From: [Eubacterium] yurii subsp. margaretiae ATCC 43715
Lineage (GTDB): Bacteria > Bacillota > Clostridia > Peptostreptococcales > Filifactoraceae
DNA length: 35,358 nucleotides
Reading direction: 5' to 3'
Assembly: GCA_000146855.1 (NCBI GenBank)
Contig: GL405246.1
Location: 2,116,754 to 2,152,111, forward strand
In this document: positions 1-35,358 of the stretch, piece by piece
Layout of the letters: each line of letters begins with the position of its first letter
How positions within the stretch are numbered: position 1 is the first letter of the stretch
The notes under the pieces: model-generated
The model's database searches: none
Told to the model about the DNA's origin: nothing
What the model saw: the letters and a program-made list of their open reading frames with translations, nothing else
Position numbers and translations under genes: made by a program

Positions 1-202
1 ATTTTGTTATATAATTATATTTTAATTCTTATACTAAAATTTTATGGAATTGTGTATATATTACCTTCTTATTATTCCTTGAAAAGTTGAGATTTATGAC
101 AATCAAAGAAAAGTTCTATACAATTAAATCCATAAATTAATCGAATAATCAGTATTACAATAAAAATTTTAGATTTGTATTATATTAAAAAGGTGGTTTA
201 CA

Positions 203-1825
203 TTGGAAAATTTATTATTGCAAGCTAAAAACATAGGAAAGAATTTCGACGGTAATGTCGTCCTTAAAGACGTGAACTTCGAAATGAAAAAAGGTGAGAT
301 ATTAGGCTTGGTAGGAGAAAACGGAGCCGGAAAATCCACCTTGATGAATATAATATTCGGAATGAGTGTAATTTCTGAAACCGGCGGTTTTGACGGAGAG
401 TTGCTCTTAGACGGGCAAAAGATAAACTTCAAAAGCCCTATCGACGCACTAAAAGCAGGTGTGGGCATGGTACATCAGGAGTTCAATCTTATACCCGGCT
501 TTACTGTTTCAGAAAACATCACCTTGAATATGGAAAAGACAAATCCCTCAGTAATTTCTAAGATATTTGGGGAAAAATACGAGACTGTAGACGAAAAACA
601 AAATCTTATAATATCAGGCAATTCTCTGGATAATCTTGGTGTACAGATAAAACCGACTGACATCACCAGCGAGATGCCGGTAGGTCATAAGCAATTTATA
701 GAAATAGCAAGAGAGATGACAAGAGATGACGTCAAACTGCTGATAATGGATGAGCCTACAGCCGTACTGACAGAGTCTGAGGCTGATATATTAATCAACT
801 GCATGAGAAAAATCACCGCAAAGGGAATCTCTATAATATTCATAAGTCATAGACTGCGTGAAATTTTGACTGTTTGCGACAAGATAATAGTGCTTAGAGA
901 CGGTGTCTTGGTGGAAGACAAGCCGGCGAGTGACTACACAATGGAAGAGATGGCTCAAAAGATGGTAGGACGTATTCAAGATAAGTCTAACAAGCAAAAA
1001 GACGAAATGATGAATATGAAAAAATCTGAAAATAGCCAAGATGAAGTCATAATGGAGATAGAGAATCTATGGGTTGATATGCCCGGTGAGCAGGTAGTAG
1101 ATGTTAACTTAAGTGTAAAAAAAGGTGAGATACTTGGGATAGCAGGTCTTGCAGGTCAAGGAAAACTCGGCATACCCAACGGAATATTAGGCACTTATCC
1201 CGTTGACGGCAAGGTTACTTTCAAAGGTGAGGAGCTAAAACTCGGAAATACCTTCGATATATTAAGCAGAAAAATAGCCTTTGTTTCAGAGGACAGAAGA
1301 GGAGTCGGTCTGCTACTTGAAGAGCCTATTTACTGGAATATGGCTTTTAACGCAATGCAGGTCCAAAATAAGTTTATCAAAAAAATCTGTGGAATAAAGT
1401 TCAGAGATGAAAAGGCTATGAAAAAATTGGCTCACGACTATATAGACTCCCTTGCAATCAAGACTACAGGTCCTGAGCAAAAGGCACAAAATCTCTCAGG
1501 CGGAAATCAACAAAAAATCTGCCTTGCAAAGGCTTTTGCTATGGAGCCGGAACTGCTCTTCGTATCAGAGCCTACCAGAGGTATAGACATAGGAGCCAAA
1601 GAACTCGTCTTAAATGCCATTAAAAAAGCAAATATAGAAAAGGGTACGACAGTTGTTATGGTGTCATCAGAGCTTGAAGAGCTAAAGAGCATTTGCGACA
1701 GGATAGCCGTAATCTGTGAGGGCAAGATAGCCGGCATCCTTTCAGTTGAAGACTCAAACGAAAAATTCGGTCTGCTGATGAGTGGAGAAAAGATAGATAC
1801 AGGAGGTAAAACTGATGAAAATTAA
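203..1825 (+). CDS. Nucleoside/simple-sugar ABC importer, duplicated ATP-binding protein (NupO/RbsA type)
   Basis: ATPase of an importer of the RbsA/NupO class (540 residues, two fused nucleotide-binding domains), which powers uptake of nucleosides or simple sugars from the cytoplasmic face. Domain 1 has a canonical Walker A (GENGAGKST, residues 38-46) and Walker B (LLIMDEPT), but its signature motif is degenerate (MPVGHKQ). Domain 2 has a degenerate Walker A (GLAGQGK) with an intact signature (LSGGNQQK) and Walker B (LLFVSEPTRGID). This asymmetry is normal for the family. The start is TTG at 203, with ribosome binding site AAAGGTGG at 189-196 and no better ATG nearby. The 3' end overlaps the next gene by 11 bases. 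A gene for the BMP-type binding lipoprotein is expected upstream but is not in the window. The exact substrate cannot be read from sequence; nucleosides are favoured because the two permeases resemble NupP and NupQ. Confidence 0.9.
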   Translation: MENLLLQAKNIGKNFDGNVVLKDVNFEMKKGEILGLVGENGAGKSTLMNIIFGMSVISETGGFDGELLLDGQKINFKSPIDALKAGVGMVHQEFNLIPGFTVSENITLNMEKTNPSVISKIFGEKYETVDEKQNLIISGNSLDNLGVQIKPTDITSEMPVGHKQFIEIAREMTRDDVKLLIMDEPTAVLTESEADILINCMRKITAKGISIIFISHRLREILTVCDKIIVLRDGVLVEDKPASDYTMEEMAQKMVGRIQDKSNKQKDEMMNMKKSENSQDEVIMEIENLWVDMPGEQVVDVNLSVKKGEILGIAGLAGQGKLGIPNGILGTYPVDGKVTFKGEELKLGNTFDILSRKIAFVSEDRRGVGLLLEEPIYWNMAFNAMQVQNKFIKKICGIKFRDEKAMKKLAHDYIDSLAIKTTGPEQKAQNLSGGNQQKICLAKAFAMEPELLFVSEPTRGIDIGAKELVLNAIKKANIEKGTTVVMVSSELEELKSICDRIAVICEGKIAGILSVEDSNEKFGLLMSGEKIDTGGKTDEN

Positions 1826-2897
1826 AGAACTGTTTTCGGGAACGAAACTCCCAAGGACGATAATCGCCCTGTTTTTACTATTGCTATTTTGTCTTACACC
1901 ATTTGCCGGCATTCGTGTTGACCAGTCAATAGAAAATGTAATAAGTCGTTTCGGTATGTTTTCAATACTTGTACTTTCCATGGTTCCTATGATACAATCA
2001 GGTTGCGGACTTAACTTCGGACTGCCTATAGGCGTTATTGCCGGCTCACTTGGCGGTATAATCAGCATAGAGTTTGGAATTAAAGGCTTAGCCGGCATTT
2101 TCGTAGCTATATTGATAGCCATAGCCATATCTGTCATACTTGGTGGACTTTACGGCTTTTTGCTCAACCGTATCAAGGGCGATGAAATGCTTATAGCGAC
2201 TTATGTAGGATTTTCTTTCGTGGCATTTATGAGTATAATGTGGCTTATTTTACCTTTTAAAAATCCTATTTCAGTGCTTAGCTACGGTGGTAGTGGGCTA
2301 CGTCAGCAAATACCGGTAGCAAATTATTGGATGAAAAAGATAGATTTTGGTGATGGCACAAATACGACTGTTGGAATAGTATCAGACTTTTTGAGTTTTA
2401 ACATTAATTTGGAATTTTTAAATTTTAATGTGAAGGTTCCTATGGGAATGTTTATATTTTTTGCAGTTGCAGCACTTTTCGTATGGGCGTTTTTCAAGAC
2501 AAAGCTCGGCACTTCAATAACAGCTGTAGGCTCTAACCCTGAATATGCCAAGGCTGCCGGTATTAACATAGATAAGATGAGACTTATATCGGTAATTATG
2601 TCTACTGCTATAGCGGCAACAGGTATAATAATGTATCAGCAATCATACGGATACATCCAGCTTTACACCGCTCCATCGGCATTTACCTTCCAGACAATAG
2701 CTGCTATACTCATAGGTGGAGCAAGTATCAATAAGGCGAGTATAGTAAATGTCATCATAGGTACATTTTTATTCCAAGGAATATTGGCGATGACACCTAT
2801 AGTTATAAACGGAACACTTGGCATAGATATATCAGAAGTAATAAGAATCATAGTTACAAACGGAATGATATTGTACGCACTTACAAGGAGGAACTGA
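1815..2897 (+). CDS. Nucleoside/simple-sugar ABC importer permease (NupP/YufP-like)
   Basis: First integral membrane subunit of the importer, 360 residues, nearly all hydrophobic helices (BPD_transp_2/LivH-RbsC family). Typical features are an N-terminal helix (about residues 13-33), a glycine-rich membrane stretch (GCGLNFGLPIGVIAGSLGG), and a cytoplasmic loop KTKLGTSITAVGSNPEYAKAAGI, which is the family's ATPase-coupling region. ATG at 1815 follows AGGAGG and lies inside the end of the ATPase gene, so translation is probably coupled. It pairs with the second permease to form a heterodimeric channel. Family assignment is firm; the substrate is inferred. Confidence 0.88.
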   Translation: MKIKELFSGTKLPRTIIALFLLLLFCLTPFAGIRVDQSIENVISRFGMFSILVLSMVPMIQSGCGLNFGLPIGVIAGSLGGIISIEFGIKGLAGIFVAILIAIAISVILGGLYGFLLNRIKGDEMLIATYVGFSFVAFMSIMWLILPFKNPISVLSYGGSGLRQQIPVANYWMKKIDFGDGTNTTVGIVSDFLSFNINLEFLNFNVKVPMGMFIFFAVAALFVWAFFKTKLGTSITAVGSNPEYAKAAGINIDKMRLISVIMSTAIAATGIIMYQQSYGYIQLYTAPSAFTFQTIAAILIGGASINKASIVNVIIGTFLFQGILAMTPIVINGTLGIDISEVIRIIVTNGMILYALTRRN

Positions 2898-4039
2898 TGA
2901 TGAATAAAAATTTGGCTGAATTTATGAGAAAAAATGCGGTTCCAATCCTATTTATATTTATATGTCTAATAGGTATATTAATTGCAAAACCGCAGATGTC
3001 CTTCGTTTCTCAGGAACTGAGCAGGAGAATGGTAAGAAGCACATTTTTGGTACTTTCACTTATCATACCGATACTTGCCGGCATGGGTATAAACTTTGGT
3101 ATTCCTTTGGGAGCTATGGCAGGACAGATAGGACTTGTATTTGTTACAGACTGGGGAGTAAAGGGACTTCCCGGTTTACTGCTTGCAGCAGCAATATCTA
3201 CTCCTGTAGCAATCTTACTTGGACAGTTTTCAGGTAGAGTACTGAACAAGGCCAAAGGTAGAGAGATGATAGCTTCAATGATGCTTTCTTTCTTCATCCT
3301 CGGTGTATATATGCTGTTCTTACTTTATCTCTGTGGCTCTGTTATCCCTTTTCACAACAAGAAAATCGTACTTTCACAAGGATACGGTATTAAAAATGCA
3401 ATAACTCTTGATACCGCTCACGGCTTTGACAAGGTATTAAACTTTGACATTAAAATCCCGATAGGAAGACAGATTTTTGCCCTCCAAGTACCGATACTGA
3501 CTATAGCACTTATAGTTGCACTTTGCTTTTTCATACTATGGTTTAAAAAGACTAAGATAGGTCATGATATGAGGGCTGTAGGACAAGATCAAAAAGTATC
3601 GTCTAATGCAGGACTAAACACCAATAAGATAAGAATACAATCAATAGTAATATCAACTGTACTTGCTTGCTACGGTCAGATAATCTATCTGCAAAATATA
3701 GGTACTGTCAACATATATGCAGGACAGGATCAGGCTGCACTGTACGCTGCTGCGTCACTGCTTGTAGGTGGTGCAAGTGTAATAAGGGCGTCTATTCCAA
3801 ATGCGGTAATAGGAACTCTGCTTTTTCACCTTATGTTTATCATCACACCTCAAGCCGGTAAGGCTCTTACAGGTGACGCAATGATAGGAGAGTATTTCAG
3901 GACATTTCTAAGCTACGGAGTTGTAACCATAGCACTTATAATGCACGCATACGAAAGACAGAGACAGGCGAGAAACAACAGACAAAATAATATCGCCAAT
4001 GCAAGAAGAAAAAAAGAGAAAAGCAAAAATATTGCATAA
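2897..4039 (+). CDS. Nucleoside/simple-sugar ABC importer permease (NupQ/YufQ-like)
   Basis: Second membrane subunit, 380 residues, same family as the preceding gene but diverged. It shows the same glycine-rich segment (GMGINFGIPLGAMAGQIG) and the coupling loop KTKIGHDMRAVGQDQKVSSNAGL. The C-terminus ends in a basic tail rich in Arg, Asn and Lys (about residues 352-380), probably cytoplasmic. The start ATG overlaps the previous stop by one base (TGATG) after the ribosome binding site AGGAGG. It closes the three-gene plus-strand operon. The next gene is convergent. Confidence 0.88.
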   Translation: MMNKNLAEFMRKNAVPILFIFICLIGILIAKPQMSFVSQELSRRMVRSTFLVLSLIIPILAGMGINFGIPLGAMAGQIGLVFVTDWGVKGLPGLLLAAAISTPVAILLGQFSGRVLNKAKGREMIASMMLSFFILGVYMLFLLYLCGSVIPFHNKKIVLSQGYGIKNAITLDTAHGFDKVLNFDIKIPIGRQIFALQVPILTIALIVALCFFILWFKKTKIGHDMRAVGQDQKVSSNAGLNTNKIRIQSIVISTVLACYGQIIYLQNIGTVNIYAGQDQAALYAAASLLVGGASVIRASIPNAVIGTLLFHLMFIITPQAGKALTGDAMIGEYFRTFLSYGVVTIALIMHAYERQRQARNNRQNNIANARRKKEKSKNIA

Positions 4040-4057
4040 AATAATTTTTTAAAAAAA

Positions 4058-4095
4058 TAGGCTATAAAAAGTGAAATTTCATTTTTTATAGCCTA
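4058..4095 (-). terminator. Hairpin between convergent genes, best as minus-strand terminator
   Basis: A perfect 13-bp stem (TAGGCTATAAAAA, 4058-4070, pairs with 4083-4095) surrounds a 12-base loop that contains the palindrome TGAAATTTCA. Reading the minus strand, the stem is followed by seven T (complement of A at 4051-4057), so it suits the 144-residue gene ending at 4122. On the plus strand it is followed by A rather than T, so termination of the transporter operon here is less certain. Confidence 0.7.
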
Positions 4096-4121
4096 AAAAA
4101 TACATAGTAGTCCGGATATTC

Positions 4122-4556
4122 TTAATAATTGTATTGAACATATCTTTGAATCCAATTCCCTAAAGGAGTAATATTTTTTAAAGAAAATCTATTTTTCTCA
4201 AAGAGATTATCTTCTAAAAGTCCATGCTTTCTTAATATAAAATCAAGATTTACCAACATTTCATAAGTCTGCCAATTTCCAAAAGTACATACACTTGCAT
4301 CTGCTTGCCCACTTAATAACATAGGTGTAAATTCGTAGACAAAATCCTCAGCTATATCCCTATGTTCATTGAAAAATGACGGTAGAACAAGACCATCTTT
4401 CCTTAACTTATCGAACAGCCGGGATTTACTCATACTTAAAAGTTCTAAACGAAGGCTTGGATTAGATTCACTTGCATAATTTTGCTTAGGAAAAAGCGTA
4501 ATAATTAGAAAAGCAATTATTAGAAAAAATAGAAATTTCTTGAATTTCAATGACAT
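4122..4556 (-). CDS. Small exported protein of unknown function
   Basis: A 144-residue protein that I do not recognise. Residues 1-28 form a classic signal peptide: basic MSLKFKKF, a hydrophobic run of about 14 residues, then a likely signal peptidase site near NYA-SES. There is no lipobox cysteine. The mature part (about 115 residues) is helix-rich and mixed in charge, with one Cys in VCTFGNW. The start is supported by AGGAGG six bases before ATG. It is a single gene with a terminator just downstream, convergent with the nucleoside transporter. An exported or surface protein is likely; no function can be assigned. Confidence 0.65.
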   Translation of the reverse strand: MSLKFKKFLFFLIIAFLIITLFPKQNYASESNPSLRLELLSMSKSRLFDKLRKDGLVLPSFFNEHRDIAEDFVYEFTPMLLSGQADASVCTFGNWQTYEMLVNLDFILRKHGLLEDNLFEKNRFSLKNITPLGNWIQRYVQYNY

Positions 4557-4662
4557 ATTAATCCTCCTCTCATAATAATTTAAAAATCGCTCATATCTAT
4601 ATTAAAAACTTTAACAGCAATAAACTTTTATGAATGAAGCATACATATTTTTTTAAGATTTT

Positions 4663-4914
4663 TCAACCGTCTTTATTATCATCCTTAATCTCTTCTTCAT
4701 TATTTTCCTCAATATCTTCAGCTTTCTTACGAGTTATATAATCCACAATACCTGCAATTATAATGAAGGGTAGAGCTGTAATTATTAAATCTCTAATATA
4801 ATTAGGACCTTTCTCAACATTGCTTATAAAACAACAAGCTATCATACTAAGAATGATAGTAAATATACTTCTTATGGAAAATAGTCTTTTTTTATATTTT
4901 TCAATATCACTCAT
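4663..4914 (-). CDS. Small two-helix membrane protein of unknown function
   Basis: An 83-residue protein with two hydrophobic segments (about residues 13-31 and 42-60) and a very acidic C-terminal tail (EDIEENNEEEIKDDNKDG). The ribosome binding site (TGAGGT, 8 bases before ATG) is moderate. Codon use resembles the neighbours and the opposite frames are not convincing, so it is probably real. It lies 106 bases upstream of the exported-protein gene in the same direction and may be co-transcribed. No family recognised. Confidence 0.55.
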   Translation of the reverse strand: MSDIEKYKKRLFSIRSIFTIILSMIACCFISNVEKGPNYIRDLIITALPFIIIAGIVDYITRKKAEDIEENNEEEIKDDNKDG

Positions 4915-5015
4915 ATCTATACCTCAACTATTAATCTTAGCACTACGTAAGAGTATCTTATACTATTATACTACAAATTCAATTTAATAATAGATAATTA
5001 TATAAATTACAAGAA

Positions 5016-5068
5016 TGGACATCCTTTTGCAACTTATCTTAAATAACAAACTTGCAATCGGATGTCCA
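5016..5068. other. Long imperfect hairpin downstream of hpf
   Basis: TGGACATCC (5016-5024) and TTGCAA (5027-5032) pair with TTGCAA (5052-5057) and GGATGTCCA (5060-5068): a 9-bp and a 6-bp helix separated by a 2x2 mismatch, with a 19-base loop. Neither strand carries a clear T tract next to it, so it is a structured intergenic element rather than a textbook terminator, although it lies where hpf transcription should end. Confidence 0.5.
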
Positions 5069-5156
5069 CTCTATACCTATATCAAATATAAACTATAATT
5101 TTCATATCCGATACGTCTACCATATTTATTTTTATTCTTTGTTTTTATTTTACTTC

Positions 5157-5678
5157 TTATTCTTGTTCTATTATACCGTAATCTCCATCTTTTCTCTTGT
5201 AGATTACATTTATCATATCAGTATCTGAATTGACAAATACGAAGAAATCGTGTCCTACCAACTCCAATTGCAATATAGCCTCTTCTTCAGACATAGGTGT
5301 AAATTCAAATTTCTTTCTTCTACTTATCAAGCTTTCCTTAGGATTTTCTATGCTTGAATCGTCTATATTTTCAAATCTTATAGTTTCTGTTCCTCTGTTT
5401 TTAAGTTTAGTCTTGAATTTACGGAGTTGTTTGGATAACTTACTTACCACTTCATCAACCGCACAATAAAGATCACTGTCTGTAGCTTCAGCTCTTATCA
5501 CATTCTTATTTACAGGGATAGTCACTTCTACTATAGAATCATCTTTTCTTCTTGAAGCGGTTACTCTTACATTAACATCCTCATTAAAATACTTTTCCAA
5601 TCTTGACAGCTTTGTTTCCACTGTAGCTTTTTGCTTAGGTGACAAGCTTATTTGTTTTCCACTTAAAATAATGTTCAT
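5157..5678 (-). CDS. hpf: Ribosome hibernation promoting factor, long form
   Basis: A 173-residue long-form HPF, which dimerises 70S ribosomes into inactive 100S particles in stationary phase or stress. The N-terminal domain (about 1-100, starting MNIILSGKQISLSPKQKATVETKLSRLEKYF) has the ribosome-binding S30AE fold pattern. A charged linker (about 100-115) leads to the C-terminal dimerisation domain (about 116-173, RRKKFEFTPMSEEEAILQLELVGHDFFVF...DGDYGIIE), which marks the long form. The start ATG follows GAAAGGGG. It has its own sigma-A-like promoter and a structured leader (see 5802-5829 and 5721-5771). It is transcribed separately from metA upstream, from which a 19-bp hairpin separates it. 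Confidence 0.95.
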   Translation of the reverse strand: MNIILSGKQISLSPKQKATVETKLSRLEKYFNEDVNVRVTASRRKDDSIVEVTIPVNKNVIRAEATDSDLYCAVDEVVSKLSKQLRKFKTKLKNRGTETIRFENIDDSSIENPKESLISRRKKFEFTPMSEEEAILQLELVGHDFFVFVNSDTDMINVIYKRKDGDYGIIEQE

Positions 5679-5720
5679 TATAAGTACCCCTTTCAGATGG
5701 TATTTTTATAACCGTCTTAT

Positions 5721-5771
5721 GTATGAAAGATCTAATTGTTGTAGTGAAAAATCTTTGACGACCTTTCATAC
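5721..5771 (-). promoter_or_regulatory. Hairpin in the hpf 5' leader
   Basis: GTATGAAAG (5721-5729) pairs with CTTTCATAC (5763-5771). A competing inner pairing, AAAGAT with ATCTTT (5726-5731 with 5751-5756), overlaps the first arm, so two alternative structures are possible. On the minus strand it ends 43 bases before the hpf start, inside the leader predicted from the promoter at 5802-5829. It matches no riboswitch I know. Confidence 0.4.
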
Positions 5772-5801
5772 TTAAACAAATTATAAATTCTTTCTAACTT
5801 A

Positions 5802-5829
5802 ATTATACTATTTTTTTCGATTTTGTAAA
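5802..5829 (-). promoter_or_regulatory. Sigma-A-type promoter of hpf
   Basis: On the minus strand, TTTACA (5824-5829), a 16-base spacer and a perfect TATAAT (5802-5807). Transcription would start near 5795, giving a leader of about 117 bases. It lies in the gap between metA and hpf. Confidence 0.6.
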
Positions 5830-5850
5830 CATTTTTTTATTTACAATTTC

Positions 5851-5901
5851 AATTATAATTCAGATATTGATATTTAGAAAAACAATATCTGAATTATAAT
5901 T
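5851..5901 (-). terminator. Terminator-like 19-bp hairpin after metA
   Basis: A perfect 19-bp inverted repeat (5851-5869 with 5883-5901, arm AATTATAATTCAGATATTG) with a 13-base loop, 13 bases after the metA stop. The T tract on the minus strand is weak (GAAATTGTAAAT), so it could also act as a transcript-end stabiliser. It separates metA from the hpf promoter. Confidence 0.6.
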
Positions 5902-5914
5902 TATGAAATACTAA

Positions 5915-6826
5915 TTATATCTTTTCAATGTCATAAGGAGTAGTCTGATATACGTTGTAGTTGAGCCAATTTGTAAATAGCAGATGTGAATGTGCCTTCC
6001 AGTTCATAAAAGGTTTTTTCGTCACATCATCATTAGGATAGTAGTTTTGCGGTATCTTGATAGGCTTACCCAAATTCAAATCCCTCTTATACTCCTCATC
6101 TAAGGTGTATCTGTCATACTCGGCATGTCCTGAAACAAATACAAAGCCGTTTTCTTCACAGACGCACATATAAACTCCTGCATCCTCAGACATTGCGACT
6201 ATATCCAAGTCTCCAACCTTTTGGATATCCTCCGCCCTTGTAGTAGTATGTCTTGAATGGGGAATGAAAAATTCATCATCAAAACCTCTAACTATCGGTT
6301 TTTTATTGATTATATCATGCTTGAATATACCAAATAGCTTTTCTTCCAAAGGCAGTTTAGGTATGTCGTAAAAATAGTACAACCCTGCCTGAAAAGCCCA
6401 GCAGATAAACATAGTAGAATGGACATTAGTCTTGCAAAATTCAAATACTTCTGTAAGCTCCTGCCAATAATCCACCTCTTCAAAAGCTATATTTTCAACC
6501 GGTGCACCTGTAATTATCATTCCGTCGTACTTGTTGTTTCTAACACTTGAAAAGGAGTTGTAAAACTTCAAAAGATGTTCCTTCTTAGTGTTTTTGCTCT
6601 CGTGCGACTCCAAGGTAATCAGATCCACATCCACTTGCAAGGGAGAGTTTGCCAACATTCTAAGCAGTTGTGTCTCTGTTTGTATTTTTTTTGGCATGAG
6701 ATTGACCAGACCTATTTTCAGCGGTCTTATATCTTGGTTACTCGCCCTGTTTTCGTTCATCAAAAACACCGACTCTTTTTCCAGTATCTCATAAGCCGGA
6801 AGATCTTTTGGTATAATAATTGGCAT
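5915..6826 (-). CDS. metA: Homoserine O-acetyltransferase (MetA family)
   Basis: 303-residue homoserine acyltransferase of the MetA (HTS) family; it acylates homoserine in the first committed step of methionine synthesis. The catalytic nucleophile is Cys142 (FICWAFQAG) and the His/Glu pair is in SGHAEYDR (His234, Glu236). Residue 111 is Glu (TGAPVEN). In characterised family members Glu at 111 goes with acetyl-CoA use and Gly with succinyl-CoA, so O-acetylhomoserine is the likely product despite common annotation as succinyltransferase. This matches the neighbouring metY. The ATG follows AAGGAAGGA. It lies 351 bases downstream of metY on the same strand; whether they share a transcript is unclear. 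Confidence 0.93.
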   Translation of the reverse strand: MPIIIPKDLPAYEILEKESVFLMNENRASNQDIRPLKIGLVNLMPKKIQTETQLLRMLANSPLQVDVDLITLESHESKNTKKEHLLKFYNSFSSVRNNKYDGMIITGAPVENIAFEEVDYWQELTEVFEFCKTNVHSTMFICWAFQAGLYYFYDIPKLPLEEKLFGIFKHDIINKKPIVRGFDDEFFIPHSRHTTTRAEDIQKVGDLDIVAMSEDAGVYMCVCEENGFVFVSGHAEYDRYTLDEEYKRDLNLGKPIKIPQNYYPNDDVTKKPFMNWKAHSHLLFTNWLNYNVYQTTPYDIEKI

Positions 6827-7177
6827 TGCTCTGTCCTTCCTTATACAATAAACTTATATAAAAGCTATTATTAATTCTCTTTTTATACTAAACTCTATCT
6901 AAGTCATGGATTTTGTAAATTTTATTCTCTTGATATCCTTTAGTCTATTTAGGGTTAATAAATATTTAAAGTATTATTTTTTATAAACTATTTCCATTAT
7001 TCTATTAGATTTTAGTATTAAACAATATTTATAGGATATTCCTTTTACAACGACTAAAAATTCAATCGAAATATGGATATTTAAAAATCAAATTATCCAT
7101 AATTCTCTTGAATTTTTGTTAAAACACTATTATAAATATTAAAAGTTACAATTTATGAAAATAAAATACTCACATAT
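6827..7177. other. Gene-free stretch between metY and metA
   Basis: No ORF of substance. It holds a TTATACTAA ... TTTAGTATTAA pair (6883-7021, 139 bp) that resembles the ends of the intergenic repeat family but lacks its conserved CACCATTTATAATG, and a 7-bp hairpin ATGGATA/TATCCAT (7073-7100) near the metY end. I see no S-box or T-box. Confidence 0.4.
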
Positions 7178-8458
7178 CTATATGCTTGCAAGTGCTTGGT
7201 CTATATCGGCGATGATGTCATCCACATCTTCGATACCTATGGATACTCTCACAAGGTTAGGCAATACTCCACCTGCTATCTGCTCCTGCTCAGAAAGCTG
7301 TCTATGTGTAGTGCTTGCAGGATGTATAGCATGAGAGCGAACATCGCATACATGAGTTACCAAGGTCAATAGTTTTAGTGAATCTATGAATTTTTGAGCA
7401 CCTTTTGCTCCACCTTTTATACCTACTGATATTACTCCACCTGCTCCCTTTGGCAGATATTTTTTTGCCAAGTCATATGTCTTTGAGCTTTCAAGTAAAG
7501 GATAGTTTACAAATTCCACCTTATCGTGTTTTTCGAGATGTCTTGCTACCTTAAGACCGCTTTGACTATGTCTTTCCATTCTTAGGTGAAGTGTTTCCAG
7601 ACCTATATTTGTCAAAAATGCGTTGAACGGACTCATAGTTGAACCGATGTCACGAAGCAGACCTGCTCTTATTTTCAAGGCAAGTGCAGCACTTCCGAAT
7701 GACTTTGTATATACAAGACCGTGATATGACTCGTCAGGTTCGCTAAGTCCGGGATATTTTCCATTTTCCCAGTTGTAATTTCCTCCGTCAACTATCACTC
7801 CGCCAACTGACGTAGCATGTCCGTCGATGTATTTTGTAGTAGAGTTTATGACGATGTTTGCACCAAGCTCCAACGGTCTGCAAAGATATGGAGTAGCAAA
7901 GGTATTGTCAACTACAAGTGGAAGATCCGCCTTTTTGGCAATGCCTGAGATTTTTTCAAAGTCAAGGACTTCAAGTGCAGGATTACCTATTGTTTCGCCA
8001 AAGATAAGCTTTGTCCTATCATCTATAAGAGCAAAAATACTGTCAGCACTATCAGATGGCGAAGCAAATCTTACTTCTATACCCAAGTTTTTGAGTGTGC
8101 TTGAAAAAAGTGTATAAGTTCCACCGTAGATATTATTCAGCGAGATGATATTATCTCCGGACTTTGCAAGTGCCAAGACTGAGAAAAATGTCGCAGATTG
8201 ACCTGACGATGTAGTAACAGCTGCAACTCCACCCTCAAGAGCGGCTATCTTTTCTTCAAGTACTGATAAAGTTGGATTGCCAAGCCTTGTATATATAGGT
8301 GTCGCCTGAGCAAGGTTAAAAGCATTTGCAAGTGAATCACAATTATCGTATTTATAAGTTGTAGACTGTACTATAGGCGCTATTCTTGCTGCCGTATTTT
8401 CAGGCGAATATCCCGCTTGTACACATTTTGTTTCTATATTTAGTTCATTTATACTCAT
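7178..8458 (-). CDS. metY: O-acetylhomoserine sulfhydrylase (PLP enzyme)
   Basis: 426-residue Cys/Met-metabolism PLP enzyme of the MetY class. It condenses O-acetylhomoserine with sulfide to homocysteine in the cytosol. The PLP lysine is Lys209 in INSTTKYIDGH. The long insert around GNYNWENGKYPGLSEPDESYHGLVY and the motif RSHAIHPASTTH are typical of sulfhydrylases rather than cystathionine gamma-synthase. The open frame extends 19 codons further up, but ATG at 8458 is chosen because GGAGG lies 7 bases before it. With MetA upstream in the pathway, this gives a two-step route to homocysteine without cystathionine. Confidence 0.92.
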   Translation of the reverse strand: MSINELNIETKCVQAGYSPENTAARIAPIVQSTTYKYDNCDSLANAFNLAQATPIYTRLGNPTLSVLEEKIAALEGGVAAVTTSSGQSATFFSVLALAKSGDNIISLNNIYGGTYTLFSSTLKNLGIEVRFASPSDSADSIFALIDDRTKLIFGETIGNPALEVLDFEKISGIAKKADLPLVVDNTFATPYLCRPLELGANIVINSTTKYIDGHATSVGGVIVDGGNYNWENGKYPGLSEPDESYHGLVYTKSFGSAALALKIRAGLLRDIGSTMSPFNAFLTNIGLETLHLRMERHSQSGLKVARHLEKHDKVEFVNYPLLESSKTYDLAKKYLPKGAGGVISVGIKGGAKGAQKFIDSLKLLTLVTHVCDVRSHAIHPASTTHRQLSEQEQIAGGVLPNLVRVSIGIEDVDDIIADIDQALASI

Positions 8459-8502
8459 TACATCCTCCAAATTTATATTTTTTCTATTTAATTCCAATCT
8501 CC

Positions 8503-8521
8503 ACTTGAAAGCCATTCAAGT
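8503..8521. promoter_or_regulatory. Inverted repeat upstream of metY, possible operator
   Basis: ACTTGAA-agcca-TTCAAGT, a perfect 7-bp dyad centred about 54 bases before the metY start. It could be an operator or a small leader hairpin. No known regulator site matches. Confidence 0.3.
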
Positions 8522-8686
8522 TTAATTTCATGTACAAAATTTTTCCAACGACAGTTTAGACAGCTTTCTTTATCAGTCATAATATCTATTTAATTTATGA
8601 TAAATCCATAATTATTGTGTTTTTTAAGTCTATACTTTGTCTACATAAACAAGATAGGATTATTAAGATATCAATTAAAAAATATT

Positions 8687-8807
8687 TTATACTAATCACC
8701 ATTTATAATGTCGCATATTTGAATTTATTGAAATATATTTTTTTGTAGTTTTGGACAACTCATCTTTAATATATTTTTAGGACTATTTAATTGGTTTTTA
8801 GCATTAA
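8687..8807. repeat. Intergenic MITE-like repeat, copy A (full length)
   Basis: 121 bp. Left end TTATACTAATCACC (8687-8700) followed by ATTTATAATG; right end GGTTTTTAGCATTAA (8793-8807). The ends are imperfect inverted repeats. The right 50 bases (from CAACTCAT at 8756) recur at 17891 and, shortened, at 32079. The left 24 bases recur at 19522 and 23623. No ORF inside. Confidence 0.65.
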
Positions 8808-8942
8808 TATTCAAGTTTTATAAAACTGTCTTTGTTAATTTGATTGAAAGAAATTATATAGGAAAATTTTTCAAAAGTAAATAGTAAAATTATTATTAAA
8901 GAGTTGAAAAAACGAAAAAATACAAAATTTTTCAATACAAAA

Positions 8943-8984
8943 ATACCTTGACATCCATAGTGAAAACATTGATAATCAAGGTAT
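8943..8984 (-). terminator. Terminator after the DUF2207-like gene
   Basis: ATACCTTGA (8943-8951) pairs with TCAAGGTAT (8976-8984), with a possible inner ATC/GAT pair. Read on the minus strand, the stem is followed by TTTTGTATTG. It lies 139 bases after the stop of the membrane-protein gene ending at 9123. Confidence 0.5.
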
Positions 8985-9122
8985 AGTTTAAATTTTTAGT
9001 ATTTTTTGTTATAAACTTTACTTATATATGACTATTAAATATAAGTAAATATACAGGGAGCAGTGATTTATACTCTTTTCGCAATGAATAACTGCAGTTT
9101 GAAAAGTCTTGTGTTTATAATA

Positions 9123-10337
9123 TTAAACCTCCACTTCTCCCTCATCATAAAGCAACTGTATATACTCAAAGTCTTTTGCCTTATAATACATATAAATAAA
9201 AGGCATCGATAAGGCAATCATAACAAGCATTCCAACTAAAAGCACTAAAGTCACATAAGTCCATATAAGTTTTTTCTGATCATATTTGAGATTATTGCTC
9301 TTTGTCATATTGTTTAATTCTTCCAAAGAGCTGATTTTTTCTTGAAAATATGGAAAGGTCTTTGTATTTAAAGGTCCTTGTGTTACAAAATTAGCCCTTA
9401 GAGTAAGTGAGAAATCTTTGATATTTTCGCCCTTTGTATTTACAGGGTCATAACCTTGCAAATACTGTCTGCTCACCTGTGGAACAAATTGGTGAAAATC
9501 AGGCTTATTTTCAAAACTAATCAAAGGACTATTGTCATTTTTCTTATTTGTTTCCACATACATATCTTTGCTATATCCGCTAAATTGACAGATAAAGTCT
9601 GATGGTATAAAAATTCTGATACTTCCTTTAAAATTTGTATTGTACGAAAGCCCGCTACGATAGGCAAGGAACTTGTTATAGTACATCAAATCTCCACTTA
9701 AATCTCTAACAAGTACATCTTTTACAAAATAAGTCAATTTTAAGTTCAAATTTTCCTTCAAATCAGGTAGGTAGATATTGATTTTATTCCTGATTTTTTT
9801 GCTTTGCACATTATATGTACCATTTTGCTTTGATGCGTCTTTTTCAATCTCAATGCCGTTTACAAATAGATGAATATCTGATATATAATTGCTTTCATTA
9901 AATTCATAGCTTATCATATTATCATTCATCTTAGATTTGAGCTTGTTTCTATGTAGTTTTATAATATGCTCTACATTTGCACTGCCGTCATCTTGAAGTT
10001 GAATGTTGTAATCTATGTTTTCTAATCTATATATCTCGTTTTTATCACCTGCTCTTTGTGTCAATCTCCTATGTATGCCTATATGCTGCATGAAGCAAGC
10101 TGTAATTATGGCAAAAAATACCATTACCACTATTGTTCTCTTATAATTCACCTCAAAGTCATAAGGGGAGCCTTTGGAATTTTTATACAATATATGAGAT
10201 ATTCGTGCAATTATAAATAGGCATAAATACACAATAGGCATTATAAACAATAAGTTTAAAACCGTAACAAAAACGCTTTTAGCTATTCCAATAACAAAAG
10301 CATTCTTAGTAAGGTCAAATAAGGCAAAATTATCCAT
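9123..10337 (-). CDS. Membrane protein with large extracytoplasmic domain (DUF2207-like)
   Basis: 404 residues. Two N-terminal membrane helices (about 17-46 and 72-92), a large soluble, beta-rich middle (about 105-360) and one long C-terminal helix region (about 365-392) before an acidic tail. The order (NIDYNIQLQDDGSANVEHIIKLH..., then paired-sheet segments) resembles the DUF2207 family, but I place this only tentatively. ATG at 10337 is chosen over the frame's earlier start because AAAGGAGTG precedes it. It is the last of three minus-strand membrane-protein genes, each separated by about 240-310 bases, so operon structure is doubtful. No function assigned. Confidence 0.6.
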   Translation of the reverse strand: MDNFALFDLTKNAFVIGIAKSVFVTVLNLLFIMPIVYLCLFIIARISHILYKNSKGSPYDFEVNYKRTIVVMVFFAIITACFMQHIGIHRRLTQRAGDKNEIYRLENIDYNIQLQDDGSANVEHIIKLHRNKLKSKMNDNMISYEFNESNYISDIHLFVNGIEIEKDASKQNGTYNVQSKKIRNKINIYLPDLKENLNLKLTYFVKDVLVRDLSGDLMYYNKFLAYRSGLSYNTNFKGSIRIFIPSDFICQFSGYSKDMYVETNKKNDNSPLISFENKPDFHQFVPQVSRQYLQGYDPVNTKGENIKDFSLTLRANFVTQGPLNTKTFPYFQEKISSLEELNNMTKSNNLKYDQKKLIWTYVTLVLLVGMLVMIALSMPFIYMYYKAKDFEYIQLLYDEGEVEV

Positions 10338-10575
10338 ATACACTCCTTTAATAATATTTTTGTACTCGCCTTTATTTTTATACATAGCAGAATTTTACCG
10401 TTAAATTGGTCAAATATTTTCTATTGGCAGACTATATACTTTAGTTCTATTTTATTCATTACTAATCCAAATCTAATTGAGATATAATCAAAATTTTTTA
10501 TTAATCTAATGAATAGTATCTCTTAATTATAAGCATTGTATAAATGATTATATATTTTTAGCTCTTTAGTATCAT

Positions 10576-10980
10576 TTATTTTAATACCTTTTCTTTTCTC
10601 AACACAGGTATACTAAAGATAATAATCTCAGCTACTATAGTAGATAACATATCATTCACATCAATTGACTTGCCAGTGTTTATAATAGAAATTACTTCAT
10701 TTATCAAAGCCATAAGTGTAACTATTACACAAATTAAAAATAGCACTTTTTTTGAGAACTCTATATTTAAAATCTTTTTTTCGATATAAATAGGACTTAC
10801 TGTCTGCTTTAATAAGGCAGTTGCAAACCAAGCACATCCAAAATTAGGCATAACTTGGAATATAGGTATGACTGTATTAATTGAATAATACCTTCTCAAA
10901 AAAACTGTGATTAACCAAATCAAAAGCCCTAAAATCCCCATGATATCAATAGAGCATATTTTTAATTTCGCCTCACCCAT
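10576..10980 (-). CDS. Small polytopic membrane protein, unknown
   Basis: 134 residues with about four hydrophobic segments (roughly 13-28, 44-62, 79-96, 112-127). No motif recognised. The start ATG has only a weak ribosome binding site (GGATGGTG), so the exact start is uncertain. It is flanked by two larger membrane proteins on the same strand; a shared role is possible but unsupported. Confidence 0.5.
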   Translation of the reverse strand: MGEAKLKICSIDIMGILGLLIWLITVFLRRYYSINTVIPIFQVMPNFGCAWFATALLKQTVSPIYIEKKILNIEFSKKVLFLICVIVTLMALINEVISIINTGKSIDVNDMLSTIVAEIIIFSIPVLRKEKVLK

Positions 10981-11288
10981 CTATAGCACCATCCTTAAAT
11001 TCTAGTTATATTCCAAAACAGATACTGATATTATACACTATTTCAGCTTGATTTTATAGCTTAAAGCCACTATTATTTTCCTGTATTAAGACTTTGTTTA
11101 TCTGTCGTATTTGTCTTTGCCCTTTCTAATTTAATATAATTTAGACTTTTTTTGCATATTATGACATAATTTTATGGATAAAAGCCGTATAAACCAATAT
11201 CAGTATAAGATTTGTAATAGCAACCCCTGCAAGTGTCAACTTTTTTTTATAGATACATTTGGAAAATCATATTGAAAATAATAAGAAA
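10981..11288. other. Gene-free stretch, nothing recognised
   Basis: 308 bases between two membrane-protein genes, AT-rich, without a convincing ORF, strong hairpin or repeat copy. A minus-strand promoter for the 134-residue gene probably lies here but I cannot pin it. Confidence 0.4.
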
Positions 11289-12311
11289 CTACAGATCTCT
11301 TGCTATTTCGGTTGAAATCTTAAAAGCTGTCATATTATTTCTCTCATCAAAATCAATATAGGCATAGTAATCATTCCAAAAGAGATGATCGCTTCCTGTT
11401 GACCATTGGATTCCATAATGCAACTGGCTTATATCTATGGGTTTACTTGGCGGAACTAACCACAGTTTTTTGCCGAATGTTTTTTGCAATTCAGTCTTCT
11501 TCAATGGAGCTAATAGATCAATATCATCAAGACTATAAGATATAGAATTTTCTCTTGCTTTTGAAACAGATTGTTCATCAAGTCTTAAGTGAATGATTAT
11601 ACAGTCCTCCAAAACTACATCCTTGCTTTTGTCGCCATAAAGACCTATACCCCCAAGTACAACTCCATCCTTTACCAGGAGATATGGTGCATTATACATA
11701 GAGTCATTATCTCTTCTAAATCCTTTTTTAACAAGAGTACTCCTATCCGCAGAATACTTCTTAAAAATGCCCGAAGAGAGTAGTTCATCATAATTCCTGA
11801 TTGGAATCTCATATTGCCTTACATATATTTCAAATCCATCAGCCAATATATCAGCAACAGTCGTATGAGCCATTGAGATTTTTGTATTATTAATCCTAAA
11901 AACAGGTGCTTTTACCGGAAGTCCAATTATTATATATACCATAAATATATAAAGTGAAAATATTGCAGCTACCAGACATAAAAAGATTGTTCTTCCTGTG
12001 CGTTTTCGTGCGTTAAAAAGTGCCATAACCGGTGGTAAAACTAAGGCTGTTGCCAAATTAGAAAATCCGGTACCGCCCTTTTCCATTATATGTAAGCCAA
12101 ATAATACTGCCACAAGTATGATAGAGGCATATACCAAAAATTCACCAAACCTCATTTTTTCAGTATTTGTCTGCTCATTTACAGCTTCTTCCATCAGTGA
12201 TTTTCCATCTGAAGCTCTTTTTTTCATATAAAAATACATTTTTAATATAATAGCTGAAAAAACAAGTCCCATAATAGAAATAATTCCTATAAAAATTAAT
12301 CTTCCTCCCAA
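11289..12311 (-). CDS. Membrane protein with cytoplasmic or extracytoplasmic C-terminal domain, unknown
   Basis: 340 residues. Four hydrophobic segments (about 4-28, 57-76, 83-99, 108-130) occupy the N-terminal 40%. The remaining 210 residues are soluble, beginning PVFRINNTKISMAHTTVADILADGFEIY and ending ...AYIDFDERNNMTAFKISTEIARDL. No family recognised. The start is TTG at 12311 with an excellent AAGGAGGTG five bases upstream, and no competing ATG exists nearby. There is no obvious functional link to the downstream small membrane proteins beyond strand and position. Confidence 0.6.
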   Translation of the reverse strand: MGGRLIFIGIISIMGLVFSAIILKMYFYMKKRASDGKSLMEEAVNEQTNTEKMRFGEFLVYASIILVAVLFGLHIMEKGGTGFSNLATALVLPPVMALFNARKRTGRTIFLCLVAAIFSLYIFMVYIIIGLPVKAPVFRINNTKISMAHTTVADILADGFEIYVRQYEIPIRNYDELLSSGIFKKYSADRSTLVKKGFRRDNDSMYNAPYLLVKDGVVLGGIGLYGDKSKDVVLEDCIIIHLRLDEQSVSKARENSISYSLDDIDLLAPLKKTELQKTFGKKLWLVPPSKPIDISQLHYGIQWSTGSDHLFWNDYYAYIDFDERNNMTAFKISTEIARDL

Positions 12312-12443
12312 CCTAACACCTCCTTATAGTAATCGCTGCCTTTGAAAATATTATACCACTTTTGATTACATTTTTTCTACTATCAGATTTCATTTCATTA
12401 TAATACCAGATATTATAATAAAATAGGAAAAATAAGTAAAAAA

Positions 12444-12473
12444 TAATACTGATTTAGTTATAAATCAGTATTA
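12444..12473 (-). terminator. Terminator of the 4-hydroxybutyrate operon
   Basis: TAATACTGATTTA (12444-12456) pairs perfectly with TAAATCAGTATTA (12461-12473) around a GTTA loop. On the minus strand it is followed by TTTTTTAC. The stop codon of the last gene (12471-12473) is part of the stem. Confidence 0.85.
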
Positions 12474-12746
12474 TAGATGTTTAATATTTTCTTTTATAAT
12501 TTTTAAGGAGTTTTTATAATTTTGGCTGTCAATATTTATAATTATCTTTGATTTATATCCTTTTATGTCGGCACATTTTATAGGGCATCCTGATATTACT
12601 AGGAGAATGTCATAGACCTTATCGAAATTAGCATATTCAAAACTGACGTCTGTAAGTTCATCTCTTATTTTTTCGTATAAGCTTCCTCTTTCGTATCTGC
12701 TTTGACACCCTCCACAAAACTTGACTCCTACTTCTATTACTTTCAA
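12471..12746 (-). CDS. Small cysteine protein at the end of the 4-hydroxybutyrate operon
   Basis: 91 residues, function unknown. Two cysteine motifs stand out: FCGGCQSRYERG (Cys11 and Cys14) near the N-terminus and SGCPIKCAD (Cys54 and Cys58) in the second half, four cysteines suited to metal or Fe-S binding or thiol chemistry. No membrane segment. The start is TTG at 12746. The ribosome binding site CAGGAG sits 7 bases upstream and straddles the stop of the permease gene (gap of four bases), so translation is probably coupled and co-expression with the operon is likely. Some Pfam CGGC-domain proteins carry a similar motif, but the surrounding sequence does not obviously match. Confidence 0.7.
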   Translation of the reverse strand: MKVIEVGVKFCGGCQSRYERGSLYEKIRDELTDVSFEYANFDKVYDILLVISGCPIKCADIKGYKSKIIINIDSQNYKNSLKIIKENIKHL

Positions 12747-12750
12747 TCTT

Positions 12751-14112
12751 TTACTCCTGACGGTGTTCTTGAGCCTCTTTTTGTATTTCTTCTTTTTGAT
12801 TCAACAAGAAGTATAACAATACTCCTACTATAAGGCCCCAAGTAGCTCCACGTGCAACTATAACAGCCCCTACTACGCCTGCTATTCCTCTATCTATGCC
12901 TGACTTAGTTATTTCAATCGCAAGTCTTATACACACATAACCTTGCACTAGAAGAGTCATACTTAGTGCCGCAGGAAGAATAGGTTTTACAAGGCTCACT
13001 ATCGGCACAACTGCAACTGCCAAGAATGTAGTCCATCTGAAAGTTCCAACTCCTGAGAATATACTGTCCATCTTTTCTCTTCCTTCTTTGTACCTTTGAG
13101 ATACTGATGCTGTAACAGCAGCCCATAGTGGACCTGCAAGAGTTGGATATGCACAGAAAAATGATTCGATTAAATTTCTTATACCGCTTATGAAGTTTGA
13201 TCTGTTTGCATTGAATACTATCTTTTCATCTTGTCTTGCTTCATCTGCTTCTGAAAGAAGAGCTTCAGATGTTACAAAGTCACCAAAAGCAATTATATAT
13301 ATGATAATCGACATTGGAATCGCCTTGACAAACATATCTGAAGACGGGAATCCTATAGCAAATGGACTCATAGTATCAAAAATTCCTTTAAAATCAGGTA
13401 TTTTTATTAGAGGCCAAAATTCTATCTTAGGCATTGGAAATTCGCTTACTATAGGTCCTATAATAACTGCCAATATTATCGCCGGCAACATTCCATAGCT
13501 ACCTATTGTATCAATTATCTTGTTTTGTTTCCTCATTTTTTTGAATCTTGATGAGAATAAAACGAAAAATGCTATTACTCCCCCTATCCCTATAGTTATA
13601 GGTGTAGCTTCAAATCTCTTACCTTTGTTAAATTCTCCAACTATAGCCGCAAATCCGGCTCCCATTAATATTCCACTTTTTAATGAGTCAGGTACAAGGT
13701 GCAATAATTTTCCTGCTATTCCTGTAATACCCATGACCAAAAATATAATTGCTACCAAGAGTTGTACCGCTATTAGAGCCTGTATTCTTTCCGGTCCCTC
13801 TGCAAAAGTAGTCAGATATGCAATGGTTAGCGGTATGGACGGTGTAATCCATCCGGGTACTACCGGATCTCCAAATGTAGCATGCAAGGTATATAAAAAA
13901 CCGTTTATTATTACCATTCCCCAAGCATAGTCAAAAGGTATGCCAAGAGTGTCAGTCATTACCGGAATTGCTCCAAGACATGTTGCGCACATAAATATTG
14001 CTTGGAAAAATTCAGGTAGTTCTATCCTATAATGTATAAAAGGTATTCTCAACACGAACATTCCAAGTCTTATGCCCGGTTGTTCTTCACCATAGTTTCT
14101 TTGAATTGCCAT
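12751..14112 (-). CDS. Polytopic permease, candidate 4-hydroxybutyrate transporter
   Basis: 453-residue integral membrane protein with about 12 or more hydrophobic segments. Patterns such as FGDPVVPGWITPSIPLTIAYLTTF and the two pseudo-symmetric halves recall the NCS2/SulP-like permease fold, but it is not a clear xanthine/uracil permease. ATG at 14112 is preferred over an in-frame TTG seven codons upstream because AGAGGTGA sits just before it. It lies 39 bases after the CoA-transferase gene in the sigma-54-controlled operon, so uptake of 4-hydroxybutyrate or a related short hydroxy- or carboxylic acid is a reasonable inference. Export of a product is an alternative. The substrate is not shown by sequence. 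Confidence 0.7.
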   Translation of the reverse strand: MAIQRNYGEEQPGIRLGMFVLRIPFIHYRIELPEFFQAIFMCATCLGAIPVMTDTLGIPFDYAWGMVIINGFLYTLHATFGDPVVPGWITPSIPLTIAYLTTFAEGPERIQALIAVQLLVAIIFLVMGITGIAGKLLHLVPDSLKSGILMGAGFAAIVGEFNKGKRFEATPITIGIGGVIAFFVLFSSRFKKMRKQNKIIDTIGSYGMLPAIILAVIIGPIVSEFPMPKIEFWPLIKIPDFKGIFDTMSPFAIGFPSSDMFVKAIPMSIIIYIIAFGDFVTSEALLSEADEARQDEKIVFNANRSNFISGIRNLIESFFCAYPTLAGPLWAAVTASVSQRYKEGREKMDSIFSGVGTFRWTTFLAVAVVPIVSLVKPILPAALSMTLLVQGYVCIRLAIEITKSGIDRGIAGVVGAVIVARGATWGLIVGVLLYFLLNQKEEIQKEAQEHRQE

Positions 14113-14151
14113 ATAGTTCACCTCTTTATTCAAAAATTTTCCGTATTTGCG

Positions 14152-15459
14152 CTAATTTTCAAGTTTTAAATTATCATTGAATTTTTCATTGTGATACTTA
14201 ATTAATTCTTCTCTGAATTTTGGATGCGCTATTTTAATCAAATTTTCAGATCTTTGTTTTAGAGTCTTACCTTTGAGTTCGGCTATACCATATTCAGTTA
14301 CCACATAGTCAACATCATTTCTTGAAGTAGTCACAGCTGCATAGTCATCTATCTTTACTACTATCTTAGATGATTTGTCTTTGACTGTGCTTGGCATGGC
14401 TATTATAGATCTGCCGTTTTTTGCCATTGACGCACCTCTTACAAAGTCAACCTGTCCACCTACTCCACTTATCTGTGTCTTTCCTATACTCTCTGATACG
14501 ACCTGTCCCATGAGATCCACTTGTACGCATGAGTTTATTGATACCATATTGTCTTCCTTCATTATTATAGCCGGGTGGTTGACATAGTCTACAGGGAACA
14601 TTGCTATATCGTGGTTGTTATCTACAAAGTCATACAACTCCCTAGTCCCCATCAAAAATGTAGCAATCATCTTACCTGTATGAGTTTTCTTCATCTTATT
14701 TGTAACTACGCCTTTTTTTACCAGCTCTACAACACCATCTGTGAACATCTCTGAATGTATGCCCAAATCTTTTTTATCAGTCAAAAAGCTAAGCACAGCA
14801 TCCGGAATTGCACCTATTCCAAGTTGCAATGTATCTCCATCTCTTATAAGCTTCGCACAATTTTCGCCTATCTTCTTCTCTAACTCTCCGATTGCCGGTC
14901 TTGGCAAAGTATATATAGTTTCATCACATTCGACTATGCAAGTCGCATTAGAAATATGTATCAAACTGTCTCCCATAGTCCTAGGCATATTTTTATTCAC
15001 TTGCAAAATCACAGTTTTTGCTATTTCACAGGCAGGTTTTGTATAGTCTACAGATATTCCAAGGCTCATATAGCCATCGTCATCCATAGGTGAAACTTGT
15101 GCCAACACTACATCCACAGGTAATTTTTCTCTGAAAAGTTTAGGTACTTCAAAGAAAAATGTAGGAGTAAAGTCAGCTCTTGCCTCATTTACCGCTTTTT
15201 TAGTAGTTCCTCCTACAAACAGTGCATTATGTCTGAAATGCTTTTCCATACCTTCTTCACAATATCTTGCCTTACCCATAGCCACCATATGGACTATTTC
15301 TACATTCTCATAGTCATCCTTATTATCTACCATTGCATTTAATAGGCAAGCCGGCTCGCCGCAAGCATGTCCTACGATTACTCTGTCACCAGATTTTATT
15401 TTTTTTACGGCCTCCTGCGCCGTCATCTTTTTTTCTTCATATACTTTTTTTACATCCAT
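14152..15459 (-). CDS. cat2: 4-hydroxybutyrate CoA-transferase
   Basis: 435-residue CoA-transferase of the acetyl-CoA hydrolase/transferase family, matching 4-hydroxybutyrate CoA-transferase (Cat2/AbfT) of clostridia. It moves CoA from acetyl- or butyryl-CoA to 4-hydroxybutyrate. The active-site glutamate is Glu237 in GIHSEMFTDG; the CoA-binding glycine loops are LGIGAIPDA (213-221) and SGVGGQVDFVRGAS. The start overlaps the NifU-like stop by ten bases (ATGGATGTAA) with GGAAGGTGA as ribosome binding site, implying coupled translation. It supplies substrate for AbfD, encoded two genes upstream. Confidence 0.93.
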   Translation of the reverse strand: MDVKKVYEEKKMTAQEAVKKIKSGDRVIVGHACGEPACLLNAMVDNKDDYENVEIVHMVAMGKARYCEEGMEKHFRHNALFVGGTTKKAVNEARADFTPTFFFEVPKLFREKLPVDVVLAQVSPMDDDGYMSLGISVDYTKPACEIAKTVILQVNKNMPRTMGDSLIHISNATCIVECDETIYTLPRPAIGELEKKIGENCAKLIRDGDTLQLGIGAIPDAVLSFLTDKKDLGIHSEMFTDGVVELVKKGVVTNKMKKTHTGKMIATFLMGTRELYDFVDNNHDIAMFPVDYVNHPAIIMKEDNMVSINSCVQVDLMGQVVSESIGKTQISGVGGQVDFVRGASMAKNGRSIIAMPSTVKDKSSKIVVKIDDYAAVTTSRNDVDYVVTEYGIAELKGKTLKQRSENLIKIAHPKFREELIKYHNEKFNDNLKLEN

Positions 15460-15752
15460 TTTTTGTCACCTTCCAAGCATAGTTTGGCATATTTCCAAAG
15501 TTCATCACTTACTTCATTATAAAGCCTTACATCATCAATTTGATTAGGGAATTCTTCTAACAATTTCTGCCTTATCACATCTTCAAATGTTATTTGAGAA
15601 AGGGGACATTTGCTACAATTACCCAAAAGGGTAATTGTAACAATTTTGTCTTTAAAGGATTTAATCTTAATGTCGCCCTTATGTGAAGAAATGTATGGCA
15701 AGATATTTATCTTTATATATTCTTCGAGTTTTTGTTCATTTAAGATATCCAT
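15450..15752 (-). CDS. NifU C-terminal-domain-like protein
   Basis: 100 residues resembling the NifU/Nfu C-terminal domain. The CxxC that would ligate an Fe-S cluster is in LGNCSKCPLSQITFEDVIRQKLLEEFP. Nfu proteins carry or transfer Fe-S clusters. ATG at 15752 is chosen because AAAAGGA lies 8 bases before it; an ATG three codons earlier has its ribosome binding site too close. It lies 15 bases after abfD and overlaps cat2. AbfD needs a [4Fe-4S] cluster, so a dedicated cluster-delivery role is an attractive inference. A variant of the domain with another role cannot be excluded, because the sequence around the CxxC is diverged. Confidence 0.72.
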   Translation of the reverse strand: MDILNEQKLEEYIKINILPYISSHKGDIKIKSFKDKIVTITLLGNCSKCPLSQITFEDVIRQKLLEEFPNQIDDVRLYNEVSDELWKYAKLCLEGDKKWM

Positions 15753-15767
15753 ACTTTTCATCCTTTT

Positions 15768-17231
15768 TTATTTATCTTTTGATACGTCGATATGAGCTAT
15801 TCTCCTTGCCATTTCTTTCTTCGCTTCAAGATTGCCCTGTCTTGCTATCATTATTCTTTGAGCTTGAGGAGAGCCTGCACCGTGAAGAGACTCTGTCCTG
15901 TATCCTACAGCCGCTGTTCCAAGTGTAAGATTTTCTATAAGTCTTAGAATTCTCATTCTATTTTCTGTTGATGTACCAACTTTACCGTTTAAGAATTTCT
16001 TTACCCATGGTCCTGTTTCTTTGCCTCTCAAGTCTTTTTCAGACGGCATTGTAACCATCAAACCACCTGCTATGTCTTCTGCAAGTCTAGCTATTTCATA
16101 AGGGAATCTTGTAACGTTTTGTTTACATACGTTAGCAAGCAATAAATCTATCAAATATCCACCTGATTTAGTCTTTGTTCCTTCAGCAGAGCAAGCTACT
16201 GAGCAAGCCCACATTGTTTCGTTCAAGTGTTGCATTTCAATTATCTTATCCTTGATATGGCTTGCCTTAGGTACACCGTTGTAATCTGCAGCTACTGCAG
16301 CAGCCCCTATAAGCACGTCGCCAACACCTGTCTTACATGCGTAAGATTGTCTATGGAAGCCTGCAAATCTTTCTACCAACATTCCTGCATATTTCCATTC
16401 CTTACACATAAATACTCTTTCATTAGGTACAAATACGTCATCAAATATAACAAGAGCTTCCTGTCCACCGTAAGTATTGTTTCCAAGGTCTATATCTGCT
16501 CCTTCTTCCAGTTTTCTAGTATCGCAAGATTGACGGCCGTAAATCATAAATACACCTTTTGCATCTGTTGGTACAGCGAAACTTACTGCATAATCTTTGT
16601 CAGCTTCAGTCATTGCTATAGTAGGCATTATAAGATGTTCATGAGAGTTTATTGAACCTGTTTGGTGAGCCTTTGCTCCTCTTACTATAATACCGTCTTC
16701 CCTAACTTCTTTTATATGAACAAACATATCAGGATCTTCCTGTTGAGAAGGTGATAGTCCTCTGTCACCCTTAGGGTCAGTCATAGCTCCATCAACTGTC
16801 CAGTCGTTCTTTTGACATAGTTCCAAATATTTTTTGAATCTTTCATGGTAGTTAGTACCATATTCTTCGTCCATTTCAAATGTTGTAGAATATATTGAGT
16901 TGAAAGCGTCCATTCCAACACATCTTTGGAAACAACTTGCTGTCTTTTGTCCCAAAAGTCTTTGCATTTTTATCTTTTTAACAAGATCTTCTGTGCTTTG
17001 ATGGATGTGGCAGAATCTGTTAATCTTTTCGCCTGTAAGGTGGCTTGTAGTAGTTAGCAAATCTTCATATTCAGGATCAAATGCCAAATCATAAGTCATT
17101 GCTACTGAGTTAATAGAAGGTCTTATTATTGGGTGATCCACCGGATTTTCCAATCTTTCACCGAACATATACACCTTGATATCAAGTTTTTTCAAACTTT
17201 CAATATACTGTTTACCTGTCATTAATGCCAT
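15768..17231 (-). CDS. abfD: 4-hydroxybutyryl-CoA dehydratase / vinylacetyl-CoA isomerase
   Basis: 487 residues, close to the 490 of the Clostridium aminobutyricum enzyme. It is an FAD and [4Fe-4S] radical enzyme that turns 4-hydroxybutyryl-CoA into crotonyl-CoA in the cytosol. Cluster ligands expected from the family are present: Cys100 and Cys104 (TASCFQRC), and His293 and Cys299 (FHRQSYAC). Glu258 (GGQEAL), Tyr297 and Lys300 also match the active site. The frame is open 49 codons further up, but ATG at 17231 has GAAGGAGTG upstream and fits the family N-terminus (MALMTGKQYIESLK). First gene of the operon, with a sigma-54 promoter about 97 bases upstream. Confidence 0.96.
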   Translation of the reverse strand: MALMTGKQYIESLKKLDIKVYMFGERLENPVDHPIIRPSINSVAMTYDLAFDPEYEDLLTTTSHLTGEKINRFCHIHQSTEDLVKKIKMQRLLGQKTASCFQRCVGMDAFNSIYSTTFEMDEEYGTNYHERFKKYLELCQKNDWTVDGAMTDPKGDRGLSPSQQEDPDMFVHIKEVREDGIIVRGAKAHQTGSINSHEHLIMPTIAMTEADKDYAVSFAVPTDAKGVFMIYGRQSCDTRKLEEGADIDLGNNTYGGQEALVIFDDVFVPNERVFMCKEWKYAGMLVERFAGFHRQSYACKTGVGDVLIGAAAVAADYNGVPKASHIKDKIIEMQHLNETMWACSVACSAEGTKTKSGGYLIDLLLANVCKQNVTRFPYEIARLAEDIAGGLMVTMPSEKDLRGKETGPWVKKFLNGKVGTSTENRMRILRLIENLTLGTAAVGYRTESLHGAGSPQAQRIMIARQGNLEAKKEMARRIAHIDVSKDK

Positions 17232-17327
17232 TACGATACACTCCTTCTTCATAAAAATTAGGTTCTTATAACCTCTGCTTGTTATTATGTATAAGCTGTT
17301 TTTGCTTATTCTGTTAATTATTAATAA

Positions 17328-17342
17328 GCAACTTTCGTGCCA
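17328..17342 (-). promoter_or_regulatory. Sigma-54 (-24/-12) promoter of the abfD operon
   Basis: On the minus strand it reads TGGCACGAAAGTTGC: the -24 TGGCAC and -12 TTGC elements with the invariant GG and GC 10 bp apart, matching the sigma-54 consensus throughout. Transcription would start near 17316, giving an abfD leader of about 85 bases. The adjacent upstream gene encodes a sigma-54 activator. Confidence 0.9.
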
Positions 17343-17428
17343 AGAAGTATGAAAAGAAAAAATATATTGAATTATCAATGATTAAAAATAAAATTTTTCA
17401 TAATATATTTTTATTTTTAAATTCTTTT

Positions 17429-17444
17429 ATTGCAAAAATGCAAT
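17429..17444. promoter_or_regulatory. Upstream activator site 1 of the abfD promoter
   Basis: ATTGCA-aaaa-TGCAAT, a perfect 6-bp dyad with a 4-base centre, about 120 bases upstream of the predicted transcription start. An identical site lies 72 bases further up. Placement and symmetry fit an enhancer bound by the Fis-type helix-turn-helix of the activator encoded at 18068-19429. Confidence 0.75.
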
Positions 17445-17500
17445 AATTCTAAAGATGAACTATAGCTAATTTATTGAAAGTACAATTTTTAATCAATATT

Positions 17501-17516
17501 ATTGCAAAAATGCAAT
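17501..17516. promoter_or_regulatory. Upstream activator site 2 of the abfD promoter
   Basis: Second identical ATTGCA-aaaa-TGCAAT, centred about 192 bases upstream of the predicted start. The two sites share flanking bases too (TATTGC ... CAATAATT). The 72-base spacing is close to seven helical turns, placing them on the same DNA face. A TTGCAA half site follows at 17527-17532. Confidence 0.75.
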
Positions 17517-17890
17517 AATTTTAATTTTGCAATTTTTCAATCTGTACCTTTCATGTATAGATTGATTTTTTAAATTTTAATACGAGTTATCGTTTGATAT
17601 GTATTTTTAATATTATGATATAAATATCAGAATTATCTGAATATGTTATTAGTATAAAAATGACAGAATTTATGAATATTTTTATCTTATAATTGTTCAT
17701 CTAAATTTTTTAGATTTCTTTAATAATATAGTAAATGAAAACTTCACTTATACACATTTCTAATTTATTGATTATCTATTTAATCTATGGATAAGTCATC
17801 AATAATTTTTTAAAAAGTATATGATATATGACTTTATTATAAATTCAGTGAAAATATTTTATCCATCATTTTATTAACTTTTAGTATTAA

Positions 17891-17940
17891 CAACTCATCC
17901 TTAATATTTTTAGGACTATTTAATTGATCTTTAGTATAAC
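17891..17940. repeat. Intergenic MITE-like repeat, copy B (right half only)
   Basis: CAACTCATCCTTAATA through TCTTTAGTATAAC matches the right 50 bases of copy A almost base for base. The left end is missing. It lies between abfD and its activator gene, beyond the activator sites. Confidence 0.6.
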
Positions 17941-17972
17941 ATCAATCTGCAAAATAAGTATATTTTCAACAA

Positions 17973-18018
17973 AAAACAAATCATAACCATACTTAATTTG
18001 ATGGTTATGATTTGTTTT
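17973..18018 (-). terminator. Terminator of the sigma-54 activator gene
   Basis: A perfect 18-bp stem (17973-17990 with 18001-18018, arm AAAACAAATCATAACCAT) and a 10-base loop, 49 bases after the activator stop. The minus strand has GTTGAAAAT beyond a run of T from the stem end. It should insulate the abfD promoter from read-through. Confidence 0.85.
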
Positions 18019-18067
18019 AGATGTATATTCTCTTAAATGTCAATAAAATTATAGTAATCAAAAGAAT

Positions 18068-19429
18068 CTACAGCATATACTTGTGCCTCTTTCTAGTAAA
18101 TGTAGATGGCTCCACACATAGCATATCAGCAGCTTCTTTGGATGTCTTGGTACTCTTTACAGCATTTTTTATCAGCTCTTTTTCCAATGACTCAAGAGCT
18201 CCTTTAAGACTCATTCCATCGTAGCTGGCACTATAATTGGATACTGACGCATTCCTAAGTTCTGTGGGAAAATCATCCACAACTATAGTAGGGCCTGTGC
18301 TTAGTATATACGCCCTCTCTATAAGATTTTTAAGTTCTCTTATATTTCCCGGATAGTTGTAGTCATATAGTAATTTCATAGCTTTTTCATCAAGTTTTTT
18401 ATCTTCTTTGTATAGGGAAATCAGACTTTCCAAAAATGAGTTTACTAATGGCAATATATCTTCCTTCCTCTGTCTTAGTGGCGGTATATTAATAGGAATT
18501 ACATTTAATCTATAGTACAAATCCGCCCTAAATCTCTTCATATTTACCATTTCTTCAAGATTTTTATTGGATGCGGTAATTATTTTCACATCAATGGGTA
18601 TGTGTTTTTCACCACCTACCTTGTAGACCTTTTTATCTTGAATTACCTTAAGCAACTTCGCCTGTAGAGCAAGTGACATTTCACCTATCTCATCCAAAAA
18701 TATGGTTCCGCCGTTTGCAAGTTCAAATATTCCTTTTTTTCCTTGCTTGGATGCTCCTGTAAATGCTCCACTTTCATATCCAAAAAGCTCAGACTCCAGC
18801 AATGTAGGCGGAATAGCAGCACAGTTTATCTCCATAAACACCTTGTCTTTTCTGTTGCCATGATTATGTATGAACTTTGCTATCATATCCTTACCAACAC
18901 CTGTCTCTCCTGCAATAAGGACCGTTGTATCGTAGGCGGCACATTTTTCAGCTCTACTTATTATCCTTTTCATCTTATCCGACCTATATATGATGCCACC
19001 ATTTTCTCTAATGAAAAGTTTCAACTTTTCTATCTCTTTTTGTTTACTATAAAGCTCTTCCTGCAACTTGTTAAGGGCAGTTATATCTCTTACTACAGTA
19101 ACCACCATAGACAGCTCATTGTCATCAGAATAAATCGGCGTGCCTGTTATCAGGACTTTTTTACCATTTTTCAATGTCTGATTCATAGTGATTTCTCTTT
19201 TTTTATCCAGCACTTCCAAAGTAGCGGACTGGTCAATCAATTTTTCTTCAACAATCTGCTTCATATCTTTCCCCAAAAATAGCTTCCTGTCACCACCACT
19301 TATCCGCTCATACGACTTGTTTACAAATATCGTCCTTGCCTTTCCGTCCGTAATATACACTCCATCGTTCATCTCTTCTATTATCTTTGTAAACTCACCT
19401 AACTTTTCATTTTTCATTATATCATCCAT
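18068..19429 (-). CDS. Sigma-54-dependent activator, PAS-AAA+-Fis
   Basis: 453 residues. The N-terminal PAS domain (about 10-120, [22 protein letters not shown]...[15 protein letters not shown]) probably senses a small molecule. A short coiled linker (about 122-140) leads to the AAA+ domain: Walker A GETGVGKD (174-181), the sigma-54 contact loop GAFTGA (221-226), Walker [10 protein letters not shown] (240-248), Arg-rich [15 protein letters not shown] segment. A Fis-type helix-turn-helix ends the protein ([24 protein letters not shown]). It has no receiver domain, so it is not a two-component regulator. ATG at 19429 follows AGAGGTG; the frame also has a GTG three codons earlier. Position and the perfect target promoter downstream make it the regulator of the abfD operon. 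Confidence 0.92.
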
Positions 19430-19521
19430 CTTATCCACCTCTTGTTTTATATTTATACTAAGAATATTTCAAACTGTCACATAAATATAATGTAAAACCT
19501 GCCTATCTGATACAAATCTAA

Positions 19522-19643
19522 TTAATACTAACCACCATTTATAATGCCAAGATTCTTAATTTTGGCAAATTATTCGTTTTGCAGATTGTCAATAATCTTG
19601 CTGTAATAAAATTACACGGCTTTTTGATAGGTTTTTAGTATAA
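19522..19643. repeat. Intergenic MITE-like repeat, copy C (full length)
   Basis: 122 bp. Left end TTAATACTAACCACC then ATTTATAATG (as in copy A); right end GGTTTTTAGTATAA (19630-19643). The ends match copy A well but the middle differs, as expected for a non-autonomous element with variable interior. Confidence 0.6.
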
Positions 19644-20112
19644 ACTATAACTCTTATTATAAATTTATAACCGGAAACCTAAGCTGATACAATTACTATT
19701 TAACTTATGATAAACCATTAAGTATTTAATTAAAGTAAGACGAAACTTCTAACTACAATATGAATACTTTAAAGATTTATTATTCATAAATTTTACTGAG
19801 TTCTAAAATACAACTCATTAAGCGGACGTATAAATTCACTTAGAATACTCTTTAATGCTTATACTAAGAAATATTAGAAAATAATTTAACCATATTCATT
19901 AAATAAATAAAATATAATTCTATATAAATAATTAAAGGATATTAGTGTAAAAATTTTTTATGTATCAAAAACGCATTTTATAGTATTTAAAGCTATGATT
20001 AGTATTAAATTAAAGTCTGTATTACATTATGTTTTGAGTGGCTATTAGTATAAAAAACAGTTGATAATTAGAAAGTATACTCTAGTTTAATTCTTGTGTC
20101 AAGAACATAAAA

Positions 20113-20135
20113 AAGTCGCTCTATTCAAGCGACTT
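20113..20135 (-). terminator. Terminator after the AAA+ ATPase gene
   Basis: AAGTCGCT (20113-20120) pairs with AGCGACTT (20128-20135), loop of 7. Read on the minus strand it is followed by TTTTATGTT. It lies about 190 bases past the stop at 20324. Confidence 0.65.
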
Positions 20136-20323
20136 ATTTACTCTTATATATTATAATTTCTTTTTTAGTCTGGAGATGATCTTCTTTTCTCCCGACTATC
20201 TAACTTCTCACAACTTATAATTACAAATACCCACTATATCCAACTTAATTGACAAAAATATATCTCAAGTTTTCTCAAACTACCAAACAAATCTCCGACA
20301 CCTACCGTCATATAAAAATCAAA

Positions 20324-21226
20324 CTACGATGCCGCTACCAACTTTTTTGAGCTTTCATCCGCCTTTTGTTGAACTATGGGTTTAGAATTAAGCGACATTA
20401 ACAAACTCTTGTATACCGCTCTTGTAAATCTCGTATCCCCTGTATGCCCTACCATTACCTCATAAAGCAATGATATATTCGGATACATTTCACTCTTCTC
20501 AGAATTTAGGAATCTAAAGTCTTTTTGTGAACATCCGTTTAGAAATATAGAAAGATTTGAAATTGTTCTTGGCGTTGTTACTTGTTTCATCCTGTCTACA
20601 GTATATATCTCTTCAGTTGTAGCCACAGGTTTTTTCTTTTCTTCCTTACAAAGCAATAGCGAAGGATCTGCTTTGAGTACATCATGCACTATCTTATTAA
20701 GTGTAGGATTAACCTTAATAAATGTATCTAAATCCGGCTCCACATAGTAGAGCACAAATCTACTTATTGATGCCTCGTCAAGTATAGCTATGTGACCTCT
20801 GTCATTTGCCGCTATTATTATTCTCAGATTTTTCGGAACGTGCAAGTCCCCTATCTTTCTTCTTGTGGGAATTGACAAAAGTTCCGATGTAACTTCGGGC
20901 GTTGTTCTGTTTATTTCGTCCAAAAACAACAATACCCCTTTGTCAGGCGTTTCATTAGCTTGGCATACTGCTGCAGTTATTATATTATGCACAGGAAATT
21001 TCATCGTTCCATGCCCTTCTTTTACAGTAGAAAGAGCATTTCCTGTTACGTCCTTCTTATCTTGCAACTGGTTACAAGAAAGTTCAAAAAATTCTGCATC
21101 CATTTCATTTGCAAGAGATTCTACAAAGCAAGACTTTCCTATCCCTACTTCTCCCAGCAGCATCGGTATGACACCCGATTTCAGGTTCATCTTTATTAGC
21201 GTTTTAAAAGTATTATCAAACCTCAT
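20324..21226 (-). CDS. MoxR-like AAA+ ATPase (AAA_5 type), orphan
   Basis: 300 residues. Walker A GEVGIGKS (25-32), Walker B LLFLDEIN (99-106), sensor-1 region IIIAAND (136-142) and arginine in SISRF (153-157), the pattern of MoxR/CbbQ/dynein-related AAA+ ATPases. These usually act as remodelling chaperones with a von Willebrand A-domain partner. No such partner lies in this window: the gene stands alone, with 885 bases of non-coding DNA downstream and 652 upstream. The start ATG has GAGGAAC upstream. The C-terminal half (from about residue 195) is basic and has no recognised motif. Cytosolic; the target is unknown. Confidence 0.8.
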   Translation of the reverse strand: MRFDNTFKTLIKMNLKSGVIPMLLGEVGIGKSCFVESLANEMDAEFFELSCNQLQDKKDVTGNALSTVKEGHGTMKFPVHNIITAAVCQANETPDKGVLLFLDEINRTTPEVTSELLSIPTRRKIGDLHVPKNLRIIIAANDRGHIAILDEASISRFVLYYVEPDLDTFIKVNPTLNKIVHDVLKADPSLLLCKEEKKKPVATTEEIYTVDRMKQVTTPRTISNLSIFLNGCSQKDFRFLNSEKSEMYPNISLLYEVMVGHTGDTRFTRAVYKSLLMSLNSKPIVQQKADESSKKLVAAS

Positions 21227-21878
21227 ATTTGTTCCTCATCTCAATCATTAAGAATTAAATCTGTACTATATACTATAATTAAAAAGCCTTAAATTTTTAT
21301 AGTCCTATTGTACTATTTTTTTCTTTTTTTGTCAACAACAAGAAAAATATCTGATTTTTTCTTAATTTCTTCAATAATTAAAAGTAATGGTTAAAGTCAT
21401 CTGTAACAAGATAAAATTGCATAGTAAACTATAGACTAACAGCCAAATAACCTTTGTTTTTTAAATAATATTCTTTATTTTCCACGTCTGATATATACAC
21501 ATAAGTTAACTATTAAAACACAAATTGTGTAAAAAGTATGTTTTTTATAAAAGAATTATATTAAAAATAATAATATCATAAAAAATCATTTTTGTAAATA
21601 CAAAAATATCTAATTATGACTTTTTATGTACGCTAAAAAACCTTGATTTTTAGCAAAATTAAGAAAATTATAAAAAATATCTAAAAAATAAATACCATTT
21701 TATTTTTTTATGCAGTTACCATGTAGTAAAATTAAGTTTTAACTAGATTAATTATAAAACTTATTTTAAAAAAATTCAATTGATTATTAAAAAAATTCAC
21801 AAATTCTTTTTAAAAAAATCCCTTAAAATTGCAATTGACTTGTATTTAATTACAAACAAAATTTCAAGGGATGATTTT
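21227..21878. other. Gene-free, very AT-rich stretch
   Basis: 652 bases without an ORF. Contents: the csrA terminator at its right edge and a hairpin GCTAAAAA/TTTTTAGC (21632-21654, loop of 7) with no T tract. Long A and T runs occur throughout. Promoter signals for the AAA+ gene probably lie within 21240-21330 but are ambiguous. Confidence 0.45.
21819..21872 (-). terminator. Terminator of the fliW-csrA operon
   Basis: ATCCCTTaAAATT (from 21819) pairs with AATTTcAAGGGAT (to 21872), with an inner TTGT/ACAA helix. On the minus strand it is followed by TTTTTTTA. It begins right after the csrA stop. Confidence 0.75.
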
Positions 21879-22118
21879 TTATAATTTTAACATATTTTTC
21901 AGTTTCTCTTTATCAAGCTGTACCTTTTGTACAGATTCTCTATTTTCATCTTTGGCAGCTTCCACCACTTCTTTTCTCAGAACTGATATGGATTTTTCCG
22001 CATCTATGCCCAGCTTTACCCTGCCTTCAGATATCTCTGAAACTTTTATCTCCACAGTTTCGCCACTTTGTGTGGTGATGATAATGGCTTCGCCGAGTTT
22101 TCTTTTTAAAACTAGCAT
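21879..22118 (-). CDS. csrA: Carbon storage regulator CsrA (translation regulator)
   Basis: 79 residues, start MLVLKRKLGEAIIITTQSGETVEIKVSEI, a clear CsrA. It binds GGA motifs in mRNA leaders; in Gram-positive flagellates it represses flagellin translation and is held inactive by FliW. The conserved KLGE and RVKLGIDA patterns are present. The C-terminal extension (about residues 55-79, lysine-rich) is typical of clostridial and bacillar forms. Ribosome binding site AAGGAGGA. It starts two bases after the fliW stop, so the two proteins are co-produced. Confidence 0.96.
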   Translation of the reverse strand: MLVLKRKLGEAIIITTQSGETVEIKVSEISEGRVKLGIDAEKSISVLRKEVVEAAKDENRESVQKVQLDKEKLKNMLKL

Positions 22119-22120
22119 TT

Positions 22121-22546
22121 TTATTCTTCCTCCTTATTGTAAAACTCATACCTTAAGGGGTAAGTATCATCCAACACTATCTGCATTCCCTTGTTGTTAG
22201 CTTTGTTGAAAACTATAGGAGCTTGAAGGTTAGTTCTTATCTTAGTGATGTCTTCCGGTATTACTACTACAGTTTTTATCACCACCTCATCTGATGATTT
22301 GATATCAAGTGTCTTTATCACCATTTCAGGTATGTCAAATGTGTAGTCCTGTTTTATTACAAAAGGATCCATAACTGCAAAAGCTATATCATCTTTTACA
22401 GATTGCAAATACTCTACAAATATGTCTTCTTCCTTTATCAATACGAACTTTTCAATTCCTTCAAATCCAAGCATTCCATTTACCAAAGTGAGTATGTCTT
22501 CATCATTAAGTTCTATTTCTCCATGATAATTTGTATTAATCTTCAT
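22121..22546 (-). CDS. fliW: Flagellar assembly factor FliW
   Basis: 141 residues, FliW: binds flagellin and CsrA and relieves CsrA repression when flagellin is secreted. Conserved segments include GFEGIEKFVLI and AFAVMDPFVIKQDYTFDIP. ATG at 22546 is chosen (AGGGGG upstream) over an in-frame TTG seven codons earlier. Part of an operon with a metallo-hydrolase and a 66-residue protein upstream and csrA downstream. No other flagellar gene lies in the window, although fliW and csrA are often within flagellar clusters. Confidence 0.93.
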   Translation of the reverse strand: MKINTNYHGEIELNDEDILTLVNGMLGFEGIEKFVLIKEEDIFVEYLQSVKDDIAFAVMDPFVIKQDYTFDIPEMVIKTLDIKSSDEVVIKTVVVIPEDITKIRTNLQAPIVFNKANNKGMQIVLDDTYPLRYEFYNKEEE

Positions 22547-22573
22547 TTTTCCCCCTGCTCTATCCAAAGTAAT

Positions 22574-22774
22574 CTACATATCCATATCTTCAAAAGGTTT
22601 CAAAGATTCATCTATCAATTTGAACTCTTTTTCTATCTCACTGTAAATACCATCCAAATCATCTATCATCACCGGATTGGCTATGTTTTTGTCGCAAAAA
22701 TTCTTGGCTATTGCCAATGAATGTAAATATCCTCTTAGTTTATCTCTTCTTTGTAATACTTCTTTTACTCTCAT
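22574..22774 (-). CDS. Small helical protein upstream of fliW, unknown
   Basis: 66 residues, all predicted helix and highly charged (RVKEVLQRRDKLRGYLHSLAIAKNF... EIEKEFKLIDESLKPFEDMDM), with no membrane segment. ATG at 22774 is set by a strong AGGAGGG 6 bases before it; the longer open frame upstream overlaps the preceding gene and is not used. It lies 38 bases after the metallo-hydrolase and 27 bases before fliW, so it is co-transcribed. A small accessory or chaperone-like protein is possible, but nothing specific is recognised. Confidence 0.6.
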   Translation of the reverse strand: MRVKEVLQRRDKLRGYLHSLAIAKNFCDKNIANPVMIDDLDGIYSEIEKEFKLIDESLKPFEDMDM

Positions 22775-22812
22775 AATCCCTCCTAAATTATAATTAAAGT
22801 CAAGTAATCGTC

Positions 22813-23601
22813 CTATATCGCAATTTTTTTCGATACGCTGTTTTGTTGCAATACGCAAAGTTCCACATCCGCTCCAACTTTTATGTCCTGCTCCGATAGA
22901 ATGGATAAGACACTCTGGTAAGCCAAAATTGGCATATTGTTTTGCTCAGAAAGGTGAGCAAGCATTATGTTTGACACACCACATTTTACCAAATCTACTC
23001 CAACACTTCCGGCAGAGTCGTTTGACAAATGTCCAAAATTTGATTTTATCCTTCTTTTGAGCTCGTATGAATACGGTCCGGCTTCAAGCATATTTATATC
23101 GTGATTTGATTCCAATACTATGGCATTTGATTTTTTGACAAAGTCGAATACCTTTTTTGTAACTACCCCAAGGTCAGTTATTATAGACAGGATTCTCTTG
23201 CCGTCAGTAACCTTATAAGCCACAGGATCCGCTGCATCATGTTTTACCGGTATGGAAGAAATCTCCAAATCACCTATACATACCTTATCGGCATTTTCTA
23301 TAATTTTTATATGCTCATCTTTAATATTTCCTATTTTATTTGACATTGCATCCCAAGTAAGCTCAGTTGCATATATTGGAATATCAAACTTCCTAGATAT
23401 TATTCCTGCCCCTTTTATGTGGTCGCTATGCTCGTGAGTTATAAATATTGCCCTTATCTTAGATGTGTCAATGTCGTGCATATTTATAGCATCAATTGTA
23501 GCCTTTCCGCTAAGTCCGGCATCTATTAAGATGCAGTTGTCTTTTTTCTGTACAAGATGACAGTTTCCCTTACTGCCGGATGCTATAGAAATATATTTCA
23601 T
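22813..23601 (-). CDS. Metallo-beta-lactamase-fold hydrolase (YycJ/WalJ-like)
   Basis: 262 residues. HEHSDH (56-61) is the zinc-binding HxHxDH motif, followed by family histidines near SSIPVKHDAADP and MLAHLSEQNN. The start MKYISIASGSKGNC is typical of YycJ/WalJ/VicX, a cytosolic zinc hydrolase proposed to act as a double-strand-specific 5' exonuclease in mismatch repair in Bacillus. ATG follows GGAAAGG. It heads the operon 66-residue protein-fliW-csrA, a link without an obvious functional reason. The usual WalK/WalR neighbours are not here. Confidence 0.9.
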   Translation of the reverse strand: MKYISIASGSKGNCHLVQKKDNCILIDAGLSGKATIDAINMHDIDTSKIRAIFITHEHSDHIKGAGIISRKFDIPIYATELTWDAMSNKIGNIKDEHIKIIENADKVCIGDLEISSIPVKHDAADPVAYKVTDGKRILSIITDLGVVTKKVFDFVKKSNAIVLESNHDINMLEAGPYSYELKRRIKSNFGHLSNDSAGSVGVDLVKCGVSNIMLAHLSEQNNMPILAYQSVLSILSEQDIKVGADVELCVLQQNSVSKKIAI

Positions 23602-23622
23602 ACCTTTCCTTTCAAAATGAAT

Positions 23623-23740
23623 TTGTACTAATCATCATTCATAACACTTTTAAATATAATCTCATTTATTATAATATACATTGATACAACTAATTATGAT
23701 TTAAAACTGTAATGAGCTTTTAAAAAGTCTTAAGTATTGA
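23623..23740. repeat. Intergenic MITE-like repeat, copy E (degenerate)
   Basis: Left end TTGTACTAATCATCATTCATAAC agrees with copies A and C at most positions. A weak right end (GTCTTAAGTATTGA) sits 118 bp away, near the usual length. Less certain than A, C and D. Confidence 0.4.
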
Positions 23741-23868
23741 ACTTAAGCATTTAAAATTATTGAAAATTTCAATTTCTTACAAAAAACATATTATATTTTT
23801 GATTTATATCATAATTAATGTCATTTATATATTCTTATCCTTTTATAGATTATAAAAACGCAAACTAT

Positions 23869-24648
23869 CTATAATTTTAAAAATCCTCCAAAGACATCTA
23901 AAAATATCTTAGCAAATAAGAGGACTATCACCACTATCATAGTCGGTCTGATAAATTTTGCTCCTTTTTTTATAGCAAAACCTGAGCCAATATAATTGCC
24001 GAGAAGTCCTAATATTACAGCCGGTAAAGCTATGCTGAACCCTATCTTTCCACTAAATAAAAATACAGAAAGTGACGCATAATTTGATGCAAGATTGAGC
24101 ATTTTTGAATTGCCTGATGCAGTCTTAAGGTCGTACTTCATAATAAGGCAGTAAGCCATTATAGCAAAAGTGCCTGTGCCGGGTCCTATAAGTCCATCGT
24201 AAAAGCCTATGAATAATCCTATAAAAAAAGCATATATGTACGCCTTTCTTTTTTCTATAGTATCAGATAAATTTTCGTTGCCAAAGTTTCTTCTGCTCAG
24301 TATCACTATTGCAACCACCGGCAGCGTGAACATTATTATCGCCCTAAATATCTTCTCATCTATTTTGAGCACTAATTCTGAGGCTGCATGAGCAGCCATA
24401 AATGAGCCTACAGAAGATATTAGGGATATTTTTAAATCCAATGCCTTATTTTTCAAAAATCTTAAAGTAGACAAGGTAGTACCTAAAGATGAAGTAAATT
24501 TGTTGGTAGCAATGGCATTATGTGCGGGTAATCCAACGAAGATATAGGCAGGTAGGGAAATAAGTCCGCCACCTCCTGCAATAGAATCTATAAATCCAGC
24601 AAGAAAAACCAAAAAATATAATAAAATCAACATTTCTGTACGTATCAT
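23869..24648 (-). CDS. TSUP-family membrane transporter (TauE/SafE)
   Basis: 259 residues, about eight hydrophobic helices, with the family hallmark GFIDSIAGGGGLISLPAYIFVGLPAHNAIATNKFTS at residues 18-54. TSUP proteins export or import sulfite, sulfonates or other small anions; the substrate is unassigned here. The start ATG follows CGGAGT. It is flanked by 267 bases upstream of the metallo-hydrolase region and by era on the other side, and is probably a separate unit. There is no sulfonate or sulfite gene in the window to suggest a substrate. Confidence 0.85.
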   Translation of the reverse strand: MIRTEMLILLYFLVFLAGFIDSIAGGGGLISLPAYIFVGLPAHNAIATNKFTSSLGTTLSTLRFLKNKALDLKISLISSVGSFMAAHAASELVLKIDEKIFRAIIMFTLPVVAIVILSRRNFGNENLSDTIEKRKAYIYAFFIGLFIGFYDGLIGPGTGTFAIMAYCLIMKYDLKTASGNSKMLNLASNYASLSVFLFSGKIGFSIALPAVILGLLGNYIGSGFAIKKGAKFIRPTMIVVIVLLFAKIFLDVFGGFLKL

Positions 24649-24817
24649 ATCAAAACTCCGAGTCTTAAAATTTTATTACTCACTTTGTAATACTTATGAT
24701 TTTTAAAATAAAAAACATACTTATATTTTCTAAGTCAAATAGAAGATCAAATTATTCTTTTAATTAGAAAAAAGGAAAAAAACTCTTATAATGTTAAAAT
24801 TTAGTGTAATTTGTCTT

Positions 24818-25759
24818 TTAATCCTGTTGTGTATAGCCAAATTCTCTTATATAGTTGACATTATCACGCCAATTTTCCTTGACCTTAACCCATGTTTCCA
24901 AAAAGACCTTACATCCGAATATCTCTTCCAACTCTACTCTCGCAGCCTTCCCTATTCCTTTGAGTTTTCTGCCGTTTTTACCTATGATTATCTTCTTATG
25001 CGAATCTCTCTCACAGTATATTATTATGGAAATTTCTATCATATTCTTTTCTTGATGGTCTACTATCCTTACCACTTCTACAGCTGTGCCGTGAGGTATC
25101 TCCTGATTGGTGTAGTTGAGTATCTTCTCCCTTATTATCTCGCTAATCATCACCTTATTGCTTTGGTCTGTAGTCATATCATCCGGGAAGAATTTTGCAG
25201 AGTAAACCAAATATTTTTTAATTGTTTTGATTAGTTCAACTACATTTCTCTTTTTTATTGCACATATAGGTACTATGTCGTCAAATATCCCTATTTCGTC
25301 GTACATCTTGATGATGTCAAATATCTTGTCTTCGCTTAGTTTATCAATCTTGTTTAAGACTAGTATCTTTGGTTGCTTAGTCTTTTTAAGATTTTCTATT
25401 ATATTATGGTCAAGTCGCCCTATCTTCTCAGACTCATCTACAACATAGACTATTACATCAGCAGTACTTGATGAAAGCGACACCTCTTTTGCCATATAAG
25501 AGCCTAGTTTATTTTTTGGCTTTTGCACACCAGGTGTATCCAAAAATATAATCTGTGACTCTTCATCGTTATATATACCCTTAATCCTAGACCTTGTAGT
25601 CTGTGGTTTATCTGATGTAATTGCAATTTTCTCTCCTATTATTGCATTAAGCAGGGTAGATTTGCCCACATTGGAGCGACCTACTATACTGACAAAGCCG
25701 ACTTTGCAATTAGAGTCGGACTTAAGCAAATTTTCTATATTATTTATATTATTTTCCAT
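24818..25759 (-). CDS. era: GTPase Era (16S rRNA maturation)
   Basis: 313 residues. G1 GRSNVGKS (27-34), G3 DTPG (74-77), G4 NKID (136-139), then the C-terminal KH domain (IIIGKNGRKLKGIGKAARVELEEIFGCKVFLETWVKVKENWRDN) that binds the 3' end of 16S rRNA. It assists small-subunit assembly. ATG at 25759 is chosen (AGGTGA upstream); a GTG three codons earlier is the alternative. The usual ybeY/recO neighbours are absent. Stop near the next gene's unrelated promoter; probably monocistronic. Confidence 0.96.
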   Translation of the reverse strand: MENNINNIENLLKSDSNCKVGFVSIVGRSNVGKSTLLNAIIGEKIAITSDKPQTTRSRIKGIYNDEESQIIFLDTPGVQKPKNKLGSYMAKEVSLSSSTADVIVYVVDESEKIGRLDHNIIENLKKTKQPKILVLNKIDKLSEDKIFDIIKMYDEIGIFDDIVPICAIKKRNVVELIKTIKKYLVYSAKFFPDDMTTDQSNKVMISEIIREKILNYTNQEIPHGTAVEVVRIVDHQEKNMIEISIIIYCERDSHKKIIIGKNGRKLKGIGKAARVELEEIFGCKVFLETWVKVKENWRDNVNYIREFGYTQQD

Positions 25760-25910
25760 TTTTTTCACCTGTAATTTATAAGCTATATTATAGCTATTAA
25801 CTCCATTTCCACAGATAAAGTAACAACTTCTCGTTAATTTTAAGCATATTAAAAACTGAAACTATATATTCAAAAAATAGAATAGCAAATAATTTTCGTT
25901 TAAATTTCAA

Positions 25911-26957
25911 TTAAAACTCATCTATCATCCTAAGCAGTTCAGATACAATAAACTCTTCCTTGACCTTTTTGAGAGTCTTGCCCTTTGCAAAAAAAAGTGC
26001 CTCTCCCTTTCCACCGGCTATGCCTATATCAGCATCTTTAGCCTCTCCAGGTCCGTTGACTATACAGCCCATGACTGCTATTTTGATGTCCTTTTTAATA
26101 TCCTTAGTGGCTTCTTCGACCTTGTTTGCTAAATTGATGATGTCTATATTTGTTCTGGCACAGGTAGGACAGGAAACTACCACAGCTCCGAATTTATAGC
26201 CTATATTTTGCAATATCATCTTGGCTACAGGTATCTCCTCTATCGGATCTGCTGTAAGTGATACTCTTATCGTATCACCTATACCGTTAAGTAAGAGATG
26301 TCCTATACCCATGGCGGATTTCACCGTACCTCCTCTGAGCGTGCCCGCTTCAGTCACACCAAGGTGTAAGGGATAATCTGAAATTTGAGCAAAACTTTCG
26401 TAAGATTCTATCATAGTTTCTATCTCTGATGCCTTGAGCGACACGATTATGTCGTTAAAATCATACTTTTCGAGCAGTCTTATATTGTACATTGCTGACT
26501 CCACCATCGCCTTTGGTGTCCTGCCATATTTTTCCTGTATATTTTTTTCAAGCGAGCCCATGTTCACACCTATTCTTATAGGCACATTGTACTGTTTCGC
26601 CTTTATAGCCACCTGTCTTACTCTCTCGTCATCTCCTATATTGCCAGGGTTTATCCTGAGTTTGTCGATTCCATTTTCTATAGATTCAAGAGCCAGCAAA
26701 TAGTCAAAATGTATGTCGGCTACAAGCGGTATGTGTATTTTCTCTTTAATCTTGGATATTGCCTTGGCTGAGTCCTTATCCGGCACAGATACCCTTACCA
26801 TCTGACAGCCCTCTTTTTCCAGTTGTAATATCTGATTTACTGTGGAAGCCACATCACTCGTCTTGGTATTGGTCATTGATTGTATGACTATATCGTTATC
26901 TCCACCTACAAAGATATCTCCACATCTCACTGCCCTTGTCTTTCTTCTATTTATCAT
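25911..26957 (-). CDS. ispG: (E)-4-hydroxy-3-methylbut-2-enyl-diphosphate synthase
   Basis: 348-residue IspG/GcpE, the penultimate enzyme of the MEP isoprenoid pathway; converts MEcPP to HMBPP using a [4Fe-4S] cluster. Cluster ligands Cys263, Cys266 (SCPTCART) and Cys298 (MGCIVNGPGEA) with Glu305 are present. The length is that of the bacterial two-domain form without the plant insert. ATG follows GGAG. Located 151 bases upstream of era in the same direction. Requires flavodoxin or ferredoxin, not encoded here. Confidence 0.96.
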   Translation of the reverse strand: MINRRKTRAVRCGDIFVGGDNDIVIQSMTNTKTSDVASTVNQILQLEKEGCQMVRVSVPDKDSAKAISKIKEKIHIPLVADIHFDYLLALESIENGIDKLRINPGNIGDDERVRQVAIKAKQYNVPIRIGVNMGSLEKNIQEKYGRTPKAMVESAMYNIRLLEKYDFNDIIVSLKASEIETMIESYESFAQISDYPLHLGVTEAGTLRGGTVKSAMGIGHLLLNGIGDTIRVSLTADPIEEIPVAKMILQNIGYKFGAVVVSCPTCARTNIDIINLANKVEEATKDIKKDIKIAVMGCIVNGPGEAKDADIGIAGGKGEALFFAKGKTLKKVKEEFIVSELLRMIDEF

Positions 26958-27142
26958 TTTTTACTCCATCTTATATAATAAACAACTGCTAATATTTATA
27001 TTTACTATACTTCTTTAAATGTCATTTTTATCTTTATCCACTTTAATTTTAAGAAAAAATAAAAATCAAAACCTATATATCTAGCTAATACTTATATATT
27101 TTTTAAATCAAAATTAATTTTATGAATTTCTTCAATATAGAG

Positions 27143-27259
27143 TTAATACTAATAAGAATTTAAAATATGAATACTTCTTAATTCTATTAAAATATAAAAG
27201 ACTTTGTTGATATCAACAACTTTTCATAGTGTATTTATTGATATTTATTTTTAGTATAA
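27143..27259. repeat. Intergenic MITE-like repeat, candidate copy H
   Basis: TTAATACTAATAAG at 27143 and TTTTTAGTATAA ending at 27259, 117 bp apart, matching the outermost repeat ends and the family length. The conserved inner bases of copies A and C are not kept, so this may be a decayed copy or coincidence. Confidence 0.35.
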
Positions 27260-27345
27260 AACAAACTAATCAATAAAAAATATCCTCTTTTTATTAAATC
27301 ATAGTATAAAATTAATCAAATAGATTATACCACGATTTAATAAAA

Positions 27346-27370
27346 AAAGCACCTAAAAATTAGGTGCTTT
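27346..27370 (-). terminator. Terminator of the MacAB/YknXYZ-like operon
   Basis: AAAGCACCTA (27346-27355), AAAAT loop, TAGGTGCTTT (27361-27370). Perfect 10-bp stem followed on the minus strand by TTTTATTAAA, six bases after the permease stop. Confidence 0.88.
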
Positions 27371-27375
27371 CAATA

Positions 27376-28581
27376 TTATTCATATCTAAGTGCGTCTATT
27401 GGATCGAGTTTAGATGCCTTGGATGCCGGATACAATCCGAAGAATATACCGACAACAAGTGAAAACATCACCGCTATCATTACTGCCACCGGATTTAGCC
27501 TTAGGTTAAGTGGTAAGAACATACCTGCCAATGATGATATACCATATCCCAAAACTATACCGATGAGCCCTCCTGATAGAGAAAGTATTGCAGACTCTAC
27601 CATAAATTGAGTAAGTATATCTCTTCTCCTTGCTCCAAGCGACTTTCTTATACCTATTTCCTTTGTACGCTCAGTAACAGATACAAGCATAATGTTCATT
27701 ATACCTATACCGCCTACAAGTAGAGATATAGCCGCAATAGCTCCAAGACCGAGAGATAATCCGCTCATTATACCGTTGATTTGTCCTGCCTGAGCTTCCA
27801 CACTCTCCATAGAGTAAAAACCTTCTTTTACCTTTTTGTATTTTTCTATGAATCTCATGACTTGATCAGTACCTTTTTTCAACTCCAAATTATCACTTAT
27901 CTTTATATTAAGACCGTAAAAATTCTGAGTAGACAGCGTATAAGGTATGAAACCTTCTGTAGAGTCAGAGCCTGTCAAACCGTCAAAAATAGATTTTTTC
28001 CTATAATATACTCCTATTATTGTAAAAGTCCTCGGACTGCCTTCGAGTTCTGTTTCTATCTGCTCTCCTACTACATCTTCTTTACCAAAAAGCTGCATAG
28101 CAAGATCTTTATTTACTATTACTACGCTTTTTCTGCTCTTTATATCCCCTTCTTTAAAGTCTCTACCATGTATTATCTTATCTGCCGTCATATCTCTGAT
28201 ATAGGTAGTATCAGCAGAAGTAAAGGAAATCTTTGCCTTTCTTCTTCCGTTTTTCAACTCTTTTTCAGATGAACCAAAGGGTGCAAAATACGTCACCTTA
28301 TCTCCTAAGCCCTCTCTGAGGTTGTCTATATCTTCAGTAGAAAATAGTTTACTGTCATCAATATCGTCACTGTTTCTATAATTCATATATACTACTATTC
28401 TGTTTTTACCAAAGCCTTTAAAAGCCTCGTCAAGAGAATCTGAAACGGCATTACCTATAGACGTGATGGTCATTACCGAAGAAATACCTATAATTATACC
28501 AAGCATGGTAAGAAAAGCACGCATCTTATTGGCTTTGACTGATGACAGAGCCATCTTGAAATTTTCAAACATTAAGCCCAT
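27376..28581 (-). CDS. MacB/YknZ-like ABC exporter permease
   Basis: 401 residues. One N-terminal helix (about 21-41, MRAFLTMLGIIIGISSVM), a large extracytoplasmic MacB_PCD domain (about 45-275), then three helices of the FtsX domain (about 277-300, 325-350, 365-390) and a closing KASKLDPIDALRYE, all typical. It works with the ATPase and fusion protein encoded upstream in the operon. Such systems export peptides, macrolides or cell-envelope signals or protect against toxins; the substrate is unknown. ATG follows AGAGGT. Last gene of the operon. Confidence 0.9.
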   Translation of the reverse strand: MGLMFENFKMALSSVKANKMRAFLTMLGIIIGISSVMTITSIGNAVSDSLDEAFKGFGKNRIVVYMNYRNSDDIDDSKLFSTEDIDNLREGLGDKVTYFAPFGSSEKELKNGRRKAKISFTSADTTYIRDMTADKIIHGRDFKEGDIKSRKSVVIVNKDLAMQLFGKEDVVGEQIETELEGSPRTFTIIGVYYRKKSIFDGLTGSDSTEGFIPYTLSTQNFYGLNIKISDNLELKKGTDQVMRFIEKYKKVKEGFYSMESVEAQAGQINGIMSGLSLGLGAIAAISLLVGGIGIMNIMLVSVTERTKEIGIRKSLGARRRDILTQFMVESAILSLSGGLIGIVLGYGISSLAGMFLPLNLRLNPVAVMIAVMFSLVVGIFFGLYPASKASKLDPIDALRYE

Positions 28582-28595
28582 ATTTTACCTCTTTT

Positions 28596-29303
28596 CTAAT
28601 CAAATTTTGTCCTGTTTTCATTTATCACATCAGACATTATATTACCGTCCCTAAACGTGATTATCCTCTTAGTATAAGCCGCAATATCAGGCTCATGCGT
28701 TACAACAATTACTGTCTTACCCTCATCGTTAAGTCTTGTAAATATCTGCATTATTTCCACAGATGACTTGGAGTCCAGATTACCTGTAGGCTCATCTGCA
28801 AAAATTATCGGTGGGTCGTTGGCAAGTGCCCTTGCTATGGCGACTCTTTGTCTTTGACCGCCTGATAATTCGTTAGGTACGTGATGAATTCTATCTGAAA
28901 GTCCAACTTGTTCAAGAAGAAACTTCGCTCTCTCTTCTCTGTAAGCAGCATTCTTCTTAGCATATATCATAGGCAATTCCACATTTTTAAGCGATGAAGT
29001 CCTTGAGATTAGATTGAATGTTTGGAATACAAAGCCGATTTTTTGGTTTCTTATATATGACAGTTCATTTTCCGTCTTATCCTTGATGTTTATCCCCTCT
29101 AAGAAATACTCCCCACTGCCTTGTCTATCCAAACACCCAAGTATATTCATCAATGTAGACTTCCCTGAGCCTGATGAACCCATTATCGCCACAAATTCAC
29201 CGTATTTTACCTCAAAACTCACACCTTTTAAAACCTGTAGTTCATTGTCGCCCATTATATATGTTTTTGTTATATCTCTTAATTCTAATAATTTGTCCGA
29301 CAT
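28596..29303 (-). CDS. MacB/LolD/YknY-like ABC exporter ATPase
   Basis: 235 residues. Walker A GSSGSGKST (42-50), signature LSGGQ (146-150), Walker B IIFADEP (166-172) and the conserved GNLDS follow the LolD/YknY pattern. Energises the permease encoded 14 bases downstream. ATG follows AGGAG. The membrane fusion protein gene ends 16 bases upstream, so the three genes form one transcript. Confidence 0.94.
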   Translation of the reverse strand: MSDKLLELRDITKTYIMGDNELQVLKGVSFEVKYGEFVAIMGSSGSGKSTLMNILGCLDRQGSGEYFLEGINIKDKTENELSYIRNQKIGFVFQTFNLISRTSSLKNVELPMIYAKKNAAYREERAKFLLEQVGLSDRIHHVPNELSGGQRQRVAIARALANDPPIIFADEPTGNLDSKSSVEIMQIFTRLNDEGKTVIVVTHEPDIAAYTKRIITFRDGNIMSDVINENRTKFD

Positions 29304-29319
29304 TTTTTTCTCCTAACAT

Positions 29320-30762
29320 CTATTTTGTTCCATTTGAGTTTTGCGATGCTTCCTGATTTGCTCCTGAGTCAACATATTGTACTCCTCCTTGTTGACCGCC
29401 TTGAGGTACACCTTGCATGCCGGCAGGCATTTGATTAGGATCCATTACTGTCACCTTTTCGCCATCCATCAATGTTTCGTCAGGGTTTTTCACTATCTGC
29501 ATTCCATCTTTTAAATCCTTTGAAATAATTTGAGTGTCAAAAGTTGATGCCAAACCAGTCTTTATTTCAACCTTCTTAACTATTCCATTTTCTATTACAA
29601 AGACGAAGTTCTTATCCCCTTGAGAAAGTATATTTTCAAAAGATGTCTTTAAGACATTTTTCATAGAATCAGTCTTTATCTTAGCCTTTGCACTTACCCC
29701 TGTGATAAGTCTGTTATCACTCTTTGTTACCAATATCTTAACAGGTATAACTATAGTATTATTTGCAGTTGAAGATTTTTCGCCTGTAGGTGATATTCTG
29801 CTTACAGTACCCTTTGCAGAGTCTTTACCAAGCACATCTGATGTTATAGTAACTTCTTGATTAAGCTTAATATCAGATATGTCATATTGACCCACCTTAG
29901 CTACCAAAAATTTCCTACTTTCATCTTCTATTATAAACATGGCTCTGTTATTTTCAGTGTCTTTGGCAGTCCTACCAAGCTTTGCATAGACCCTCGTAAC
30001 AGTACCTGATATAGGTGATTTAATATTAAGGTCATTTAATTTATCTCTTTTTTGTTGAAGAGTTGCCAACTTTATACTTAGAGATGCTCTTGCTGATTCC
30101 TTAGGTGTAGCTTGTTTTACAGCATTGTTGATGTCGTGTTGACCTTTTTCCATTGACTCTTGAGCTTGTTTGTAAGCAACTTCTGATTGTTCCAAAGAAA
30201 CTTCCGCCTGTTCCTTAGCATTTTTTGCATTTTGTACATCTTGCTCAGGCGCTGCACCTGCAGCAAATAAATCTTCCTGTTTCTTCAAGTTATCCACTGC
30301 TTGATTGAAGGCAATCTTTGCATTTGTATTTCTAAGTTTTGCATCATCAAGCGCAAGTTTGAGTGATTCTGTTGAAGTATAGACATTACCGGCATCACTG
30401 TATTGTTCTTGAAGTCTGATTTGTTCATAAGCCACTTCTTTTTCAAGGATGGCTATTTCATTTTTCAAATCCTTTGTATCCAAGCGAGCTAGTATTTGAT
30501 TTTTTTGTACCTTATCGCCCTCTTTCACGTTGATTTCTACTACTTCATAATTATATGGTGATGTTATCTCCGCAGAGTCGTTAGCCTCAATATTGCCTGT
30601 AACTTCGACAAATGTTTCTACATCTCCTGTTTCTATCTTGCCAGCCTCAACTGTTTTCAAGACATTCTTGTTTGCATTTTGACTGTTTATCCAAAATACT
30701 GCTGCCACAATTACTACTATGGCTATTACTATCCATTTTTTCTTAAATTTTATTTTTTTCAT
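29320..30762 (-). CDS. Membrane fusion protein of the exporter (MacA/YknX-like)
   Basis: 480 residues. Short basic N-terminus, signal-anchor helix (about residues 9-26), lipoyl-like domain (about 40-90), long alpha-hairpin coiled coil (about 95-220, AEVSLEQSEVAYKQAQESMEKG), barrel and membrane-proximal domains, then a Gln/Gly/Asn-rich tail after residue 440 (MDPNQMPAGMQGVPQGG...). ATG at 30762 follows AAGGAG; an in-frame ATG six codons earlier lacks one. It acts outside the membrane with the YknY/YknZ-like pair. First gene of the operon, with 500 bases of non-coding DNA upstream. Confidence 0.9.
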   Translation of the reverse strand: MKKIKFKKKWIVIAIVVIVAAVFWINSQNANKNVLKTVEAGKIETGDVETFVEVTGNIEANDSAEITSPYNYEVVEINVKEGDKVQKNQILARLDTKDLKNEIAILEKEVAYEQIRLQEQYSDAGNVYTSTESLKLALDDAKLRNTNAKIAFNQAVDNLKKQEDLFAAGAAPEQDVQNAKNAKEQAEVSLEQSEVAYKQAQESMEKGQHDINNAVKQATPKESARASLSIKLATLQQKRDKLNDLNIKSPISGTVTRVYAKLGRTAKDTENNRAMFIIEDESRKFLVAKVGQYDISDIKLNQEVTITSDVLGKDSAKGTVSRISPTGEKSSTANNTIVIPVKILVTKSDNRLITGVSAKAKIKTDSMKNVLKTSFENILSQGDKNFVFVIENGIVKKVEIKTGLASTFDTQIISKDLKDGMQIVKNPDETLMDGEKVTVMDPNQMPAGMQGVPQGGQQGGVQYVDSGANQEASQNSNGTK

Positions 30763-31266
30763 AAGATACTCCTTAAACATTATGAATAATATCCAAATTT
30801 TTTCAAACTGCCTTTGTTACATACAACTATAAAGATAAAATATTAAATAACTATTAAATGAAATATTAATAATTCTATAAACTTGTAACAATAGTTTAAA
30901 ACACTTGTAAATAGGTGGTTTTAATGTTAATAAATTCAAAAATTTTCATAAAAATTTATTTTTTTATAAAAACTCATTTTAGACTGTAATATTAACCTTT
31001 GAAACATTCATAGATAATCTTAAAATTACTTATTTAAAGATAGATTTGTAATATTGAGATTAATAATTAAACACCTTTTAGATAATACCTGAAAACTTAG
31101 ATATTAAACATAATGTTATTATACTAAGTTATAGCTATAAAAGGCTTTCCAATATAAAAATCTATATTTTATTTCATAAAATTATATCATAAATTAAATT
31201 TTTTTGTTATAATCATTAATACGCAAGTAGAATTTTAATCATTTTTAATTTGTAAAGGAGATTATT
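30763..31266. other. Divergent gene-free region between the exporter and thiD
   Basis: 504 bases without an ORF. It must hold the exporter promoter (minus) and the thiD promoter (plus, see 31205-31213). A lone TTATACTAAG occurs at 31118. No TPP riboswitch motif and no clear operator are visible. Confidence 0.45.
31205..31213 (+). promoter_or_regulatory. Extended -10 promoter of thiD
   Basis: TGTTATAAT, an extended -10 (TGnTATAAT), 53 bases before the thiD start. No good -35 is present 17 bases further up, which extended -10 promoters tolerate. Confidence 0.5.
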
Positions 31267-32067
31267 ATGATACCCATTCTTACCATAGCAGGCTCTGATT
31301 GTAGCGGTGGAGCAGGTATACAGGCTGACCTCAAGACATTTTGTGCACATGGACTCTTCGGCATGAGCGTAATAGTATCTGTAGTTGCAGAAAACACTGC
31401 AACTGTAACATCTGTTGAAAATATCTCAACTAAGGTAGTAGCAGATCAAATAGACTGCGTATTTACAGATATAGTTCCAAACGCAGTAAAGATAGGAATG
31501 CTCTCTGACGTAGAGATAATGAAAACAGTAGCTGAAAAACTCATACAATACAAGGCGAAAAACATAGTCTTAGACCCTGTAATGTATGCAAAAAACGGAC
31601 ACCCTTTAATGGATGTGGAAAATATAGACACTCTAATAAACAAGGTAATACCCATTGCAGACATAATAACACCCAACATACCTGAGGCAGAGCATATATC
31701 GAAAATAAAGATAGAAACAGTGGAAGATATGAAAAATGCAGCAAAAGAGATAATCAAAATGGGATGCAAAGCTGTACTTGTAAAGGGGGGACATCATATA
31801 GGCGATGCAGTAGATGTGCTCTATGACGGGAATAACTTCCATACATTCACCACTCAAAAGATAGATACGAAAAATACTCACGGTACAGGCTGTACACTGT
31901 CATCTGCAATAGCGTCAAACCTTGCAAATGGCAATGATATGCCTACATCGGTAAAACTTGCCAAAGACTATGTTACTACAGCAATTACGCACTCTCTTGA
32001 GCTTGGAAAAGGCTGCGGACCTACTCATCACTTCTATGATATGTACAAGGCTATGGGATGGGAATAA
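31267..32067 (+). CDS. thiD: Hydroxymethylpyrimidine (phosphate) kinase
   Basis: 266 residues, ribokinase-fold kinase of thiamine synthesis: phosphorylates HMP and HMP-P in the cytosol. N-terminal [21 protein letters not shown] and the anion-hole/catalytic NTHGTGCT (about residues 205-212) are diagnostic; [12 protein letters not shown] closes the protein as in clostridial ThiD. Where many ThiDs have a TAQNT-like substrate loop, this one has VAENT, so pyridoxal-kinase activity is a possible second role. ATG follows AAAGGAG. It is a lone plus-strand gene with no other thiamine gene nearby. Its TAA stop is also the first three bases of a repeat element. Confidence 0.92.
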
Positions 32068-32119
32068 TACTAATCGCCATTAATATATTTTTGGACTATT
32101 TAATTGGTTTTTAGTATAA
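32065..32119. repeat. Intergenic MITE-like repeat, copy D (internally deleted)
   Basis: 55 bp: left end TAATACTAATCGCC (32065-32078), then ATTAATATATTTTTGG and the right end GGTTTTTAGTATAA (32106-32119). The right part matches copies A and B; about 65 interior bases of copy A are missing. The element begins with the thiD stop codon. Confidence 0.6.
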
Positions 32120-32132
32120 GTATACTGAGTAA

Positions 32133-32170
32133 AAAATAAAACTCCCGAATAACTTCGAGAGTTTTATTTT
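32133..32170. terminator. Bidirectional terminator between thiD and the surface protein gene
   Basis: AAAATAAAACTC (32133-32144) pairs with GAGTTTTATTTT (32159-32170); after one mismatch, CGAA pairs with TTCG around TAAC. T runs follow on both strands (TTTTTG on plus, TTTTTTAC on minus), so it can end both convergent transcripts. Confidence 0.85.
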
Positions 32171-32191
32171 TGTATGGCTTACTAATTCAGA

Positions 32192-35100
32192 CTATTCTAT
32201 TACTACAGTGTATTCCTTATATTCTCCATTTGGATATGTTTCTTTAGAGCTTACTTTTAACTTCATTCCATCTTTAAAAGTTTCACCAAATCTATCCTCT
32301 GTCATTAGATTTCCTGCAACATCGTATACTTCCAGATTTATATCATTAATTCTTAAATGCATTTGAAAACTAATTTGTTTAACTATATCTGCTACTGATG
32401 TTATTCCATCTATGACTAACTGAGAACCTTTAATCTTAGCATGTGCCTCTCCAGGAGGTGTATTACCATATGAATATGAAGGTCCTGTAGCCTCTACTCC
32501 TTCTAAATCCCTGTGTATATATGTTTCTGTATCATTATAACGAGTTCCTGCTATACTAAGTCTTATTGTATTTCCATACATTTTATCAACATCTTTTAGC
32601 CTCAGCTCATATTCCTTATTTTCTGCTGATATGACCTTAAACTCATCTTTAACGTTTTTTAACAGTCCAGAAATAGATGCTTCTGCTTTTACCATACTGT
32701 CATCAATAGCAGGTATATCCTTATCAAATATCTTGATTTTTATCTTAGTAGTATCTTCTTCATATGCCTTACCATCAATACTTATATCCAATATTTTTTC
32801 TTTACTTATATTTATTCCTTCTGAGCTACGAACATCACTTGAAACTGATTCCCCATCACCTCTAACCTCTACTCTTATAGTCTTACCAACATCTTCGTCT
32901 TTTATAATATATCTCCTTCCACTAGCTCCGCTTATTTCCTCTTCTATGCCATTTTCTTCCCTATACCACCTGAATATCAAATTTTCATAGCTTTCTGTAT
33001 AAAATAGCTCTTCCAACCTCACATTTCCTCTATTTGGTACTTTAATAAATACTTCAGCTGTAAGAGGATCACCTACTTGAACCACTTTACCTTCTTTGAA
33101 TCTAAGATCTTCTATCACATCAATAATGTTGAAATCAAACCTCTTTGTTCCATATATATATCTTCCTTCCCTTGTTTTAGGAACAAAATAAGCATAACAC
33201 TCTTGGAATATATAATTTTGTAAATATAACGGTCTTCCGTTTGATAGCAGTAATTCTATATCAAAATCATCTTTAATATCTTTTCCTTCACTTAAGATCT
33301 CTAAGTTATTTATAAAATTTTCTGCTGTTTCAAATCTACCTTTTATAAATATTTTATCATCTTCTAATATATGACTTGTCTTTATCTCCCATTCTTTTTT
33401 CTCAGGTAATTTTATCTTATCTTTTGCAATACTTATATTAGCATACTCAAGTACTTGATAGTTGCTATCATCAACCTTTTTAAACTTACACACTATAAGA
33501 TATTGCGGCACTTTATTATCAAGATTAGATATCTGCCAATCATTTAACTCTATATCTTGTCCTTTTGAGCTGCATATAAGATCTTTATCCAAATCTTTTA
33601 ATTCATCTACATAATTTTTAGGAGTATATAGATTTTCATTATAAGTTTTAGCTTCGTTGCTAATCTCATATTTATAAGTGATTTCATCAGATAATACCGG
33701 TTCTGTAGTTACTCTTACATTTGTCTTGAAAGTTTCCTCTGAAGGTCTTAACTCTAAATACAGTATATTATCCCTTTTATTTATTCGAAAGTATTCGCTT
33801 TCTATTGGAGCATTTTGACTAAACTTATCCCTTACTTCTACCTTTAGGTATCTCTCCTTATTTTGAACCATATATGTCTTTTCTACAGCTCCAACAATAT
33901 CCTCATACGGACCATCAGTTACTGATTGTCTTTTCCATTGATAGCTTACTTCTGCATTATCCGGTTCAACTTCAGCTGTCAAAATTGCACCTATTTCGCC
34001 AGATCCTTTTATAGTTACTTTGTATGCATTAGATATGTCTTGAACAAAAACCAAGTTGCTCAATACTTTTCCTTCGTACTCACCAATTCCTCTTACTTCT
34101 AGCTTTATAAATTTTCCTGCTTCTTTTTTTGTAATAGTATATTTCTTATCCGAAGAACTATAAGGTATTGGATTGTATTTTCCATCTTCGGTATCAGCTA
34201 CCATCCACTGATATTCCACTGTAGCTCTTGATGGTTTAACTTCAGCTATAATTTCTTCTCCTACTTTACCATCATTACGAACCATATCAACATTAATATT
34301 TACTGATTTTACTGCTATTTTGGGTAATGTTTTTGGAGGTTTTACAACCTTGTCTGCAACTTTTACAGACTTACTTGTCTTTTCACCTGTATAGCCTTGG
34401 CTCTCATCTCCACTTACTACTACTCTTATATATTTACCTTCTTCTTTTTCTGTAATAGTATATTCTTCTTTGTCTGCATCTTTAGCTATATCAACAAAAT
34501 CCTTGTCTACATCAGTGGCTGAAAACTGCCATCTGTATCTTACTTTTGCATCTTTTGGTGTAGTTGTTGCTATTAGTGTAGTGCCAAGCTTTATATCTTT
34601 GCCTGTTTGTTTATTTTCTACAACCACTTCTGTTAATTCTGTAGTTTTTGGAGCAGGCGGAACAACTTTATCTGATACTTTTACAGCCTTACTTGTCTTT
34701 TCACCTTTGTAACCTTGGCTTTCATCTCCACTTACTACTACTCTTATATACTTTCCTTCTTCTTTTTCTGTTATTTTGTAAGTCTTATATGTTGCACCTA
34801 CTATTGTTTGGAATGCTTCTGTCTCTTTTTCAGATATCTCCCATTTATATGCTACTTTTGCTCCATCAGGCTTTACATCGGCTGTAAGTATATTTCCTAA
34901 TTTTGCTTCTCCAATTATTTTTACTTCAGATATTTCTTTTTTATCAGGCTTTTTTTCTTCTTCTATTTCTAAGTTAGCCTTTGATGTATCTTTTACCTGT
35001 CCCTTTTTTTCTTCGATTAATTTTAACTTGTAATTTGAATGATTTACTATCTTATCTACTTCTGCTGTACCTTGTACTTCAATAGTTAGTATTTTATCTG

Positions 35101-35358
35101 TTGCACTTGGTATTACTATATCTCTTACCTTTGTGTCCTTTATTGTAAGGTTTGACTGTGCTGTTATCTTTTCTATTTCTCCGCCTGTTATCATATTTTG
35201 ACTTGCTGTCATTGAAGTAGTATATTTTTCTATCTTTGTTCCTTCTTCAAGTCTTATTTCTGAGTCTTTTGTTGTTGTTACTGTTTTATACTTTCCTACT
35301 AACTTTACTTCTTCTGACGTTTGTACTTCTACATTTGGAACAGATGCTGTGTCTGTAA
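32192..35358 (-). CDS. Large surface protein with Ig-like repeats (partial, start outside the window)
   Basis: The frame runs open through the right edge, so only the C-terminal part (over 1,050 residues) is seen; the Met at 35212 is internal. From that Met, five Ig-like modules are visible at about residues 94-179, 193-286, 299-391, 396-476 and in the 700s, each with the pattern YxW...TYxITxKExGKYIRVVV and a closing strand. Modules 1 and 2 share nearly identical DNA. A separate domain of unknown type lies between modules 4 and 5. The C-terminal 60 residues (VYDVAGNLMTEDRFGETFKDG...) resemble a beta-sandwich cap. No LPXTG, SLH or choline-binding motif ends the protein, so any anchor would be near the N-terminus. 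Adhesin or S-layer-like function is inferred. Confidence 0.8.
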   Translation of the reverse strand, partial: TDTASVPNVEVQTSEEVKLVGKYKTVTTTKDSEIRLEEGTKIEKYTTSMTASQNMITGGEIEKITAQSNLTIKDTKVRDIVIPSATDKILTIEVQGTAEVDKIVNHSNYKLKLIEEKKGQVKDTSKANLEIEEEKKPDKKEISEVKIIGEAKLGNILTADVKPDGAKVAYKWEISEKETEAFQTIVGATYKTYKITEKEEGKYIRVVVSGDESQGYKGEKTSKAVKVSDKVVPPAPKTTELTEVVVENKQTGKDIKLGTTLIATTTPKDAKVRYRWQFSATDVDKDFVDIAKDADKEEYTITEKEEGKYIRVVVSGDESQGYTGEKTSKSVKVADKVVKPPKTLPKIAVKSVNINVDMVRNDGKVGEEIIAEVKPSRATVEYQWMVADTEDGKYNPIPYSSSDKKYTITKKEAGKFIKLEVRGIGEYEGKVLSNLVFVQDISNAYKVTIKGSGEIGAILTAEVEPDNAEVSYQWKRQSVTDGPYEDIVGAVEKTYMVQNKERYLKVEVRDKFSQNAPIESEYFRINKRDNILYLELRPSEETFKTNVRVTTEPVLSDEITYKYEISNEAKTYNENLYTPKNYVDELKDLDKDLICSSKGQDIELNDWQISNLDNKVPQYLIVCKFKKVDDSNYQVLEYANISIAKDKIKLPEKKEWEIKTSHILEDDKIFIKGRFETAENFINNLEILSEGKDIKDDFDIELLLSNGRPLYLQNYIFQECYAYFVPKTREGRYIYGTKRFDFNIIDVIEDLRFKEGKVVQVGDPLTAEVFIKVPNRGNVRLEELFYTESYENLIFRWYREENGIEEEISGASGRRYIIKDEDVGKTIRVEVRGDGESVSSDVRSSEGINISKEKILDISIDGKAYEEDTTKIKIKIFDKDIPAIDDSMVKAEASISGLLKNVKDEFKVISAENKEYELRLKDVDKMYGNTIRLSIAGTRYNDTETYIHRDLEGVEATGPSYSYGNTPPGEAHAKIKGSQLVIDGITSVADIVKQISFQMHLRINDINLEVYDVAGNLMTEDRFGETFKDGMKLKVSSKETYPNGEYKEYTVVIE
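34344..34462 (-). repeat. DNA repeat within the surface protein gene, copy 1
   Basis: 119 bp, about nine in ten bases identical by eye to 34662-34780, offset 318 bp (106 codons, one Ig-like module). Encodes the segment ITEKEEGKYIRVVVSGDESQ and the start of the linker to the next module. Confidence 0.8.
34662..34780 (-). repeat. DNA repeat within the surface protein gene, copy 2
   Basis: Partner of 34344-34462. High identity at the DNA level, including third codon positions, suggests recent duplication or gene conversion, so the number of modules may vary between strains. Confidence 0.8.

Follow-up and report, generated by a model that had tools for sequence, protein, structure and literature searches.

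A sigma-54 promoter with upstream dyads and a neighbouring XanR-like activator predicted to control the 4-hydroxybutyrate operon of [Eubacterium] yurii

The stretch of DNA analysed here (35,358 nucleotides from [Eubacterium] yurii subsp. margaretiae ATCC 43715; hereafter the window) carries on its minus strand a 4-hydroxybutyrate operon in the order abfD–nifU–CoA transferase–permease–CGGC; neighbouring genes overlap or are no more than 18 bases apart. The first gene, abfD (15768–17231), encodes a 4-hydroxybutyryl-CoA dehydratase/vinylacetyl-CoA isomerase that matches the structure 1u8v with an E value of 1.5e-243. It is followed by genes for a NifU-like small protein (15450–15761; PF01106), a 4-hydroxybutyrate CoA-transferase (14152–15459; matches to 3eh7 and 3gk7 and to Pfam), a membrane permease (12751–14133), recognized by synteny and a weak, below-cut-off likeness to PF00860, and a small protein that we name after its CGGC motif (12471–12746), which was assigned by synteny and has no Pfam match. 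The permease is a candidate transporter, its substrate presumably being 4-hydroxybutyrate. The structure 1u8v is that of the dehydratase of Clostridium aminobutyricum, with three Cys and one His as the presumed cluster ligands. AbfD of the window aligns with it over nearly the full length, sharing the CFQRC motif and, in the presumed cluster loop, the His and the Cys, and all of the presumed ligands are aligned; it differs in reading HRQSYACK instead of HRQSYGGCK, so that the loop is shorter by one residue between His and Cys. The former version occurs in the window and its closest relatives and the latter in 1u8v, Megasphaera and others. The nearest AbfD found is that of Peptoniphilus indolicus (92%). 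At the far end of the window, 32192–35212 encodes a 1006-residue protein with weak Ig-like matches (PF23197, PF16709), for which a role as a surface protein is a guess.

Upstream of abfD, and also on the minus strand, lies a gene (18068–19429, ATG at 19429) for a XanR-like enhancer-binding protein composed of a PAS domain (PF13426), an AAA+ sigma-54 interaction domain (PF00158) and a Fis-type helix–turn–helix (HTH; PF02954). An AAA+ domain with the GAFTGA loop, which is exact and intact at 18752–18769, and a Fis-type HTH, the features by which enhancer-binding proteins are recognized, are thus both present, and the PAS-AAA-Fis activator of the original prediction is borne out by Pfam and by the loop. 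The product of 20324–21226, an AAA protein considered as a second activator, was rejected, its best Pfam match being PF07728. The activator gene and abfD are probably transcribed separately, because about 840 bp lie between them together with a strong hairpin followed by T residues (17974–18017, minus strand; −20.5 kcal/mol, z −6.4), a probable terminator 3′ of the activator gene that a simple terminator scan with a loop limit of 8 does not list. No Rfam element at gathering scores was found within the window, and no rpoN among its open frames; the source organism is presumed to carry rpoN elsewhere.

The intergenic region contains TGGCACGAAAGTTGC (17342–17328, minus strand), a perfect match to the sigma-54 −24/−12 consensus TGGCAY-N5-TTGC. 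This pattern occurs once in the 35,358 bases, against an expectation of 0.05 and at least one occurrence in 5 of 100 dinucleotide shuffles. As originally claimed, the element ends 97 bases from the abfD start codon (ATG at 17231), which is preceded by AAGGAG. By the −24/−12 convention, transcription would start 12 nucleotides downstream of the −12 C, at 17316 on the minus strand, giving abfD a predicted 5′ untranslated region of approximately 85 nucleotides. Further upstream lie two identical copies of the candidate enhancer dyad ATTGCAAAAATGCAAT, an ATTGCA-N4-TGCAAT palindrome, at 17429–17444 and 17501–17516 (centred, relative to the inferred start, at −120.5 and −192.5). They are the only exact copies in the window (expected 0.03; two at once in none of 100 dinucleotide shuffles), and the predicted spacing of 72 bp, near seven helical turns, is confirmed at 6.9 turns of 10.5 bp. 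To these we add a third, weaker dyad that had not been listed before, TTGCAATTTTTCAA (17527–17540), with one mismatch, 25 bp further upstream and centred at about −217. Distances from the dyad centres to the −12 site are 108, 180 and 205 bp, inside the 100–250 bp range for upstream sites given by Nie et al. (2019; PMC6615313). Sigma-70-like hexamers occur at the locus about as often as in shuffled sequence, so that the operon may have an additional vegetative promoter.

The conservation of these elements was followed over abfD loci from two sources, namely 70 loci from named genomes and the genomes of the order of Anaerosphaera, where AbfD was found in 45 of 249. From the 70, none of them titled Clostridium, 22 loci were examined directly, L172 and L173 stood in for L005 and L021, and 46, from archaea, Bacteroidota, Chloroflexota, Desulfovibrio and others, fell outside the comparison. 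The activator-adjacent class comprised loci in which abfD is immediately preceded by a relative of the activator, or which read activator–rpoN–abfD; from the comparison as a whole, L171, L181, L205 and L207 were dropped as the same as or near-identical to other loci, L192 for overlapping activator and abfD frames, and L001 and L014 for N runs or too little upstream DNA. All 19 activator-adjacent loci (including the close pairs L172/L173 and L210/L211) show a −24/−12 element with at most one mismatch, perfect in 15 and with one mismatch in four, together with at least one TTGCA-N4-TGCAA dyad with at most one mismatch, and the conservation upstream of abfD in relatives that had been proposed as a check is thereby found. 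Their dyads number 40, whereas 300 shuffles gave 1.16 on average and never more than 6. Among the 33 distinct abfD loci that have no activator upstream (34 rows, L022 and L215 being the same locus), 14 have a near-consensus −24/−12 element and three have dyads, all three being Megasphaera loci whose activator gene is on the opposite side of the cluster. The difference in dyads between the two groups (19/19 versus 3/33) corresponds to a Fisher p of 2e-11, with kinship ignored. The −24/−12 element alone is not specific to activator-linked loci, as the 14 near-consensus copies demonstrate.

Loci with the activator 1.8–4.2 kb upstream of abfD were taken separately (L004, L183–L185, L189, L191 and L175; L054 was left out), and in six of these seven, four of the six forming one close group, both elements lie directly behind the activator gene; in the seventh, L175 of genome G098, the −24/−12 element is present without a dyad. 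Five of the 34 rows without an upstream activator have one elsewhere in the stretch (L008, L196, L198, L202 and L209). At L196, where it lies downstream of abfD, dyads and a one-mismatch −24/−12 element follow the activator gene; behind the L209 activator there is a one-mismatch −24/−12 element and no dyads, and behind those of L198 and L202 neither element was found. The order of abfD and activator at L196 is swapped, and the CoA-transferase gene lies about 3 kb beyond the elements. Six Megasphaera-type loci have a clade activator on the contig that carries abfD; at three of them (L008, L010 and L017) the −24/−12 element is present, and upstream of abfD no dyad with at most one mismatch was found. 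The 21 spacings between neighbouring dyads at the 19 loci fall mostly into two classes, 17–19 bp (ten pairs) and 65–78 bp (seven pairs), the remaining four being 25, 31, 57 and 106 bp; the 72 bp of the window fits the longer class and its 25 bp fits neither. The most constant positions of TTGCANNNNTGCAA are T2, G3, A5, T10, C12 and A13, in sites selected by the same consensus. Six exact dyads were found away from abfD in eight relatives, none with a −24/−12 element within the surrounding 2–3 kb or so.

The distribution of rpoN runs parallel. It was found in all eight close relatives searched and in 43 of the 45 abfD-bearing genomes of the order, compared with 145 of 249 overall (Fisher p 1e-9, kinship ignored). 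The two exceptions, G049 (AbfD 87% identical) and G127 (67–68%), have no activators and carry neither the −24/−12 element nor dyads upstream of abfD (L174 and L178), and are natural controls for the need for sigma-54.

Taken as a whole, these patterns make it very likely that sigma-54 and the neighbouring XanR-like activator, acting through the upstream dyads, switch on the abfD operon, an estimate that came down by the smallest of steps once the dyad-less Megasphaera loci had been taken into account. The one-component, PAS-type activator would bind the TTGCA-N4-TGCAA palindromes at −120, −192 and about −217 and, presumably by looping, reach the RNA polymerase–sigma-54 holoenzyme held at −24/−12, and its ATP hydrolysis would open the promoter of abfD–nifU–CoA transferase–permease–CGGC. 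The operon would then import 4-hydroxybutyrate, load it onto CoA and dehydrate it to crotonyl-CoA; the ligand of the PAS domain might be 4-hydroxybutyrate or its CoA ester, which is a guess. The proposal that regulator, target site and promoter belong together thus draws support from their co-occurrence across relatives and from the joint absence of both elements upstream of abfD in G049 and G127. It yields a concrete motif for enhancer searches, TTGCA-N4-TGCAA, together with a conserved regulator of 4-hydroxybutyrate fermentation in anaerobes. 4-Hydroxybutyrate (GHB) is a human metabolite and drug, and some of these anaerobes come from the human body.

Two other explanations deserve consideration. 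The dyads might bind a different regulator, a repressor for example, with the activator next to them by coincidence, and the loci at which a clade activator occurs without dyads (L008, L010, L017 and L175) speak for this. The abfD-linked activators, those of Megasphaera included, form one clade of 31 rows with support 100/99 against 13 others (L054, L135 and a fragment of L208 are not in the tree, whose outside sample is limited to these 13 rows), and the dyads track this clade, whether the activator is adjacent (19/19), farther upstream (6/7) or downstream (L196). They are nearly absent where the clade is missing, and also upstream of perfect −24/−12 sites near other activators, where a one-mismatch dyad was found at only one of 12 distinct loci; from this count L126, which is G006's own abfD activator, has been removed, and the duplicates L117 and L170 enter it once (raw tally 2/14). 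Moreover, the recognition region reads [SA]TFVRKR in 21 of the 31 clade activators and STFTRKR in the window, whereas at L175, where the dyad is gone, the HTH reads STFSRKLNYY (STFSRKL versus STFTRKR). We therefore regard a separate dyad-binding regulator as improbable. Three stretches near activators of other clades (L170, L219 and L221, from P. indolicus, G061 and G138) hold rpoN and the activator beside permease-like and Cys/Met-lyase-like genes, so called by BLAST for L170 and by eye for L219 and L221, with a −24/−12 element; another local sigma-54 module is possible there.

The other explanation holds that a vegetative promoter mainly drives the operon and that the sigma-54 site is a relic in an organism that has lost rpoN. 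The lack of rpoN among the open frames of the window is in line with it, as is the existence of two abfD-bearing genomes of the order without the gene, but G049 and G127 show neither DNA element, whereas the activator, its GAFTGA loop, both exact dyads and the perfect −24/−12 element are intact here, and we consider a relic slightly less credible still than a different regulator. Control by sigma-54 and the adjacent activator is the reading retained below.

In several relatives of the source organism rpoN itself lies at the locus. It is found within 7 kb of abfD in eight genomes, those of Peptoniphilus lacydonensis, P. senegalensis, Criibacterium, G098 and four Megasphaera (G253–G256); in G257 the two genes share a contig but are about 11.5 kb apart. 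Loci with rpoN inside or beside the 4-hydroxybutyrate cluster are L172, L173, L171, L175 and L256–L259. In P. lacydonensis and P. senegalensis the order is activator–rpoN–abfD, the activator being the only one in the genome, and in Criibacterium rpoN closes the cluster, 26 bases after the CGGC gene. G098 likewise has a single activator and Criibacterium one intact and two partial ones; the two partial matches in G003 lie on other contigs than its one intact activator, one has an internal stop, and they look as if other sigma-54 circuits had decayed. Few of the perfect −24/−12 sites lie outside open frames of at least 100 codons (1/15 in P. lacydonensis, 3/19 in P. senegalensis and 1/12 in Criibacterium), and among the perfect sites exactly one in each of these three genomes, that of abfD, has dyads; further targets with mismatched −24/−12 sites are possible in them. 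The rpoN-less genome G049 has 13 perfect sites, of which the five inspected all lie inside frames, and is a better control than the reversed pattern, whose background of 0–1 against 8–19 sites per genome is unfair.

One-activator genomes with dyads at the abfD site alone suggest that sigma-54 serves a single pathway there. It could have become a private, pathway-specific sigma factor in some Peptoniphilus and their relatives, encoded with its activator in or beside the 4-hydroxybutyrate cluster, captured perhaps more than once and perhaps evolving fast, a proposal that we put forward tentatively, its likelihood falling a little short of even. The rpoNs of the clusters do not group in a tree, and several are on long branches; this pattern fits repeated capture with fast change or a long-branch artefact. 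A single travelling rpoN cassette was considered and is unsupported by this tree, the long branches making it weak evidence either way. The four Megasphaera genomes (G253–G256) encode 3–8 activators each, and sigma-54 is therefore not private as a whole there. Three of them (G253, G254 and G256) have two or three copies of rpoN, one near abfD, which may be the dedicated one; some of their copies lie near an activator of their own and are possibly separate sigma-54/activator pairs.

Among 17 single-activator genomes compared (Criibacterium counted by its intact one), rpoN lies within 10 kb of the sole activator in eight. Five of these are G003, G005, G008, G098 and G257; the pairs in the other three (G001, G061 and G100) neighbour other genes, the assignment of G001 being uncertain because a further activator could be concealed in the Ns that precede its abfD. 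Other single-activator genomes thus tie rpoN to other operons. At L220 (G100) the sole activator is within about 6 kb of rpoN with other genes between, and no near-consensus −24/−12 element was found in that stretch. The window carries the same circuit as the genomes with rpoN in the cluster, its own cluster being without the gene. Searches on Peptoniphilus rpoN and, by title, Megasphaera sigma54 found no treatment of rpoN at abfD, and the dedication of sigma-54 with rpoN near abfD, which lies outside the window, is what may be new. If true, it would offer very small natural systems of one sigma factor, one activator and one promoter, in which the reduction of a global sigma factor to local duty could be tested, as well as compact parts for work on transcription.

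The control of abfD described here had been thought undescribed. Sigma-54 control of the abfD operon is, however, already predicted in Clostridium, where Nie, Dong and Yang assign to XanR the targets abfD-nifU-hyp-ach-golB and acp-caiC-luxEC and call the XanR motif distinct (Nie et al., 2019; PMC6615313); the six fragments that they used for EMSA do not include the abfD promoter. According to a 2025 survey, COG2368, to which 4-hydroxybutyryl-CoA dehydratase belongs, is under sigma-54 control, primarily in Clostridia (PMC12316311), and no other treatment of sigma-54 or XanR control of abfD was found in the open-licence literature. In four Megasphaera loci, luxE–luxC–AMP ligase–rpoN–activator occur in this order beside nifU and abfD (by Pfam for the L256 copies). 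In Megasphaera and at L017 and L175, relatives of luxE, luxC and the AMP ligase adjoin abfD and activators of the clade; they were not seen at the other loci compared, the window included. Because of this Megasphaera arrangement, the activator of the window very probably belongs to the XanR group.

The XanR regulon resembles the window in its gene content, abfD–nifU–(hyp)–CoA transferase–golB, where golB would by position be the CGGC gene, in control inferred from sites, and in multiple upstream sites, which are the rule for most groups and are matched by the multiple dyads here; it differs in gene order, in the permease gene and in lineage (Nie et al., 2019; PMC6615313). A sole activator for sigma-54 is, according to PMC3162934, found in Lactobacillus plantarum and Chlamydia trachomatis, to which some abfD-bearing relatives are similar in having one enhancer-binding protein; unlike in those cases, the activator here belongs to the PAS-Fis type, and several relatives have rpoN in or beside the target cluster.
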